A stretch of DNA of 64,000 nucleotides from Tsukamurella spumae (GTDB lineage: Bacteria > Actinomycetota > Actinomycetes > Mycobacteriales > Mycobacteriaceae). The stretch is from contig NZ_JAAXOQ010000008.1 of the NCBI RefSeq assembly GCF_012396015.1, positions 1 through 64,000 of the forward strand. The letters are read 5' to 3'. A program made the position numbers and the translations under genes. Positions 1 to 64,000 of this stretch are shown here, one piece after another (positions within the stretch are counted from its first letter, which is position 1; the number at the start of each line of letters is the position of its first letter). The notes under the pieces were generated by a model. The model searched no databases, was not told where the DNA came from, and worked only from the letters and a program-made list of their open reading frames with translations.

Positions 1-2577
<2,577 letters not shown>

Positions 2578-2582
2578 CCCCG

Positions 2583-2613
2583 CACGGCCACTGGGAGATC
2601 CCCAGTGGCCGTG
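2583..2613. terminator. Perfect 13-bp hairpin between convergent genes
   Basis: CACGGCCACTGGG (2583-2595) and CCCAGTGGCCGTG (2601-2613) are exact complements around the loop AGATC. The hairpin starts 5 bp after the eno stop and ends 4 bp before the stop of the converging aminotransferase, so it can serve both strands. There is no T-tract, as is common in GC-rich actinobacteria. Confidence 0.8.
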
Positions 2614-2617
2614 CTGG

Positions 2618-3775
2618 TCACAGCACCGTCGCCAGCCGTCGGACCGCCTCCCGGAGCTCGTCGGGCCCGGAGGTGGTGAAACACAGCCGAAGCGCGTGGC
2701 CGAGGTCGCGGTGCACGGCGAACGCGGAGCCGGGGACGTAGGCCACGCCCGCGGCAACGGCATCGCGCAGCCGTGCCGATGTGACTGTGCCGTCGGCGAA
2801 TTCACCCCACAGGAACATGCCGCCCTCGGGCGCGGTGAGGTGCAGCCGGTCGCCGAAGGCGTCGGTGAGCGCCGTGTGGAGGGCGAGGGCGCGCTCGCCG
2901 TACACGGCGCGGATCGTCTGGATGTGGTCGTCGATCCACGCGGAGTCGGCGAGCAGCTCCGCGGCCACCGCCTGCGTGAGGCTCGAACCGCACAGATCGG
3001 CGCCCTGTTTGAGCCGCTCGACGAGCGCGAGCACGGCCGGGTCGCCGTGCATCCAGCCCACCCTCAGCCCGGGGGCCACGATCTTGGACGCGCTGGACAG
3101 ACGGATCACCCGGTCGGAGAACGCGGCGACGGGCGGCACCGTCGGGCCGGCGAACCGCAGCTCTCCGTACGGGTCGTCCTCGATGATCCAGAATCCGAAT
3201 TCGTCTGCGAGCTCAGCGAGTTCGCGTCGCCGTTCCACCGTCATGGTGGCACCGCCGGGGTTGTGGAAGTTGGAGACCGTGTGGACGATCCGGACCTGCT
3301 CGCGCTGCAGCAGCGGCCGTAGCTCGTCGATGCGCATTCCACCGGAGTCCAGCGGCACGCCGACCACCCGGGCGCGGGTGGTGTCGAAGGCCTGCAGCGC
3401 TCCGATGTAACCCGGATCCTCGACGATCACCGTGTCGCCGGGATCGAGCAGCGCCTGCGCGAGGAGCGAGAGCGCCTGCTGGGAACCGTGCGTGATGATG
3501 ACGGTGCCGGCATCGCGTCCGAGCTTCGCGGACTCGCGGGTGTGGACGATCTCGCGCAGCGACGGCGCGCCCGTGGTCACTCCGTACTGCAGGGCGGCCG
3601 GGGACGCGAGCGCCGCCTGCGTGGCACGAGCTACCCGCGCGGTGGGCAGGAGCTCGGGTGCGGGCAGCCCGCCGGCGAGCGAGAGGACGTCGGGCCGTTC
3701 GGTGACGGCGAGCAGGTCGCGGATCGCCGAACCGCGGACGGCACGGACGGACTGGGAGCCTCGTTCTTCGGACAT
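2618..3775 (-). CDS. PLP-dependent aminotransferase (MocR/2-aminoadipate aminotransferase type, no HTH domain)
   Basis: This 385-residue fold-type I aminotransferase carries ITHGSQQALSLLAQALLDPGD near residue 95, the NFHNPGG segment, and SSASKIVAPGLRVGW with the PLP-binding lysine. The N-terminal winged-helix domain of MocR regulators is absent, so it is an enzyme, probably acting on an aromatic or 2-aminoadipate-like amino acid; the substrate cannot be read from sequence. The start ATG is at 3773-3775. It lies 67 bp downstream of glpK on the same strand, with a promoter-like stretch in that gap. Confidence 0.85.
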   Translation of the reverse strand: MSEERGSQSVRAVRGSAIRDLLAVTERPDVLSLAGGLPAPELLPTARVARATQAALASPAALQYGVTTGAPSLREIVHTRESAKLGRDAGTVIITHGSQQALSLLAQALLDPGDTVIVEDPGYIGALQAFDTTRARVVGVPLDSGGMRIDELRPLLQREQVRIVHTVSNFHNPGGATMTVERRRELAELADEFGFWIIEDDPYGELRFAGPTVPPVAAFSDRVIRLSSASKIVAPGLRVGWMHGDPAVLALVERLKQGADLCGSSLTQAVAAELLADSAWIDDHIQTIRAVYGERALALHTALTDAFGDRLHLTAPEGGMFLWGEFADGTVTSARLRDAVAAGVAYVPGSAFAVHRDLGHALRLCFTTSGPDELREAVRRLATVL

Positions 3776-3813
3776 GCGAGGAGTCTGTCAGCGCGAATCC
3801 CACGTGTCGAGAG

Positions 3814-3846
3814 GATTATCTCAGTAATTGAGAAGGTACGGGTCAA
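3814..3846 (-). promoter_or_regulatory. Possible promoter with inverted repeat upstream of the aminotransferase
   Basis: TCTCA (3819-3823) and TGAGA (3829-3833) form a 5-bp inverted repeat around GTAAT. On the minus strand TTGACC (3846-3841) is followed 17 bp later by TGAGAT. The stretch is AT-rich compared with its surroundings. The repeat could be an operator, but the regulator is unknown and the -10 match is weak. Confidence 0.3.
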
Positions 3847-5396
3847 GCCCAGTTCAACGTGCGGTCCACCGCGCGGTTCCACTCGCTGAAGAGATGCTCG
3901 CGCTGTTCGGCGGGCATCGTCGGCAGCCAGCGCCGGTCCTCGGCCCAGTTGGTGCGGATCTCGTCGAGCGTCCAGACACCGGTCGCGTAGCCGGCGGCGT
4001 ACGCGGCGCCGAGGGCCGTGGTCTCGATGATCCGCGGCCGGATCACGGGCACGTTCAGCACGTCCGCCTGGAACTGCATGAGCGTGTCGTTGACCACCAT
4101 GCCGCCGTCCACCCGCAGCTCGGTGAGCGGGATGCCGCTGTCCGCGTTCATGGCGTCGATCACCTCGCGGGACTGGTAGGCCGTGGCCTCCAACGCCGCC
4201 CGCGCGATGTGCCGCTTGTCGGAGAACCGCGTCAGGCCCACGATCACGCCGCGGGCGTCGGGCCGCCAGCGCGGTGCGAACAGGCCCGAGAAGGCCGGCA
4301 CCACGTACACGCCGCCGTTGTCCGGGACGGCGGTCGCGAGCTCCTCCACCTCGGGCGCCGCCGAGATGATGCCGAGGTTGTCGCGCAGCCACTGCACCAG
4401 CGAGCCGCTCACCGCGACCGAGCCCTCCAGGGCGTACACCGGCGCACCGTCGCCCAATCGGTAACAGACGGTGGTCAACAGCCCGTGCTCGCTGAAGACC
4501 GGCCGCTCGCCCGTGTTGACCAGCAGGAAGTTCCCCGTGCCGTAGGTGTTCTTGGCCGTCCCCGGATCGAGCGCGGCCTGGCCGAACATGGCGGCCTGCT
4601 GATCGCCGAGGATGCCGGCGATCGGCACGCCCCCGAAGACGCCGCGCTCGCGGACCGTGCCGTACACCTCGGAGCTGGACCGGATCTCGGGCAGCATCGA
4701 CACGGGAACGCCCATGGCCGCGCACGTCGCGGGGTCCCAGGCGCTATCGGCGAGGCTCATCAGCATCGTCCGCGAGGCGTTCGTGATGTCGGTGATGTGC
4801 AGGGGGCGCGCGCCGTCGGCCGAGGCGTCGCCGAAGTCGTCGTCCGTGGTCAGGTTCCACACCAGCCACGAGTCGATCGTCCCCGCGCACAGCTCGCCGC
4901 GCTCGGCGCGCTCGCGGGCACCGTCGACGTTGTCGAGGATCCAGGCGATCTTCGGCCCCGAGAAGTACGTGGACAGCGGGAGGCCGCAGGACCGCTTGAA
5001 CCGGTCCCGGTCCGGCTCCTCGAGGCCCACGGACGCGAGCTCCTCGCACAGCTCCTCGGTGCGGGTGTCCTGCCAGACGATGGCGTTGTGGATCGGCTCG
5101 CCCGTGGCCCGGTCCCACACGACCACCGTCTCGCGCTGATTGGTGATCCCGACGGCCGCGATGTCGGCCGCGGTGAGGTCGGCGGTCGCCAGCGCCTGCG
5201 AGCACACCAGGCGCGTGTTCACCCATATCTGCGTGGCGTCGTGCTCCACCCACCCGCCGCGTGGGAAGATCTGGTCGTGTTCCCGTTGTTCGGAGGCCAC
5301 GATGGTCCCGCGCCGGTCGAAGATGATGCACCGAGTCGAACTGGTGCCCTGATCGATAGCGGCGACGAACTGCGGGTCGCGAGATGTAACTGCCAC
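3843..5396 (-). CDS. glpK: Glycerol kinase
   Basis: This 517-residue FGGY-family kinase phosphorylates glycerol to sn-glycerol-3-phosphate with ATP. The N-terminal phosphate-binding DQGTSSTR is at residues 15-22. The downstream [13 protein letters not shown] and the C-terminal [17 protein letters not shown] and [12 protein letters not shown] segments are typical. Translation starts at GTG 5396; the conserved core begins only about 10 residues later, so the start cannot move much. It is transcribed divergently from glpD, whose start is only 27 bp away. The pair feeds glycerol into glycolysis. Confidence 0.94.
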
Positions 5397-5423
5397 GCCC
5401 GAATACTGACATGGGGATCACTG

Positions 5424-7226
5424 ATGAACGCTGCCAACCCTGAAACCGCCACTGCCGCGGCCACGCCCACGGGGGTCTCGACCACCGCGCCGCTGCTGTC
5501 GCCGGAGTACCGGGCACAGGCCTGGGACCGGCTCGGGTCCGAGGAGTTCGATGTCGTCGTGATCGGCGGCGGCGTCGTCGGTGTCGGGTCGGCGCTGGAC
5601 GCGGCCACCCGCGGGCTCAAGGTGGCGCTCGTCGAGGCCCGTGACTTCGCGTCCGGCACCAGCTCGCGCAGCTCGAAGATGTTCCACGGCGGCCTGCGGT
5701 ACCTCGAGCAGCTGGAGTTCGGGCTGGTCCGCGAGGCCCTGCACGAGCGCGAGCTGTCGCTCTCGACGCTCGCGCCGCACCTGGTCAAGCCGCTGCCCTT
5801 CCTCGCACCGCTCACCAAGCGCGTGATCGAGCGGCCCTACATGGCCGCCGGCATGTTCCTCTACGACACCATGGGCGGCGCCAAGTCCGTGCCCGCGCAG
5901 AAGCACCTCACCCGGGCCGGCGCCCTGCGCCTGGCCCCGGGCCTGAAGCGGGACGCGCTCATCGGCGGCATCCGCTACTTCGACACCGTCGTCGACGACG
6001 CCCGGCACACCATGACCGTCGCCCGCACGGCCGCCCACTACGGCGCCGTCGTACGGACATCGACGCAGGTCGTGGACTTCCTTCGCGAGGCCGACCGGGT
6101 CTCCGGCGTGGTGGTCCGCGACAGTGAGACCGGCGCCGTCACCGACATTCGTTCCACCGTGGTCATCAACGCGACCGGCGTATGGACCGACGAGCTGCAG
6201 GCCCTGTCCCATCAGAAGGGGCGCTTCCGGGTCCGGGCCAGCAAGGGCGTGCACATCCTCGTGCCGCGCGACCGCATCGTCAGCGACGTCGCCCTGATCC
6301 TGCGCACCGAGAAGAGCGTCCTGTTCGTCATCCCGTGGGGCATCCACTGGATCATCGGCACGACCGACACCGACTGGAACCTCGATCTCGCGCACCCCGC
6401 CGCCACCGCGACGGACATCGACTACATCCTCGACCACGTCAACAAGGTGCTCATCACCGAGCTGACCCGCGACGACATCACCGGCGTCTACGCGGGCCTG
6501 CGCCCGCTGCTGGCCGGCGAGTCGGACGAGACCAGCAAGCTCTCCCGCGAGCACGCCGTCGCCGCGATCGCGCCGGGCCTCGTGACGATCGCGGGCGGCA
6601 AGTACACCACCTACCGGGTGATGGCGTCGGACGCCGTCGACGCCGCGGAGGCCTACCTGCCGCACAAGGTGCCCGCCTCCTGCACGGAGAAGGTGCCGCT
6701 CGTCGGCGCGGACGGCTACTACGCGCTCACCAACCAGACGACGTCGATCGCGCGCGAGCACGACGTGCATCCGCACCGCGTCACGCACCTGCTGAACCGG
6801 TACGGCTCGCTCATCGGCGACGTCCTGGCGCTGGCCGACGCGGACCGGGGCCTGCTCGAGCCGCTGGCCGGTGCCCCGCAGTACCTGCGCGTCGAGGCCG
6901 TGTACGCCGCGAAGGCCGAGGGCGCGCTGCACCTCGAGGACGTCCTGGCCCGCCGCACCCGCATCTCCATCGAGTACGCCGACCGCGGACTCGAGGCGGC
7001 CGCCGAGGTCGCCGAGCTCATCGCACCGATCCTCGGCTGGTCCGGCGCAGACGTCGCCCGCGAGCTGGAGAACTACGGCGCGCGCGTGGCCGCGGAGATC
7101 GAGTCGCAGAACATGCCCGACGACGAGACCGCCGACGCCCTGCGTGCGGCGGCGCCCGAGGCGCGGGGCGAGATCCTCGAGCCCGTCCCCGTCCCGGGCA
7201 GCACGACGAAGGCCGTGGGGCGCTGA
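5424..7226 (+). CDS. glpD: FAD-dependent glycerol-3-phosphate dehydrogenase
   Basis: This 600-residue flavoenzyme oxidises glycerol-3-phosphate to DHAP at the membrane and passes electrons to the respiratory chain. The FAD-binding VVVIGGGVVGVGSALDAATRG lies near residues 38-58, followed by GTSSRSSKMFHGGLRYLE. The GIHWIIGTTDTDWN and AGGKYTTYR segments and the C-terminal DAO_C region match M. tuberculosis GlpD2 closely. The ATG at 5424 is preceded by GGGGATC. With glpK it forms a divergent catabolic pair, and no glpF is present in the window. Confidence 0.94.
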   Translation: MNAANPETATAAATPTGVSTTAPLLSPEYRAQAWDRLGSEEFDVVVIGGGVVGVGSALDAATRGLKVALVEARDFASGTSSRSSKMFHGGLRYLEQLEFGLVREALHERELSLSTLAPHLVKPLPFLAPLTKRVIERPYMAAGMFLYDTMGGAKSVPAQKHLTRAGALRLAPGLKRDALIGGIRYFDTVVDDARHTMTVARTAAHYGAVVRTSTQVVDFLREADRVSGVVVRDSETGAVTDIRSTVVINATGVWTDELQALSHQKGRFRVRASKGVHILVPRDRIVSDVALILRTEKSVLFVIPWGIHWIIGTTDTDWNLDLAHPAATATDIDYILDHVNKVLITELTRDDITGVYAGLRPLLAGESDETSKLSREHAVAAIAPGLVTIAGGKYTTYRVMASDAVDAAEAYLPHKVPASCTEKVPLVGADGYYALTNQTTSIAREHDVHPHRVTHLLNRYGSLIGDVLALADADRGLLEPLAGAPQYLRVEAVYAAKAEGALHLEDVLARRTRISIEYADRGLEAAAEVAELIAPILGWSGADVARELENYGARVAAEIESQNMPDDETADALRAAAPEARGEILEPVPVPGSTTKAVGR

Positions 7227-7338
7227 CGGTGCCCGGCGGGCCCCGGCGCGCACGGTAGGCCGAACGGCCGATCCCGCGCGCGCAGGTGCGTCCTTTCGGC
7301 TGATCCGGGGGGCGGCACCGTCGGGCATCGTGGCCCGT

Positions 7339-8346
7339 ATGACCCGCTATCGCTTCCTCGACGTACTCCGCGGCTTCGCGCTGCTCGGCATCCTGCTGGT
7401 GAACGTGCTCGACATCGCGACGCCGCACGGCGAGCCGGCCGGGCGCGCGGTCCTCGACCTCGCCGTGCAGAGCCGGTTCGTGCCGATCTTCACCCTGATG
7501 TTCGGGGTGTCCCTGTACCTCATCGCCGGCGGCGCGCGGCGCCGCGGCACGGCCGGATGGTCGGCGCTGGCGCTGCGGATGCTCGCGCTCGGGGCCATCG
7601 GCGCGGTGCACATGCTGCTCTACTCCGGCGACATCCTCCGGTCCTACGCGATCGGCGGCCTGCTGGTGATCCCGCTCGTGGTCTGGCTGCCGGCGTGGAT
7701 CAACCTGCTCCTCGGCACCGCGCTCACCGGCCTCGCGTTCGGGCTCGGCTCCGGGGGCGTCGAGACGCTGCCCGGCCTGATGCTCGTGGGCGCGGGTGCC
7801 GCGGGGCTGGGCGTGCCGGCCCTGCTGGAGGGGTCCCGACGGTTCGCCGGCGTGCTGCTCGCGCTGTCCGTCGCGGTCGCCGCACCGCTCCTGTGGCGGT
7901 ACCTGCAGGCCGGTGGCGGCGACCCGAGGTTCAGCGTCGACGGTGCTCGTGCGGGTCTGTGCATGGCGGTGGGGTACATCGCGGTGCTCGCGCTGCTGTG
8001 GCAGCTGAGGCCCGTCCGGCGGGTGCTCGCGGCGGTGTTCGAGCCGCTGGGCAGGATGTCGCTGACCAACTACGTCGGGGCGTCGCTCGTGACCGTGGTC
8101 GCCGCGCCCGTCCTGGGGCTCGCGGCCGAGTCCACGATCGGACCGACCAGCTGCTACGCGGTCGTCCTGATCCTGGTGCAGTCCGCGGCCTCGCGGCTGT
8201 GGCTCGCGCACTTCCGGTACGGTCCGCTCGAGTGGGTGGTGCGCGCGGCCACCTGGCGAACGCGGCCCCCGTTCCGGCGCGACCCCGGGCCGTCGGACCC
8301 GGCTGCGGCACGGCGGACCGTCGACCCCGCTCGGATAGATTCGTGA
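7339..8346 (+). CDS. DUF418-type integral membrane protein
   Basis: This 335-residue polytopic protein begins RFLDVLRGFALLGILLVNV, the signature of the DUF418/YeiB family. About eight to nine hydrophobic segments follow, with MFGVSLYLIAGG near residues 55-70 and SLTNYVGASLV near residue 230 of the C-terminal DUF418 half. The molecular function of the family is not established. The stop is 1 bp from the start of the downstream histidine kinase gene, so the three genes probably form one operon and this protein may be linked to the signal the kinase senses. That role is inference. Confidence 0.75.
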   Translation: MTRYRFLDVLRGFALLGILLVNVLDIATPHGEPAGRAVLDLAVQSRFVPIFTLMFGVSLYLIAGGARRRGTAGWSALALRMLALGAIGAVHMLLYSGDILRSYAIGGLLVIPLVVWLPAWINLLLGTALTGLAFGLGSGGVETLPGLMLVGAGAAGLGVPALLEGSRRFAGVLLALSVAVAAPLLWRYLQAGGGDPRFSVDGARAGLCMAVGYIAVLALLWQLRPVRRVLAAVFEPLGRMSLTNYVGASLVTVVAAPVLGLAAESTIGPTSCYAVVLILVQSAASRLWLAHFRYGPLEWVVRAATWRTRPPFRRDPGPSDPAAARRTVDPARIDS

Positions 8347-8347
8347 C

Positions 8348-9484
8348 ATGAAGCGTTCCGGCGCGATCGGTTTCGCGGCGCTGGCCCTGATCCCCTGGGC
8401 GATCGGGGTCCTGTTGACGGCCGAATCGGCGCGGGGCCTCGCGGGTCACCGCGCGGCGTGGAGCCTGGTGGTCGAGATCCTGACCTCGGTCGGCGCACTG
8501 ATCGTGCTGGCCGCCGTGGTCCGTCGATGGCCGATCGGCGCGGCGTGGTCCGGCATCGGGCTCGCCCTCCTGACGGCGGTGACCGCCGCCACGGCCCTCG
8601 AGTACCCGATCTGGCCCGCGGGCGCGAGCTGGCTGTTCGTCCTCGTGGCCGGCGTCGCCGCCGCGCGGGCGGAGTCCGTGGTCGACGGTGCCCTGGTCGC
8701 CGCCGCGGCGGTGCTCGCGGTGCTGTCCATCGCGCCGACCGCCCGGCAGGATCCGACGTTGTGGGTCGTGGCGCTGCTCGCGGCGGGCGCGACCGCCACC
8801 TCGATCGGTTTCGGGCATCGGCATCGCGTCGCGGAGCGGCGGTTGGTGACGGCGCGGGCGGACGCCTCGGTGAACGAGCGCAGAGCCATGGCGCGTGAAC
8901 TGCACGATGTCATCGCCCACGAGGTGACCGGGATCGTGGTGCTCGCGCAGGCGGGGATCGCCGCCGGCGACGACGGGAGCGGCGTGCTCGCCCGCATCGA
9001 ACGCAGCGGTGCGCGGGCCCTGGCCGACATCCGGGCCATGGTCGGCACGCTGCGCGACCCGGACGTCGTCGCGCCGCCGCGGGCACCGTCGGCCTCCGGC
9101 GCGGCGGGGCTGCGCGCGACCCTGGAGCCGCTCGCCTCCACCTCCGTCCTCGTGCACGTGGCGGCGGAGGCGGACGGCGAGGACGTCTCGGATCTGGTGC
9201 GGCTCGTCGCGCACCGCGTCGTGTCCGAGGGCATCACCAACGCGCGCCGGCACGCCGCGGGCTCGGTGGTACGGGTCACCGTCGAGCGGGCCGACGGTGA
9301 GCTGCTGGTGGACGTCGTGGACGACGGACCCTCCGCGGGCGGGCCGCCCGGGCCCGGGCCCGGCGGCGGAACGGGGCTGATCGGGCTGATGGAGAGGTCG
9401 GCGACGGTCGGCGGCACGGTGACCGCCGGGCCGGAGGAGAACGGATGGCGGCTCGCTGCGCGGCTGCCGGTGAGGCAGGTGTGA
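8348..9484 (+). CDS. NarL/DesK-type sensor histidine kinase
   Basis: This 378-residue kinase has about five N-terminal membrane segments (residues 5-160) and a HisKA_3 dimerisation domain with phospho-acceptor His186 in ARELHDVIAHEVTG. A HATPase domain with a GGGTGLIGLMERSATVGG glycine box is C-terminal. The ATG lies 1 bp after the DUF418 stop, and the response regulator ATG directly follows its own stop with no gap. There is no extracellular sensor domain, so the membrane segments themselves probably sense envelope state. Confidence 0.9.
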   Translation: MKRSGAIGFAALALIPWAIGVLLTAESARGLAGHRAAWSLVVEILTSVGALIVLAAVVRRWPIGAAWSGIGLALLTAVTAATALEYPIWPAGASWLFVLVAGVAAARAESVVDGALVAAAAVLAVLSIAPTARQDPTLWVVALLAAGATATSIGFGHRHRVAERRLVTARADASVNERRAMARELHDVIAHEVTGIVVLAQAGIAAGDDGSGVLARIERSGARALADIRAMVGTLRDPDVVAPPRAPSASGAAGLRATLEPLASTSVLVHVAAEADGEDVSDLVRLVAHRVVSEGITNARRHAAGSVVRVTVERADGELLVDVVDDGPSAGGPPGPGPGGGTGLIGLMERSATVGGTVTAGPEENGWRLAARLPVRQV

Positions 9485-10129
9485 ATGACGATCCGGGTGG
9501 TGCTCGCCGACGACCAGGAGATGGTGCGGATCGGGTTCGCCATGATCCTCGGCGCCGCGTCCGATGTGGAGGTGGTGGGCCAGGCGGCCGACGGTGCCGA
9601 GGCCGTCGCAGTGATCGCCGAGACCCGGCCCGATGTCGCGCTCCTGGACATCCGGATGCCGCGCGTCGACGGGATCGAGGTGTGCCGGCGGGTGACCGCG
9701 GCGGGTACCCGGGCGGTGATGGTCACGACCTTCGGCGAACCCGACTACGTGGATGCGGCGCTGGCCGCAGGTGCGTCGGGGTTCCTGCTCAAGGACGCGG
9801 GCCCCGACCTGCTGCTCGCCGCGGTGCGGGCGGCCGCGTCGGGGGACGCCCTGATCAGCCCCGAGCTCACCGTCGACCTGCTGCGCCGCAGCCGGGGCAT
9901 GGGGCGGGGCTCCGCCGACGCGGTGGCGGCGCTCGGCGAGCTGACCGCGCGGGAGCGGGAGGTGGCACGGTGCGTCGCGCGCGGCCGGACCAACGCGGAG
10001 ATCGCCGATGAACTGGTGATCAGCCTCGGCACGGTCAAGACCCACCTCGGCGCGGTCACGCGACGACTGGGAGCGCGCAACCGCGTCGAGATCGCCGCGG
10101 CCGTGTGGGCCGCGGGCGAGGTGGACTGA
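9485..10129 (+). CDS. NarL/LuxR-family response regulator
   Basis: This 214-residue regulator has a receiver domain with acidic pair Asp9-Asp10, phospho-acceptor Asp55 (VALLDIRMP) and Lys103 (FLLKDAG). A LuxR-type HTH at about residues 147-205 follows (LTAREREVARCVARGRTNAEIADEL). It is the partner of the kinase immediately upstream. Its TGA at 10127-10129 abuts the stop codon of the convergent lipoprotein gene with zero spacing, so no separate terminator can sit between them. Confidence 0.92.
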   Translation: MTIRVVLADDQEMVRIGFAMILGAASDVEVVGQAADGAEAVAVIAETRPDVALLDIRMPRVDGIEVCRRVTAAGTRAVMVTTFGEPDYVDAALAAGASGFLLKDAGPDLLLAAVRAAASGDALISPELTVDLLRRSRGMGRGSADAVAALGELTAREREVARCVARGRTNAEIADELVISLGTVKTHLGAVTRRLGARNRVEIAAAVWAAGEVD

Positions 10130-10711
10130 CTACCGGGCCTGGGCGGCGGTGGTGGCGGGCGCTGCGGAGGTGGCGGACGCGGAGGGTGCTGCGGAGGTGG
10201 CGGGCGCGGAGGTCGCCGCGGAGGTGGACGGTGTCGCCGATGCGGACGGCGAGCCCGCGGGGGTGAGCACGAAGGTCCACGACCGGTTGTTGTCCGGATC
10301 GGTCAGCACGAGCTCGGCGCCGTTGCGCGACCAGATCCGCACGCCCTTGAGGGCCTCGCTGATGGCGGTCTGGGTGCCCTTCGGATCGGGGCAGTACATC
10401 ATGGTGGAGGCGACGCCGTTGCCGAAGTCGAAGCGGTCCGCGCTGGCCAGCGATGCCGCGCTGCCGGTGAGCGAGTTGCACGAGTCGTTGCCCGAGATGT
10501 TGGAGCCCTGGACCCGGAACCAGGCCTGGGGGTCGGACTTCAGGCGCCACTGCGAGCCCACGATCGAGGGCTTCGACGGCGCCGCCGCACTCGGCTTCAC
10601 GGAGCCGGACGGGTTGGCGGGATCGGCGCCCGCGGATGCGGCGCACCCGGCCGTGAGGACGGCGGCACCCGCGAGCAGAGGAAGGACGAGGGAGGCGGTC
10701 ATACGCATCAT
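10130..10711 (-). CDS. Putative META-domain lipoprotein with Ala/Ser/Thr tail
   Basis: This is a 193-residue exported protein. Residues 1-22 form a lipoprotein signal with lipobox LTAGC. The middle carries SQWRLKSD, a paired-cysteine GNDSCNSLTGSAA segment and MMYCPDP, which resemble the conserved positions of META/HslJ domains (surface heat-shock or resistance lipoproteins). The last 45 residues are low-complexity Ala, Ser, Thr and Pro. Several ATG codons lie at the start (10711, 10708, 10702), and I chose the longest. Function beyond surface exposure is unknown. Confidence 0.65.
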   Translation of the reverse strand: MMRMTASLVLPLLAGAAVLTAGCAASAGADPANPSGSVKPSAAAPSKPSIVGSQWRLKSDPQAWFRVQGSNISGNDSCNSLTGSAASLASADRFDFGNGVASTMMYCPDPKGTQTAISEALKGVRIWSRNGAELVLTDPDNNRSWTFVLTPAGSPSASATPSTSAATSAPATSAAPSASATSAAPATTAAQAR

Positions 10712-10761
10712 GTGTGCGATTATGCCGCCTCCCTCGTCACAGGGGAAACTTCAGTAACACC

Positions 10762-12387
10762 CTAGTTGGGCTTCGCGACCTCCACCGGCGTGCGATCCTC
10801 GGCCTGAGTCGAGGTCGTCGAAGCCGTGATCGCGGGCCCGGCGGCCTGCTCGGCGTCCTGGTCGGCGGTGTCGATCGCGGCGTCGGGGGCCATGTCGATC
10901 GTCGTGCGAAGCGGCTTGTTCGGCAGGAACGCGACGGCGATCAGTGTGACGATCGAGCAGGCGGTCGCGACCAGGAAGATCCGGCTGGTGGCGTCGCCGA
11001 ACGCCGCATTGGTGATCGCCCGGATGAGCGGGCTGTGCGGGTCGCGGATGCCGTTCGTGACGACCCCCTCCTTGACCAGGTCCGTGACGCGTGCGGTGAG
11101 CACCGCGCCGAGGGCCGACACGCCGATCGCGCCGCCGAAGGTGCGGAAGAAGGCGACGGAGCTCGAGGCCGCGCCGATGTTGTGCACGCTGACGGTGTTC
11201 TGCACCGCGAGCACCAGGTTCTGCATCAGGGCACCGACGCCCAGGCCCATGATCGCGATGTAGAGCTGCACCTGCCAGATCGGGGTCAGGTGATCGATCG
11301 TGCTGAGCAGGGCGAAACCTGCGACGAGGACGATCGCGCCGCCCACGACGAAGCGCTTCCAGTTGCCGGTGCGCGTGATCAGCTGGCCGGACGCGATGGA
11401 CGACAGGAGCATGCCCGCGACCATCGGGATGGTGAGGACGCCGGCCATCGTCGGGCTGTAGCCGCGCGAGTTCTGGAAGTACAGGCCCAGGAAGGACATC
11501 GCGCCGAACATGCCGACACCGACGGTGATCGAGGCGATGATCGCGAGCGCGGTGGTGCGCTCGGCGATGATCTGCAACGGGATGATCGGGTCCTTGGCGC
11601 GCAGCTCCACGAGCACCGTCGCGATGAGCAGCACGATGCCGACGGCCAGGTAGACGGCCGAGGAGGTCGAGACCCAGCCGTAGTTCTTACCGGCGAAGGA
11701 GACCCAGATGAGCAGGACGGATACGCCCGCGGTCAGCAGTGTGGCACCGAGCCAGTCGATGGTGACCTCGTCCTTGCGCTCGGACGTCAGGTGCAGGGTC
11801 CGCTGGATGAGGACCAGTGCGGCGAGCGCCAGCGGGACGCTGACGTAGAAGCACCAGCGCCAGCCGATGTGGTCGGTGATGACGCCGCCCAGGATCGGTC
11901 CGCCGGCCATCGACACACCCATGACGGCGCCCATGTAGCCGGAGTAGCGGCCGCGCTCGCGCGGCGGGATGATGCTGCCGATGATCGCGACCACGAGGGC
12001 CGTGAGGCCGCCCATGCCGATGCCCTGAATGACGCGGGCCACCAGCAGGATCTCGACGTTCGGGGTGGCGCCGGCCAGTACCGAGCCGATCACGAAGATG
12101 ATGATCGCGGCTTGGACCAGGACCTTCTTGTTGAACAGGTCGGCCAGCTTGCCCCAGATCGGGGTCGACGCGGCGTTCGCCAGCAGGGCCGTCGTGATGA
12201 CCCAGGAGAACGCCGTGGTGGACGCGCCCAGGTCGGCGATGATCCGGGGGAGCGCCGTGGACACGACTGTGGTGCTCAGGAGGGCCGTGAACAGGGCGGC
12301 GAGCAGGCCCGCCATGACCTCGAGGATCTCTCGGTGGGTCATGGGGGCTGCGGACTGGGGCGGTGTTTCCACCGTGGTCTCGGACAT
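10762..12387 (-). CDS. DHA2/EmrB-QacA family drug efflux MFS transporter
   Basis: This 541-residue protein with 14 predicted membrane segments is a proton-driven exporter. Signatures include STTVVSTALPRIIADLG in TM1, GKLADLFNKK (motif A), ARVIQGIGMGG and GPILGGVITDHIGWRWCFYVSVP (motif C region). The cytoplasmic tail is Ala/Thr-rich. ATG 12387 is preceded by AAGGAAGG. A TTGCA-GGG-TGCAA operator-like repeat lies 32-44 bp upstream. No regulator gene is adjacent. The substrate is probably a hydrophobic drug or lipid, but this is not readable. Confidence 0.88.
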   Translation of the reverse strand: MSETTVETPPQSAAPMTHREILEVMAGLLAALFTALLSTTVVSTALPRIIADLGASTTAFSWVITTALLANAASTPIWGKLADLFNKKVLVQAAIIIFVIGSVLAGATPNVEILLVARVIQGIGMGGLTALVVAIIGSIIPPRERGRYSGYMGAVMGVSMAGGPILGGVITDHIGWRWCFYVSVPLALAALVLIQRTLHLTSERKDEVTIDWLGATLLTAGVSVLLIWVSFAGKNYGWVSTSSAVYLAVGIVLLIATVLVELRAKDPIIPLQIIAERTTALAIIASITVGVGMFGAMSFLGLYFQNSRGYSPTMAGVLTIPMVAGMLLSSIASGQLITRTGNWKRFVVGGAIVLVAGFALLSTIDHLTPIWQVQLYIAIMGLGVGALMQNLVLAVQNTVSVHNIGAASSSVAFFRTFGGAIGVSALGAVLTARVTDLVKEGVVTNGIRDPHSPLIRAITNAAFGDATSRIFLVATACSIVTLIAVAFLPNKPLRTTIDMAPDAAIDTADQDAEQAAGPAITASTTSTQAEDRTPVEVAKPN

Positions 12388-12418
12388 CGGACCTTCCTTC
12401 TAAGCTCTAAGCAATAAC

Positions 12419-12431
12419 TTGCAGGGTGCAA
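12419..12431. promoter_or_regulatory. Operator-like inverted repeat upstream of the efflux gene
   Basis: TTGCA (12419-12423), GGG and TGCAA (12427-12431) form an inverted repeat 32-44 bp upstream of the transporter start, in a local AT-rich stretch. Next to it, CTAAG-CT-CTAAG is a short direct repeat. TetR or MarR repressors commonly bind such sites before EmrB genes. That assignment is inference. Confidence 0.35.
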
Positions 12432-12491
12432 CTGTAACGTCTGCGAAGATATTCCGCCAAGTCGTTAGTGTGTGATCCGGCTCGCATTGAG

Positions 12492-12505
12492 TGGAACATG
12501 TTCTA
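12492..12505. promoter_or_regulatory. KstR-like box
   Basis: TGGAACATGTTCTA fits the published mycobacterial KstR consensus TnnAACnnGTTnnA at every fixed position, and its 10-bp core GAACATGTTC is a perfect palindrome. It ends 10 bp before the SRPBCC start and overlaps a TAGATT -10-like hexamer (12504-12509), which fits repression of a nearly leaderless transcript. The match is to a short degenerate motif. Confidence 0.45.
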
Positions 12506-12515
12506 GATTCGGGGC

Positions 12516-12959
12516 ATGGCCTTCGTCATCGACCACACGCGCGAGATCGCGGCACCGCCCGCGCTCGTCTGGCAAGCGCTCACCGACTTCGACTCGTACC
12601 CGTCGTGGAACCCGTTCGCGGTCGAGGCGACCTGCGATCTTCGGCCCGGCGGCGCGATCGTCATGCGGGTGGCGCTCCGCCCACCGAAGGTGATGACCCA
12701 GAAGGAGTTCATCGTCTCGGTCGACGAGGGGCGCGGCTTCGCGTACGCCATGAAGCCGGCGCCCGCCGGGCTGCTGCGGAGCATTCGCGAGCAGAGCATC
12801 GTCGACCTCGGTGACGGGCGATCGCGCTACACCTCGCACTTCCAGCTCGACGGTCCGCTGTCACCCGTCGTAGGAGCGATCCTCGGCGGGAACCTGCGCC
12901 GGGGCTTCGAGGGGAACGCCGACGGACTGGTCGCGCGGGCGGAGTTCCTCGCCCGCTGA
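12516..12959 (+). CDS. SRPBCC (START-like) family protein
   Basis: This 147-residue protein has the typical opening FVIDHTREIAAPPALVWQALTDFDSYPSWNPF of SRPBCC polyketide cyclase/dehydrase-like proteins, which form a helix-grip pocket for hydrophobic ligands. The C-terminal half (VGAILGGNLRRGFEGNADGL) supplies the long closing helix. No catalytic residues can be assigned. ATG 12516 lies 6 bp from a TAGATT hexamer, suggesting a short or absent leader. The upstream KstR-like box hints at a sterol or fatty-acid link. Confidence 0.8.
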   Translation: MAFVIDHTREIAAPPALVWQALTDFDSYPSWNPFAVEATCDLRPGGAIVMRVALRPPKVMTQKEFIVSVDEGRGFAYAMKPAPAGLLRSIREQSIVDLGDGRSRYTSHFQLDGPLSPVVGAILGGNLRRGFEGNADGLVARAEFLAR

Positions 12960-12985
12960 CGTCCGGCGGCGTGCGGGACCGGCGC

Positions 12986-13195
12986 TCAGTCGTCCATCCG
13001 GAAGCCGATCTTCAGCGTCACCTGGGTGTGTGCGACGGCACCGTCCTCGATGTGGCCGCGGGTGGAGACCACCTCGAACCACTCCAGGTTCCGCATCGTC
13101 TCCGCGGCGCGACGCACCGCGTTGGCGACGGCGGCGTCGTACCCCTCGGTGGAGGTGCCGACCACTTCGATCACTCGATACACGTTGTTCGTCAT
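12986..13195 (-). CDS. Dodecin (small flavin-binding protein)
   Basis: This 69-residue protein of dodecin length reads VYRVIEVVGTSTEGYDAAVANAVRRA, then WFEVVSTRGHIEDG and a C-terminal VTLKIGFRMDD. Dodecins form dodecameric hollow spheres that store FMN or riboflavin between tryptophan residues; Trp39 in LEWFEV is the expected stacking residue. ATG is at 13193-13195. The gene lies 26 bp from the convergent SRPBCC stop and on the same strand as the thioesterase upstream. Confidence 0.88.
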   Translation of the reverse strand: MTNNVYRVIEVVGTSTEGYDAAVANAVRRAAETMRNLEWFEVVSTRGHIEDGAVAHTQVTLKIGFRMDD

Positions 13196-13285
13196 ACCTG
13201 CTCATGCTCCGCCTTTGCGGCGGGCGGGGTGGCGGAACGGCGAGGTCGGTGCCCGCGGGCGCGCCGTGCTGCCGGATGCTCCGCG

Positions 13286-13672
13286 CTACCGGGCGCGGAT
13301 GCGGCGGGTGAACCGGGCGGTGGCGCGGGCGACCACCTGATCGCCGGCGTCGGTGACGCGGATGACGAACAGGTCCTCCTTCGGCAGGCGCTCGCCCACG
13401 GTCGCCTCCGCGCGCAGAGCATCGCCGAGGCGGGTCGGCCGCAGGTAGTCGATGTGGATCGCGCTGGCTACGCCGGTGTGCTCGTCGTCGTTGGCCGCCG
13501 CCGCGACGGCCGTGCCGACCAGCGCGAAGATGAACGCTCCGTGCGTCGTGTCGTGCGGGTTGAGGTGGTCCTCGGTGACGGTCGTGGTCGACACCGCCCG
13601 ACCGCCGCCGTGCCCCGTCACCTCGATGCCGAGGAACTGCGCGTACCGGTCCACGGGCTGCTGCGTGCTCAT
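13286..13672 (-). CDS. PaaI-like hotdog-fold acyl-CoA thioesterase
   Basis: This 128-residue single hotdog domain contains HLNPHDTTHGAFIFALVGTAVAAAAN, matching the PaaI signature with the general-base region around HGA. A second strand region reads GVASAIHIDYLRPTRLGDALRAEA. Such enzymes hydrolyse phenylacetyl-type or medium acyl-CoAs as quality control, often in aromatic degradation; no paa genes are visible here. ATG 13672 follows within 41 bp of the hairpin repeat at 13713, so the promoter lies in or beyond that repeat. Confidence 0.8.
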   Translation of the reverse strand: MSTQQPVDRYAQFLGIEVTGHGGGRAVSTTTVTEDHLNPHDTTHGAFIFALVGTAVAAAANDDEHTGVASAIHIDYLRPTRLGDALRAEATVGERLPKEDLFVIRVTDAGDQVVARATARFTRRIRAR

Positions 13673-13712
13673 CGGTCAATCATCGCGGACGGCGTCACGG
13701 CCCACGCACCGT

Positions 13713-13826
13713 CTCCCCCCCGATCCGTTCCCTCCCCACCGGACCGCCGGGTGAATCGGTGGGGAGGGAACGAATCGGGGGGAGCGCTGGCGTTGTGGTG
13801 GGGAGGCGACGAACGGGGTGGGGCGG
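13713..13826. repeat. Long hairpin element, copy 1 (beside DUF559 gene A)
   Basis: The left arm at 13713-13741 pairs with the right arm at 13757-13784 over about 27 bp, with a single C-A mismatch at 13725/13773 and one bulged C. The loop is 15 nt. The core reads CGTTCCCTCCCCACCG against CGGTGGGGAGGGAACG. After the spacer GCGCTGGCGTTG a second, degenerate right arm follows (13796-13823). Copy 2 lies 1.1 kb away in the same orientation. The two copies differ by a T-A to A-T exchange inside the stem (13733/13765 against 14896/14928). Confidence 0.85.
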
Positions 13827-13829
13827 TGA

Positions 13830-14769
13830 TCACGTGAGCGGCGGGACGACGAGGCCGTGGCGGGCCATGGCCGGTAGGAGGAGCGCGTGCAGTGCGCCGG
13901 TGCGCGTGAGGTGCCGCCACTTCCATCGGACCACCTCGATCCCGGAGTCCGTGAACTCGGCCGCGCGCTCCTTCTCCTCCGACAGCGCGACGGCTCGCTC
14001 CGCCGCGGTCTCCCCGTACTTGCTCTCGCCGTCGAACTCGCCGATCAGTGTCCCCCAGTCGAAGTCGGCGAAGTACGACCGACCGCCGATCCGGTGTTCG
14101 GTCTGGAGCGGGGGACGGGGCAGCTTCCAGTTCAGCATGTCGACCCGCGACCACGACTCACCGGGCGACTCGCTGTGTTCCACCGAAAGGTCCAGTGCAC
14201 GTTGGGCGTTGACCGTGCCTCGACGGCCGCGGAGGCGATCGAGGCAGCCCTGCAGTTCCGCGAGGGGCACGGGCGCCGGATCGTCGGGTTCCGGGTAGCG
14301 ACGGACCAGACGGACCGCGTCGAACGCGCAGACGCCGCGGATCAGATCGTCGCTCATCGCGACATCGACGGCCGTGCGGGCGCGCGAGGTGACGGGGATG
14401 CCGTCCACCGTTGTGGTCTCCCCGGGGAGGATCGGACGAGGGTGCAGGTGCACCTTGCCGGCCTTGCCGCCCCGGACGCCGCCACCGTGGTCGCGGCCGG
14501 TGGTGAAGTGGACATGGGTGCGCTGCGGATTGATGAAGGGGATGTCGTGGAGCGCCGCGGCGCTCTCGTGGCTGACCACGTGGATGCGGTTCACGCTGGC
14601 CGCCCGCACGCGCAGCAGGTACCGCACCCAGGGCTTGCTTGCTGTCGTCCGGCTCGGTGTACATGCCGCTCGCCAGCCGTTCGAGTGCGCCGGCGGCCAC
14701 GGCGCGGCTGATGTCGCCACTGCTCCACCCCGTCGACTCCAGATGCCCCCGCGTCAGGATCGTCCCCAT
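13830..14769 (-). pseudogene. Frameshifted AbiEi-type HTH plus DUF559 nuclease-fold gene (copy A)
   Basis: The N-terminus reads MGTILTRGHLESTGWSSGDI, a winged-helix AbiEi-like segment. After about 43 codons the frame breaks. The rest continues in another frame through VVSHESAAALHDIPF, RARTAVDVAMSDDL and the DUF559 core FADFDWGTLIGEFDGESKYG, then EKERAAEFTDSGIEVVRWKW. The break sits at 14633-14643, where AAGC is present twice; removing one 4-bp unit restores DDSKPWVRYL, matching the intact paralog at 51839-52777. The Asp, Glu and Lys of the PD-(D/E)xK-like core remain. A GTG at 14826 could start it earlier. Recent inactivation or sequencing error are both possible. Confidence 0.8.
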
Positions 14770-14818
14770 CTCCGCAGTGAACCAGCTCCCGCCGCCGCGA
14801 ATGCCCGCGGAGACACGG

Positions 14819-14827
14819 TTGTCCACA
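14819..14827 (+). other. DnaA-box-like 9-mer upstream of DUF559 gene A
   Basis: TTGTCCACA equals the actinobacterial DnaA-box form. Read on the gene strand it is CCTGTGGACAACC, and the second DUF559 gene has CCTGTGGATAACC at the equivalent place (51779-51791). In both genes the frame also allows GTG-GAY-AAC as a start (Met-Asp-Asn), so it may simply be conserved coding sequence. A perfect 7-bp hairpin (CCGCATC, loop CGAC, GATGCGG) lies nearby at 14835-14852. Confidence 0.35.
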
Positions 14828-14877
14828 GGTCCACCCGCATCCGACGATGCGGAAGGTGCGTTCCTCCACAGTCCTCA

Positions 14878-14986
14878 TCCCCCCGATCCGTTCCCACCCC
14901 ACCGGAACGCCGGGTGAATCGGTGGGGTGGGAACGAATCGGGGGGAGCGCTGGCGTTGCGGTGGGGAGGCGACGGATCGGTGGGGG
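14878..14986. repeat. Long hairpin element, copy 2 (beside DUF559 gene A)
   Basis: The left arm at 14878-14904 pairs with the right arm at 14920-14946 through 27 positions with one C-A mismatch, the same one as in copy 1. The core is CGTTCCCACCCCACCG against CGGTGGGGTGGGAACG. The loop GAACGCCGGGTGAAT differs from copy 1 by one base. The AGCGCTGGCGTTG spacer and a second right arm (14959-14986) follow, ending 1 bp before the lhr stop. It may also act as the lhr terminator. Confidence 0.85.
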
Positions 14987-14987
14987 C

Positions 14988-17900
14988 TCAGCGAATGCGA
15001 AGGCCCTTCGGGGTGCGGGCGAACCCCGCGGCGGCCAGCGCCCCGGCGAGGGGGGAGGTGAGGGCGGGCGCACCGTCGACCTTCTCGACGGTGAGGCCGC
15101 CGAGTCCCGGTGCCGCCACCGCGAGCGCCGTGAACGCGGCCTCCGGCACGTCGGTGAAGGTGAGCAGCGTGCGGCCGCCGCGCTCGACGAACAGGGCCAG
15201 GGCACCGTCGACGAGGACCACGACGGCACCGGCCTTGCGGCCCGGGCGGGCACCCTCGTCGCCGCGCTCGGGCCAGGGGAGCGCCGCGCCGTAGGGGTTC
15301 GCGGGATCGGTGGCGGCCAGCACCAGCGCGGAGCTCTCGCCCCGCTGCTGGGCCCGCTCGAGGGCGGACGCCGCGTCGCGCAGCGCGTCGACGGTGCCGC
15401 CCCGCGCGAACTGCGCCGCCCCGAGGCGCTCGATGAAGTAGCCGCGCCGCGCCTTACCGGACTCCTCGAAGGCCGCGAGGGTGCGGTACACGCGGGCGAA
15501 GCCGCCCTCGACGTGCTCGGCCATCACCGCGCCGCGGGTCACCACGCCGTACCGCTCGAGGAGTTGCTCGGCGATGGCCGCCGACTGCTCGGTGGCGCTC
15601 GCCTCCGCCGGGGCGGGCGGCAGCGACCACCGCCCGGCGACCATGGGCGGCGCCTGGTCGACCGCCACGCGGAACCGGGCGCGCGGCGCGCGGCGCGGCG
15701 TGCGATGCGCGGTGGACCGGCGGCCGCCGGCGAGCCGGGCGCGGACCGGGGCGAAGGTGTCGCCCGTGAGGCGGCCCGTCCAGACCAGGTCCCACAGCGC
15801 CTCGGGCGTCGCGCCGGTGAGCTGGCGGTAGAAGTAGGCGCCGCCGCCGCGCACGGCGTCCTCGATCGCCTCGTGCGCCGCAGTGGTCTCGAGGGCGTCG
15901 GGCGGGGGCAGGGTGAGCGGCGCCAGATCCGCGGGATGCAGGGCGATCCAGCCGTCCTGTGCGCCGATCGCGCCGTGCCCCGTCCACACCACCTCGCCCG
16001 CCGCGGTGAGCTCGTCGAGCATCGCGGGGGAGTAATCGGCGACCCGCTGCGGCAGGACCAGGGACTCCCATGCGGAGGCGGGGATCGGCACACCCGCGAG
16101 CTGGTCGATCACCGTTGCGACGCCGTCGATGCCGCGCAGCGGCGTCTTCAGGTGGTGCCAGCCGGCGAGGAACTCGGCGTACGCCAGCTCCGGCACCGGC
16201 TCCACGTCCTGCCGCAGGCGGGCGAGGCTGCGCCGGCGGATGCGGCGCAGTACATCGGCATCGCAGAACTGGGGGACGCCGTCGGTGTCGGCGGCACCGT
16301 CGGACTCGGGGACGAACCGGCCCTCGATGACCCGGCGCGCCCCGACCAGCTCCGTCAGCGCGCGCTGCACGACCGCGACGCCCAGCCCGTAGCGGCGAGC
16401 GACCTCGCCGGCCGTGAACGGGCCGTGCCGCCGGGCGTAGCGCGACACGAGGTCGCCGATCGGGTCCGGTACCTCGGCGGTGAACGCCGACGCGATGCCC
16501 GGCTGCAGTGGCACGCCGAGCCCGTCGCGCAACCGCGCCGCGTCCTCGACGGCGGCGATCCACCCCTCGCCGTACTCGAACACCCTTCCGGCGGTGAGGA
16601 GCTCGTCGACCGCGCCGGGCGCACCGTCGGACCGCTCGGCGATCTCCGGGCGGCTGAGCGGACCCAGCTCGCGGATGAGGTCGGCCACCTGCTCGACGGT
16701 GCGCGCGCGGTAGCCGGGCGCGGTGCGCTGCAGCTGCGCGGCGATCTCCTGCAGGATGTCGGCGTCGAGCAGCTCGGTGAGCTCGACCCGACCGAGCAGC
16801 TGGGACAGCACGGCGGGGTCGAGGCTGAGCACGGCCGCGCGGCGTTCGGCCAGCGGGGCGTCGCCCTCGTACATGAACGCGCCGACGTAGCTGAACAGCA
16901 GCGAGGCCGCGAAGGGCGACGGTGCCGCGGTCTCGACCTCCGCGAGCCGGACGGTGCGCGCGGCGAGCGTCCGGTGGACGGCGATGAGCTCCGGCACGTC
17001 GTAGACGTCCTGCAGGCACTCGCGGACGGCTTCCAGGACGATGGGGAACTGCGGGAACCCGCGCGCGACCTCGAGGAGCTGGCTCGCCCGCTGCCGCTGC
17101 TGCCAGAGCGGGGCGCGCTTGCCGGGGTCGCGGCGGGGCAGCAGCAGCGCCCGCGCGGCGCATTCGCGGAACCGCGACGCGAACAGGGCGCTCGAGCCCA
17201 CGGCCTCGGTGACCAGGTCGTCGATCTCGTCCGGTTCGAAGCGGAACAGCTCGGCACCCGGCGGGGAGTCGTCGGTGTCGGGCAGCCGGACGATGATGCC
17301 GTCGTCCGTCGCGGTGACGGCGCCGGACAGGCCCAGCGCGGCGTTCAGTCGCGCGCCGATCGCGAGCGCCCACGGCGCGTGCACCTTCATCCCGAGCGGG
17401 GAGTGCAGCGCGACCCGCCAGTCGCCCAGCTCGTCGCGGAACCGCTCGACCACCAGCGTGCGGTCGGTGGGGAGCACGCCGGTGGCCCGCTGCTGCTCGT
17501 CGAGCAGGGCGATGAGGTTGTCGGTCGCCCAGTCGCCCAGGCCCACCTCCTGCGCCCGGGCGCGCTGCTCGTCGGGGCCCAGCGCGCCGAACTCGCGGGT
17601 GAACCGCCCGATGGCGCGGCCCAGTTCCGCGGGCCGGCCCACGGTGTCGCCGATCCAGAAGGGCAGCCGCCCGGGCCGGCCGAAGGCGGGCGAGACCAGG
17701 ACGCGGTCGTGGGTGATCTCCTCGATCTTCCAGCTGGTGGCGCCGAGCGCGAAGACATCGCCCACGCGGGACTCGTAGACCATCTCCTCATCGAGCTCGC
17801 CCACGCGGGAGGCCTTCTCGCCCACCATGAACACACCGAACAGGCCGCGATCCGGGATGGCGCCGCCGGAGGTGACGGCGAGCCGGCCCGCGCCGGGGCG

Positions 17901-19472
17901 GCCGGTGAGCGTGCCCGCGTCCCGGTCCCACACCACGCGCGGCCGGAGCTCGCCGAAGTCCTCGGCCGGGTACCGTCCCGAGATCAGGTCGAGCACCGCC
18001 TCGTACGCCGAGTCCGGCAGCGCCGCATAGGGATGCGCGCGCCGGACCAGGGCCAGCCAGTCGTGCACGTCGAGGACGTCCATCGCCGCGGCGGCGATGG
18101 TCTGCTGCGCCAGCACGTCGAGCGGGTTGCGCGGCACGACGAGCTTCTCGATGGCGCCCTCCCGCATCCGCTGGACGGTGACGGTGCTGTGCAGCAGGTC
18201 GGTGCGGTGCTTGGGGAAGAACACGCCGCGGCTGGGTTCGCCCACCTGGTGCCCGGCGCGGCCCACGCGCTGCAGCCCGGCGGCCACCGACGGCGGCGAC
18301 TCGACCTGGATCACCAGATCGACTGCGCCCATGTCGATCCCGAGTTCGAGGCTGGAGGTGGCCACCACGCAGCGCAGCCGGCCCGACTTCAGATCGTCCT
18401 CGATGATCGCCCGCTGCTCCTTGCTGACCGAGCCGTGGTGCGCCCGCGCGAGCACCGCCTCCGCGCCGTGGGTCTGCCCGCTGGCGAGCAGCTGTGCCGG
18501 CGCGCCGCCGGCGACCGCCGGATTGGGCGGCCCCGCGTGCACGCCCGCGGCGAGTTCGTTGATCCGGGCGGTGAGCCGCTCCGCCAGCCGCCGCGAGTTG
18601 GCGAAGACGATGGTGGAGCGATGCCGCTCGATGAGCTCGACGATCGCGGATTCCACGTGCGGCCACAGGGATCCCTGCTGCACCGGCTCGTCTTGATCGT
18701 CCCCGATCACGTCCAGCTCCGTCATGTCCGGTACCGGCACGGTGACGCTGAGCTCGAACCGCTTGTCCGAGGGCGGCCGCACGACCGTGGCCGGGCGGGG
18801 CCCGCCGAGGAAGGCCGCCACCTCCTGTGCGGGCTCGACGGTGGCGGACAACCCGATCCGCTGCGCGGGGCGCTCGAGCAGTGCGTCCAGCCGCTCCAGC
18901 GACAGCGCGAGATGGGTGCCGCGCTTGGTGCCCGCGACCGCGTGCACCTCGTCGACGATCACGGTGTGCACGCGCGCGAGCGACTCGCGGGCCTGCGAGG
19001 TGAGCATGAGGTACAGCGACTCGGGCGTGGTGATGAGGATGTCCGGGGGCGTGCGGACGAGTTGCCGCCGCTGCTGGGCGGGCGTGTCCCCGGACCGCAC
19101 GCCGACGGTGACCGCGGGCGCCGGTTCGCCGCGCCGCTCGCGGACCCGGGCGATGCCGGCCAGCGGGGCGCGCAGGTTGCGCTCCACGTCGACGGCGAGG
19201 GCCTTGAGCGGGGAGATGTAGAGCACGGACGTGCCGGGCCGGGCGGCTGCGGCATCGTCGGGCTGATCCGACGGTGCCCGGGCGGCGAGGCGATCGAGGG
19301 CCCAGAGGAAGGCGGAGAGCGTCTTGCCGGAGCCCGTGGGCGCGACGACGAGGGTGTTGCGGCCCTGCGCGATGGACCGCCACGCGCCGGCCTGCGCCGC
19401 GGTGGGGGCGGCGAAGGACTCGGCGAACCACTCGGCGGTGGCGGGCGTGAACGCCCGGAGGACGTCCGGCAT
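14988..19472 (-). CDS. lhr: Large ATP-dependent helicase Lhr
   Basis: This 1494-residue SF2 helicase is close in length to mycobacterial Lhr. Walker A is APTGSGKT near residue 45 and the DEVH box is in VIVDEVHAVAGTKRG. Motif VI region QRVGRAGHQVG and the Lhr-specific winged-helix and C-terminal domains follow. Lhr-family proteins translocate 3' to 5' on DNA and unwind RNA-DNA hybrids, and mycobacterial lhr is linked to the DNA-damage response. ATG is at 19470-19472. The gene is alone on its strand, diverging from the LGFP gene with a 103-bp gap. Confidence 0.93.
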   Translation of the reverse strand: MPDVLRAFTPATAEWFAESFAAPTAAQAGAWRSIAQGRNTLVVAPTGSGKTLSAFLWALDRLAARAPSDQPDDAAAARPGTSVLYISPLKALAVDVERNLRAPLAGIARVRERRGEPAPAVTVGVRSGDTPAQQRRQLVRTPPDILITTPESLYLMLTSQARESLARVHTVIVDEVHAVAGTKRGTHLALSLERLDALLERPAQRIGLSATVEPAQEVAAFLGGPRPATVVRPPSDKRFELSVTVPVPDMTELDVIGDDQDEPVQQGSLWPHVESAIVELIERHRSTIVFANSRRLAERLTARINELAAGVHAGPPNPAVAGGAPAQLLASGQTHGAEAVLARAHHGSVSKEQRAIIEDDLKSGRLRCVVATSSLELGIDMGAVDLVIQVESPPSVAAGLQRVGRAGHQVGEPSRGVFFPKHRTDLLHSTVTVQRMREGAIEKLVVPRNPLDVLAQQTIAAAAMDVLDVHDWLALVRRAHPYAALPDSAYEAVLDLISGRYPAEDFGELRPRVVWDRDAGTLTGRPGAGRLAVTSGGAIPDRGLFGVFMVGEKASRVGELDEEMVYESRVGDVFALGATSWKIEEITHDRVLVSPAFGRPGRLPFWIGDTVGRPAELGRAIGRFTREFGALGPDEQRARAQEVGLGDWATDNLIALLDEQQRATGVLPTDRTLVVERFRDELGDWRVALHSPLGMKVHAPWALAIGARLNAALGLSGAVTATDDGIIVRLPDTDDSPPGAELFRFEPDEIDDLVTEAVGSSALFASRFRECAARALLLPRRDPGKRAPLWQQRQRASQLLEVARGFPQFPIVLEAVRECLQDVYDVPELIAVHRTLAARTVRLAEVETAAPSPFAASLLFSYVGAFMYEGDAPLAERRAAVLSLDPAVLSQLLGRVELTELLDADILQEIAAQLQRTAPGYRARTVEQVADLIRELGPLSRPEIAERSDGAPGAVDELLTAGRVFEYGEGWIAAVEDAARLRDGLGVPLQPGIASAFTAEVPDPIGDLVSRYARRHGPFTAGEVARRYGLGVAVVQRALTELVGARRVIEGRFVPESDGAADTDGVPQFCDADVLRRIRRRSLARLRQDVEPVPELAYAEFLAGWHHLKTPLRGIDGVATVIDQLAGVPIPASAWESLVLPQRVADYSPAMLDELTAAGEVVWTGHGAIGAQDGWIALHPADLAPLTLPPPDALETTAAHEAIEDAVRGGGAYFYRQLTGATPEALWDLVWTGRLTGDTFAPVRARLAGGRRSTAHRTPRRAPRARFRVAVDQAPPMVAGRWSLPPAPAEASATEQSAAIAEQLLERYGVVTRGAVMAEHVEGGFARVYRTLAAFEESGKARRGYFIERLGAAQFARGGTVDALRDAASALERAQQRGESSALVLAATDPANPYGAALPWPERGDEGARPGRKAGAVVVLVDGALALFVERGGRTLLTFTDVPEAAFTALAVAAPGLGGLTVEKVDGAPALTSPLAGALAAAGFARTPKGLRIR

Positions 19473-19575
19473 GCGTTCATCATGACGCAGCGCACCGACA
19501 CGCCCTGTTGCAGTCGTTGCCTGTGTTACTGGTGTGGTTCATGATGAACGGGAGATAAGAGCCGAAGGAGCAGGT

Positions 19576-20196
19576 ATGGCCACGCACATGTTCTCGAACG
19601 ATCATCGTCGAGCCTGGCTCCGGGGCATCGTCGCCGCGGTGGCCATCGCGGTCGGCATCAGCGGCGGCGTGACCGCCCTCGCGCGGGCCGATCAGCAGGT
19701 GGGGGGCTTCCTGGTGAAGGGGCAGATCGAGGTCTCCTACTTCGCCACCGGCGGCACCCCGACCTGGGGCGTCCCGCTGATTCCCGAGACCAACGCGGGA
19801 CGCGGCGGCAAGTTCCAGACCTTCAAGAACCAGGCGTCCTTCTACTGGCATCCCGCGGCGGACGGCGGCAATGCGCACGAGATCGGCGGTGCGATCCGCG
19901 CCAAATGGGGCGAGAACCGCTGGGAGAACGGGCCGCTCGGCTACCCGATCACCGACGAGCTGCAGGCGCGCGGACCGTTCAACGCCGTCACCGGCGCGAT
20001 GAACGCCTTCCAGGGCGGCGTCATCTACTGGTCGCCCGCGAGCGGCGCCTGGCCGGTGTGGGGCGAGATCCTGGTGAAGTGGAGCTCCGCCAAGCGCGAG
20101 TCCGGCACCTACGGCTACCCGACGGGGCCGGAGGTCCGCTCCACGACCGGCACCTACTCGCAGACCTTCCAACGCGGCGTCATCAGCTGGCCCTGA
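19576..20196 (+). CDS. Secreted LGFP-repeat protein
   Basis: This 206-residue protein has an N-terminal export signal or anchor (WLRGIVAAVAIAVGISGGVTALARA, residues 16-40). Two to three LGFP-type repeats follow, recognisable as IGGAIRAKWGENRWENGPLGYPITDE and VWGEILVKWSSAKRESGTYGYPTGPE, with FQGGVIYW and FQRGVISW linkers. LGFP repeats occur in cell-wall proteins of mycolic-acid bacteria and are thought to anchor proteins to the envelope. There is no catalytic domain. AAGGAG precedes ATG 19576. A strong terminator follows. Confidence 0.85.
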   Translation: MATHMFSNDHRRAWLRGIVAAVAIAVGISGGVTALARADQQVGGFLVKGQIEVSYFATGGTPTWGVPLIPETNAGRGGKFQTFKNQASFYWHPAADGGNAHEIGGAIRAKWGENRWENGPLGYPITDELQARGPFNAVTGAMNAFQGGVIYWSPASGAWPVWGEILVKWSSAKRESGTYGYPTGPEVRSTTGTYSQTFQRGVISWP

Positions 20197-20217
20197 CCTC
20201 TCGCCCCCTCGAACGCG

Positions 20218-20252
20218 ACGATCCCCGTCCCGGACCCCGGGACGGGGATCGT
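20218..20252. terminator. 16-bp perfect hairpin terminator between convergent genes
   Basis: ACGATCCCCGTCCCGG (20218-20233) and CCGGGACGGGGATCGT (20237-20252) are exact complements around a 3-nt loop. It lies 21 bp after the LGFP stop and 12 bp before the stop of the convergent FMN reductase. Confidence 0.85.
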
Positions 20253-20264
20253 GGTGATCTCGGG

Positions 20265-20825
20265 TCAGCGGGCGGCGACCAGGTGGCGCTCGGTGGCCGC
20301 GGTGAGCTCGTCGAGCAGGGCCGAGAGCTCTGCGGGGCGACGGTCGATCGGCGCGAAGTCCCCGTTCGCCTCGAAGTCGGTGAACAGGCTCAGGCTGATC
20401 TGCGCGCGAGCGTCGACCATCGAGAAGTTGGCGGTGATCTGGCGCCAGTGCTCCACGGCGCGGACGCCGCCGTCGGCGCCGTAGGCCACGAAGCCGACGG
20501 TCTTGCCGGCCCACTCCGGGCCGATCGAGTCGAAGGCGTTCTTGAAGGCGCCGGGGACGGAGTGGTTGTACTCCGGGGTGACGAAGATGAAGCCGTCCTG
20601 CGCGTCGATCGCCTCGCCCCAGGCCGTCACGGCCGCGCTGTCGTACTGGCGGTTGGCGGCGCCGGGCACCGTGGCCGAGGTCAGCAGCGGGATGTCGAAA
20701 TCCTTGAGATCGAGCACGGTGACCTCGACGCCCTCGCGCGCCCCCGCCGCGGCGGCGACCCACTGGCCGACCTGCTCGGCCTTGCGGCCGTCGCGGATGG
20801 ATCCGAGAATGATGCCGATCTTCAT
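20265..20825 (-). CDS. NADPH-dependent FMN reductase (flavodoxin-like)
   Basis: This 186-residue protein has the FMN phosphate loop in IGIILGSIRDGRKAEQVGQWV and the isoalloxazine loop TPEYNHSVPGAFKNAFDSI, both characteristic of the NAD(P)H:FMN/quinone reductase family. It probably supplies reduced flavin or detoxifies quinones. ATG 20825 is preceded by AAAGGGCG. The upstream 181 bp to the toxin-antitoxin operon carry AT-richer, repeat-containing DNA and probably both promoters. Confidence 0.87.
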   Translation of the reverse strand: MKIGIILGSIRDGRKAEQVGQWVAAAAGAREGVEVTVLDLKDFDIPLLTSATVPGAANRQYDSAAVTAWGEAIDAQDGFIFVTPEYNHSVPGAFKNAFDSIGPEWAGKTVGFVAYGADGGVRAVEHWRQITANFSMVDARAQISLSLFTDFEANGDFAPIDRRPAELSALLDELTAATERHLVAAR

Positions 20826-20966
20826 GTGCGCCCTTTCGACGAGTGTCCGCCCGGTCTGGGCGGTGACTTCCACCGTAGCGTACCGGACCGCGGTCCGGCT
20901 AGTGAGAGGGTCTGTCGCTCGGCGAAGGTCTCGTCGGCCACCGCCCGCGGAGGGCGTGCCGAAATT

Positions 20967-21000
20967 CAGTCCGGACTGTCTGGACAGAATCGGATATTCT
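20967..21000. promoter_or_regulatory. Three overlapping inverted repeats before the antitoxin gene
   Basis: CAGTCCGGACTG (20967-20978) is a perfect 12-bp palindrome. CTGTC-TG-GACAG (20976-20987) and AGAAT-CGGAT-ATTCT (20986-21000) overlap it in series. The last contains TATTCT, a -10-like hexamer 7 bp before the antitoxin ATG. Phd/YefM antitoxins repress their own operons by binding such palindromes, so this is the probable autoregulatory operator. Confidence 0.6.
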
Positions 21001-21006
21001 GTGCTC

Positions 21007-21267
21007 ATGCGGGAGTGGCAGGTGCAGGAGGCCAAGCAACGGCTCAGTGAGCTGCTGCGCGCGGTCGGCGAGGGGGAGCCTCAGGTGATCACCCGGCACG
21101 GGGATCCGATCGCGGTGGTCGTGGACATCGAGGAGTTCCGCGCCACACACGCGGCGGCACGCAAGCCCACCTTCGCAGAGTTCCTGCTGTCCGCGCCGAA
21201 TGTGGACGATTTCGAGATTCCCGAACGCACCGTCGACCCGGATCGCACGGACGGGCTCTTCGAGTGA
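21007..21267 (+). CDS. Phd/YefM-family antitoxin
   Basis: This 86-residue protein opens REWQVQEAKQRLSELLRAVGEGEPQVITRHGDPIAVVVDIEEF, the Phd/YefM DNA-binding fold. A C-terminal tail rich in acidic and Pro residues would wrap the toxin. The TGA overlaps the toxin ATG as TGATG, giving tight coupling. It is expected to neutralise the downstream PIN RNase and repress the operon. Confidence 0.88.
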   Translation: MREWQVQEAKQRLSELLRAVGEGEPQVITRHGDPIAVVVDIEEFRATHAAARKPTFAEFLLSAPNVDDFEIPERTVDPDRTDGLFE

Positions 21268-21674
21268 TGGTGGCCTACCTGCTGGACACGAACATCGTGT
21301 CCGAGGGGATGAAGCGGCGCCCGAACGCGGCGGTGGCGCACTGGCTCGCCGGCATCGGTGACGCCGGGTACCTCAGTGTGCTCACCATCGGTGAGCTGCG
21401 CCGCGGCGAGCGCATGCTGGCCCGGAAGGATCCCCGGCAGGCGGCGGTCGTCGCGGAGTGGATCAGGGATGTCGAGAGCGCGTACGGCGATCAGATCATC
21501 GACCTCGACGTCGCCGCGGCCGCTCGGTGGGCGGAGTTGTCCGCGGGCCGCACGCTGCCGGTCGTCGACGCGCTGATCGCGGCGACGGCACTCGCGCATG
21601 ACCTCACGTTGGTCACCCGCAACGTGCAGGACTTCGACGGCACGGGCGTGCGGACCTTCAACCCGTTCGGGTAG
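21267..21674 (+). CDS. VapC-type PIN-domain ribonuclease toxin
   Basis: This 135-residue PIN domain carries all acidic catalytic positions: Asp7 (YLLDTN), Glu43 (IGELRRG), Asp101 (VVDALIAATA) and the VTRNVQDFD end. VapC toxins cleave specific tRNA or rRNA loops to halt growth. A GTG start at 21264 is equally possible in frame. The gene looks intact, unlike the second vapC in this window at 61.1 kb. Confidence 0.88.
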   Translation: MVAYLLDTNIVSEGMKRRPNAAVAHWLAGIGDAGYLSVLTIGELRRGERMLARKDPRQAAVVAEWIRDVESAYGDQIIDLDVAAAARWAELSAGRTLPVVDALIAATALAHDLTLVTRNVQDFDGTGVRTFNPFG

Positions 21675-21731
21675 CGGTACGACGGCTCGCGGGGGCGAGC
21701 GCGTGCACCCTCCGCGGGGAGTGGGCGCGCC

Positions 21732-22133
21732 TCAATCGGCCCGGCCGGTGGCCTTGCGGAGATGACTGACGCCGGGGAGCTTGTTCACCCCGCGTTGGAC
21801 CTCGCTGAGCTTGCCGGTGACCTCGACGAGCGGGGGGAGCACGGCATCGAGGGTGTTGAGCGCGGGATCCGCGACGGCGGTGAGCCGCTCGACGCGGTCG
21901 ATCACGTTGTTGGCCCGCTCGATCATGTCCGCCATCGCGAGCATCACCTTCGGCAGCTCGGCGATGAGCTCGATGGTGTCGGGCGGAATGGTGCTGAGCT
22001 TGCCGACGCTGGTCACGGTGCGGCCGGTGTTGTCCATCGCGCGCCCAGCGGCGGAGCGCACGGAGTCGACGAGGTCGTTGACCGATTCGCTGATGCTGGG
22101 TGGGGCCTTCGGGGGCTCCGGCTTTCTCGCCAT
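21732..22133 (-). CDS. Small conserved helical protein of unknown function
   Basis: This 133-residue soluble protein starts MARKPEPPKAPPSISESVNDLVDSV and continues as long amphipathic helices (VMLAMADMIERANNVIDRVERLTAV and VEVTGKLSEVQRGVNKLPGV). It has no membrane segment and no recognised catalytic motif. The helix pattern resembles small coiled-coil proteins common in mycolic-acid bacteria. The chosen ATG at 22133 lacks a strong RBS; a start further upstream at 22166 is possible. Confidence 0.55.
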   Translation of the reverse strand: MARKPEPPKAPPSISESVNDLVDSVRSAAGRAMDNTGRTVTSVGKLSTIPPDTIELIAELPKVMLAMADMIERANNVIDRVERLTAVADPALNTLDAVLPPLVEVTGKLSEVQRGVNKLPGVSHLRKATGRAD

Positions 22134-22176
22134 GCGATGATCATCGCCCGCCGGGCGCCCGTGCACGGGGATTTGG

Positions 22177-22404
22177 CTACAGCGACGCGCTGAACCGCTC
22201 GACCGCGGCGCGCGCCGTGCGCAGGCCCTCGCTGTCCGGACCGTCGACGGTGACCGCGCCGGACGGGTGCAGGACGACCTCGCCGATCGAATCGCCCGTG
22301 GTGTTGACGCGGACGGCCCAGGCGTAGGCCTCGTCGGCCAGCCAGGCGTCGGGGCGCAGTTCCGTGAGGTACCACGCCCCGACGTTCAGGCCGACGGGAT
22401 CCAA
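22177..22404 (-). CDS. Small hypothetical protein downstream of accA3
   Basis: This 75-residue protein with a TTG start at 22404 is 4 bp after the accA3 stop, with GAGG 8 nt upstream overlapping the end of accA3. It reads VGAWYLTELRPDAWLADEAYAWAVRVNTTGDSIGEVVLHPSG and then a short helix. I do not recognise a family. The position suggests co-transcription with the carboxylase. The start codon and the gene itself are moderately uncertain. Confidence 0.5.
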   Translation of the reverse strand: MDPVGLNVGAWYLTELRPDAWLADEAYAWAVRVNTTGDSIGEVVLHPSGAVTVDGPDSEGLRTARAAVERFSASL

Positions 22405-22408
22405 GCGA

Positions 22409-24220
22409 TCAGTCCTCGTCGGACTTGATCTCGAGCAGGACGGTGCCCTGCGTGACGGCGGTGCCCGGCTCGACGGCCAGGCCGGTGATGACGCCGTCCT
22501 TGTGCGCGGCGACGGGGTTCTCCATCTTCATGGCCTCGAGGACCACGACCAGATCGCCCGCGCTGACCTTCTGACCGTCCTCGACGGCGACCTTCACGAC
22601 GGTGCCCTGCATGGGTGCGGTGACCGAGTCGCCCGTCGCGGCCACGCCGGCGCCGCGCTCGCGCGTGCGGGGCTTGGGCTTGCGGCGGATGACGCCGGCG
22701 CCTCCGGCGCCACCCGCTCCGCCGCCGAGCGACAGCTCGCCCGGCAGGGAGACCTCGACGCGGCGACCGTCCACGACGACGACCACGTTCTGGCGGGGGA
22801 GGGAATCGTCCTCCTCGATCGCCTGGCCGTCGGTGTAGGGCTCGATCGGGTTCTCCCAATCGGTCTCGATCCACTTGGTGTAGACCTCGAAGCCGTTCTC
22901 GTCCCCGACGAAGGCGGGGTTGGAGACGATGTGGCGGTGGAACGGGATGACCGTGGCCAGGCCCTCCACCTGGAACTCGGCCAGCGCGCGCCGCGAACGC
23001 TCCAGCGCCTGTTGGCGGTTCTCGCCGGTCACGATGAGCTTGGCCAGCATCGAGTCGAACTGGCCGCCGATGACATCGCCCTGGTCCACGCCGGAGTCCA
23101 CGCGCACGCCGGGGCCGGTGGGCTCGCGGTAGACGCTGATCGGGCCCGGGGCGGGCAGGAAGCCGCGGCCCGCGTCCTCACCGTTGATGCGGAACTCGAA
23201 GGAGTGGCCGCGCGGAGTGGGATCCTCCGTGATCTCCAGTTCCTTGCCCTCGGCGATGCGGAACTGCTGGCGCACCAGATCGATGCCCGCGGTCTCCTCA
23301 GTGACGGGGTGCTCGACCTGCAGCCGGGTGTTCACCTCGAGGAAGCTCACCAGGCCGTCGGCCGCGACGAGGAACTCGACGGTGCCGGCGCCGTAGTAGC
23401 CCGCCTCGCGGCAGATGCGCTTGGCCGACTCGTGGATGGCGGTGCGCTGCTCCTCGGTGAGGAAGGGCGCGGGGGCCTCCTCGACGAGCTTCTGGAACCG
23501 GCGCTGCAGCGAGCAGTCGCGGGTACCGGCGACGATGACATTGCCGTGCTGGTCGGCGATGACCTGGGCCTCGACGTGGCGGGCCTTGTCCAGGTAGCGC
23601 TCGACGAAGCACTCGCCGCGGCCGAAGGCGGAGACCGCCTCGCGGGTGGCCGACTCGAAGAGCTCGGGGATCTCGTCGATCGTGTAGGCGACCTTCATGC
23701 CGCGGCCGCCGCCGCCGAACGCCGCCTTGATGGCGACGGGCACGCCGTACTCCTTGGCGAACGCGACGACCTCGTCGGCGTCCTTGACCGGATCCTTCGT
23801 GCCGGGCGCCATCGGGGCGTCGGCGCGCTCGGCGATGTGGCGCGCGGTGACCTTGTCACCGAGGTCGCGGATCGACGAGGGGGACGGGCCGATCCAGGTC
23901 AGGCCCGCGTCGATGACGGCCTGCGCGAAGTCGGCGTTCTCCGAGAGGAAGCCGTAGCCGGGGTGGATCGCGTCGGCGCCGGACTTGCGTGCGGCGTCGA
24001 GGATCTTGTCGAAGACCAGGTAGGACTCGGCCGAGGTCTGCCCGCCCAGGGCGAAGGCCTCGTCGGCCAGGCGCACGAACTTCGCCTCGGCGTCGGGCTC
24101 CGCATAGACGGCGACGCTGGTCAGTCCGGCGTCGCGGGCGGCGCGAATGACCCGGACGGCGATCTCACCGCGGTTGGCGATGAGCACCTTCTCGATCTTC
24201 TTGTCAGCGTGGGCTGCCAC
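22409..24220 (-). CDS. accA3: Acyl-CoA carboxylase alpha subunit (biotin carboxylase plus BCCP)
   Basis: This 603-residue protein has an N-terminal biotin carboxylase domain ([20 protein letters not shown]), an ATP-grasp with GGGGRGMK, and [17 protein letters not shown] and [15 protein letters not shown] motifs. The C-terminal biotin carrier domain has the biotinylation lysine in [11 protein letters not shown]. It carboxylates biotin for AccD partners making malonyl-CoA, methylmalonyl-CoA and long-chain carboxyacyl-CoA for mycolates. Start GTG 24220 follows AGGAGACTTGA. The beta, epsilon and biotin-ligase genes lie within 6 kb. Confidence 0.95.
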
Positions 24221-24348
24221 TCAAGTCTCCTCGTTCTGTGCGTTGCCGCTTCGTCGCGTGCCGCCTTGCTGTTGCGCCGGGGGCTCGAACTCGTGAGGAG
24301 TCTATGCCTCCGGCATCGTGACACAGCCGACAGTCCCCCATCGGTCGG

Positions 24349-25833
24349 TTACCCGCGAGTAACTCCTGCGTCGCCTATTTCGGTCACCATTGAACGTAGC
24401 GCGCCGAGGTACAGAGTCACACTCCGGCGCGCTGTTTCGAAGCCCGGGAACCGTGCGGCCACGTGCAGTCCGGACGGTGTGCGCAGCATCCAGAGGTAGA
24501 CGTCCTCGATGGAGTAGTCGCGCGAACGCAGCGCCGCGGCGCCGCCGGCGTCGTTGATATCGGCTCCCGGCGCGGAGCGCGTGTCCATGAAGGAGACGAC
24601 GAAGCGCGGCGGCGGAGCCGCCGGTCGTTGCAGCAGCGGAACCTGCGAGCGGTCGGACAGGTCCGCGAGGATCTCGGAGATGCGCAGGTAGGGCAGGGTG
24701 CTGCCCGCCTTGGACCGCTTCCACTCCCGTTGCGCGCGCTGCGCCAGCTCGCCGAAGGCGCGTGCGCCGGTGGTGTCCAGCCGGAACGGGGCGATGCCGA
24801 CGAACCAGCCGAGCGCGGCGATCCACTGCTCGGCGTCGCGGGTGTGGCGGGTGACGGCGCACCGGAACACCGGCCCGAAGCCGAGGTCGGTGTTGATCTT
24901 GGCCATGCCCGCGAGCACGCCGGTGACCAGCGATGCGCCGGACTCGGAGCACACACGGGCGAAGTTGTTGGCCCGCTCGTCGTCGAGCAGGTGGAAGTTC
25001 AGCGCACCCTGCGGCAGCCGGGGCACCCCGTCGGGGTCGCGGCTGAGCGCCGCGCGGGTCTCGTCGGCGAGGACCTTCGCGCTGGTCGGCAGCAGAGGCA
25101 TCGGGAAGGGATCGGGCCGGAACCCGGTCTCGCTGAGGTATTCGTTCCACATCTGTGCCGCCGGATGCCCGGCGCCCGCCCGGTCCGCGACCTGACGGTC
25201 GGTGTCCGAGTAGTTCACGTAGCTGCCGGTCGGCAGGAGTCGCGCGTCGTGCTCGCCGATCGCCTCGTGGTAGAGCTCGCGCATCTCGTAGGGGCTCAGG
25301 ATCAGTGAGTAGCCGTCGAGCAGCGAGTGGTCCGCCGCGAAGAACAGGGTGAACGAGTCCTCCCGCGACACCGTCGAGAACATGTACGCGGGCCAGGTCA
25401 GCGGCGCCGTGGACCGGTCGAACTCGCCCAGCAGCTGTTCGAGGAGGGGCCCGGTGGACCGGTAGGTGCCGATCGTCTTGACCTTCAGGTCGACGGTGGC
25501 CGTCTGTGCGCTCCGGCGCCGCGGCCGGTCGTCCTGGAGGAAGACGTGGGTGCGCAACACCTCGTGCCGGTCGATCCACGCCCGCAGCGCGGTGCGCAGT
25601 CCCGGGATGGACAGCGGCTCGTCGAACTCGATACCGACCCCGAGCCAGGACTCGCGGCCCCCGTCGATGTGCCGGCGCCGCAGGATCGCCTCAGCGCCGC
25701 GCAGATGCGCCTCGTGGACGTGCGAGGTGCCGCGCGGGTCGTCGCGCCAGCGTGCCGCGGGTCCCGTCGTGGGGGTCCAGTTGCGCAGTTCCCCCGGGCG
25801 CAGCGGGTATGCGTCCAGTTCGGTGAATTGCAT
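24349..25833 (-). CDS. PapA-like condensation-domain acyltransferase
   Basis: This 494-residue stand-alone condensation domain has the catalytic motif AADHSLLDG at residues 167-174, so the second His (169) and Asp173 of HHxxxDG are kept while the first His is Asp. The TAYP opening (TELDAYPLRPGEL) and a C-terminal RFPGFETARRSVTLY region resemble mycobacterial PapA acyltransferases, which esterify trehalose or phthiocerol with long acyl chains. No polyketide synthase is adjacent. Its neighbours here are accA3 and sufE, which are adjacent in M. tuberculosis without such a gene. Substrate is not readable. Confidence 0.75.
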   Translation of the reverse strand: MQFTELDAYPLRPGELRNWTPTTGPAARWRDDPRGTSHVHEAHLRGAEAILRRRHIDGGRESWLGVGIEFDEPLSIPGLRTALRAWIDRHEVLRTHVFLQDDRPRRRSAQTATVDLKVKTIGTYRSTGPLLEQLLGEFDRSTAPLTWPAYMFSTVSREDSFTLFFAADHSLLDGYSLILSPYEMRELYHEAIGEHDARLLPTGSYVNYSDTDRQVADRAGAGHPAAQMWNEYLSETGFRPDPFPMPLLPTSAKVLADETRAALSRDPDGVPRLPQGALNFHLLDDERANNFARVCSESGASLVTGVLAGMAKINTDLGFGPVFRCAVTRHTRDAEQWIAALGWFVGIAPFRLDTTGARAFGELAQRAQREWKRSKAGSTLPYLRISEILADLSDRSQVPLLQRPAAPPPRFVVSFMDTRSAPGADINDAGGAAALRSRDYSIEDVYLWMLRTPSGLHVAARFPGFETARRSVTLYLGALRSMVTEIGDAGVTRG

Positions 25834-25849
25834 CGGGCTTCCGGCAGGG

Positions 25850-26266
25850 CTAGGCGGCGAGGCGTCGTTTGATGCGCGCCAGCATCGCCGACATGCCGCG
25901 CAGACGCAAGGGACTGACCACGGAATCGAGCCCGAGCGCGTGGTGGAAGTCGTCGGGGACCGCGGCGATCGCCGCGGCGGACTGGCCGTCGAGGCCCTGC
26001 GCGAGGATCGACGCGAAGCCGCGCGTGGTCGGCGCCTCGGGCGGCGCGCTGAAGTAGAGCCGGACCGCCTCGCGGTCGGACGCGTCGACGTCGAGGAACA
26101 GCGGTGACTGGCACTCCGGCACCGGCTCCATCGCCGCGGCCGTCAGGTGCTCCGGGAGCTCCGGCAGCTCGCGCGAGAACTCGAGGAGCAGCTCGAGCCG
26201 GTCCTGCTCGCCGACGCCCGCGAAGTCGTCGACGATCTCCGCCAGGGGCTGCGGGAGCCCGCTCAT
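25850..26266 (-). CDS. SufE-family sulfur acceptor protein
   Basis: This 138-residue protein has the SufE fold pattern: [28 protein letters not shown], the acceptor Cys52 in [13 protein letters not shown], then the [24 protein letters not shown] helix and [17 protein letters not shown] end. SufE proteins take persulfide sulfur from a cysteine desulfurase. Here it overlaps the rhodanese sseA by 4 nt (ATGA), suggesting it works with that sulfurtransferase. Confidence 0.85.
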
Positions 26267-27162
26267 GAGCCGGCGGTCGGGGCCGCGCCCGGCTCCTCGC
26301 CGCGGACGATGGGCGCCCGCACCGTGTTGCCCCACTCGGTCCAGGAACCGTCGTAGTTACGGACGTCGTCGAACCCGAGGAGGTGCGTGAGCACGAACCA
26401 GGTGTGGCTCGAGCGCTCGCCGATCCGGCAGTACGCCGTCACGGGCGCCTTCGGGTCGAGGCCGCCGTAGACCTCGAGGAGGTCGGCGTGGGGGAGGAAC
26501 CGCCCGTCCTGCCGGGCCGCCTTCGCCCACGGGATCGACACCGCGGAGGGGATGTGGCCGCCGCGCAGGGCGCCCTCCTCCGGGTAGTCGGGCATGTGGG
26601 TGCGCTCCCCGGTGTACTCCTGCGGGGAGCGCACGTCCACGAGGGCGCGGCGGCCGAGGTCGGCGCGGACCTCGTCGGCGAACGCGCGGATCACCGAATC
26701 GTCGCGCTCCACGACGGGGTAGTCGCTGCGCGGGTACTCGGGCTGCTCCAGCGACACGTCACGCGCATCGCTGATCCACAGGTCCCGGCCGCCGTCGAGC
26801 AGGCGGACATCGGGATGGCCGAACAGCGTGAACACCCACAGGGCGTACGCGGCCCACCAGTTGGACTTGTCGCCGTAGATCACCACGGTGTCGTCGCGGT
26901 TGATGCCCTTGCTGCGCATCAGTTCCGCGAACTGCTCGCCGTCGATGTAGTCGCGCGTCACCGGGTCGTTGAGGTGCAGGTGCCAGTCGACCTTCTGCGC
27001 CGTCGGGATGTGCCCGATGTCGTAGAGGAGCACGTCCTCGTCGGACTCGATCACCTTGAGGCCGGGGACCCCCAGGTGCCCGCTCAGCCAGTCCGCCGTG
27101 ACGAGCCGCTCGGGGTGTGCGTAGTCCTGCAGTTCGGCGCTGGGATCGTTCTCGATAGCCAC
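26263..27162 (-). CDS. sseA: Thiosulfate/3-mercaptopyruvate sulfurtransferase (tandem rhodanese)
   Basis: This 299-residue protein has two rhodanese domains; the active Cys245 lies in the loop [13 protein letters not shown] of the C-terminal domain. The N-terminal domain shows [20 protein letters not shown] and lacks an active Cys, as usual. GTG 27162 is the start. It lies in the accD5-accE5-maf-sseA-sufE run, an order shared with M. tuberculosis. It transfers sulfane sulfur to thiol acceptors, probably to the coupled SufE protein. Confidence 0.92.
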
Positions 27163-27261
27163 GTGATCAGACTAGCGGGCGGGCACGGAGGTCGCCGTCC
27201 CGACCAGCCTCGGGACCTCCGTCTCCACCCCGAAACCGGGACTACGTCACCGGGTGACGGG

Positions 27262-27897
27262 CTACCAGAGGTCGGTGACGCTGACGCCCAGCTCACCCAG
27301 CAGCCCGCGGGTCAGCGGGAGGGAGATGCCGATGACGGAGCTGGGGTCACCGTCGATGCCCTCGACGAACCAGCCGCCGAGGCCGTCGAGCGTGAACGCG
27401 CCGGCCACCTGCAGGGGTTCGCCCGTAGCGACGTACGCCTCGATCTCCGCGTCCGACGGTGCGCCGAACCGCAGCGTCGTGGACCCGGTGCCGGCGGCTT
27501 CGGCGGCGACGGCACCGTCGGACAGGAGGACCGCGCAGTGCCCAGTGAGGAGGCGGCCGGTGCGGCCCCGCATCGCGCGCCAGCGTGCCGCGGCGACGTC
27601 CGGGGTGTGGGGCTTGCCGACGAGCTCGCCGTCGATGGAGAGCATGGAATCGCAGCCGATCACCACGGCGCGGCCGGGGACCGGATCCTCGGCGAGCCGT
27701 GCGACCACGTCCCGCGCCTTGGCGCGGGCCAGGGCGAGCACGGTGTCCTCGTGCATGCTCCCGGCGGGCAGCGCAGCCTGGACCGCGTCCTCGTCGACCT
27801 GCGAGACGATCACCTGCGGCGACACCCCGGCCCCGCGCAGCACCGACAGCCGGGCCGGGGAGGCCGACGCGAGGACGAGACGAACGCGAGGGGTCAA
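27262..27897 (-). CDS. maf: Maf-family nucleoside triphosphate pyrophosphatase
   Basis: This 211-residue protein opens [19 protein letters not shown] (the Maf signature with the phosphate loop) and carries [20 protein letters not shown] and [19 protein letters not shown]. Maf proteins hydrolyse modified or non-canonical NTPs to prevent their incorporation. TTG 27897 overlaps the accE5 stop as TTGA; no ATG or GTG is available at the conserved N-terminus. The 99-bp gap to sseA downstream is the only break in this operon. Confidence 0.88.
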
Positions 27898-28166
27898 GAG
27901 CCCTTCGTCCAGAACACGGGCGTCTGGCTGGTGAAGGCGTTGGGGCCGTTGAAGTACTGCGGCCGCATGCGATCGCGCGAGTCGCCCCACAGCGACTTCG
28001 GGCCGCCCGGGCCGGTCTGCGGGGCCGAGCTCGTGGCCACGGCGAGCACCGCGACGACGGCGGCCACGTCCGCGGCCGAGGGGTTGCCCTTCTCGAATCG
28101 GATGGCGGCGCTGAGCTTCTCGACGTCCGCCGCGATCGGTTCCACAGGCTTGTCGGCCGCGCTCAC
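27894..28166 (-). CDS. accE5: Acyl-CoA carboxylase epsilon subunit
   Basis: This 90-residue protein has the pattern of actinobacterial carboxylase epsilon subunits: an N-terminal helical segment ([28 protein letters not shown]) followed by a basic, aromatic tail ([17 protein letters not shown]). It stabilises the AccA3-AccD5 complex. GTG 28166 overlaps the accD5 stop as GTGA and the maf TTG overlaps its own stop, so three genes are linked by 4-nt overlaps. Confidence 0.85.
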
Positions 28167-29809
28167 AGCGGGATGTTCCCATGCTTGCGGGGCAGGGTGG
28201 CGACCACCTTGCGCTCGAGCATGTTCAGGGCCGTCACGATCTGGCCGCGGGTGTGCGAGGGCGGGATCACCGCGTCGACGTAGCCGCGCTCGGCCGCCAC
28301 GTACGGGTTGACCAGCGTGTCCTCGTACTCCTCCTGGAGCTTGAGGCGCAGGGCGTCGACGTCCTCGCCCTTGTCCGCCGCCTCGGCCAGTTCCTTGCGG
28401 TAGACGAAGCCGACGGCGCCGCCGGCGCCCATGACGGCGAACTGGGCGGTGGGCCACGCCAGGTTGATGTCGGCGCCCATGTCCTTGCTGCCCATCACGC
28501 AGTACGCGCCGCCGTAGGCCTTGCGCGTGACGACGGTGATCTTCGGGACGGTGGCCTCGCCGTAGGCGTAGAGCAGCTTCGCGCCGCGACGGATGATGCC
28601 GTCGTACTCCTGCTCGGTGCCGGGCAGGAAGCCGGGCACGTCCACCAGGGTGACGATCGGGATGTTGAAGGCGTCGCAGAAGCGCACGAAGCGGGCGGCC
28701 TTCTCCGAGGCGTCGATGTCGAGGCAGCCGGCCAGCTGGGTGGGCTGGTTCGCGACGATGCCGACGCTGCGGCCGTCGATCCGGCCGAAGCCGACGATGA
28801 TGTTCATCGCGCGCTGCGGCTGGATCTCGAGGAACTCGTCGTCGTCGAGCAGGCGACGGATGACCTCGTGCATGTCGTACGGCTGGTTCGGCGAGTCCGG
28901 GATCAGGGCGTCCAGCTCCCGGTCCTCGTCGTTGATCGAGTCCTCGATCGAGCCGGTCAGCGGGTCGGTCGGGACGAAGCGCGGGGCCTCGGCGCGGTTG
29001 TTCGAGGGCAGGTAGGTGAGCAGCTCGCGGACGTAGTCCAGCGCGTCCTGCTCGCCCGACGCGACGTAGTGCGCGGTGCCGGACTTGGTCATGTGGGTCT
29101 GGGCGCCGCCCAGCTCCTCCTTGGTGACCTCCTCGCCGGTCACGGACTTGATGACGTCCGGGCCGGTGATGAACATCTGGCTCTCGTGGTCGACCATCAC
29201 CACGAAGTCCGTCAGCGCGGGGGAGTAGACGTGGCCGCCGGCCGCAGCGCCCATGACGACGGAGATCTGCGGGATGACGCCCGAGGCCTGCGTGTTGCGG
29301 AAGAAGATCTGCGAGTACAGGGCGAGCGAGACGACGCCCTCCTGGATGCGGGCACCGGCACCGTCGATGATGCCGATCAGCGGGCGGCCCGTCTTGGTGG
29401 CCAGGTCCATGACCTTGACGATCTTCTCGCCGTAGACCTCGCCGAGGGAGCCGCCGAAGACCGTCGAGTCCTGGCTGAAGACGCAGACCTCACGGCCGTC
29501 GATGGTGCCGTAGCCGGCCACCACGCCGTCGCCGACGGGGCGGCGCGCCGCCATCCCGAAGTTGGTCGAGCGGTGCTGGGCCAGCTTGTCGAGCTCGACG
29601 AAGGAGCCCTCGTCCAGCAGTGCCAGCACCCGCTCGCGCGCCGTGAGCCGGCCCTTCTCGTGCACCTTGTCGATGGCGCCCTGGCCCATGGGGGCCATCG
29701 CCTCGGCGTCCTTCTTGCGGAAGGCGGCCAGCTTGCCGGCCGTGGTGTGGATGCTGGGCTCGCCGCCCTGGGCGTCGGCCGCGCCGTCGGTGGTGGAGGC
29801 ACTCGTCAT
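28163..29809 (-). CDS. accD5: Acyl-CoA (propionyl-CoA) carboxylase beta subunit
   Basis: This 548-residue carboxyltransferase contains [23 protein letters not shown], the carboxybiotin/acyl-CoA motifs [13 protein letters not shown] and [18 protein letters not shown], and [23 protein letters not shown] with [23 protein letters not shown] near the end. It forms propionyl/acetyl-CoA carboxylase with AccA3 and AccE5 to supply methylmalonyl- and malonyl-CoA. ATG 29809. It diverges from birA, which activates the AccA3 partner, with a 73-bp intergenic region. Confidence 0.95.
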
Positions 29810-29882
29810 GGAACTGACTGTAACCAATAGAGTCGATGAATAAGCGCACTGCCCGTCGGGGTGGGACGGATGGAGGACACGG

Positions 29883-30713
29883 ATGAACGAGCGCGCGCAC
29901 GAGCCGGGAGAGCTCCCCGACCGCTCGGTCATCGCCGAGGCGGTGCGCGGCACGCGGTGGCACGCGGTGTCGGTGGTGCCCACCACCGGTTCGACGAACG
30001 CCGATCTCGCCGACGGTGTCCGCGCGGGTGACGAGGCCGGTCGTGTGCTCATCGCCGACGTCCAGACCGCCGGCCGGGGCCGGCACCAGCGCCTCTGGTC
30101 GGCGCCCTCCGGCACGCAGCTGTCCATCTCGGTGACGGTGGCGGTGCCCGCCGCCGCGGCGCCCCGCGCCGGCTGGCTGTCGCTGGTCACCGGCGTCGCC
30201 GCCGTGCGCGCCGTGCGCGAGGTGACGGGGCTGACCGCGGGGCTGAAGTGGCCCAACGACGTCCTGCTCGAGGCCGAGGAGGGCAAGCGCGGCGGCAAGA
30301 CGGCCGGCATCCTGTCCGAGCTGGCCACCGCGCCGGACGGCCGGCTGGTCGCCGTGATCGGGACCGGCCTGAACACCGAGCTGGCCGCCGCGGACGTGCC
30401 GGTCCCGACGGCCACCTCGCTCCGGCTGGCCGGCGCCGAGGATCCCGACCGGACCGCGCTCGCCGTCGCCTACCTGCGGCATCTCGACGCGGGGCTGGCG
30501 GCGTGGGCCGACGACCCCGCCGCCGCCCGCGCCGCGTACCTGGACGCGTGCGTCACCGTCGGGCAGCGTGTCCGGGTGGAGCTCCCGGCCGACGAGGTCC
30601 TGCTCGGCACCGCGGTCGACGTGGACCCCGAGGGCCGCATCGTGGTGGCCGACGACGCCGGCGCCCGGCACGTGCTGTCCGCCGGCGACGTGACGCACCT
30701 GCGGCCGGCGTGA
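29883..30713 (+). CDS. birA: Biotin--[acetyl-CoA-carboxylase] ligase
   Basis: This 276-residue ligase attaches biotin to the AccA3 carrier lysine. The ATP/biotin loop is [20 protein letters not shown], with [10 protein letters not shown] and a C-terminal SH3-like domain ([25 protein letters not shown]). No N-terminal HTH is present, so it is monofunctional. GGAGGACAC precedes ATG 29883. It is divergent to accD5 and 2 bp upstream of the PH-domain gene. Confidence 0.92.
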
Positions 30714-30715
30714 CG

Positions 30716-31261
30716 ATGGCGTTCCCCGAGAAGGCGCTCATCGACGACGAGCGGGTCCTGCTGCACGTGCGCCCCCACGCCAAGCGGTTGATCGTGCCGG
30801 TCCTGGTCCTGTTCGCGGCGTGCGCCGCGGCCGGCGTGGCGCTGGGCCTGATCGGCCGGGCCCACCTCGACGGTGCCTGGCCGGACTGGCTGCTCCTGGC
30901 GGTCGTCGTGGCCTGGCTCGGCGTCGTCGGGTGGTGGACGATGCGTCCGTGGGCGTCCTGGCGCGCGACCCACCTCGTGGTCACCGACCTGCGGATCATG
31001 TTCCGCTCCGGCATCGTGCGCCGCCGCGGCATCGACATTCCGCTGCGCCGGATCAACTCGGTCCAGTACCACCAGCGGCTCGTCGACCGGATGCTGCGCT
31101 GCGGGGTGCTCACCGTCGAGTCCGCGGGCGAGGACCCGCTCGACTTCCCCGACGTGCCCCGCATCGCCGGCACGCACGCGCTCATCGTGGACGCGCTCGA
31201 CGACGCGGACGACTACCGCGGCCGCGACGACGGCTCGGCGGAGTACTCTCGGCGGTCATGA
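30716..31261 (+). CDS. PH-domain (bPH2-like) membrane protein
   Basis: This 181-residue protein has two membrane segments (LIVPVLVLFAACAAAGVALGLIG and WLLLAVVVAWLGVVGWW). A cytoplasmic bacterial PH-like domain then reads THLVVTDLRIMFRSGIVRRRGIDIPLRRINSVQY. It corresponds to the M. tuberculosis gene next to birA (Rv3278c region). Function is unknown. Its stop overlaps the response regulator start as ATGA. Confidence 0.83.
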   Translation: MAFPEKALIDDERVLLHVRPHAKRLIVPVLVLFAACAAAGVALGLIGRAHLDGAWPDWLLLAVVVAWLGVVGWWTMRPWASWRATHLVVTDLRIMFRSGIVRRRGIDIPLRRINSVQYHQRLVDRMLRCGVLTVESAGEDPLDFPDVPRIAGTHALIVDALDDADDYRGRDDGSAEYSRRS

Positions 31262-31944
31262 CCACGCGGGTGCTCCTGGCCGAGGACGACGAGGCGATCG
31301 CGTCGCCGCTGGCCCGCGCGCTCTCGCGCGAGGGGTACGAGGTGACCGTCGCCGCCACCGGCACCGTCGCGCTGCAGCGCGCGCTCGACGAGGACTACGC
31401 CCTGCTGATCCTCGACCTGGGCCTGCCCGAGCTCGACGGGCTCGAGGTCTGCCGCGAGGTGCGCGCCGCCCGGCCGGAGATCGCGGTGCTCATGCTCACC
31501 GCACGCACCGACGAGATGGACTTCGTCGTCGGTCTCGACGCCGGCGCCGATGACTACGTGGGCAAGCCCTTCCGCATGTTCGAGCTCATGGCACGCACTC
31601 GCGCGCTGCTGCGGCGCAGCGCGCCCGCGCAGGACGTCCTCGAGGTCGTGGAGGCGGGCGGGATCCGGCTCGACGCGACCGCGCGGCGGGTCACCGTCGA
31701 GGGCGCTGACATCGCCCTGGCGAACAAGGAGTTCGAGCTGCTGCGCTTCCTGATGGAGCACGCGGGGCGGCTGCTCTCCCGCGAGGAGATCCTCGCCGAC
31801 GTGTGGGGCGACTCCGACCTGCGCGGATCGAAGACCCTCGACATGCACATCTCCTGGCTGCGCCGGAAGATCGGCGACGACACCGGGCCGCAACGCCGGA
31901 TCGTCACGGTCCGCGGCGTCGGTTTCCGGTTCGACGCCGAATAG
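31258..31944 (+). CDS. OmpR/PhoB-family response regulator
   Basis: This 228-residue regulator has receiver residues Asp10/Asp11, phospho-acceptor Asp52 (LLILDLGLP) and a conserved Lys in ADDYVGKPF. A winged-helix effector domain ends LDMHISWLRRKIGDD and VRGVGFRF. It is translationally coupled to the PH-domain gene. The nearest kinase is at 33574-34881 on the opposite strand, with a cholesterol oxidase gene in between, so pairing is probable but not certain. Confidence 0.9.
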   Translation: MTTRVLLAEDDEAIASPLARALSREGYEVTVAATGTVALQRALDEDYALLILDLGLPELDGLEVCREVRAARPEIAVLMLTARTDEMDFVVGLDAGADDYVGKPFRMFELMARTRALLRRSAPAQDVLEVVEAGGIRLDATARRVTVEGADIALANKEFELLRFLMEHAGRLLSREEILADVWGDSDLRGSKTLDMHISWLRRKIGDDTGPQRRIVTVRGVGFRFDAE

Positions 31945-31949
31945 TTCAC

Positions 31950-31971
31950 GTATGTTGCAATCGCAACATAC
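31950..31971. promoter_or_regulatory. Perfect 9+9 bp operator before the cholesterol oxidase gene
   Basis: GTATGTTGC (31950-31958) and GCAACATAC (31963-31971) are exact complements around AATC, ending 9 bp before the oxidase GTG. The symmetry, spacing and AT-rich context fit a TetR-type operator. A rho-independent terminator for the regulator upstream is less likely because the arms are AT-rich and there is no run of T. No TetR gene is adjacent. Confidence 0.6.
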
Positions 31972-31980
31972 GATCGCGGG

Positions 31981-33552
31981 GTGCAGCCCCCGAATCGTCC
32001 CCCGCTGACCCGTCGCGCGGCCCTCGCCGGTGCCGCGGCCCTCGTGACCGCGGCCGCGCTCCCCGTGCGCGCGGCCGCCGTGCCGGAGCGGACCCACTTC
32101 CCGGCGATCGTGATCGGTACCGGGTTCGGCGGTTCGGTCGCCGCGGCGCACCTCGGAGCGGCCGGCGTGGACACGCTCGTCCTCGAGCGCGGCCGCGCCT
32201 ACCGGCACGACGATCACGCGGCCGTGTACGCGAGCGGTGTCGACGTGGCGAACCCGAACGCGCTGTGGGCACCGGCCCTCGGGCGGACCGGCGTCCTCGA
32301 CGTCGAGCCCGCGGGAACCGTCGGCGTGGCGCGCGGCGCGGCGGTGGGCGGCGGCTCGGTGGTCTACCACGGTGCGACGGTGCCGCCCCACCCGAGGTAC
32401 TACGACAAGGTCTTCCGGCACGGGCCCCGGTACCCGGAACTGATCGGCGAGTACGTGCCGCGTGCGGTCCGGCGGCTGCGCGCCGCCGCGATCCCCGACG
32501 ACGTGCGCCGCAGCCGCCCGTTCGCCGGCATGGTCGAGTTCGAGGAGTCCATGGCCCGGGCGGGCTGGCCCTGCGCGTCGCTCCTCTCGACGGTGGACTG
32601 GGGCGTCGTGCGGCGCGAGCTGCGCGGCGAGGTGCGGCCGTCGATGACCGCGGGCGAGATCGTGTTCGGCAACAGCAACGGAAGCAAACGCGAGCTGAGC
32701 AGTACGTACCTGGGTGCCGCGTTGGCCAGCGGGAGGATCCGGCTACGGACATTGCAGCGGGTGACCGGCCTGACCCAGGAGCGGGACCGGGTCGCGGTGC
32801 ACGTCGACGAGCTCGCCGCGTCCGGCACGGTGGTCCGGCGACGCACCTACACCTGCGACGAGCTGTATCTGGGCGCGGGCTCGTGGGGCACCACGGAGCT
32901 GCTCCTCAACTCTCGCATCGCCGGCGGCCTGACCCGGATGAACGAGCACGTCGGGACGAGCGTGGGCGACAACGGCAATCAGCTCAGCGCGCGGTTCGTG
33001 GCCCGCCCGCCCGAGATCCAAGCCGCGCCGATCGTCACCTCCGCGTTCGTCGACGACGACCCGCACCACCTCCCGGTCCGCGTGGAGACCGCGGGACTCC
33101 CGCTGCCGCTGCCCGTGATCGGCTACTTCACCGAGACCGTCGATTGGGAGAACCGGACCTCGTGGACGACCGTCGGCGGCCGGGCGGCGCTGCTCGTCGC
33201 GCCGGAGGCCATCACCCGCGACGCCGGTGCGGCCAATGCGCGCGTGCTGCGCCGGGTCACGGACGCCAACGGCGGGATCGCCCTCGATCCACTGCCGGGG
33301 ATCCCCGTGCCCGGCCCCGTCCCGGCGCTCGGAACGAGCATGAACGGCCTGCCCTTCTCCGTCACCGCCCACCCGCTCGGCGGCGTCCCGCTGGGGCTGG
33401 CGACCGACGACGCGGGTCGCCTCCGCGGCCACCCCGCGATCCGCGTGGTCGACGGTGCCCTCAACCCCGGCAACGCCGGTGGCGCGAATCCGTCGCTCGT
33501 GATCACCGCGTTCGCGGAGTACGTGATGGACCGCGCCCGTCGCGCGGCGTGA
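31981..33552 (+). CDS. Tat-exported GMC-type cholesterol oxidase
   Basis: This 523-residue flavoprotein has an N-terminal twin-arginine signal (LTRRAALAGAAALVTAAALPVRA). The FAD motif is VIGTGFGGSVAA, with GAAVGGGSVVYHGATV and a C-terminal TAHPLGGVPLG followed by NPGNAGGANPSLVITAFAEYV. These match the non-covalent class I cholesterol oxidases of Streptomyces and Rhodococcus, which convert cholesterol to cholest-4-en-3-one outside the cell. GTG 31981 is the start, just after a palindromic operator. No other sterol genes are adjacent. Confidence 0.87.
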   Translation: MQPPNRPPLTRRAALAGAAALVTAAALPVRAAAVPERTHFPAIVIGTGFGGSVAAAHLGAAGVDTLVLERGRAYRHDDHAAVYASGVDVANPNALWAPALGRTGVLDVEPAGTVGVARGAAVGGGSVVYHGATVPPHPRYYDKVFRHGPRYPELIGEYVPRAVRRLRAAAIPDDVRRSRPFAGMVEFEESMARAGWPCASLLSTVDWGVVRRELRGEVRPSMTAGEIVFGNSNGSKRELSSTYLGAALASGRIRLRTLQRVTGLTQERDRVAVHVDELAASGTVVRRRTYTCDELYLGAGSWGTTELLLNSRIAGGLTRMNEHVGTSVGDNGNQLSARFVARPPEIQAAPIVTSAFVDDDPHHLPVRVETAGLPLPLPVIGYFTETVDWENRTSWTTVGGRAALLVAPEAITRDAGAANARVLRRVTDANGGIALDPLPGIPVPGPVPALGTSMNGLPFSVTAHPLGGVPLGLATDDAGRLRGHPAIRVVDGALNPGNAGGANPSLVITAFAEYVMDRARRAA

Positions 33553-33573
33553 GCGGCGGCACCGTCGGGCCGG

Positions 33574-34881
33574 TCAGCGGGGCTCCGGCTCCCGGGTGAC
33601 GGGCGGCTCGGGCCGGTCGTCCGGGGACGCGGCGGGGAGGAAGATCGCGAAGGTGGTGGGCCTGCGGCTCTGCAGCTGGAGACGGCCACCGTCGCCCTCG
33701 ATGGAGGCCCGGGCGAGCGCGAGGCCGACCCCGGTCCCGTTCCCGACGGAGTAGCCGCGCCGGAAGATGCGCTGGGCGTCACCGTCGGAGATGCCCGAGC
33801 CCTCGTCGGAGACGGTGACGAGCACCGTGTGCGCGCCGACGGCGCCGAGCGTGACCCGGACCTCCCCGTGACCGTGGACCAGCGCGTTGTCGACGAGCAC
33901 CGCGGTGGCCTCGCGGACGCGGGTCGCGGTGGCGCGGGCGGGCAGGGGAGCCTCGCGCCCGGACACGACGGTGAGCCGCCGGCCCGCCTTCTCGAAGGAC
34001 GGCGCGAGGTCCGCCAGCAGCGGCGTGAGCTCGGCGCGGATGTCGACCGTGCCCTGCGGCGTGCGCTCGGTCCGGGCCATCTGCACCATGTCGCTGACCG
34101 ACGAGGTCAGCCGGTCGACCTGGTCGAGGGCGGCGCGGGCCTCGCTGACGACCTCGGGGTCGGCGTGCAGCGTGAGCTCGTCGAGGCGGATGTGGATGGC
34201 GGTGAGGCGGCTGCGCAGCTGGTGTGAGACATCGCCCACGATCTGCCGCTCGCGCTGCAGCCGGTCCGCGATCTCGACGGTGGCCGCGTCGAGGACGTCG
34301 AGGACGCGGTCGAGTTCCTCGATGCCGTGCCGGTTCGGGTCGGGTCGGAAGTCGCCGTCGGCGAGGCGCTGGGCGCGGTCCGCGACGTCCTGCACCGGGT
34401 CGGCGACGCGGCTGGCGGTGACAGCGGCGACCACGACGCCCGCGGTCACGGACAGCGCCATCACGATGAGCTCGATCGTCAGGGCGCGGTACTGCTCGCT
34501 GCGCACGGTGGAGTAGTCCTGCTCCAGGCGCAGCACGCCGGCCTCGCCCAGCGAGGTGCCCTCGACCATGGGCCTCTCGAGCGGCGCGTCGGCGCCCACG
34601 GTGAGCTCGCGGGGCACGCCGTCGCCGTCGGTGTAGGTGAGCACGAGGCGCCCGCCGGACGGGACCAGCAGCCGCAGCGCGGCGACGGGGGGCTCGCCGC
34701 TGTCGCCGGTGCGCTGGTCCTGGCCCAGGATCTCCGACGATGCCCGGGTCAGGCGGTGCTGCAGGTCGGTGCGGGCGGCGTCGTCGAGCCAGCGCCAGGT
34801 GTAGAACATCAGCGGTAGGCCGAGGAAGAGGCCGGTGACGGCCACGACCGCGATGGTCGAGCGGAGGATGCGGCTCCGCAC
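33574..34881 (-). CDS. OmpR-type sensor histidine kinase
   Basis: This 435-residue kinase has TM1 at residues 8-28, an extracytoplasmic domain of about 100 residues, TM2 at 135-157, then HAMP, HisKA with His220 in GDVSHQLRSRLTAIH, and HATPase (VDNALVHGHGEV, DEGSGISDGD, GVGLALARASIEGDGG). The usual Pro after the H-box is Arg. It ends convergent to the cholesterol oxidase and begins 18 bp downstream of gtrA on the same strand. It probably partners the regulator at 31258-31944. Confidence 0.9.
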   Translation of the reverse strand: MRSRILRSTIAVVAVTGLFLGLPLMFYTWRWLDDAARTDLQHRLTRASSEILGQDQRTGDSGEPPVAALRLLVPSGGRLVLTYTDGDGVPRELTVGADAPLERPMVEGTSLGEAGVLRLEQDYSTVRSEQYRALTIELIVMALSVTAGVVVAAVTASRVADPVQDVADRAQRLADGDFRPDPNRHGIEELDRVLDVLDAATVEIADRLQRERQIVGDVSHQLRSRLTAIHIRLDELTLHADPEVVSEARAALDQVDRLTSSVSDMVQMARTERTPQGTVDIRAELTPLLADLAPSFEKAGRRLTVVSGREAPLPARATATRVREATAVLVDNALVHGHGEVRVTLGAVGAHTVLVTVSDEGSGISDGDAQRIFRRGYSVGNGTGVGLALARASIEGDGGRLQLQSRRPTTFAIFLPAASPDDRPEPPVTREPEPR

Positions 34882-34898
34882 GCTGCGGTTGCGAGCGC

Positions 34899-35438
34899 TC
34901 AGCGGCGGGGTGCCGAATCGCCGGTGGAGGGGATCGACTCCTGCGCGGGGGCCTCGCGCATGTCCTCCGGGAAGGCCCAGCGGCGCAGCGCCCAGAACCG
35001 GAACGCCATCTGCAGCAGGTTGCCGACGATGTAGTTGAGCACGAAGTCGACGATGATCAACGTGGTCTTCGAGTCGACATCACGCAGGTGGAAGAAGTTG
35101 TTCGCGATGAAGATGGGCGCGGCCATGATGAGTACGCCGATGCCCGAGATGGCGAAGAACAGCAGTGCCTCGTGGTGCTTCTCCCGGCCGCCGCGGTGCT
35201 TGAAGCTCCACTCGCGGTTGAGGATGTAGGAGAGGATCACGGCGCAGACGCCGGAGAACACCTTCGCGACGGTGGGCTTCTCGCTCATCACCGTGAGCAC
35301 CAGGCCGTAGAAGATGGCGAGGTCGAACACCGCCGTCGTGCTGCCCACGATGGCGAACTTGATCAGCTCGTGGTGCTGCATGACGAGCCCGCGGAGCGGT
35401 GCCGGGGTGCGATCCAGAATCGCCTCGATGAAAGCCAC
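34899..35438 (-). CDS. GtrA-like family membrane protein
   Basis: This 179-residue protein has four membrane segments: IKFAIVGSTTAVFDLAIFYGLVL, VFSGVCAVILSYILNREWSF, ALLFFAISGIGVLIMAAPIF and IIVDFVLNYIVGNLLQMAFRFWALRRW. The second and fourth carry the SYxLNRxWxF and FWxLRRWxF signatures of GtrA. Family members move lipid-linked sugars across the membrane for cell-wall polysaccharides. GTG 35438 is 12 nt from a TAGAGT hexamer, so the transcript may be nearly leaderless. It is divergent to purK, the same order as Rv3277/Rv3276c. Confidence 0.87.
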   Translation of the reverse strand: MAFIEAILDRTPAPLRGLVMQHHELIKFAIVGSTTAVFDLAIFYGLVLTVMSEKPTVAKVFSGVCAVILSYILNREWSFKHRGGREKHHEALLFFAISGIGVLIMAAPIFIANNFFHLRDVDSKTTLIIVDFVLNYIVGNLLQMAFRFWALRRWAFPEDMREAPAQESIPSTGDSAPRR

Positions 35439-35555
35439 GTGCGCCACTCTAACGGAACCGTGAATAGTACCGCGTGGAGTGTGACGTGGTCGGCACGGGG
35501 GCGGTGCGGCGTGCCGGGCACCTCCACGGCCGCGTGGACCTGCGATTATGGACGG

Positions 35556-36774
35556 GTGAGTGATGTTCAACCGCGCCGGTCGCGGCCCGTCGTGGCCATG
35601 GTCGGCGGAGGTCAGCTGGCCCGCATGACCCATCAGGCCGCGATCGCGCTGGGCCAGTCCCTGCGCGTCCTGGCCGCCGCCCCCGATGAGCCCGCGCCCC
35701 AGGTGTGCGCCGACGTCGTGCTCGGCGACCACGATCGCATCGAGGACCTGCGCCGGGTCGCGACCGGCGCCCACGCGCTGACCTTCGACCACGAGGGCGT
35801 GCCCACCGAGCACCTGCTGCAGCTGCAGGCGGAGGGCGTCACCGTCAACCCGCCGCCGCAGGCGCTGCTCTACGCGCAGGACAAGCTGGCGATGCGGCAC
35901 CGTCTGGCCGAGCTCGGCGCGCCCGTACCGGGCTTCGCCGAGATCACCTCGCCCGGCGATGTCCGCGACTTCTGGGCCCGGTTCGACGGTGCCGTGGTCC
36001 TCAAGGCCGTGCGCGGCGGCTACGACGGCCGCGGCGTGTGGCTGCCCGACACGCTCGACGAGGCCGTGGCCGTCGCGCGGGAGCAGCTCGCCGCGGGCGT
36101 GCAGGTGCTCGCGGAGCAGCGGGTCGAGCTGGCGCGGGAGTTGTCTGCGATGGTCGCGCGGTCGCAGTACGGGCAGGGCGCGGCGTGGCCGGTCGTCGAG
36201 ACGGTGCAGCGGAACGGGCAGTGCGCCGTCGTGCTCGCGCCCGCGCCGGGCCTGTCCGACGAGGACGCGTCGTTCGCCGAGTCGCTCGCGCTGAGCCTGG
36301 CGAACGAACTGGGCGTCGTGGGCGTGATGGCCGTGGAGCTGTTCCAGACCCCGTCGGGCGAGATGCTCGTCAACGAGCTCGCGATGCGCCCGCACAACTC
36401 GGGGCACTGGTCCATGAACGGGTGCGTGACCAGCCAGTTCGAGCAGCACGTGCGCGCGGTGCTCGACTACCCGCTGGGCGACACCGCCGCGACCGCGCCG
36501 CTGACCGTCATGGCGAACGTGCTCGGGGCGTCGTCGGAGCCCGAGATGAGCGTCGACGAGCGGTTGCACCACCTCATGGCCCGGATGCCGGAGGCGCACG
36601 TGCACATGTACGGCAAGGAGGGCCGGCCCGACCGCAAGATCGGGCACGTGAACCTGGTCGGCGGGCTCGACGGTGACCGGAACGACCCCGAGTACGCGGC
36701 CGAGCTGCGGGAGCGGGCGGAACGCGCGGCGCACTGGATGGCGACCGCGGAGTGGACCGATGGATGGAGTGTGC

Positions 36775-36782
<8 letters not shown>
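35556..36782 (+). CDS. purK: N5-carboxyaminoimidazole ribonucleotide synthase
   Basis: This 408-residue ATP-grasp enzyme converts AIR, bicarbonate and ATP to N5-CAIR. It begins [22 protein letters not shown] and carries the ATP-grasp [29 protein letters not shown], and [17 protein letters not shown]. The start is GTG 35556, 6 bp after GATTAT, a possible -10. The C-terminus overlaps purE by 8 nt, giving the purK-purE operon for the de novo purine pathway. Confidence 0.93.
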
Positions 36783-37287
<505 letters not shown>

Positions 37288-37297
37288 CCTGGTCCGC

Positions 37298-37954
37298 ATG
37301 GGCGGACAGGTGCGGGTGCACAACTTCGCGATCTCGCTGGACGGCTTCGGCACCGGCGCCGACCAGTCGGTGGACGCACCCTTCGGGCACGCCGGCGGAT
37401 CGCTGATGTCGTGGTTCTTCGGGACCAGGCGGGGCGCTGCGATCCACGGACTGGCCGGCGCGGCCCGGGGCGTCGACGATGCCTTCTCCGAGGCCTGGGA
37501 CGAGGGTATCGGCGTGGAGATCATGGGCCGCGGCAAGTTCGCGCCCACGCTCGAGGTCCTCGCCGACGAGTCCTGGCGCGGCTGGTGGGGCGAGCAGACG
37601 CCGTTCACCACGCCGGTCATCGTGCTCACGAGCCGCCCCCGGCCCGCGTTCACCACGGGGGACGGGGTGGAGTTCCGGTTCCTCGACGGCTCGCCCGCCG
37701 AGGCATTGGCCGCGGCCCGGGAGATCGCGGGCGAGAAGGACATCCGCATCGGCGGTGGCGTCTCGACGGTGCGCGAATTCCTCGCCGCCGACCTGGTTGA
37801 CCACCTGCACCTCGTCGAGGTGCCGATCGTGCTGGGCCGCGGCGAGCGGCTGTGGGACGGCCTCGAGGGCGTGCAGGAGCGGTTCGCGATCGAGTCGACG
37901 GTGAGCCCCGCCGCCGGCGTGGTGCACCGCGTCTTCACCCGCCTGCCCCGGTAG
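37298..37954 (+). CDS. Dihydrofolate reductase-family protein (RibD C-terminal-like)
   Basis: This 218-residue protein has the RibD_C/DHFR-like fold: VHNFAISLDGFGTG at the start, VEIMGRGKFAP, TPFTTPVIVLTSRPRP, and IRIGGGVSTVREFLAADLVDHLHLVEVPIVLGRGERLW. Such proteins reduce deaminated pyrimidine or unknown small substrates with NADPH. True FolA residues are not conserved, so it is not the main DHFR. It follows purE by 10 bp and may be co-transcribed. Confidence 0.82.
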   Translation: MGGQVRVHNFAISLDGFGTGADQSVDAPFGHAGGSLMSWFFGTRRGAAIHGLAGAARGVDDAFSEAWDEGIGVEIMGRGKFAPTLEVLADESWRGWWGEQTPFTTPVIVLTSRPRPAFTTGDGVEFRFLDGSPAEALAAAREIAGEKDIRIGGGVSTVREFLAADLVDHLHLVEVPIVLGRGERLWDGLEGVQERFAIESTVSPAAGVVHRVFTRLPR

Positions 37955-37964
37955 CCATCCATGT

Positions 37965-37984
37965 GGTTGTTCCCCGGAACAACC
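37965..37984. terminator. Perfect 9-bp hairpin after the DHFR-like gene
   Basis: GGTTGTTCC (37965-37973) and GGAACAACC (37976-37984) flank CC, starting 10 bp after the stop codon. The position favours a terminator, but the 2-nt loop also allows a protein-binding palindrome. The fadE25 promoter lies about 30 bp further on. Confidence 0.55.
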
Positions 37985-38015
37985 GGACCGTCGAAATTTG
38001 GTTACGTGCGACTAA

Positions 38016-38043
38016 CTGACCCGCGACCGGGCATGGATAGAAT
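38016..38043 (+). promoter_or_regulatory. Probable promoter of fadE25
   Basis: CTGACC (38016-38021) and TAGAAT (38038-38043) are separated by 16 bp in an AT-richer stretch, and lie 40 bp upstream of the fadE25 start, a normal leader length. The -10 element is a good actinobacterial SigA match; the -35 differs from TTGACC by one base. Confidence 0.5.
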
Positions 38044-38083
38044 CAGCCCGGACCCAAACACGTAGACGCTGATGGAGGCCCTT

Positions 38084-39244
38084 ATGGCTGGCAACCCCGA
38101 CTTCGACCTGTTCCAGCTCCCCGAGGAGCACGAGGAACTGCGCGCCGCCATCCGGGCGCTCGCGGAGCGCGATATCGCGCCGCACGCCAAGGATGTCGAC
38201 GAGAAGGAGCGGTTCCCGCAGGAGGCGCTCGACGCGCTGGTCGCGAGCGGTTTCAACGCCATCCACGTGCCCGAGGAGTACGGCGGCCAGGGCGCGGACT
38301 CGGTCGCGACCTGCATCGTCATCGAGGAGGTGGCCCGCGTCTGCGGCAGCTCCTCGCTGATCCCCGCGGTGAACAAGCTCGGCACCATGGGCCTGATCCT
38401 CAACGGCTCCGAGGAGCTCAAGCAGCACGTGCTGCCGTCGCTCGCCGAGGGCGAGGCCATGGCCTCCTACGCGCTGTCCGAGCGCGAGGCCGGCTCCGAC
38501 GCGGCGTCGATGCGCACCCGCGCCCGCCGCGAGGGCGACGAGTGGATCCTCAACGGCTCCAAGTGCTGGATCACCAACGGCGGCAAGTCCACCTGGTACA
38601 CCGTCATGGCCGTGACCGACCCCGAGAAGGGCGCCAACGGCATCAGCTCGTTCATCGTGCACAAGGACGATCCGGGCTTCTCCGTCACCGGCTACGAGCA
38701 CAAGCTGGGCATCAAGGGCAGCCCGACCGCCGAGCTGGCCTTCGAGGAGTGCCGCATCCCCGCGATGCGCATGATCGGCGACGAGGGCACCGGCTTCAAG
38801 ACCGCGCTGCAGACCCTCGACCACACCCGCCCGACCATCGGCGCGCAGGCCGTCGGCATCGCGCAGGGCGCGCTCGATGTGGCGATCGACTACATCAAGG
38901 ACCGCAAGCAGTTCGGCAAGTCCATCTCCGAGTTCCAGGGCGTGCAGTTCATGGTCGCCGATATGGCGATGCGCCTCGAGGCCGCCCGCCTGATGGTCTA
39001 CACCGCCGCCGCCCGCGCCGAGCGCGGCGAGAAGAACCTGGGCTTCATCAGCTCCGCGTCGAAGTGCTTCGCCTCCGACGTGGCGATGGACGTCACCACC
39101 GACGCGGTCCAGCTGCTCGGCGGCGCCGGCTACACCCGCGACTTCCCGGTCGAGCGGATGATGCGCGACGCCAAGATCACCCAGATCTACGAGGGCACCA
39201 ACCAGGTCCAGCGCGTGGTCATGAGCCGCCAGCTGCTGCGCTGA
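38084..39244 (+). CDS. fadE25: Acyl-CoA dehydrogenase
   Basis: This 386-residue enzyme catalyses the first, FAD-dependent step of beta-oxidation. Signatures are YALSEREAGSDAASM and KCWITNGGKSTWYTVMA (FAD), LGIKGSPTAELAFEECRIP, and the C-terminal QLLGGAGYTRDFPVERMMRDAKITQIYEGTNQVQR containing the catalytic Glu in YEGT. GGAGG precedes ATG 38084. Position near purE and the LCP gene and the sequence fit mycobacterial FadE25. It stands alone with its own promoter and terminator. Confidence 0.93.
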   Translation: MAGNPDFDLFQLPEEHEELRAAIRALAERDIAPHAKDVDEKERFPQEALDALVASGFNAIHVPEEYGGQGADSVATCIVIEEVARVCGSSSLIPAVNKLGTMGLILNGSEELKQHVLPSLAEGEAMASYALSEREAGSDAASMRTRARREGDEWILNGSKCWITNGGKSTWYTVMAVTDPEKGANGISSFIVHKDDPGFSVTGYEHKLGIKGSPTAELAFEECRIPAMRMIGDEGTGFKTALQTLDHTRPTIGAQAVGIAQGALDVAIDYIKDRKQFGKSISEFQGVQFMVADMAMRLEAARLMVYTAAARAERGEKNLGFISSASKCFASDVAMDVTTDAVQLLGGAGYTRDFPVERMMRDAKITQIYEGTNQVQRVVMSRQLLR

Positions 39245-39282
39245 TCACGGGGCGGGCGACCGCCACGACAACACGAACACGG

Positions 39283-39324
39283 AGGCCACCGCCCCGGGGC
39301 ATCACGCGACCCGGGCGGTGGCCT
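39283..39324. terminator. Hairpin after fadE25 overlapping the next gene's 3' end
   Basis: AGGCCACCGCCC (39283-39294) pairs with GGGCGGTGGCCT (39313-39324) across an 18-nt loop, 39 bp after the fadE25 stop. The right arm lies within the last codons of the convergent TIGR03089 gene, so the sequence is shared between coding and terminator roles. Confidence 0.5.
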
Positions 39325-40003
39325 TCTCCGTGGCGAACTTGTCCATGAGCTTGCCGGCGTCGGGGTTCGACACGTGGATCACGGCGGCCGGGGCGGCGAA
39401 CGGGGCCAGCAGGCCGTCATACAGGTCGTCGACGGTGCGCCACGCCCGCGTCGAGAGCACGCGGTCGCCCGCGGCGTAGCCGGCGGAGGCGGACAGGGCC
39501 GTCGCCCGCGCCACGACGATCTCGGGGGAGTCGCCGGCGAGTGCGGTGCCCGCGTCGCCGGGGGTGAACGCGTCCGGGTGCACGCGCACCTCGGTGGTGT
39601 AGTCGTCGATGCCGGGCGGCAGGTCGGGCACCGCCATGCCGAAGGCATCGAGGCCCACGGCGAGGATCTCGTCACCGTCGGCCTCACCGATCCGGTCCGG
39701 CGCGCAGAAGGTGACCGAGCCGGACTCGCCGAAGCGGACCTCGCACCCGGCCCACCACGCGCCGAACAGGATTCCCGCCGTCTGCCAGTGCGCCGGCAGC
39801 AGCACGCCGACGGCATCGCCCGGGCCCAGGCCGTACTGGTCGCGGAGCAGGTTGCCGCACTTGGCCGCCCAGTTCCCGAGCGTCACCGCCGAGAGGCCCA
39901 TCCGCGCGCCGGAGGCATCGTCGTACCAGGTGAACCGGGGCGCGGCACCGTCGGCCTGGACGATCGGGACGAGCAGGCGGTCAGTGACCGTCAGTCCACG
40001 CAC
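39302..40003 (-). CDS. TIGR03089-family protein
   Basis: This 233-residue protein is conserved in mycolic-acid bacteria beside the LCP/rmlD genes (Rv3268 region). It resembles a truncated AMP-binding enzyme N-terminal half (FTWYDDASGARMGLSAVTLGNWAAKCGNLLRDQYGLGPGDAVGVLLPAHWQTAGILFGAWWAG) without the ATP-binding P-loop or C-terminal lid. It is therefore not an active ligase by itself. GTG 40003 has GGAGG 6 nt upstream and overlaps the LCP stop by 13 nt, indicating co-expression. Confidence 0.82.
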   Translation of the reverse strand: MRGLTVTDRLLVPIVQADGAAPRFTWYDDASGARMGLSAVTLGNWAAKCGNLLRDQYGLGPGDAVGVLLPAHWQTAGILFGAWWAGCEVRFGESGSVTFCAPDRIGEADGDEILAVGLDAFGMAVPDLPPGIDDYTTEVRVHPDAFTPGDAGTALAGDSPEIVVARATALSASAGYAAGDRVLSTRAWRTVDDLYDGLLAPFAAPAAVIHVSNPDAGKLMDKFATEKATARVA

Positions 40004-41682
40004 GGGACGCCTCCGTTCTGCTGGGCGGTGAAGCCGGGCCGGTTGAGCAGCGAGCTGATGCGCGCCGCCTCGCTGGGGTCGAGCGCCTCGGTCATGCCCG
40101 GCGCGAGCGACGTGGTCGTGGCGGCGTCCGACCCGGAGGAGCCCGAGTTCCCCGACGAGCCCGGACCCGAGTACCCGTCCTGGAGCAGGACCTTGACGTG
40201 GCCCGACGACACCGAGGTGCTCGCGACCACGGGCAGTCCCCCGAGCAGAGCGGCGACGGCCTTCGCGCCCTGGTCGTTCGACGAGCTCGCGAGCACCGCG
40301 CTGCGCGAGCTCAGGCCCGCCTCGGCGGTCGAGGCGTTGCCGGTCTTGCCCTCCGCGAAGCCCTTGTTGCCGAGGAAGCTCGATACGCCGCTCGCGAGGC
40401 CCGTGGTGGAGCCGCCGTTGACCACGTCCACGGTGTACGACGAGCGGTTCACCGACGGGACGGCGGGCGCGCTCGAGGTGGTGGTCGTGGTCGGCTTGGC
40501 CTTCGGCGCGCTGCCCCCGAGGAGGCCGCTCACGTAGGCCTGGACCTGCTTCGGGTCGACGACGACCACGGACTGCTGCCCGTCGTCGCTCCAGCCGTCG
40601 TCGCGGACGACGGGGACCGTCGCGAACTTGATGTTGCCCGCCGAGAGGTTTGCTAGCTCCTTCGCGAAGCCCATGACGTCCCAGTCCTGATCCAGCGTGA
40701 CGGAGGTGGTCAGCGCGTTCTGGAGCTGGCTGAGCTTGCTGGGGCTGGTGAGCGTGCCGGTGGAGAGGATCTTGCTGGCCAGCGAGGCCATGAACACCTG
40801 CTGTCGGGTGACGCGGTCCAGGTCGCCGCGCGGCAGACCGTGCCGCTGGCGCACGAAACTCAGTGCCTGCGGGCCCTTGAGGGTCTGCTTGCCGGCCCGG
40901 AACCGGGCGCCGGAGAAGGAGTCGTTGACGGGTCGCTTCAGGCACACCTCGACGCCGCCCACGGCGTCGGTGAGGCGGGAGAAGCCGACCAGGCCGATCT
41001 CCGCGTACCGATCGACCGAGACGCCGGTCAGGTCAGCGACGGTCTCGATCAGCGCCTTGCGCCCCTCCTCGTTGCCCTTCTGCACGGCCGTCTTCTCGTC
41101 GTCGCCGTTCGCGATCGCCTTGTCCCGCGTCACGTTCGCGGCGCCCGCGAAGGCCGAGTTGATCTTGCCCTTGCCCTGATCGGGGATTGCGACATAGGCA
41201 TCGCGGGGGATCGAGATCGCGGTGGCCGACTTCCCGTCGTTGGGGATGCGGATGAGGATGATCGTGTCGGTGTTGAGGGTGCCGTCGTCGACGCCCGCGT
41301 TCAGCCGCGCCAGCTCCTGCTTGGAGAGCGGATTGCCCTTCGCGTCGGTGCGCGAGTCGGTGCCGACCAGCAGAATGTCGGTCGCGCCGTCGGGTTTGGC
41401 GCTGAGCGACGGGCCGCGTTCGATATCGCCCGCGAACCGGGACCACCAGAACCAGGCCACGCCGGTGACCACCAGCACGATCGCCGTGATCAGTGCGATC
41501 AGGGCCTTGCCACTGCGCTGGAGACGCTCGCGGGTGTCGGCGGACAGGTCGGCGGCGCGGGGCACCTGCCGCGGGCTCTGCGCACCGTCGGTGCCGCCCT
41601 CGTTCTCCGCGCGGACGCTCCGACGCTGCGCGTCGGCGCCGCGGGAATGGCGCGCGCCGCGCGGACTCGGGCTGTCGGACAC
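39991..41682 (-). CDS. LytR-CpsA-Psr family cell-wall glycopolymer ligase with LytR_C domain
   Basis: This 563-residue protein has a basic cytoplasmic N-terminus, a membrane anchor near residues 58-80 (LIALITAIVLVVTGVAWFWW), and an LCP domain (ILLVGTDSRTDAKG, DTIILIRIPNDGKSATAISIPRDAYVAIP, LSFVRQRHGLPRGDLDRVTRQQ). A C-terminal LytR_C domain follows a Thr-rich linker (SYTVDVVNGGSTTGLASGV). LCP proteins attach arabinogalactan to peptidoglycan. GTG 41682 is preceded by AAGGAG. It diverges from rmlD, which makes the rhamnose of the same linkage. Confidence 0.9.
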   Translation of the reverse strand: MSDSPSPRGARHSRGADAQRRSVRAENEGGTDGAQSPRQVPRAADLSADTRERLQRSGKALIALITAIVLVVTGVAWFWWSRFAGDIERGPSLSAKPDGATDILLVGTDSRTDAKGNPLSKQELARLNAGVDDGTLNTDTIILIRIPNDGKSATAISIPRDAYVAIPDQGKGKINSAFAGAANVTRDKAIANGDDEKTAVQKGNEEGRKALIETVADLTGVSVDRYAEIGLVGFSRLTDAVGGVEVCLKRPVNDSFSGARFRAGKQTLKGPQALSFVRQRHGLPRGDLDRVTRQQVFMASLASKILSTGTLTSPSKLSQLQNALTTSVTLDQDWDVMGFAKELANLSAGNIKFATVPVVRDDGWSDDGQQSVVVVDPKQVQAYVSGLLGGSAPKAKPTTTTTSSAPAVPSVNRSSYTVDVVNGGSTTGLASGVSSFLGNKGFAEGKTGNASTAEAGLSSRSAVLASSSNDQGAKAVAALLGGLPVVASTSVSSGHVKVLLQDGYSGPGSSGNSGSSGSDAATTTSLAPGMTEALDPSEAARISSLLNRPGFTAQQNGGVPCVD

Positions 41683-41804
41683 CCACCACTCCTTGTCGCC
41701 GGGATCGGGCCGGTTGCTTCGGCTCCGCTTGATCACATCCCCATAACGGTACCGACTGGACCTGGGATCGTGTCCATGCGCGGCCGTCACGTACCGTTCG
41801 CAGT

Positions 41805-42737
41805 GTGAATCTGGTGATCACCGGCGCAACCGGCCAGTTGGGATCGGCGCTGGTCGGGGTAGCCGCGGAGCGTGGGGTCGCGGTGCGCGCGCTCGGCCGC
41901 GACGCCCTCGATGTGACCTCGCCACAGTCGGTCGCGGGGCTCGATCTCGCGCCCGGCGACGTCGTCATCAACTGCGCGGCGCACACGGCCGTCGACGCCG
42001 CGGAGTCCGAGCCCGACGCCGCCGGGGCGCTCAACGCGCTCGCGCCCGGTCGGTTGGCCCGACGGTGCGCCGTCGCCGGCGCCCGGCTCGTCCACGTCTC
42101 CACCGACTACGTCTTCGGGCCCGCACCCGTGCCGCCCCGGGCCTGGGAGCCGGGCGACCCGACGGCACCGTCGAGCGTGTACGGGCGCACCAAGCTCGCC
42201 GGGGAGGAGGCGGCCCGCGCGGCGGACCCGCGCACCGTCGTGGTCCGGACCGCGTGGGTGTACACCGGACGGATCCCCGGCCCGGACGGCGGGACCGTCT
42301 GGGCCCCGGACTTCGTCGGGACCATGGGGCGGCTGGCCGACGGTGGCGTGGACCCGAAGGTCGTCGACGACCAGACGGGCTCGCCCACCTACGCCCCCGA
42401 CCTCGCCGTCGGCCTGCTGGATCTCGCCGACCTGCTCGCCGCCGGGCCCGGCCGGACCGGGGGCGTGCTGCACGCGGCGGGTGGCGGCGCGGCGACCTGG
42501 TTCGACCTGGCCCGAGGCGTGTTCGAGCGGGTCGGCGCGGACCCCGCCCGGGTCACGCCCTGCACGTCCGCGGAGTTCCCGCGCCCCGCGCCCCGCCCGG
42601 CGTACTCCGTGCTCTCGCCCGCCGCGTGGACGGCCTGGGGACTGGCTCCCCTCCCGGACTGGGAGGACGCGCTGGACCGGGCGCTGGGCGGCGCCGGGGC
42701 CCGGCCAATGGGCACCGTCCCCGCAACCGACCGGTAG
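41805..42737 (+). CDS. rmlD: dTDP-4-dehydrorhamnose reductase
   Basis: This 310-residue SDR enzyme makes dTDP-L-rhamnose. NAD-binding is NLVITGATGQLGSALVG; VINCAAHTAVDAAESEPDAA, HVSTDYVFGP and the catalytic YGRTKLAGEEAAR (Tyr-x3-Lys) are present. Start GTG 41805. It begins the rmlD-wbbL-manB-SGNH run, all on one strand and nearly without gaps, as in mycobacteria. Confidence 0.93.
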   Translation: MNLVITGATGQLGSALVGVAAERGVAVRALGRDALDVTSPQSVAGLDLAPGDVVINCAAHTAVDAAESEPDAAGALNALAPGRLARRCAVAGARLVHVSTDYVFGPAPVPPRAWEPGDPTAPSSVYGRTKLAGEEAARAADPRTVVVRTAWVYTGRIPGPDGGTVWAPDFVGTMGRLADGGVDPKVVDDQTGSPTYAPDLAVGLLDLADLLAAGPGRTGGVLHAAGGGAATWFDLARGVFERVGADPARVTPCTSAEFPRPAPRPAYSVLSPAAWTAWGLAPLPDWEDALDRALGGAGARPMGTVPATDR

Positions 42738-42740
42738 CCT

Positions 42741-43673
42741 GTGCGCGTGCCCGGAACCTCCGACGAGATCGCCCCACCCCCTGTGACGCTCGGGGTGGTC
42801 ACCGTCACCTATTCCCCGGGTGAGCACCTCGAGAACTTCCTGACCAGCATCGACGGCGCCTTCTCCGGTGCCGCGCCGCGTGTGCTCATGGCCGACAACG
42901 GGTCGGTCGACGGTGCGCCCGAGGCCGCCGACGCCGCGCACGCCGAGGCGGAACTGCTGCGCACCGGCGCGAACCTGGGGTACGGCGGGGCCATCAACTT
43001 TGCGGTGGCCCGGCTGCGCGCCGACGCGGCGGCCGGCACCGCGCCGTTCCCGGACTTCCTCCTGATCAGCAATCCGGACGTCGTGTTCGGTCCCGGGTCG
43101 ATCGACGAGCTGATCGCGGCCGCGGCGCGGCACCCCGAGGCGGGCGCGCTCGGTCCGTTGATCCGCGACCCCGACCGCACCGTCTACCCGTCGGCCCGGG
43201 CCGTCCCGAGCATGCGGTACGGGATCGGGCACGCGCTGCTCGGCGCGGTGTGGAAGTCGAACCCGTGGACCCGCGCGTACCAGCAGTCCGAGGCGGACCT
43301 CTCGGAGCGGGAGGCGGGCTGGCTCAGCGGCTCCTGCCTGCTGGTGCGTCCCGAGGCCTTCGCCGCGATCGGCGGCTTCGACGACCGCTACTTCATGTAC
43401 ATGGAGGACGTGGACTTCGGTGATCGCCTCGCGCGGGCCGGGTGGCGCAATGTCTACGTCCCGAGCGCGGAGATCGTGCACGCCAAGGGGCACGCCGCGG
43501 GGAAGGTGCCGGAGCTCATGCTGCCCGCGCACCACGCCTCGGCGTACCGGTTCTTCGCCGACCGTCATCCCGGTCCGGCGGCCGCGCCCCTGCGCGCGGC
43601 GATGAAGGTGGGGCTGGCCGCGCGCTCGCGGATCAGTGTTCTCGCGGCGACGCGGAGACGAAAAGGGGAATGA
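42741..43673 (+). CDS. wbbL: Rhamnosyltransferase for the arabinogalactan linker (WbbL-like)
   Basis: This 310-residue GT-A glycosyltransferase (GT2) has VTVTYSPGEHLENFLTSID, MADNGSVDG, NLGYGGAINFAVA, LLISNPDVVFGPGS (DxD-like region) and SGSCLLVRPEAFAAIGGFDDRYFMYMEDVDFGDRL. It transfers rhamnose to GlcNAc-PP-decaprenol, starting arabinogalactan. GTG 42741 follows the rmlD stop by 3 bp. Its stop overlaps the in-frame ATG at 43670 before manB. Confidence 0.9.
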   Translation: MRVPGTSDEIAPPPVTLGVVTVTYSPGEHLENFLTSIDGAFSGAAPRVLMADNGSVDGAPEAADAAHAEAELLRTGANLGYGGAINFAVARLRADAAAGTAPFPDFLLISNPDVVFGPGSIDELIAAAARHPEAGALGPLIRDPDRTVYPSARAVPSMRYGIGHALLGAVWKSNPWTRAYQQSEADLSEREAGWLSGSCLLVRPEAFAAIGGFDDRYFMYMEDVDFGDRLARAGWRNVYVPSAEIVHAKGHAAGKVPELMLPAHHASAYRFFADRHPGPAAAPLRAAMKVGLAARSRISVLAATRRRKGE

Positions 43674-44776
43674 TGAGTTCGGTGCAACAGGACGCCGGGG
43701 TGGACCTCAGTGATGTCGAGGCCGTGATCCTGGTGGGCGGCAAGGGCACTCGTCTACGGCCGCTCACCCTGTCGGCGCCCAAGCCGATGCTGCCCACGGC
43801 GGGCAAGCCCTTCCTGACCCACCTGCTCTCGCGGATCCGTGACGCCGGTATCCGCCGCGTGGTGCTGGGGACCTCGTTCAAGGCGGAGGTCTTCGAGGAG
43901 TACTTCGGCGACGGATCCGAACTGGGACTGGAGCTCTCGTACGTCGTCGAGACGGAGCCGCTGGGCACCGGCGGCGGCATCCGCAACGTGCTGCCCGCCC
44001 TCAAGGCGGAGAACGTGCTGGTGTTCAACGGTGACGTGTTGGGCGGCAGCGATATCCGCGCCGTCGTGAACACGCATCGCGAGAAGGACGCCGACGTCAC
44101 CATGCACCTCGTGCGCGTCGCCGACCCCCGCGCGTTCGGCTGCGTGCCGACCGACGCCTCCGGTCGGGTCACCGCGTTCCTGGAGAAGACCCAGGATCCG
44201 CCGACCGACCAGATCAACGCCGGCTGCTACGTCTTCAAGCGTTCGGTGATCGAGGAGATCCCCGCCGGGCGGCCGGTCTCCGTGGAGCGCGAGGTGTTCC
44301 CCGCGCTGCTCAACAGCGATCGCAAGCTCTACGGCCACGTCGACTACGGCTACTGGCGCGACATGGGCACGCCCGAGGACTTCGTCGCCGGTAGCTCGGA
44401 CCTCGTGCGGGGCATCGCACCGTCGGCCGCCCTGGACGGCGTCCGTGGCGAATGCCTCATCCACCCCGGTGCCTCCGTGGCGCCGGGCGCGCTGGTGATC
44501 GGCGGGTCCGTCGTCGGGCGTGGGGCGGAGATCGGTGCGGGCGCAAGGCTCGACGGTGCCGTGGTCTTCGACGGCGTGCGGATCGAGGCCGGCGCGATCG
44601 TCGAACGGTCGATCATCGGGTTCGGTGCGCACATCGGGCCGCGGGCGCGGATCCGCGAGGCCGTGATCGGCGACGGTGCCTCCGTCGGCGCCCGGTGCGA
44701 GCTGCTGCACGGCGCGCGGGTGTGGCCGGGGGTCGAGCTGCCCGACGGCGGCGTGCGGTTCTCGACGGACGTATAG
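43673..44776 (+). CDS. manB: Mannose-1-phosphate guanylyltransferase (nucleotidyltransferase plus left-handed beta-helix)
   Basis: This 367-residue protein starts VEAVILVGGKGTRLRPLTLSAPKPMLPTAGKPF, the nucleotidyltransferase signature. LVFNGDVLGGSD and DYGYWRDMGTPEDFV follow, then hexapeptide repeats from about residue 265. By position and sequence it matches Rv3264c, which makes GDP-mannose for mannolipids and mannosylated glycans; a glucose-1-phosphate thymidylyltransferase role is less likely. AAAAGGGG precedes ATG 43673. Confidence 0.88.
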   Translation: MSSVQQDAGVDLSDVEAVILVGGKGTRLRPLTLSAPKPMLPTAGKPFLTHLLSRIRDAGIRRVVLGTSFKAEVFEEYFGDGSELGLELSYVVETEPLGTGGGIRNVLPALKAENVLVFNGDVLGGSDIRAVVNTHREKDADVTMHLVRVADPRAFGCVPTDASGRVTAFLEKTQDPPTDQINAGCYVFKRSVIEEIPAGRPVSVEREVFPALLNSDRKLYGHVDYGYWRDMGTPEDFVAGSSDLVRGIAPSAALDGVRGECLIHPGASVAPGALVIGGSVVGRGAEIGAGARLDGAVVFDGVRIEAGAIVERSIIGFGAHIGPRARIREAVIGDGASVGARCELLHGARVWPGVELPDGGVRFSTDV

Positions 44777-44786
44777 GGGCTCGAAG

Positions 44787-45593
44787 GTGGCTGACTTCCT
44801 GCGGTACGTGGCGATCGGGGACTCCTTCACCGAGGGCGTGGGCGACCCGGACCCCACGGGCACGCACGAGTATCGGGGCTGGTCCGACCGCGTGGCCGAG
44901 GTACTGGCCTCGCGCTCATCGGATTTCGGCTACGCGAACCTAGCGATCCGCGGCAAGAAGATGGACCAGATCGTCGCCGAGCAGCTGGATCCGTGCCTGG
45001 AACTGGCGCCCGATCTGGTGACCGTGTACGCGGGCGCGAACGATTTGATCCGGCCGTCGGTCGACGTGGACGCGGTGGTCTCCGCCTACGATGCAATGCT
45101 CGCGCGGCTGGCGGCGTCGGGCGCCACCGTGGTGGTGTGGACCGCCGCCGATACGCACGGCAGCGGGATCTTCGGCGCGCTTCGCGGGCGGTTCGCCGTC
45201 TACAACGAGCTGGTGCGCGAGATCGCCTCCGAGCGTGGACTTCTCCTGCTCGACTACTGGCGGATGAAGGAGTACCGCGACCTGCGGATGTGGGAGTTCG
45301 ACCGCATCCACATGTCCTCGCCGGGGCACCTGCGGATGGCGATCGAGGTGCTGGACGTGCTGGGGGTGCCGCACACGCTCTCGGTGCCGGACCTCGGGCC
45401 GGAGCCGGTGATCTCGGCGGCGGAGGACCGCGAGATCAAGAAGCGCTGGCGCCGAGAGTTCGCCTACCCGTGGATCTCCCGCCGCGTGCGCGGCATCTCC
45501 ACCGGCGACGGCCTGCCGCCGAAGTATCCGACGTTGATGCGGCCGGTGGGGCTGGGTGCGGATGCGGACGCCGACGAGGTCGCGGAGCGGTAG
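44787..45593 (+). CDS. SGNH/GDSL hydrolase
   Basis: This 268-residue esterase begins RYVAIGDSFTEGVGDP (block I, nucleophile Ser) and has YANLAIRGKKMDQI (block II Gly), TVYAGANDLIRP (block III Asn) and FDRIHMSSPGHLRMA (block V Asp-x2-His). There is no signal peptide, so it acts in the cytosol, perhaps as a lysophospholipase or acyl-ester hydrolase. GTG 44787 is 11 bp after manB. The C-terminal 60 residues form a basic extension seen in actinobacterial members. Confidence 0.88.
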   Translation: MADFLRYVAIGDSFTEGVGDPDPTGTHEYRGWSDRVAEVLASRSSDFGYANLAIRGKKMDQIVAEQLDPCLELAPDLVTVYAGANDLIRPSVDVDAVVSAYDAMLARLAASGATVVVWTAADTHGSGIFGALRGRFAVYNELVREIASERGLLLLDYWRMKEYRDLRMWEFDRIHMSSPGHLRMAIEVLDVLGVPHTLSVPDLGPEPVISAAEDREIKKRWRREFAYPWISRRVRGISTGDGLPPKYPTLMRPVGLGADADADEVAER

Positions 45594-45694
45594 TCCGGCA
45601 GACGTTGCGGGCGGTCGAAGGTGCGCGTGTCCTAGCGCAACTGTCGTCTGATCGGACGATTGTCCGGTTCGGCGAGTTCGGCGAAGCTGGTCCG

Positions 45695-46540
45695 GTGGAG
45701 AAGCCGACCGATGGGCCCGACGAGCCGATGACGATGCGGTTCGATCCGGCGGTCGGCGCGTATGTGCCCGCGGAGGCGGTGGCGCTCACCGAGACGGCGC
45801 CGCGGCATCCGCAGGCGATGCGGCTCCCGCGTCGCGAGCCGTCGGCCCCCGCGACGGAGCGGATCGTCGCGCCCCCGGTGCTCCCCGTGCGACCACCCGC
45901 GCTTCCGCCTCGCGCCCAGGCGAACCCGCCGAGCCGGCGACCGGCACCGTCGGGCTCCCGGCCGGTTGGGGCCGCGCCCAGGCCAGCTCCTCCACCGAAC
46001 CGCACGCCGATCCCGGGGCCGCCTGCCCAACGTCCGCCGCTGCCGGCGCCACGACCGGTCGTGGCGCCCGCGCCGCTCTACGTGCCCGTGCCCTACATGC
46101 CCTACCCACCCCGCCCGATGCCGATCGGGCGACCGGGCGTGGTCACGGCGGCGGGGGTCGTGCTGATCACTACCGCGTCGTTGTGCGCGCTGGTCACGGC
46201 CTGGATGATCGTCGCCATCGCGTGGCTCGGTCAGGTGTACAGCGGTTTCGCCCGCGACATCGACGACAGCGTCGCGAGCGACTTCGACACGACCTACTGG
46301 GGCACGATGACGCCGTGGATGGTCTTCCAGGTCGTGACGCTCGCGGTGTGCGCGGTCGCGCTGGCCTACGGCATCGCGCTGCTGCGCGGGAACCGTCGCA
46401 GTACGCAGATCATGGCGACCGTGATGGCGCTGCTGTTGATCGTGTCGTGGCTGCCCGGCATCGTCGCGGTGATCGCGGTGCCGATCCTGCTGTGGGCGCC
46501 GGAATCGGCGCGGCGGTGGTTCGGGGCCCGGCTCCCGTAG
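45695..46540 (+). CDS. Proline-rich membrane protein of unknown function
   Basis: This protein of about 281 residues has a 145-residue cytoplasmic N-terminal half very rich in Pro and Ala (PVRPPALPPRAQANPP). Three hydrophobic segments follow: VVTAAGVVLITTASLCALVTAWMIVAIAWL, WMVFQVVTLAVCAVALAYGIALL and TVMALLLIVSWLPGIVAVIAVPILLW. GTG 45695 and ATG 45728 are both possible starts, and neither has a strong RBS. Such proteins are common and poorly characterised in actinobacteria. It precedes the kinase-like gene by 10 bp. Confidence 0.65.
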   Translation: MEKPTDGPDEPMTMRFDPAVGAYVPAEAVALTETAPRHPQAMRLPRREPSAPATERIVAPPVLPVRPPALPPRAQANPPSRRPAPSGSRPVGAAPRPAPPPNRTPIPGPPAQRPPLPAPRPVVAPAPLYVPVPYMPYPPRPMPIGRPGVVTAAGVVLITTASLCALVTAWMIVAIAWLGQVYSGFARDIDDSVASDFDTTYWGTMTPWMVFQVVTLAVCAVALAYGIALLRGNRRSTQIMATVMALLLIVSWLPGIVAVIAVPILLWAPESARRWFGARLP

Positions 46541-46550
46541 CCTGGCGGGC

Positions 46551-47462
46551 GTGGAGATCCCCGTCGGGCTGGATGCGCAGCGACGGCTCGGGCCCGACTG
46601 GGCGGCGTGGCTCGATCGCCTGCCGCGCCTCGCGGACGAGGTGCTCGCGGACTGGCGGCTCACCCCTGCGGGCACACCGATGTACGGCTTCACCTCACTC
46701 GTGATCCCCGTCCGGAGCCAGGACGGGGAGGCCGTCCTCAAGATCGCCTTCGACGGTGCCGAGGAGGTCGAGCACGAGCACCTCGCCCTGCAGGCGTGGG
46801 GCGGCGACGGTGCCGTGCGCATGTTCCGCGCCGACCCCGCGCGGCGCGCGCTGCTGCTCGAGAAGCTCGACGATCGTGATCTCACGGAGGAGTGGGACCT
46901 GCAGGCGTGTGAGACCGTGGCCGGTTTCTACCCGCGGCTGCACATCCCCGCCCCGGGGCGGCTGCGGCCGCTCACCGCGTACCTGACCCGCTGGCTGGAC
47001 GCGCTGGAGGCGGACCGTCGGGACGTGCCCGTGCCGCCCCGGCTGATCGACCTGACCCTGGCCCGGGGACGGGAGTTCGTCGAAGACCCGGAGTCCGTGG
47101 GGCGGATCATCCACGGCGACCTGCACTACGAGAACGTGCTCGCCGCCGAGCGTGAGCCGTGGCTCGTGATCGATCCGCAGCCGATGTCCGGCGACCCGCA
47201 CTACGAGGTGGCGCCGTTGCTGTGGAACCGGTGGGACGAGATGTCCGGCTACCTGCGCGAATCCATCCAGCGGCGGTTCTACACCGTGGTCGAGGCGGCC
47301 GGGCTGGACGAGGATCGCGCCCGGGACTGGGTGATCGTGCGGATGGTCCTCAACGCCCACTGGGCGGTGGAGGACGCCCAGCGGATGCGGCGCGGCCTCG
47401 ACGCCGAGGAGCGGGACTGGATCACCCGGTGCATCAGCGTCGCGAAGGCGGTGCAGCGGTAA
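46551..47462 (+). CDS. Aminoglycoside/hydroxyurea-type phosphotransferase
   Basis: This 303-residue protein kinase-like-fold enzyme has PMYGFTSLVIPVRSQDGEAVLKIAF (nucleotide Lys), the Brenner motif RIIHGDLHYENVL and the metal motif LVIDPQPMSGDPHYEVA. The pattern fits PF04655, which contains streptomycin 6-kinases. Here it may be a housekeeping small-molecule kinase rather than a resistance gene. GTG 46551. Downstream are two 17-bp direct repeats and no clear terminator. Confidence 0.83.
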   Translation: MEIPVGLDAQRRLGPDWAAWLDRLPRLADEVLADWRLTPAGTPMYGFTSLVIPVRSQDGEAVLKIAFDGAEEVEHEHLALQAWGGDGAVRMFRADPARRALLLEKLDDRDLTEEWDLQACETVAGFYPRLHIPAPGRLRPLTAYLTRWLDALEADRRDVPVPPRLIDLTLARGREFVEDPESVGRIIHGDLHYENVLAAEREPWLVIDPQPMSGDPHYEVAPLLWNRWDEMSGYLRESIQRRFYTVVEAAGLDEDRARDWVIVRMVLNAHWAVEDAQRMRRGLDAEERDWITRCISVAKAVQR

Positions 47463-47483
47463 CGCTGGGACGCGACGCGATGT

Positions 47484-47523
47484 TGCGGCCAAACTAGCGC
47501 AGAGTATGCGGCCAAACTAGCGC
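47484..47523. repeat. Two 17-bp direct repeats between convergent genes
   Basis: TGCGGCCAAACTAGCGC occurs at 47484-47500 and again at 47507-47523, separated by AGAGTA, giving a 23-bp period. No third copy was seen in the window. The flanking 126-bp gap between the kinase and the O-methyltransferase holds no gene and no clear hairpin. Confidence 0.75.
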
Positions 47524-47588
47524 GGCTGTCGCACGCTCAGGACACGAGCGAGTACGGCGAACCGTCGGGCATCACGGACGCGACGCGG

Positions 47589-48248
47589 CTACTCGTCCGG
47601 GACGAAGGCCTTCGCGGCGGCGACGAGGCCGCCGCCCAGCGGCAGGATGACGGGCAGCAGGTTATCGTCGGCGGCGATGATGCGGGTGGCCTCGCGGGCG
47701 GCGACGGCCTCGTCGTCGTGGGCGTCGGGATCGGGGACGCGGTAGCCCGCGTCGCCCAGGTTGACGACGACCACGCCGCCCGGGCGGAGCAGGCGCACGG
47801 CGTCGATGACATAGCGCGGGTGATCGACCGGGTCGCCGTCGATGAAGATGAGGTCGTACGCGGCGTCCGCGAGCCGGGGGAGCACGTCCAGGGCGTGGCC
47901 GTTGATGAGGCGGGTGCGGTTCGCGGCCACACCGGCCTGCTGGAAGCCGATCTTCGCGGCCGCCTGGAACTCCTGCTCCGCATCGATCGTGGTGAGCACC
48001 GAGTCGGGCCGCATGCCGGAGAGCAGCCAGAGGCCGCTGATCCCGGCGCCGGTCCCGACCTCCACGACGGACCTGGCACCGCCGGCCGCAGCGAACACCG
48101 ACAGCAGCGCGCCGATGGACGGCGACACCGCGTCGACGCCGAGGTCCGCGGCGCGTTCGCGGGCCGACGCCATCGCGTCGTCCTCGACGATGGCGTTCTC
48201 GGCGTAGGTGACGAGGGCGGAAGCGGCGGAGAACGAAGCACTGGACAC
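47589..48248 (-). CDS. O-methyltransferase (class I SAM-dependent, Rv1220c-like)
   Basis: This 219-residue enzyme of the catechol-O-methyltransferase type has SAM motif I VVEVGTGAGISGLWLLSG, LTTIDAEQEF, and LIFIDGDPVDHPRYVID with metal-binding acids. GTG 48248 is the start. It is divergent to sigE, exactly as Rv1220c is to sigE (Rv1221). The substrate is unknown. Confidence 0.88.
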   Translation of the reverse strand: MSSASFSAASALVTYAENAIVEDDAMASARERAADLGVDAVSPSIGALLSVFAAAGGARSVVEVGTGAGISGLWLLSGMRPDSVLTTIDAEQEFQAAAKIGFQQAGVAANRTRLINGHALDVLPRLADAAYDLIFIDGDPVDHPRYVIDAVRLLRPGGVVVVNLGDAGYRVPDPDAHDDEAVAAREATRIIAADDNLLPVILPLGGGLVAAAKAFVPDE

Positions 48249-48413
48249 GTCCAGAAGCCTAGCCGGTCGCGAACCGGTAACCGGACCGTGACGCGATCGT
48301 TAGCTAAGGCCATGCATGCACAGCCAACACTCAGGGAGGGATCAGCACCCCCACAAGGCGGCAGGGAAAGGTATCGGTCAGTGAAGAGCTCCCGCCGCGA
48401 GATTGTCGATCGT

Positions 48414-48440
48414 GGGAACAAAACGGTCGCCTCGGGAGTT
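48414..48440 (+). promoter_or_regulatory. ECF-type promoter upstream of sigE
   Basis: GGGAAC (48414-48419) and GTT (48438-48440) are spaced by 18 bp, matching the GGAAC-N18-GTT pattern used by mycobacterial SigE/SigH. Transcription would start near 48447, 40 nt before the chosen sigE ATG and after the GTG codons further upstream. This suggests autoregulation or SigH control. Confidence 0.6.
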
Positions 48441-48489
48441 CTGTCAGGTGAATAGCCCCGCAGTTCGGCGGCGGCACGAGGAGGAGCGC

Positions 48490-49143
48490 ATGGCCCTGGC
48501 CCGCAAGGCCGGACCCCGGCAGGAGTCGCAGCCACCGGCTGCGTACGCCACGTTCGACGACGAGCGTCCTGCGCAGCCCGCAGGCACCGCCGCGTTCGAT
48601 GCGTCCGGTGATCGCTCCGACATGCCGTCCTGGGACGAGCTCGTCCGCGAACACGCGGACCGCGTGTACCGCCTCGCCTATCGCCTCTCCGGCAACGCGC
48701 AGGATGCGGAGGATCTCACGCAGGAGACCTTCATCCGCGTGTTCCGCAGCCTGCAGAACTACGAGCCCGGCACTTTCGAGGGCTGGCTGCACCGCATCAC
48801 CACCAACCTCTTCCTCGACATGGTCCGTCGCCGCAACCGCATCCGGATGGAGGCGCTGCCGGAGGACTACGAGCGCGTACCGTCGTCCGACCCGGACCCC
48901 GGGCAGATCTATGCGGACGCCAACCTCGGCCCGCAGCTGCAGACCGCGCTGGACGCGCTGGCGCCGGAGTTCCGCGCCGCCGTCGTCCTGGCCGACATCG
49001 AGGGCCTGAGCTACGAGGAGGTCGCGACCACGCTCGGCGTGAAGCTCGGCACGGTGCGCTCGCGCATCCACCGCGGCCGCAAGTCCATCCGCGAGGCACT
49101 GGCCAACCAAGGCCTGACCAGCAGCGCGGCGCTCGCGTACTGA
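48490..49143 (+). CDS. sigE: ECF sigma factor SigE
   Basis: This 217-residue sigma-70 family protein has region 2 ([36 protein letters not shown] ... [20 protein letters not shown]) and region 4 ([45 protein letters not shown]). It directs envelope-stress transcription. ATG 48490 follows GAGGAGGAG; an upstream GTG at 48451 could give a longer form, as described for M. tuberculosis SigE. The anti-sigma gene rseA follows. Confidence 0.93.
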
Positions 49144-49261
49144 ACGTCGGCGCGGCACCGTCGGGAACTGAGAACGTGACTCGATCCGTTGAACTCGTGG
49201 TGCAGGTACTGTGGCGGTAGGCCCGGACGGCCCGTTGACCGGAGTAGAGGAGGGGAGCGGC

Positions 49262-49636
49262 GTGGAGCACCTCAGTGGCAGTTTCAAGCGCGCGTTCGCC
49301 CGCCGCCCCGGTGAGTTCTCGTCGACGGAGCACCTGGCGTACGAGGCCGTCGTCGCCTATGTCGACGGCGAGCTCCGCATGAACGCGCACCTGCGGGCAG
49401 GCACCCACATCGCGGAATGCGCCGTCTGCGCCTCGGAGGTGGACGCGCAGCGGCAGGTCCGCACCGCGCTCCGCGAGTCCGGCGAGATCACCGTCCCGCA
49501 CCGGCTCCTGGGCCAGCTCGCCCAGATCCCCACCGAGTGCCACGCTGCCCCGTTCGAGGGCTTCCCCACCTTCCAGCCCGAGTCGTCGCGACGCGACGCG
49601 CGCAACAAGCGCGGCCGCCGGCGGAACGCTCGGTAG
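49262..49636 (+). CDS. rseA: Anti-sigma factor RseA (zinc-binding)
   Basis: This 124-residue anti-sigma factor has the ZAS signature His49-x3-Cys53-x2-Cys56 (THIAECAVC). It binds SigE and releases it under oxidation or after proteolysis. GTG 49262 has a strong AGGAGGGGAG upstream. An earlier GTG at 49211 lacks an RBS and lies before the conserved start. It lies between sigE and htrA, as in M. tuberculosis. Confidence 0.9.
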   Translation: MEHLSGSFKRAFARRPGEFSSTEHLAYEAVVAYVDGELRMNAHLRAGTHIAECAVCASEVDAQRQVRTALRESGEITVPHRLLGQLAQIPTECHAAPFEGFPTFQPESSRRDARNKRGRRRNAR

Positions 49637-49645
49637 ATTCGACTC

Positions 49646-51115
49646 GTGACGTCCGATTCCGACGCCCAGCGTCCCCGGCTGGAGCCGCGCCCCACGCATC
49701 GTCCCTCGGTCTCGGAAGGCGAGCAGGTGGTCTTCGGCCGGCCCGACGGGGTCGACGGGGCCTTCGCGCCCGACGCGGTGCGCCGCGCGGTCGACGGCCG
49801 CCCGCAGCCGCAGGCCACGGCCCCCGATCCCGTGCTCACCGAAGCGTTCTCCCGCCCCGTCGGCAGCACGGAAGCCCTGCAGCGCGACCCCTACGCAGGC
49901 CCGCTCGACGCGGAGCCCGAGCCCGAACCCGCCGACCCGTGGCGCGACACCGAGTCGCTCGCCGCGCTGGGCGAACCCGGCGTCAAGGCCCCGCCGCGGG
50001 CGGTCCCGCAACCCGACCCGGAGCAGCTGGGTGTGCGCGACGTGCTCTTCGGCCGTCGCGTGTCCGTCCGCGCGCTCGTCGTGCTGGGTGTGATCGCCCT
50101 GGTCATCGGCCTGCTGGGCGGTGCGATCGGCCGGATCACGGGCACCACGATCCAGAAGCTGACCGATTCGCGGGTCACGCTCCCCGTCGACGACACGAAG
50201 GTCACCGATCAGGGCGCCATCGCCGAGATGGTCTCGAAGGTGGGCCCCAGCGTCGTCACCATCGAGGTGCGCACCCGGACCACCGGCGAGACCGGCTCCG
50301 GCTCGGTGATCAACGCCGAGCGCGGCTACATCATGACCAACAATCACGTCATCGAGACGGCGGCCACGAACAAGGACGCCAAGATCGAGGTCGTGTTCTG
50401 GAACGGCACCCGCACCCCCGCGCAGCTCGTGGGCACCGACCCGAACACCGACGTCGCGGTGATCAAGGTCGCCGTCAACGGCCTGCAGCAGATCTCCCGC
50501 GGCGACTCCGGCCAGTTGCTGCCCGGCCAGCAGGTCGTGGCGATCGGCTCCCCGCTGGGGCTGCGGCGCACCGTCACCTCCGGTGTCGTGTCCGCGACGC
50601 ACCGTCCGGTCCAGGGGCCCGCGGACGGGCCCAACCCGCCCGCGGCCTTCGACTCCGTGCAGACCGACGCCTCGATCAACCCGGGCAACTCCGGCGGCCC
50701 GCTCCTCGACCTCAAGGGCCGCGTGATCGGCGTCAACACCCTCGGGCTCGCGCCCGGCGGCGGGTCGATCGGCCTCAACTTCGCCATCGCCTCCAATGTG
50801 GCGTTCCCGATCGCCGAGGCGATCATCCGCGGCGACAAGGTGGTGCACGCCGACCTCGGCGTCAACGGCCGCGAGGTCAGCAACGACACCGCGACCGGCG
50901 TCCGCGTGGAGAACGTCAAGAAGGGCGGCGCCGCCGACAAGGCGGGCATCCGCGAGGGCGATGTCATCACCAAGGTCGGTGACACGGAGGTCGCCGAGTC
51001 CGCGGACCTCATCGTCGCGATCCGCGCCGTCGGTGTGGGCAAGGAGACGACGGTGACGGTGGCCCGGGACGGTCGCCGGGTCCCGATCAAGGTCACCCCC
51101 GAACCGCTGAGCTGA
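49646..51115 (+). CDS. htrA: HtrA-family membrane serine protease
   Basis: This 489-residue protein has a Pro-rich cytoplasmic N-terminus, one membrane segment at about residues 143-162, a trypsin-like domain with His234 (TNNHVIE), Asp269 (NTDVAVIKV) and Ser349 (INPGNSGGPLL), and a C-terminal PDZ domain (GVRVENVKKGGAADKAGIREGDVITKVGD). It degrades misfolded envelope proteins under SigE control. GTG 49646 follows rseA by 9 bp. Confidence 0.93.
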   Translation: MTSDSDAQRPRLEPRPTHRPSVSEGEQVVFGRPDGVDGAFAPDAVRRAVDGRPQPQATAPDPVLTEAFSRPVGSTEALQRDPYAGPLDAEPEPEPADPWRDTESLAALGEPGVKAPPRAVPQPDPEQLGVRDVLFGRRVSVRALVVLGVIALVIGLLGGAIGRITGTTIQKLTDSRVTLPVDDTKVTDQGAIAEMVSKVGPSVVTIEVRTRTTGETGSGSVINAERGYIMTNNHVIETAATNKDAKIEVVFWNGTRTPAQLVGTDPNTDVAVIKVAVNGLQQISRGDSGQLLPGQQVVAIGSPLGLRRTVTSGVVSATHRPVQGPADGPNPPAAFDSVQTDASINPGNSGGPLLDLKGRVIGVNTLGLAPGGGSIGLNFAIASNVAFPIAEAIIRGDKVVHADLGVNGREVSNDTATGVRVENVKKGGAADKAGIREGDVITKVGDTEVAESADLIVAIRAVGVGKETTVTVARDGRRVPIKVTPEPLS

Positions 51116-51163
51116 CGCGGCCGCGCCGTGCGCGCGGTGCTCAGCCTCCCGTAGCATGGCGGG

Positions 51164-51640
51164 GTGTTCTCGAATCTCGGCATGGGAGAGATCCTCATGC
51201 TGGTCGTCGTGGGTCTGGTGATCCTGGGGCCGGAGCGGCTTCCCGGGGCGGTCAACTGGTTCTTCACGACCCTGCGGCAGGTGCGCGACTACGCCACCGG
51301 CGCCACGCAGCAGCTCAAGGACGAGATGGGCGGCGATTTCGACGCGATCCGCGAGCCCCTCCAGCAGATCCAGAACCTGCGCGGAATGACGCCCACCGCC
51401 ATCGTCACCAAGCACCTCCTCAACGGCGACGACTCGGTGGTCCGCGAGATCACCGACCAGGTGCGTTCCACCGCGGACTCGCTCAACCTGCGCAAGATGG
51501 TCGAGGGTGCCGGCGGTGAATCCGTCGCGGCTTCCTCGGCTCCGCTCGAAGTGCCCGCCGGCCCGGTCCCCACCATGCCGCGGATGCACACGCCGCTGAC
51601 CCCGGAGGAGCGCCCCCCGTTCGACCCCGACGCCACGTAG
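51164..51640 (+). CDS. tatB: Twin-arginine translocase subunit TatB
   Basis: This 158-residue protein reads [33 protein letters not shown], the TatB membrane helix with the conserved hinge. An amphipathic helix ([22 protein letters not shown]) and a longer charged tail distinguish it from TatA. It recognises Tat substrates such as the cholesterol oxidase at 32 kb. The start is GTG 51164. A 9-bp inverted repeat 16 bp after its stop belongs to the DUF559 repeat cluster and may terminate the transcript. Confidence 0.9.
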
Positions 51641-51655
51641 CCTCGCCGGGACGGT

Positions 51656-51746
51656 TTCGGCAGCGTGCTGCCGAAGTTCGTCATCGCGGCCAGTAGTCGG
51701 CAGCGTGGGAGGAATTCGGCAGCGGCGGTAGCACTTTCGGCAGCGG
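51656..51746. repeat. TTCGGCAGCG repeat cluster, upstream side of DUF559 gene B
   Basis: An outer palindrome TTCGGCAGC-GT-GCTGCCGAA (51656-51675) is followed by three same-orientation half-sites: GTCGGCAGCG (51696-51705), TTCGGCAGCG (51715-51724) and TTCGGCAGCG (51736-51745). The same motif recurs on the other side of the gene. It is not seen around the first DUF559 gene. Confidence 0.8.
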
Positions 51747-51838
51747 CGCGAGCATGCGCGGAGAGCGGGCGCGCGACGCCTGTGGATAACCCCGAACCTG
51801 TGGAAAGTGGCCCGATGGAGCGCAGCCGGAGGTCGGCG

Positions 51839-52777
51839 ATGGGGTTCACTGGCCGCATGGGGGAGATGTGGACACGGCGGCAGCTCAGGGCGATGGGGTG
51901 GAGCGACGCCCGGATAGCCCGCGCCGCCGAGGAGGGGGTCGAACGGCTGGCGCATGGTGTCTACGGCGTACGCGACGACGGAGCCCCGCAGTGGGAGCGC
52001 GATCGCGATCGGGTTCTCGCGGCTGCCCTGACCTGCGAGGCGGTAGTCAGTCACGAGAGCGCGGCCGTCCTGCACGGCATCCCGTTCCTGCGTCCGGACC
52101 GGCACTACGTCCACTTCACGATCGACCGCACGAGCGGCGGGTGGAAGCGGCGCAAGCAGTACGTGCACGCGCGTCCGCTGCCCGCCGACCAGATCACGAT
52201 CGTCGACGGGGTGCGCGTCACCTCCCGATGTCGGACCGCGGTGGACATCGCGATGTCCGGCGGGCTGGAGCGCGGCGTCTGTGCGTTCGATGCGGTCCGG
52301 CTGGTGCCGAGGTTTCCGCAGCCGGATGATCCGGGGCCGATTCCCCTCGCAGAGCTACAGGAGTGCCTGGAATCACTGGCTCGATGCCGGGGCGGTGCTA
52401 CGGCTCGTCGAGCCCTCGAGTTGTCGGTCGAATGCAGTGAGTCGGCGGGAGAGTCGCTGTCGCGGGTGCAGATGCTGACCGCCGGCCTCCCGATGCCGCG
52501 CCTGCAGACTCCGCACGTCATCGAGGAGGAGCTCTTCTACGCGGACTTCGATTGGGGCACTGTGACGGGCGAGTTCGACGGCCGCGCCAAGTACGGAGAC
52601 GAACCCGAGGAGATCAACGCCGCGCTCGCCGAGGAGAAGCGCCGCCACGAGCTCTTCGCCGCGGCGGGGATCGAGGTGGTCAGATGGCGCTGGCGCGCGC
52701 TGAACACGGCAGACGGTCTTCGTCGGCTACTTCTGCCGGCGCTGGCCCGCGGCGGACTGATCGAGGCCAGTGCATGA
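51839..52777 (+). CDS. AbiEi-type HTH plus DUF559 nuclease-fold protein (copy B, intact)
   Basis: This 312-residue protein has an N-terminal winged-helix AbiEi-like segment (EMWTRRQLRAMGWSDARIARAAEEGVERLAHGVYGV), a middle VVSHESAAVLHGIPF and SRCRTAVDIAMS region, and a C-terminal DUF559 domain. The Asp, Glu and Lys of a PD-(D/E)xK-like core are in YADFDWGTVTGEFDGRAKYG, followed by EEKRRHELFAAAGIEVVRWRW. It aligns along its length with frameshifted copy A. GGAGG precedes ATG 51839; GTG 51782 or ATG 51857 are alternatives. It lies between tatB and mrp and is flanked by repeats on both sides. Function is unknown; DNA binding or cleavage is inferred. Confidence 0.82.
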   Translation: MGFTGRMGEMWTRRQLRAMGWSDARIARAAEEGVERLAHGVYGVRDDGAPQWERDRDRVLAAALTCEAVVSHESAAVLHGIPFLRPDRHYVHFTIDRTSGGWKRRKQYVHARPLPADQITIVDGVRVTSRCRTAVDIAMSGGLERGVCAFDAVRLVPRFPQPDDPGPIPLAELQECLESLARCRGGATARRALELSVECSESAGESLSRVQMLTAGLPMPRLQTPHVIEEELFYADFDWGTVTGEFDGRAKYGDEPEEINAALAEEKRRHELFAAAGIEVVRWRWRALNTADGLRRLLLPALARGGLIEASA

Positions 52778-52796
52778 GCGCCGACGCGCCCGCGGT

Positions 52797-52875
52797 TTCG
52801 GCAGCGCGCGGACGAGACTGCTCAACGCTGCAGATCGACGGCAGCGCTCGCGAACTTCGGCAGCGCGCTGCCGAA
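52797..52875. repeat. TTCGGCAGCG repeat cluster, downstream side of DUF559 gene B
   Basis: A half-site TTCGGCAGCG (52797-52806), a partial ACGGCAGCG (near 52838-52846) and a perfect 20-bp palindrome TTCGGCAGCGCGCTGCCGAA (52856-52875) lie between the DUF559 stop and the convergent mrp stop. As upstream, the full palindrome is outermost and the half-sites are inner. Confidence 0.8.
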
Positions 52876-52900
52876 ACCTCTGGGCGAGCGGACCGTCGGG

Positions 52901-54037
52901 CTACAGGTGGCGGGTGGTGTCGATCCCCAGGGACATGCCGGCCAGGCCGCGCTTGCGGACGGCCAGCTTGTCGGCGATGCTGCGCAGCGCCGCGCCGGTG
53001 GGGGAGTCGGGCGCGGAGAGCACCACGGGCGTTCCGGCGTCGCCGGCCTCGCGCAGCTGCGGATCCAGCGGGATCTGGCCGAGCAGCGGAACATCGGCAC
53101 CCACCGCGCGGGTCAGGCGGGCCGCGACCTGCTCGCCGCCGCCGGAGCCGAAGACGTCGAGGACGGTGCCGTCGGGCAGCGTCAGGCCGGACATGTTCTC
53201 GATGACCCCGGCCACGCGCTGGCGGGTCTGCAGCGCGATGGCGCCGGCTCGCTCGGCGACCTCGGCGGCCGCTGTCTGCGGGGTGGTGACCACGAGGATC
53301 TCGGCGCCGGGGATGAGCTGCGCGATGGAGATCGCCACGTCGCCGGTGCCGGGCGGCAGGTCCAGCAGCAGCACGTCGAGATCGCCCCAGAACACGTCGG
53401 CGAGGAACTGCTGCAGCGCGCGGTGCAGCATCGGTCCGCGCCAGACGACGGGCGTGTTTCCGGTGGTGAACATGGCCACCGAGATGACCTTCACGCCGTG
53501 CGCTTGCGGCGGCATGATCATCGAATCGACCTGGGTGGGTCGCGCGTCGGTGCCCATCATGCGGGGAACGGAGTGGCCGTAGATGTCGGCGTCGAGAACG
53601 CCCACGGACAGGCCGCGCGCCGCCAGTGACGCCGCGAGGTTCACTGTCACCGAGCTCTTGCCCACGCCGCCCTTGCCCGACGCGACCGCGTACACGCGGG
53701 TCAGCGAGCCGGGCTGGGCGAACGGGATGACGGGCTCGGCCTTGTCGCCGCGCACCGTCTTGCGCAGCTCGGCACGCTGCTCGTCGTTCATCACGTCCAG
53801 CTCGACGCGCACCTCGCCGGTGCCGGGAACGTCCGCGACCGCGGTCCGCACCCGGTCCACGATCTGCGTGCGCATGGGACACGCCGAGGTGGTCAGGTAC
53901 ACCTCGACGTCCACCGACGAGTCGGACTGCACCGCGACCGATTTCACCATCCCCAGATCGGTGATCGGCTTGCCGATCTCGGGGTCGTTCACGGTGGCCA
54001 GGGCCGACCGGATCTTCTCTTCGGTAACCGCACTCAT
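52901..54037 (-). CDS. mrp: Mrp/ApbC-family iron-sulfur carrier ATPase
   Basis: This 378-residue protein has an N-terminal MIP18/DUF59 domain (EEKIRSALATVNDPEIGKPITDLGM, LTTSACPMRTQI). A P-loop ATPase follows with the deviant Walker A SGKGGVGKSS at residues 120-129, LDADIYGHSVPRMMG and LLLDLPPGTGD. It loads Fe-S clusters onto apoproteins. ATG 54037 is preceded by GGAGGACGTT. The neighbouring transglycosylase upstream matches the Rv1229c-Rv1230c order. Confidence 0.92.
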   Translation of the reverse strand: MSAVTEEKIRSALATVNDPEIGKPITDLGMVKSVAVQSDSSVDVEVYLTTSACPMRTQIVDRVRTAVADVPGTGEVRVELDVMNDEQRAELRKTVRGDKAEPVIPFAQPGSLTRVYAVASGKGGVGKSSVTVNLAASLAARGLSVGVLDADIYGHSVPRMMGTDARPTQVDSMIMPPQAHGVKVISVAMFTTGNTPVVWRGPMLHRALQQFLADVFWGDLDVLLLDLPPGTGDVAISIAQLIPGAEILVVTTPQTAAAEVAERAGAIALQTRQRVAGVIENMSGLTLPDGTVLDVFGSGGGEQVAARLTRAVGADVPLLGQIPLDPQLREAGDAGTPVVLSAPDSPTGAALRSIADKLAVRKRGLAGMSLGIDTTRHL

Positions 54038-54082
54038 AACGTCCTCCATCGTATCCGCAGGCCCGGGCCGCGGAAATCCGCC

Positions 54083-55366
54083 TCAGCGCGGCGGACGGGG
54101 TACCGCGGGCGAGGACGACGGTGCGACCTGCGGGGCCGAGGGTGCGGGCGCGCTCGAGGGGGCGGGGCGCGAGGCCGGCGCGGGGCGGACCGAGGACGGC
54201 GCCGGTGCGGGGCTCGATGCGCTGGTCGACGGTGCGCTCGGCGCGATCGCGAGCGCCCCGCCGGGGCCGATCGGGGCGGGAGTCGGGGGCAGGGCCGGGC
54301 CCGACGACGGTGCGCCGGGCGCACTCGGCACCGCGGTCGGGCAGTCGCTCACGGTGGGGAGCGGCTTACCGTCGGGCCCGAGTGCCGCGGACGACGGTGC
54401 CGCCGGGCCCGAGGGCTTCGCAGCGCGCGAGGGGGAGGGGGCGACGGATGCCGACGGCGCGGGCTTGGCCGAGGGGGCGGCGGAGGGGCGGGCCGATCCC
54501 GAGGGGCGCGCGGCACCGTCGGGGGCGCCGCACCCGACGATCACCACCTGGCCGGGCGGAAGCGGCTTGGGCAGCTCCTTCGGCGGGGCGACGGGCGCGG
54601 TCATATCGGGGATGCCGCCCACCGGGATCGCGCGGTCCCGGTACGCCTTCGCCCAGGCCACGACGTTGTCGACATAGGAGTTCGACTGGTTGTAGGCGAA
54701 CACCGCGGTCCGCTGCTGCGCCTCGGACTGCAGCCCGGACGCGCTGGAGCACAGGTAACGCGCGGCGCCGTAGGCGGCGTCGCGGACGTTGTTGACATCG
54801 GCCTTGCCGTCGCCGGAGTTGTCGCCGCCGAACAGGGCCCAGGTGGTCGAGAGGAACTGCATGGGGCCGAGCGCGCGGGCGTACCCGGCACCGTCGCGGA
54901 TCACGGCGTTGCCGGCCAGCGTGCCGTCGAGCGCCGGCCCCTCGATGGGGGTGAGGGTCAGGCCGGTGGCGTCGACGTTGCCGCCGTCCGCGTGCCCCGA
55001 CTCGATCCGGCCGATCGCCGCGACGAGGCTCCACTCGATGCCGCACCCCGGCGCCTCGAGGGCCATCCGGTCGGCCGCGGCCCGGTAGGCCGCGTACGCG
55101 GCGCCGGGGATGCCGAGCGGGCCGGGCGCGACCTTGACCGCCTCGGGACGCGGGGGGATCGGGACGTGCCGCGGCGCGGGTGCGGGCGGCGCGTCCGACG
55201 GTGCGGGCGGGCGCAGGTCCGTGATGCCGACCGCGGCCTGGGCGACGAGTTCGGGCCCGGTGGTGCGCGCCGGGGTCGGGGCGTGCAGCGATGCCCCGTC
55301 CGCGCCGGCGACGCCCAGCAGCAGCGCTGCGGCGCCCACGGCGGCACCGGCCCCGACGATCCGCAC
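54083..55366 (-). CDS. Secreted lytic murein transglycosylase with long Pro/Ala/Ser tail
   Basis: This 427-residue protein has an N-terminal signal (residues 1-25) and a proline-rich linker. An SLT-like domain has catalytic Glu122 in AAIGRIESGHADGG and ALGPMQFLSTTWALFGGD, followed by ARYLCSSASGLQSEAQQRTAVFAYNQSNSYVDNVVAWAKAYRD. From about residue 275 the tail is low-complexity Pro, Ala and Ser. It cleaves peptidoglycan without hydrolysis. GTG 55366 follows AAGGGGCG. Five copies of the CGACGGTGC word fall within the tail-coding 400 bp. Confidence 0.87.
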   Translation of the reverse strand: MRIVGAGAAVGAAALLLGVAGADGASLHAPTPARTTGPELVAQAAVGITDLRPPAPSDAPPAPAPRHVPIPPRPEAVKVAPGPLGIPGAAYAAYRAAADRMALEAPGCGIEWSLVAAIGRIESGHADGGNVDATGLTLTPIEGPALDGTLAGNAVIRDGAGYARALGPMQFLSTTWALFGGDNSGDGKADVNNVRDAAYGAARYLCSSASGLQSEAQQRTAVFAYNQSNSYVDNVVAWAKAYRDRAIPVGGIPDMTAPVAPPKELPKPLPPGQVVIVGCGAPDGAARPSGSARPSAAPSAKPAPSASVAPSPSRAAKPSGPAAPSSAALGPDGKPLPTVSDCPTAVPSAPGAPSSGPALPPTPAPIGPGGALAIAPSAPSTSASSPAPAPSSVRPAPASRPAPSSAPAPSAPQVAPSSSPAVPRPPR

Positions 55367-55383
55367 GGTCGCCCCTTCCGGTT

Positions 55384-55429
55384 ACTGACGAGTCAGTTTC
55401 GTGTCGCACGGTACTTCGCCGTAGTACCG
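55384..55429. promoter_or_regulatory. Two inverted repeats in the transglycosylase leader
   Basis: ACTGAC-GA-GTCAGT (55384-55397) and CGGTACT (55409-55415) with AGTACCG (55423-55429) lie in the 100 bp upstream of the transglycosylase start. They could be operators or leader hairpins. A ydaO/c-di-AMP riboswitch, known before such genes, is not supported because its conserved GGGGAACC-like core is missing. Confidence 0.35.
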
Positions 55430-55466
55430 GTGCGGGTGGGACTTGCGTGAATTACAGGGCTGATCT

Positions 55467-56105
55467 TCAGGAAAGCGATGCGATCGCGTCGGCCAGTGTT
55501 TCCGGGGCGTCGTCCGCGCCGTGGATCCGCCACGGCGAGACCCACGCGGACTCGGCGAGGCCGGTGTAGACCGCCCCGGTCCGCGCCTGCAGGCCCGCGT
55601 CCGTCTCGTAGGCGTCCCGCGCGCGGGAGGCGTCGCCCGCCTCGCGGCGCTGCGCCCGTTCCGCGGCGAGCGCCACGCCCACGTCCAGGTACACCTGCAG
55701 GTCCGGGACGGGCAGGCCGAACCGGCCGAACTCGGTCTCGCGCACCCACCCGGCCACGGCACCGTCGGCGCCCTCGTGCAGACGGGCCGCGCTGTAGGCG
55801 GCCGAGGAGGCGGCGTACCGGTCGAGCAGCACCACGTCGTGCCGCTCGAGCGCGGCGCGGATGTCGGGCGCGGCGGCCTGCCGGTCGAAGGCGAAGAGGA
55901 GGCCCATGCCGTACACGGAATCGGCGACGTCGCCGTTGCCGCCGCGCAGCGCCTCCGCCGCGAGGTCGGCGAACTGCGTGCCGTAGCGGGGGAAGGCGAG
56001 CGCGGTCACCGTCCGGCCCGTGGCCTCGAGGCGCTCGGTGACCGCGCGGGTGAGCGTGTTCTTCCCGGCACCGTCGAGGCCTTCGATCGCAACGAGTCGT
56101 CCCAT
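55467..56105 (-). CDS. tmk: Thymidylate kinase
   Basis: This 212-residue enzyme phosphorylates dTMP. The P-loop is AIEGLDGAGKNTLTRAV, the DR(Y/H) motif is VLLDRYAASSAAYSAA, and the YLDVGVALAAERAQRR lid region follows. ATG 56105. It is divergent to mtrA across 73 bp; in M. tuberculosis tmk precedes mtrA on the same strand, so the orientation differs here. Confidence 0.92.
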   Translation of the reverse strand: MGRLVAIEGLDGAGKNTLTRAVTERLEATGRTVTALAFPRYGTQFADLAAEALRGGNGDVADSVYGMGLLFAFDRQAAAPDIRAALERHDVVLLDRYAASSAAYSAARLHEGADGAVAGWVRETEFGRFGLPVPDLQVYLDVGVALAAERAQRREAGDASRARDAYETDAGLQARTGAVYTGLAESAWVSPWRIHGADDAPETLADAIASLS

Positions 56106-56122
56106 GGCCGCCGATCGTATTC

Positions 56123-56136
56123 ACCGGTGACCGGTG
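56123..56136. promoter_or_regulatory. Tandem ACCGGTG repeats in the tmk-mtrA promoter region
   Basis: ACCGGTG occurs twice head to tail at 56123-56136, 43-56 bp before the mtrA ATG. Tandem sites are typical for OmpR-family regulators and MtrA autoregulation is known in the order, but this repeat does not clearly match the published MtrA motif. Confidence 0.3.
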
Positions 56137-56178
56137 TCGCAGAACCGGACACGCCGCGTGAGGTGACAGTATGGATCC

Positions 56179-56856
56179 ATGAAACCCCGCATCCTGGTGA
56201 TCGACGACGATCCCGCGCTGGCGGAGATGCTCACCATCGTCCTGCGCAACGAGGGCTTCGACTCGGCCGTGGTGGGCGACGGTACGCAGGCGCTCAGCGC
56301 GGCGCGCGAGTTCCGGCCGGACCTGGTCCTGCTCGACCTCATGCTGCCCGGCATGAACGGCATCGATGTCTGTCGCGTGCTGCGCGCCGACTCCTCCGTC
56401 CCGATCGTCATGCTCACGGCGAAGGCGGACACCGTCGACGTGGTGCTGGGCCTGGAGTCCGGTGCCGACGACTACGTGATCAAGCCCTTCAAGCCGAAGG
56501 AACTCGTGGCGCGCGTGCGGGCGCGGTTGCGCCGCACGGACGACGAGCCCAGTGAGCTGCTGTCCATCGGCAACGTGATCATCGACGTCCCGGCCCACAA
56601 GGTCACCCGCGACGGCGAGGTGATCCAGCTGACGCCCACGGAGTTCGACCTGCTGGTCACGATGGCCCGCAAGCCCCGTCAGGTGTTCACCCGCGACGTG
56701 CTCCTCGAACAGGTGTGGGGCTATCGCCACCCGGCGGACACCCGCCTGGTGAACGTCCACATCCAGCGCCTGCGCGCCAAGATCGAGAAGGACCCGGAGA
56801 ACCCGGAGATCGTGCTCACGCTGCGCGGGGTCGGCTACAAGGCGGGTCCGGCGTGA
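56179..56856 (+). CDS. mtrA: Response regulator MtrA
   Basis: This 225-residue OmpR-family regulator has Asp9-Asp11, phospho-acceptor Asp53 ([13 protein letters not shown]) and Lys in [12 protein letters not shown]. The winged helix ends [35 protein letters not shown]. It controls cell-division, cell-wall hydrolase and replication genes in mycobacteria and is often essential. The gene heads mtrA-mtrB-lpqB. Confidence 0.96.
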
Positions 56857-56872
56857 CGGGACCCCGCCGATC

Positions 56873-58567
56873 GTGAGGGGGCGGGCCGGAGCGGCCCGGC
56901 TGGGCGACTGGCTGCGGCAGGCGGTGCACGCGGTGCGTTCGGACCCCGCGGTCGTGCTGCGCGACGGTGCCCGGTACGCGGGCATGGGCCTGTCCTACGC
57001 CGGGCGGGTGTGGCGGCGGTCGCTGCAGCTGCGCGTCGTGACGCAGACGCTGGTGCTCAGCCTGACCGTGCTGCTGCTGCTCGGTTTCGTGCTCACCTCG
57101 CAGATCGCCAAGCAGCTCATCGACGCCAAGCTCACCGCGGGCAAGGAGGAGACGGCCCGGGTCAAGCAGAGCCTGGAGATCGCGCTCGGGCGCAGCGAGC
57201 CGCGCACCGAGGGCGTGGAGTCGGTGCTGCGCAGCGTCCGGTCGAGCCTGGTCAGCCAGGGCCTGGACGTGGGTCCGACGGCGGCGCGGTCCGGCAACTA
57301 CGACCCGGTGCTGATCGTGCCGCACGGCGCCGGCCGGCCGCCCACGGTGTCGGGTAACGAGACCGAGGTCCCGCAGTCCCTGCAGACCTTCGTACGCAGC
57401 GGGCAGACCGCCTACCAGCACGCGACGGTGACCGATACGACCGGCCGGTACGGCAAGGTGCTGGTGATCGGCACGCCCGTGCAGTCCTCGATCCAGGGGC
57501 TGGAGCTGTACCTGGTGTTCCCCCTGACGCAGGAGGAGAACACCCTCACCCTGATGCAGGGCACGCTGTACACCGGCGGCGGAGTGCTCCTGGTGCTGCT
57601 CGCGGCGGTGAGCCTGTTGGTCGCGCGGCAGGTGGTGCTGCCCGTCCGGTCGGCCGCCCGGATCGCGGTGCGGTTCGCGGAGGGGCGGCTCAAGGAACGC
57701 ATGCCGGTGCGCGGTGAGGACGACATCGCCCGGCTCGCCATGAGCTTCAACGACATGGCCGAGTCGCTGTCCAAGCAGATCAACCAGCTCGAGGAGTTCG
57801 GCAACCTCCAACGCCAGTTCACCTCCGATGTCTCGCACGAGCTGCGGACGCCGCTGACGACGGTGCGGATGGCGGCCGACATGATCGCCGATTCCGCCGA
57901 CGAACTGGACCCCGGCCTGCGCCGCACCACCGAGCTGATGCAGAAGGAACTGGACCGCTTCGAGACGCTGCTCGCCGAGCTGTTGGAGATCTCCCGGCAC
58001 GACGCCGGCGTCGCCGAGTTGCACTCCGAGCAGATCGACATCGAGGTGCCGATCGCCTCGGCCATGGCCACCGTCCGGCACCTCGCCGAGCAGTCGGAGA
58101 CCGAGCTGATCCTCGACATGCCGGACGACCCCGTCATCGTCGAGGCCGATACGCGCCGCGTCGAGCGGGTGCTGCGCAACCTGCTGGCCAATGCCATCGA
58201 CCACAGCGAGGGCAAGCCCGTGATCCTCACCATGCGCGCCGACGACGATGCCGTCGCCGTCACCGTCCGCGACTACGGCGTGGGCCTGCGGCCCGGGGAG
58301 GAGAAGCTCGTGTTCAACCGGTTCTGGCGCTCCGACCCGTCGCGCGTGCGCCGCTCCGGCGGCACGGGCCTGGGCCTGGCGATCAGCATCGAGGACGCGC
58401 GCCTGCACAGCGGGCGGCTCGAGGCGTGGGGTGAGCCCGGCAGCGGGTCCTGCTTCCGGCTGACCCTGCCTCGCGCGCGCGGCGGCAAGGTGACGGTGAG
58501 CCCGCTGCCGCTCAAGTCGACGACGCGGCGCGCCGGCGGCACGGAGGGGAGCTCCGATGACGCGTAG
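56873..58567 (+). CDS. mtrB: Sensor histidine kinase MtrB
   Basis: This 564-residue kinase has TM1 at about residues 57-75, an extracytoplasmic domain, TM2 at 234-252, then HAMP, HisKA with His322 ([17 protein letters not shown]), and HATPase ([50 protein letters not shown]). GTG 56873 lies 16 bp after mtrA. It overlaps the lpqB start by 11 nt, consistent with translational coupling of kinase and its accessory lipoprotein. Confidence 0.95.
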
Positions 58568-60341
58568 GCTCCTCGCGGTCGCGCTCGTGGGGCTGCTGCT
58601 GCTCGCCGGGTGCAGCAACATCCCGGACTCGACGAACCCCCGGGTGATCGGCGACCTGGGCGGCGGTACCACCACCCCGGACCGCGACCTCGGGCCGCGG
58701 CGCGACGCGCAGCCCGAGACGATCGTGCGCGATTTCCTCAAGGCCAACGCGGTGGCCGACGGCAACTACGCGGCGTCGCGGAAGTTCCTGGTGCAGAACG
58801 GCGCGAGCAACTGGCAGGTGCCCAAGCAGGCCGTCGTGGTCAAGGACATCGACGTGCTGCCGGGCGAGCGCTCCGCCAACCTCATCAAGGCGACGATCCG
58901 CGCCCAGGCCACGGGGTTCTTCGGCGCCGACGGCACCCTCGAGCCGACCACGCAGTCCATCACGCAGAACGTCCAGCTGGTGCAGGTCGACGGGCAGTGG
59001 CGCATCCAGGGCCTCAGCTCGGTCGGCGAGACCCCGATGCTGGTCATCGACACGACGCAGTTCCGCTCGGTGTACCGGCGGCACCTGCTGTACTTCCCCG
59101 ATCCGACGGGCCGCACCCTGGTGCCCGACGCGCGGTGGCTGGCCAGCCCGCGTCCCAAGCTGGCCGCGGACCTGCTGATGCTCCTGGTCCGCGGTCCCCG
59201 CGCGAGCCTCAAGGACGCGGTGCTCAACCCGTTCGGCAGCTCCGCGGCGGTGCGCGGGGCGGTCACCGACGCGCAGGGCGATCAGCGCGACCCCGGCGTC
59301 GGCTTCGCCGGCGTCCACGTCGATTTCACGGGCCTGCCGCGCGTGGAGCCGGACGTCGCGAAACTCGTCGCCGGCCAGGTCGTGTGGTCGCTCTCCGGCG
59401 CCGAGGTGCAGGGGCCGTACGTGATCACCGTCGATGGCACCCCGCTCGACGAGAAGCACCAGGCGGGCTGGAACCCCAACGACGTCGCGTCGCTCAGCCC
59501 GAACGCGTCCTCGGACCTCGCCGTCGGCCTGCACGGCGTTCTCGACGGTCGATTCGTCAAGGTCTCGGGCTCGCAGGTGACGCCGGTGGCCGGGCCGCTG
59601 GGGGCGAGCACCTCCATCCGCTCGGTCGGGCTGTCGAGTTCGGGCCGGCAGGTCGCCGCGGTACTCGACGCGGGGGCGCGCGGCGGGCCCGGCACCTCCC
59701 TGATGCTGGGACCCTACGGCGGCGTGCCGACCCAGGTGCTCACCGCCGCGGTCTCCATGACGCGGCCCTCGTGGACGCCGGACGACACCGGCGTCTGGAC
59801 GGTGGTCGACGGTGCGCGGGTGGTCAAGTTCCGGCTGGACCAGACGACGGGCGAGGTGTCGAGCTCCGACGTGGACTCCGGTGAGGTGGCGGCGGCCGCG
59901 CCCGGGCCGATCACGGAGCTGCGGCTCTCGCGCGACGGCGTCCGGGTGGCGCTCGTGGTCGGCGGTCGCGCGCTGGTCGGTGTCGTGCAGACGACGCCGA
60001 CCGGGCAGACGCGGATCGCGCATCTGCAGTCGGTGATCACCGACCGGGAGCCGGCGGCCTCGTCGATCGACTGGCAGTCCGGCGACCAGTTCGTGGTCGG
60101 CCGCAACACCTCGGACTCGCCGGTGCTGATGGTGCGCTACGACGCGGGCGACACGACGCCCCTGCCGAGCCGCAACCTGTCGCCGCCGGTCACGAGCGTC
60201 GCCGCGTCCATCTCCACGGTGTACGCCACCGACTCGTCGGGGGTGTGGGAGATCGGCGTCGCGCCGGACAACGACGCGCAATACTGGAGCCAGGTGGATC
60301 GTCTGGCGGGGGGCCGGGCGAACCCGGTGCTGCCGGGGTAG
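58557..60341 (+). CDS. lpqB: Lipoprotein LpqB
   Basis: This 594-residue lipoprotein has a signal ending in the lipobox LLLLAGCSN (Cys near 20), a GerMN domain ([43 protein letters not shown]) and a C-terminal beta-propeller-like domain. LpqB interacts with the MtrB sensor domain and influences MtrA phosphorylation. ATG 58557 lies within the end of mtrB. Confidence 0.94.
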
Positions 60342-60365
60342 TCGCGCCGGGGCGGGGGGGGAGCG

Positions 60366-61052
60366 ATGCGCGTCGAGCGAGCGGTGCGCGGAGTCCTCGG
60401 CGGCGTGGACGATCTGGTCGAGCTGGCCGTGCCCCGCACCTGCGGCGGTTGCGGCGCGCCCCGCGTGCGCTGGTGCGGCCGCTGCGAGGCGGCCCTGCAC
60501 GATGTCCCTGCGCTGATCCGCACCACGGTGCCGGCCGGGGTGCCCGTCTGGACGCTGGGCCGGTACGACGGTGCGCGCCGCGCCGCGGTCCTGCAGCTCA
60601 AGGAGCGCGGCCGGGGCGATCTCGCCGTTCCGCTGGGCCGCGGCGTCGCGCACGCGCTGCTGCGCCTGCGCGCCTGGGGCGAGTTCGGCGCGGCGACGGG
60701 GCCGCTCGTCCTGGTCCCGGCGCCGACGACGGCGTGGGCGGCTCGCCGCCGCGGCGGCGATGTGGTGACCGCCGTGTGCCGGGCCGCGGCGCGCACGGCC
60801 GCGCCCGTCCAGGCGGTGACGGTCTCTCCCGTCCTGCGGTCGGTCGGCGCGGCGGAGTCGGTGGGATTGAGCGCCGCGGCGCGGGCGCGCAATGTGCGCG
60901 GCACCGTCCGCGTGCGCGCCCTGCCGGGCCCCGGCACCGTCGTGCTGGTGGACGACGTGGTGACCACCGGGGCCACCCTGGCGGAGTCCGTCGCCGTTCT
61001 GGCCCGACGGGGCGTGTCCGTCGCCGCCGCGATCACCCTCGCCGCGGCGTGA
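60366..61052 (+). CDS. comF: ComF-family phosphoribosyltransferase-like protein
   Basis: This 228-residue protein has an N-terminal zinc-finger-like CGGCGAPRVRWCGRCEAAL, the LKERGRGDLAVPLGRGVA region and a PRT motif VVLVDDVVTTGATLAES. ComF proteins are linked to DNA uptake or repair of transformed DNA; in this order the gene is constant between lpqB and hpf. ATG 60366 lies 24 bp after lpqB. Its stop is 2 bp from the convergent vapC remnant. Confidence 0.88.
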   Translation: MRVERAVRGVLGGVDDLVELAVPRTCGGCGAPRVRWCGRCEAALHDVPALIRTTVPAGVPVWTLGRYDGARRAAVLQLKERGRGDLAVPLGRGVAHALLRLRAWGEFGAATGPLVLVPAPTTAWAARRRGGDVVTAVCRAAARTAAPVQAVTVSPVLRSVGAAESVGLSAAARARNVRGTVRVRALPGPGTVVLVDDVVTTGATLAESVAVLARRGVSVAAAITLAAA

Positions 61053-61054
61053 GC

Positions 61055-61448
61055 TCAGTACGGCGATTCGAGGCGCTCGAACATGGGGAAGTGCTTGATG
61101 TTTCGGGTCCAGAGCTCTGCGCCTGCGGCCGTGGCGGTCGCGGCAATCAGGTAGTCGGCGATATCGATTCCCGAGTGCGATGCGCGATATCGGCGGGCCA
61201 GCACACCCCGCGGCGTCCGCGATCTCCTGCGAGACCGGGATCCATTCGAAGACGGTCAGCAGGGCGCGGGTCGACGACTTCTCCGTTGCGCGCATTCCGC
61301 CGAGGATCTCGGTGCGGGTCAGGACGGATCCGAGTAGCCGGCTCTCATTGTGGCGGGCCCGGGCCAGCGCGTCGCGGGCCTCGGGTCGTCCGCGGAGGTG
61401 GTCGATGAAGATCGACGTATCGAGCAGGATCGGCGCGCCGACTACCAC
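61055..61448 (-). pseudogene. Frameshifted VapC PIN-domain toxin
   Basis: The first 80 residues form a PIN N-terminal half with Asp10 (ILLDTSIFIDHL) and Glu47 (LTRTEILGG). At the CCCC run 61207-61210 the frame is lost; removing one base restores ARRYRASHSGIDIADYLIAATATAAGAELWTRNIKHFPMF and a stop at 61055, the expected VapC C-terminus with its remaining acidic residues. As written, the frame runs far into antisense of comF and lpqB. GTG 61448 overlaps the vapB stop. A sequencing slip in the homopolymer is possible. Confidence 0.8.
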
Positions 61449-61696
61449 CGGGCGAACCTGTCCTCCCGTGCGGGTCGGATCCCCTCGACGTACTCCCTGC
61501 CGTCCGGGGTGTCGGGGCCCCAGGTTCCGAAGCTACGATCGAGCGCCGCTTCGAATTCCTCGGCGTCCACTCCGCCGTACGTCCGATCCACGGCGCGGCG
61601 GATCAACTCCGCCAGGCCCAGCCCTGACGCTCGCGACTCAGTCAGGAGGCGTTCGTACTGCGCGTCCTCCAGTGTGATCTGCGTGCGGTGACTCAT
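61442..61696 (-). CDS. VapB-type ribbon-helix-helix antitoxin
   Basis: This 84-residue protein has an N-terminal RHH DNA-binding motif (HRTQITLEDAQYERLLTESRASGLGLAELIRRAVDRTYG) and a charged C-terminal toxin-binding tail. It precedes and overlaps the vapC remnant. A perfect palindrome touches its ATG. If the toxin is really inactive, the antitoxin is an orphan that could still cross-neutralise or regulate. Confidence 0.87.
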   Translation of the reverse strand: MSHRTQITLEDAQYERLLTESRASGLGLAELIRRAVDRTYGGVDAEEFEAALDRSFGTWGPDTPDGREYVEGIRPAREDRFARW

Positions 61697-61712
61697 GATG
61701 TAACTCTACATC
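61697..61712. promoter_or_regulatory. Operator palindrome at the vapB start
   Basis: GATGTA-ACTC-TACATC (61697-61712) is a perfect 6-bp inverted repeat directly adjoining the vapB ATG. On the minus strand it contains TAGAGT, a -10-like hexamer. This fits autorepression by the RHH antitoxin on a short-leader transcript. Confidence 0.6.
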
Positions 61713-62003
61713 ACTCCGATCCGAGGCGATCGCCGTCGAGCGCGGGGCACCGTCGGCGTCATCGACCGGACGGTGACGCGCGAGGGAACTCACAGCGACC
61801 AAATCCTGGCGGGAACGGAGCACTCGGGCTATCTTCGGGGGTACCTTTCCGGATTCGAGAAAGAGGAGGTGATGTCGCACTTCCCAGGCGCCCGGCAGTC
61901 CGCCCGGCGTTCGAATCTGAGCCTGCAGTCACGCATCTGACCACGCGCCGGAGTAGTGATCCGGCCGAGCGTAGAGACTGCGGCCCCGCATGAAAGGTTC
62001 CAC
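61713..62003. other. Gap between vapB operator and hpf
   Basis: This stretch of about 290 bp holds one CGACGGTGC-type site (61748), a TATCTT hexamer near 61831 and the 22-codon ORF listed separately. No RNA gene or strong hairpin is visible. It is the probable hpf promoter and leader. Confidence 0.5.
61872..61940 (+). CDS. 22-residue small ORF in the hpf leader
   Basis: ATG 61872 follows the near-perfect Shine-Dalgarno AGAGGAGGTG and opens a 22-codon frame, MSHFPGARQSARRSNLSLQS plus RI, ending TGA 61938-61940, 63 bp before hpf. The peptide is basic and Ser-rich with no recognised family. The RBS is stronger than that of hpf itself, suggesting real translation, perhaps as a leader peptide. 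No comparative evidence is available here. Confidence 0.5.
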   Translation: MSHFPGARQSARRSNLSLQSRI

Positions 62004-62726
62004 ATGACCCTTCTGTCTTCGCGCGACACGAATCGCGCCCACGCGACCCCCAACGTCGAGGTCGACCCCTTCCGCGAACCCGGCCACCTGGCCGACGAGC
62101 GCGACAAGGAGTTCCTCACGCCCAACGCCCCCGTGGCCATCGACGGCCGCAATGTGGAGGTGCCCGAGCACTTCCGCATCTACCTGGAAGACAAGTTGGC
62201 CCGGTTGGAGAAGTTCCGCTCCACGATCACCGTGTTCGAGGTGAACCTGTTCCACGAGCCGAATCCGCGCCAGTCCAAGGCATGCCAGCGCCTCGAGCTC
62301 ACGGTCCGCGGCAAGGGCGGCGTCGCCCGGGCCGAGGCGGCGGCCGAGAGCTTCTACGGCGCCTTCGAGACGGCGCTGACACGGCTGCAGAGCAGGCTGC
62401 GCAAGGCCTCGGATCGCAAGAAGGTCCACTACGGCAACCGCACACCGGTCTCGGTCTCGGAGGCCACGGCACCGTCGGCCCTTCTCGATGCGCCGGTCGA
62501 CGAGTCCGACGGCGATCCGTACGCCCACCTCGTCGAGGATCACCTGCCCGGTCAGGTGGTCCGCATCAAGGATCATCCGGGCACCCCGATGACGGTCGAT
62601 GACGCGCTGTCGCAGATGGAACTGGTCGGTCACGACTTCTTCCTCTTCTTCGACAAGGAGACCGAGAAGCCGTCCGTGGTGTACCGCCGGAAGGCTTTCG
62701 ACTACGGCCTCCTCCGGCTGACCTGA
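62004..62726 (+). CDS. hpf: Long-form ribosome hibernation promoting factor
   Basis: This 240-residue protein has an N-terminal HPF/RaiA domain (VEVPEHFRIYLEDKLARLEKFRSTITVFEVNLFHEPNPRQSKACQRLELTVRGKG ... RLRKASDRKKVHYGNR) and a C-terminal dimerisation domain (VRIKDHPGTPMTVDDALSQMELVGHDFFLFFDKETEKPSVVYRRKAFDYGLL). It makes 100S or stabilised inactive ribosomes in stationary or hypoxic cells. ATG 62004 follows AAAGG. It is followed by a terminator and secA1. Confidence 0.93.
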   Translation: MTLLSSRDTNRAHATPNVEVDPFREPGHLADERDKEFLTPNAPVAIDGRNVEVPEHFRIYLEDKLARLEKFRSTITVFEVNLFHEPNPRQSKACQRLELTVRGKGGVARAEAAAESFYGAFETALTRLQSRLRKASDRKKVHYGNRTPVSVSEATAPSALLDAPVDESDGDPYAHLVEDHLPGQVVRIKDHPGTPMTVDDALSQMELVGHDFFLFFDKETEKPSVVYRRKAFDYGLLRLT

Positions 62727-62741
62727 CGTTTCGCCTACCAT

Positions 62742-62774
62742 GGATCCCGGTCGCCCGACAGGCGGCCGGGATCC
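62742..62774 (+). terminator. 14-bp hairpin after hpf
   Basis: GGATCCCGGTCGCC (62742-62755) pairs with GGCGGCCGGGATCC (62761-62774) around CGACA; the only imperfection is a T-G pair, stable in RNA. It begins 15 bp after the hpf stop and lies 67 bp before secA1. Confidence 0.75.
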
Positions 62775-62841
62775 GTGCTGTCGTGCCGCTCGCGCGACGC
62801 GTTGGCAAAGATCGTTTTCATCACGGGATTGAGGTTGCTCA

Positions 62842-64000
<1,159 letters not shown>

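Follow-up and report, generated by a model that had tools for sequence, protein, structure and literature searches.

Two related genes, each set between repeats of its own

The window (the whole 64-kb stretch of Tsukamurella spumae DNA analysed here) contains two genes of one protein family, A and B, and both are enclosed by palindromic repeat units (Table 1). Gene A encodes about 320 aa and is flanked on one side by a TatB-like gene, which scores below the Pfam cut-off, and on the other by Mrp/NUBPL; a thioesterase and Lhr complete the neighbours of A and B. The frame of paralog B is broken in this draft assembly, and its same-place relatives in genomes G006 (L047) and G007 (L036) have no internal stop.

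Table 1. Genes, repeat units and half-sites of the A and B loci in the window.
Feature	Position	Strand	Remarks
Gene A	51815..52777	+	Predicted AbiEi-type winged helix, middle domain and C-terminal DUF559-like domain; start codon putative
Left (5') unit of A	51653..51745		Palindrome 51656-51675 plus CGGCAGCG half-sites
CGGCAGCG half-sites in left unit of A	51658+, 51666- (1 mismatch), 51698+, 51717+, 51738+		Register 0/40/59
DnaA-box-like TGTGGATA	51781..51788	+	Between left unit and gene A
Right (3') unit of A	52793..52878		Half-sites 52799+, 52826- (1 mismatch), 52839+, 52858+, 52866-; register 0/40/59
3'-side unit of B	13714..13826		GGTGGGGA-type half-sites 13758, 13797, 13817; register 0/39/59
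Paralog B	about 13830..14790	-	Same family as A; frame broken in this genome
5'-side unit of B	14879..14990		Half-sites 14921, 14960, 14979; register 0/39/58

The first-pass annotation had described two homologous proteins, each with its own type of flanking palindrome, and this description holds: flank-to-flank scores reach 28.5 for A and 86.5 for B, against a maximum of 21.0 among 278 control positions in the window. The stretch annotated around A (51656..52875) runs between the outer ends of the palindromes TTCGGCAGCGTGCTGCCGAA (51656-51675) and TTCGGCAGCGCGCTGCCGAA (52856-52875), which, at up to two mismatches, occur at no other place in the 64 kb and in none of 100 shuffles. Longer matches also connect the flanks of A (73 bp in direct orientation at 71%, 54 bp inverted at 80%). 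The repeat on both flanks of B is palindromic, about 109 bp long, 92% identical and different from the A unit; its seed CCCCCCGATYCGTTCCC (2 mismatches) has four matches in the window, all at the flanks of B, with 0.14 expected. Chance was rejected, or rated low, as the source of the repeats on the strength of control positions, shuffles and shifted segments. A known RNA family was likewise rejected, as Rfam gives no match at E<=1 in 51600-52920.

The TGTGGATA site that precedes gene A, which we take to be DnaA-box-like, is the sole occurrence of TGTGGATA/TATCCACA in the window. Such a site is found upstream of the gene in 48 of 136 relatives (25/65 in the genus and 23/71 in other genera) and downstream in none of the 136, the relatives from other genera being drawn from the best 80 of 498. 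With a looser pattern, two boxes 18-20 bp apart are seen at many loci of the genus, and at some relatives' loci the site overlaps a possible GTG start.

A probable winged helix and nuclease-like domain

PADLOC AbiEi models match all 25 aligned relatives; within protein A the match spans about residues 18-150, with the predicted AbiEi-type winged helix at about residues 17-56. Pfam returns for A only AbiEi matches, all sub-threshold, and none to DUF559 (PF04480) at E<=1. Among the 25 family members, three AbiEi families are the only ones matched at E<=0.01; PF04480 (0/25) and transposase domains, including HUH (Y1) transposases, are thus absent from that scan. NCBIfam matches none of the 25 at E<=0.01, and no solved structure matches A in a PDB profile comparison (best E 0.11).

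The C-terminal part came to light through profile-profile comparison. The A family aligns in hhalign with seven DUF559 proteins of the same genome over residues 17-299 (probability 99.3, E 1e-20), and all seven match both PF04480 and REase_MTES_1575. In the C-terminal third, E213, D244, E253, D255 and K259 are invariant in the 25 aligned relatives. An invariant E, D, E pattern is common to both sets, whereas a histidine invariant in the seven DUF559 proteins is not invariant here, the invariant K259 lying near that place. As the plain Pfam match is absent, the link to DUF559 (PF04480)/MTES_1575/Vsr-like nucleases comes from the profile comparison, by which A appears to be a divergent DUF559-like protein. 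The label DUF559, which the annotation had given to both proteins, thus seems right in kind, although A lacks the Pfam match and B has a broken frame. Judged from these alignments, the protein would join an AbiEi-type winged helix to a divergent DUF559-like domain whose PD-(D/E)XK-like site is invariant. The winged helix, with a pairwise identity of 0.378 among relatives, is more variable than the nuclease region (0.473), which would fit a changing specificity.

Paired flanks across the family

For flank comparisons, gene ends were set by the protein match, with protein pieces taken from translated BLAST, and flanks were called paired above a score of 21, the largest value among the 278 control positions. 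A relative at E<=0.001 is present in each of the 16 genus genomes examined. Within the genus, the two flanks share a unit at 58 of 65 loci, versus 0 of 278 control positions; the seven loci at or below the threshold are L021, L033 (at a contig end), L037, L046, L064, L068 and L076. The set of 65 leaves aside the weaker L074 and L078-L081 and the C54 gene (L017/L084), without tblastn match at E 1e-3, as well as L085, a duplicate of L015.

Beyond this set, we sampled the best 80 of 498 confirmed relatives in named genome contigs; two loci with flanks too short (L109 and L138) were dropped, and 61 of the remaining 78 exceed 21. In other genera, still among the best 80 of 498, flanks are paired at 54 of 71 loci, versus 1 of 149 shifted control pairs, and the other 17 show no pairing at the threshold. 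Above-threshold loci in this sample include Gordonia, Williamsia, Rhodococcus, Antrihabitans, Pseudonocardia, Nakamurella and Hoyosella. Where inspected (21 loci), the shared stretch usually measures 55-110 bp, and a quasi-palindromic build, in which one pair of half-sites lies outside another, is common.

Bracketing of the two genes by palindrome types of their own is confirmed, and it is more general than the window alone showed. The expectation that DUF559 genes in general share flanking palindromes stands for this subfamily and fails for PF04480 as a whole: only 4 of the 11 PF04480 hits in this genome have paired flank repeats and seven have none, which makes flank pairing a subfamily trait. 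Three of the four (L006, L009 and L011) were recognized by scores obtained with eleven assumed gene lengths and hence biased upwards, and the fourth (L008/C54) by exact 23-nt palindromes on both sides. Among the DUF559 genes of this genome, L009 (C39) has 72-bp inverted ends, and L084 (C54) is flanked on both sides by hairpins with exact 23-nt stems.

Geometry and folding of the units

Motifs differ among loci while half-site geometry recurs. Among the best 80 of 498 relatives, 50 of 71 loci have same-strand 7-mers spaced exactly 19 bp apart in one flank or both, 26 of them in both, compared with 53 of 1864 places chosen at random in the window and 19 of 274 shifted segments taken from these loci. 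The spacing is present even at 9 of the 17 loci from other genera whose flanks were not paired by score. Within the genus, 49 of 65 loci show a spacing of 18-20 bp, versus 363 of 1864 random places. The unit is a palindrome, about 60-110 bp in length, and as a rule it carries several half-sites on one strand at intervals of 19 bp. With a register of 0/40/59 on both sides of A and 0/39/58-59 at B, two paralogs with two motifs have a single layout, which suggests that the protein may impose the geometry.

The units also fold back on themselves. As single-stranded DNA, six of them fold more strongly than shuffles (z from -3.3 to -12.5), and the DNA fold z of the A units is -4.6 on the left and -5.9 on the right. 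The arms covary: 11 pairs changed on both sides in 17 Williamsia units, against 6.6 after shuffling (1 of 500). Nine Gordonia malaquae units give a less clear signal (15 cells against 7.7, 1 of 500; 8 pairs against 5.6, 53 of 500). Fold-back and covariation fit recognition of a hairpin or cruciform, a terminator function and templated correction of palindromes alike, and the covariation could stem from palindrome-templated mutation.

Dispersed copies and their placement

Units are also found away from the genes. Four more full-length copies of the 88-bp right unit of A lie elsewhere in the genome (C22, C2, C6 and C23; 75-80% identity), with no family gene or gene remnant found beside them, and the B unit has three, one of them partial (C6:52884, C1:30692 and C34:78213; 78-83%). 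The two copy sets do not overlap, pointing to one repeat family for one protein. In G. malaquae, a 26-letter palindrome (3 mismatches) marks nine sites, two at the gene and seven elsewhere, and the complete unit, about 64 bp long, is almost perfectly palindromic. A Williamsia pattern has 33 matches at 21 places in Williamsia sp. 1138 (two at the gene, 19 elsewhere) and 10 matches in W. faeni (four at the gene, the rest at four other places). Control patterns matched nowhere in these three genomes. As two of the 19 places in Williamsia sp. 1138 are halves of one split unit and two more are at contig ends, a count of 17-18 units is safer. Cognate units are thus dispersed in all five cases examined (A, B, G. 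malaquae and, by one pattern, the two Williamsia), of which the last three were picked for their striking flank palindromes. A and B stand for this genome, which has three further families (L013, L015 and L016).

The split unit of Williamsia sp. 1138 (L291/L292; C7 and C10) is interrupted by an insert that carries inverted copies of one sequence at its two visible ends, a situation comparable with ISPpu9 in REPs. At one dispersed A unit of G000 (L212, 1740-1930), the corresponding stretch of G006 (L229, C18, 850-1550) is ~546 bp longer; there a lipoprotein-like ORF of 161 aa separates the unit from a repeat of its 24-bp end.

Across the 16 genomes, the A-type palindrome was compared with the presence of an A-clade gene. 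Forward matches to TTCGGCAGCGNGCTGCCGAA (2 mismatches) number 7 in G000, 4 in G006 and 5 in G007, all three carrying the closest A orthologs; the one match in G015, which also has an A-clade gene, is part of a unit. Single matches in G008, G010 and G011 are unlike the unit, so that with this one pattern A-type palindromes occur as units only in genomes with an A-clade gene. Nine of the 16 genomes have no match, among them the A-clade-gene carriers G002, G005 and G009; as the pattern was drawn from G000, related variants would be missed.

Judged by codon phase, the neighbouring genes converge at 22 of the 29 whole dispersed units and diverge at none, whereas random window positions, coding ones included, give 406 convergent and 409 divergent of 3000. 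The count leaves out two gene-flanking rows, both split-unit halves and one contig-end unit, all from Williamsia; some codon-phase margins are low, and C105 of G. malaquae disagrees with the ORF listing. Convergent placement holds for 12/15 units in Williamsia, 6/7 in G. malaquae and 4/4 for A; the three B copies (0/3) sit between co-directional genes. Placement of this kind, together with strong hairpins and covarying arms, is what ordinary bidirectional terminators would show. We nevertheless regard that reading as highly improbable, since ordinary terminators would not have sequence in common on the two sides of genes from one family, nor a motif that is specific to a lineage and spaced at 19 bp, and the B copies are co-directional.

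Unit turnover and a probable gain

One dispersed copy could be followed in related genomes. Around the C23 copy, G006 has DNA of 89-93% identity yet lacks the unit, which is also missing at the same place in G007, G009, G013 and G015 (G005 is rearranged there). The simplest reading is that the C23 copy was gained in the G000 lineage. Its boundaries are blurred and no target-site duplication is seen, nor was any seen by eye around the Williamsia units. The C6 copy is uninformative because G006 has about 1 kb of other DNA at that place.

Between tatB and mrp, 11 of 16 genomes have a family gene, G001 keeps a remnant with, by eye, several CGGGTGTG motifs, and four have none. In species that lack an intact gene A (L091, L097 and L098), an ORF judged by eye to encode a putative GNAT-like acetyltransferase occupies the tatB-mrp interval. 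The two flanks of one gene often resemble each other more than the best opposite flank from another species: own-flank versus cross-species scores at tatB-mrp are 64/33 for L024, 55.5/37.5 for L022, 40/22 for L025 and 59.5/13.5 for L027, and other loci behave similarly (119.5/13 for L042, 80/30 for L055). Own-flank similarity is not above the cross-species value for L012, L013, L021, L023 and most of the slow-changing cl4 and cl6, and comparisons involving the inverted L041 are confounded. Often, then, the two flanks change jointly.

With the locus held constant (49 loci with a flank score of 22 or more), the unit is shared (score >20) by 67 of 90 pairs with protein similarity >0.65, by 2 of 9 at 0.55-0.65 and by 0 of 15 at 0.45-0.55. 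Unit sharing at one place falls with protein similarity, so location does not set the repeat, and the alternative that it does was rejected on these figures. The check proposed in the annotation, whether repeats track protein clade or genome location, comes out for the protein at a fixed locus and only weakly across loci. Across loci, no whole unit is shared in any of 1062 pairs, 17 of which have a protein similarity of 0.68-0.73, and this counts against slow co-inheritance. The highest-scoring of these pairs (L028 with L015, 19.5; L028 with L031, 18.5) belong to one clade (97/96). Because cross-locus whole-unit scores never exceed 20, we used motif-level similarity instead. It tracks protein similarity weakly over 15 places (6-mers, 4 of 5000 permutations; 7-mers, 19; 8-mers, 105, the last not significant). 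For example, L040, at the tatB locus, clusters with cl12 proteins (100/99) and has their CGGGTG and not the CGGCAGCG of its neighbours. From these comparisons we conclude that the repeat and, probably, the specificity turn over quickly.

Different protein lineages occupy the tatB locus, and between species gene and units are inverted together relative to their neighbours at three places (L041; L046/L067; L063/L065). Both observations would suit a transposon-like or homing-like gene cassette of which the units are the ends and the dispersed units solo remnants left after gene loss, as would the patchy tatB-mrp gene with its remnant (by eye) in G001 and the own-genome DUF559 gene with 72-bp inverted ends. 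Most family genes, however, lie at shared orthologous places, no gene remnant accompanies the four A copies, no target-site duplication is seen, and solo units in Williamsia sp. 1138 far outnumber matched gene flanks. A phage or plasmid element was rejected as well: gene A used as query matches none of 50,697 phage records and, among 72,556 plasmid records, three, all from Tsukamurella. A mobile cassette is therefore improbable in our judgement.

Comparison with known systems

In RAYT/TnpAREP and REP/REPIN systems, as described in parts of PMC3116915 and PMC8266576, a low-copy gene adjoins its cognate palindromes, dispersed copies are mostly extragenic, and the repeat differs for each paralog. 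The family described here is similar in that cognate palindromes flank the gene (at 58/65 loci in the genus and 54/71 in other genera, the latter among the best 80 of 498), palindromes are also dispersed in extragenic DNA, A and B in one genome have distinct repeats with separate dispersed copies, and gene copy number is low. It differs in being actinobacterial, in having units to tens of copies rather than hundreds, and in a protein with a predicted AbiEi winged helix and PD-(D/E)XK-like domain in place of a HUH transposase. The GTAG foot is absent from the unit consensus of alignments A3 and A4, one GTAG lying inside the left unit of A. With neither HUH transposase nor GTAG foot, the family is not a RAYT; the resemblance to a REPtron would be one of layout only. 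Of the RAYT/REPIN-like pairing put forward in the annotation, the layout stands (flanks, dispersal, one repeat per paralog) and identity with RAYTs does not; as a RAYT/REPIN-like reading, it is supported for this protein subfamily.

AbiE type IV toxin-antitoxin antitoxins (AbiEi, Rv2827c) share the N-terminal winged-helix family with A and, like A, have several inverted repeats near the promoter, those of Rv2827c being bound as two pairs (PMC7319586). Unlike them, the A family has a nuclease-like C-terminal domain and units both beside the gene and dispersed. No AbiEii (DUF1814) toxin gene adjoins A or B among the neighbours of these two loci, on which ground AbiE toxin-antitoxin pairs were rejected for both. 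The paired flank units set the family apart from DUF559 genes too, since they are not seen at 7 of the 11 own-genome hits.

With MITEs and insertion sequences that have subterminal repeats, the family shares short, scattered inverted-repeat DNA linked to a gene that bears two ends of this kind. The dispersed copies here are single units instead of two ends around a spacer, no target-site duplication is seen at the C23 site or at Williamsia units, and the Pfam scan of the family found no transposase domain.

A model for the gene and its repeats

We lean, with modest confidence, towards an actinobacterial family of AbiEi-winged-helix/DUF559-like proteins, each paired with its own palindromic unit and maintaining REP-like replicators in trans. 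The observations behind it are the pairing, its lineage specificity, the geometry, the dispersal, the frequent joint change of flanks and the unit missing from five relatives. Two units bracket the gene and single units lie elsewhere, mostly between convergent genes. The winged helix would bind the half-sites, and by doing so the protein would also repress its own promoter. The nuclease domain may cut or nick the unit, perhaps in extruded form; repair of the break would then make both flanks alike and occasionally plant a unit elsewhere. A low-copy chromosomal gene could in this way keep a population of REP-like replicators going in trans. Binding and cutting are suggested by the protein family and the motif; copying of units by the protein, and hence movement of the repeats, we infer from the sequences compared. 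A part for a DUF559 protein in DNA damage has a precedent in Caulobacter, where the DNA-damage response of a methyltransferase mutant depends on VsrA (PMC12907096, in part). Counting against the model are the divergence of the dispersed A and B copies (75-83% identical) and the A-clade-gene genomes G002, G005 and G009 without a match to the G000-derived palindrome pattern. The loci with flanks unpaired at the threshold, the lack of a visible target-site duplication, the genes whose own flanks are no more alike than flanks from different species, and the weak tracking of motifs from locus to locus likewise speak against it.

The main rival is an AbiEi-like repressor for which the upstream unit is an operator and the downstream and dispersed units are further sites (a regulon, roadblocks or a chromosome organiser), the nuclease acting elsewhere or on invaders and the units spreading by other means. 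A winged helix of AbiEi type is what such a repressor would have, the 19-bp spacing fits binding by several subunits, and AbiEi and Rv2827c bind repeated inverted promoter sites (PMC7319586, in part). Taken alone, an operator leaves unexplained the matching downstream unit of 70-110 bp, the joint turnover of both flanks, the whole units between convergent genes and the absence of the C23 copy in relatives, and we hold it to be rather unlikely.

Maintenance of private units by the protein thus remains our preferred reading. Whether it amounts to a separate class of REP-like replicators, independent of HUH enzymes and belonging to Mycobacteriales and neighbouring Actinobacteria, in which largely place-bound proteins maintain, spread and homogenise their units while specificity and repeat co-evolve rapidly, we consider evenly balanced. 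The annotation had supposed such a class to be previously undescribed; among the open PMC papers listed, our search found no earlier report of gene-palindrome pairing for this family. REP/REPIN repeats are tied to one enzyme superfamily, HUH, in the parts of PMC3116915 and PMC8266576 that deal with them. If our reading is true, a second, unrelated protein family would have the REPtron layout, and gene-plus-private-repeat systems would have arisen more than once. Genes at present annotated as AbiEi antitoxin, DUF559 or hypothetical would then come with a lead, and the recurring 19-bp geometry would be open to direct tests in dozens of natural protein-DNA pairs.
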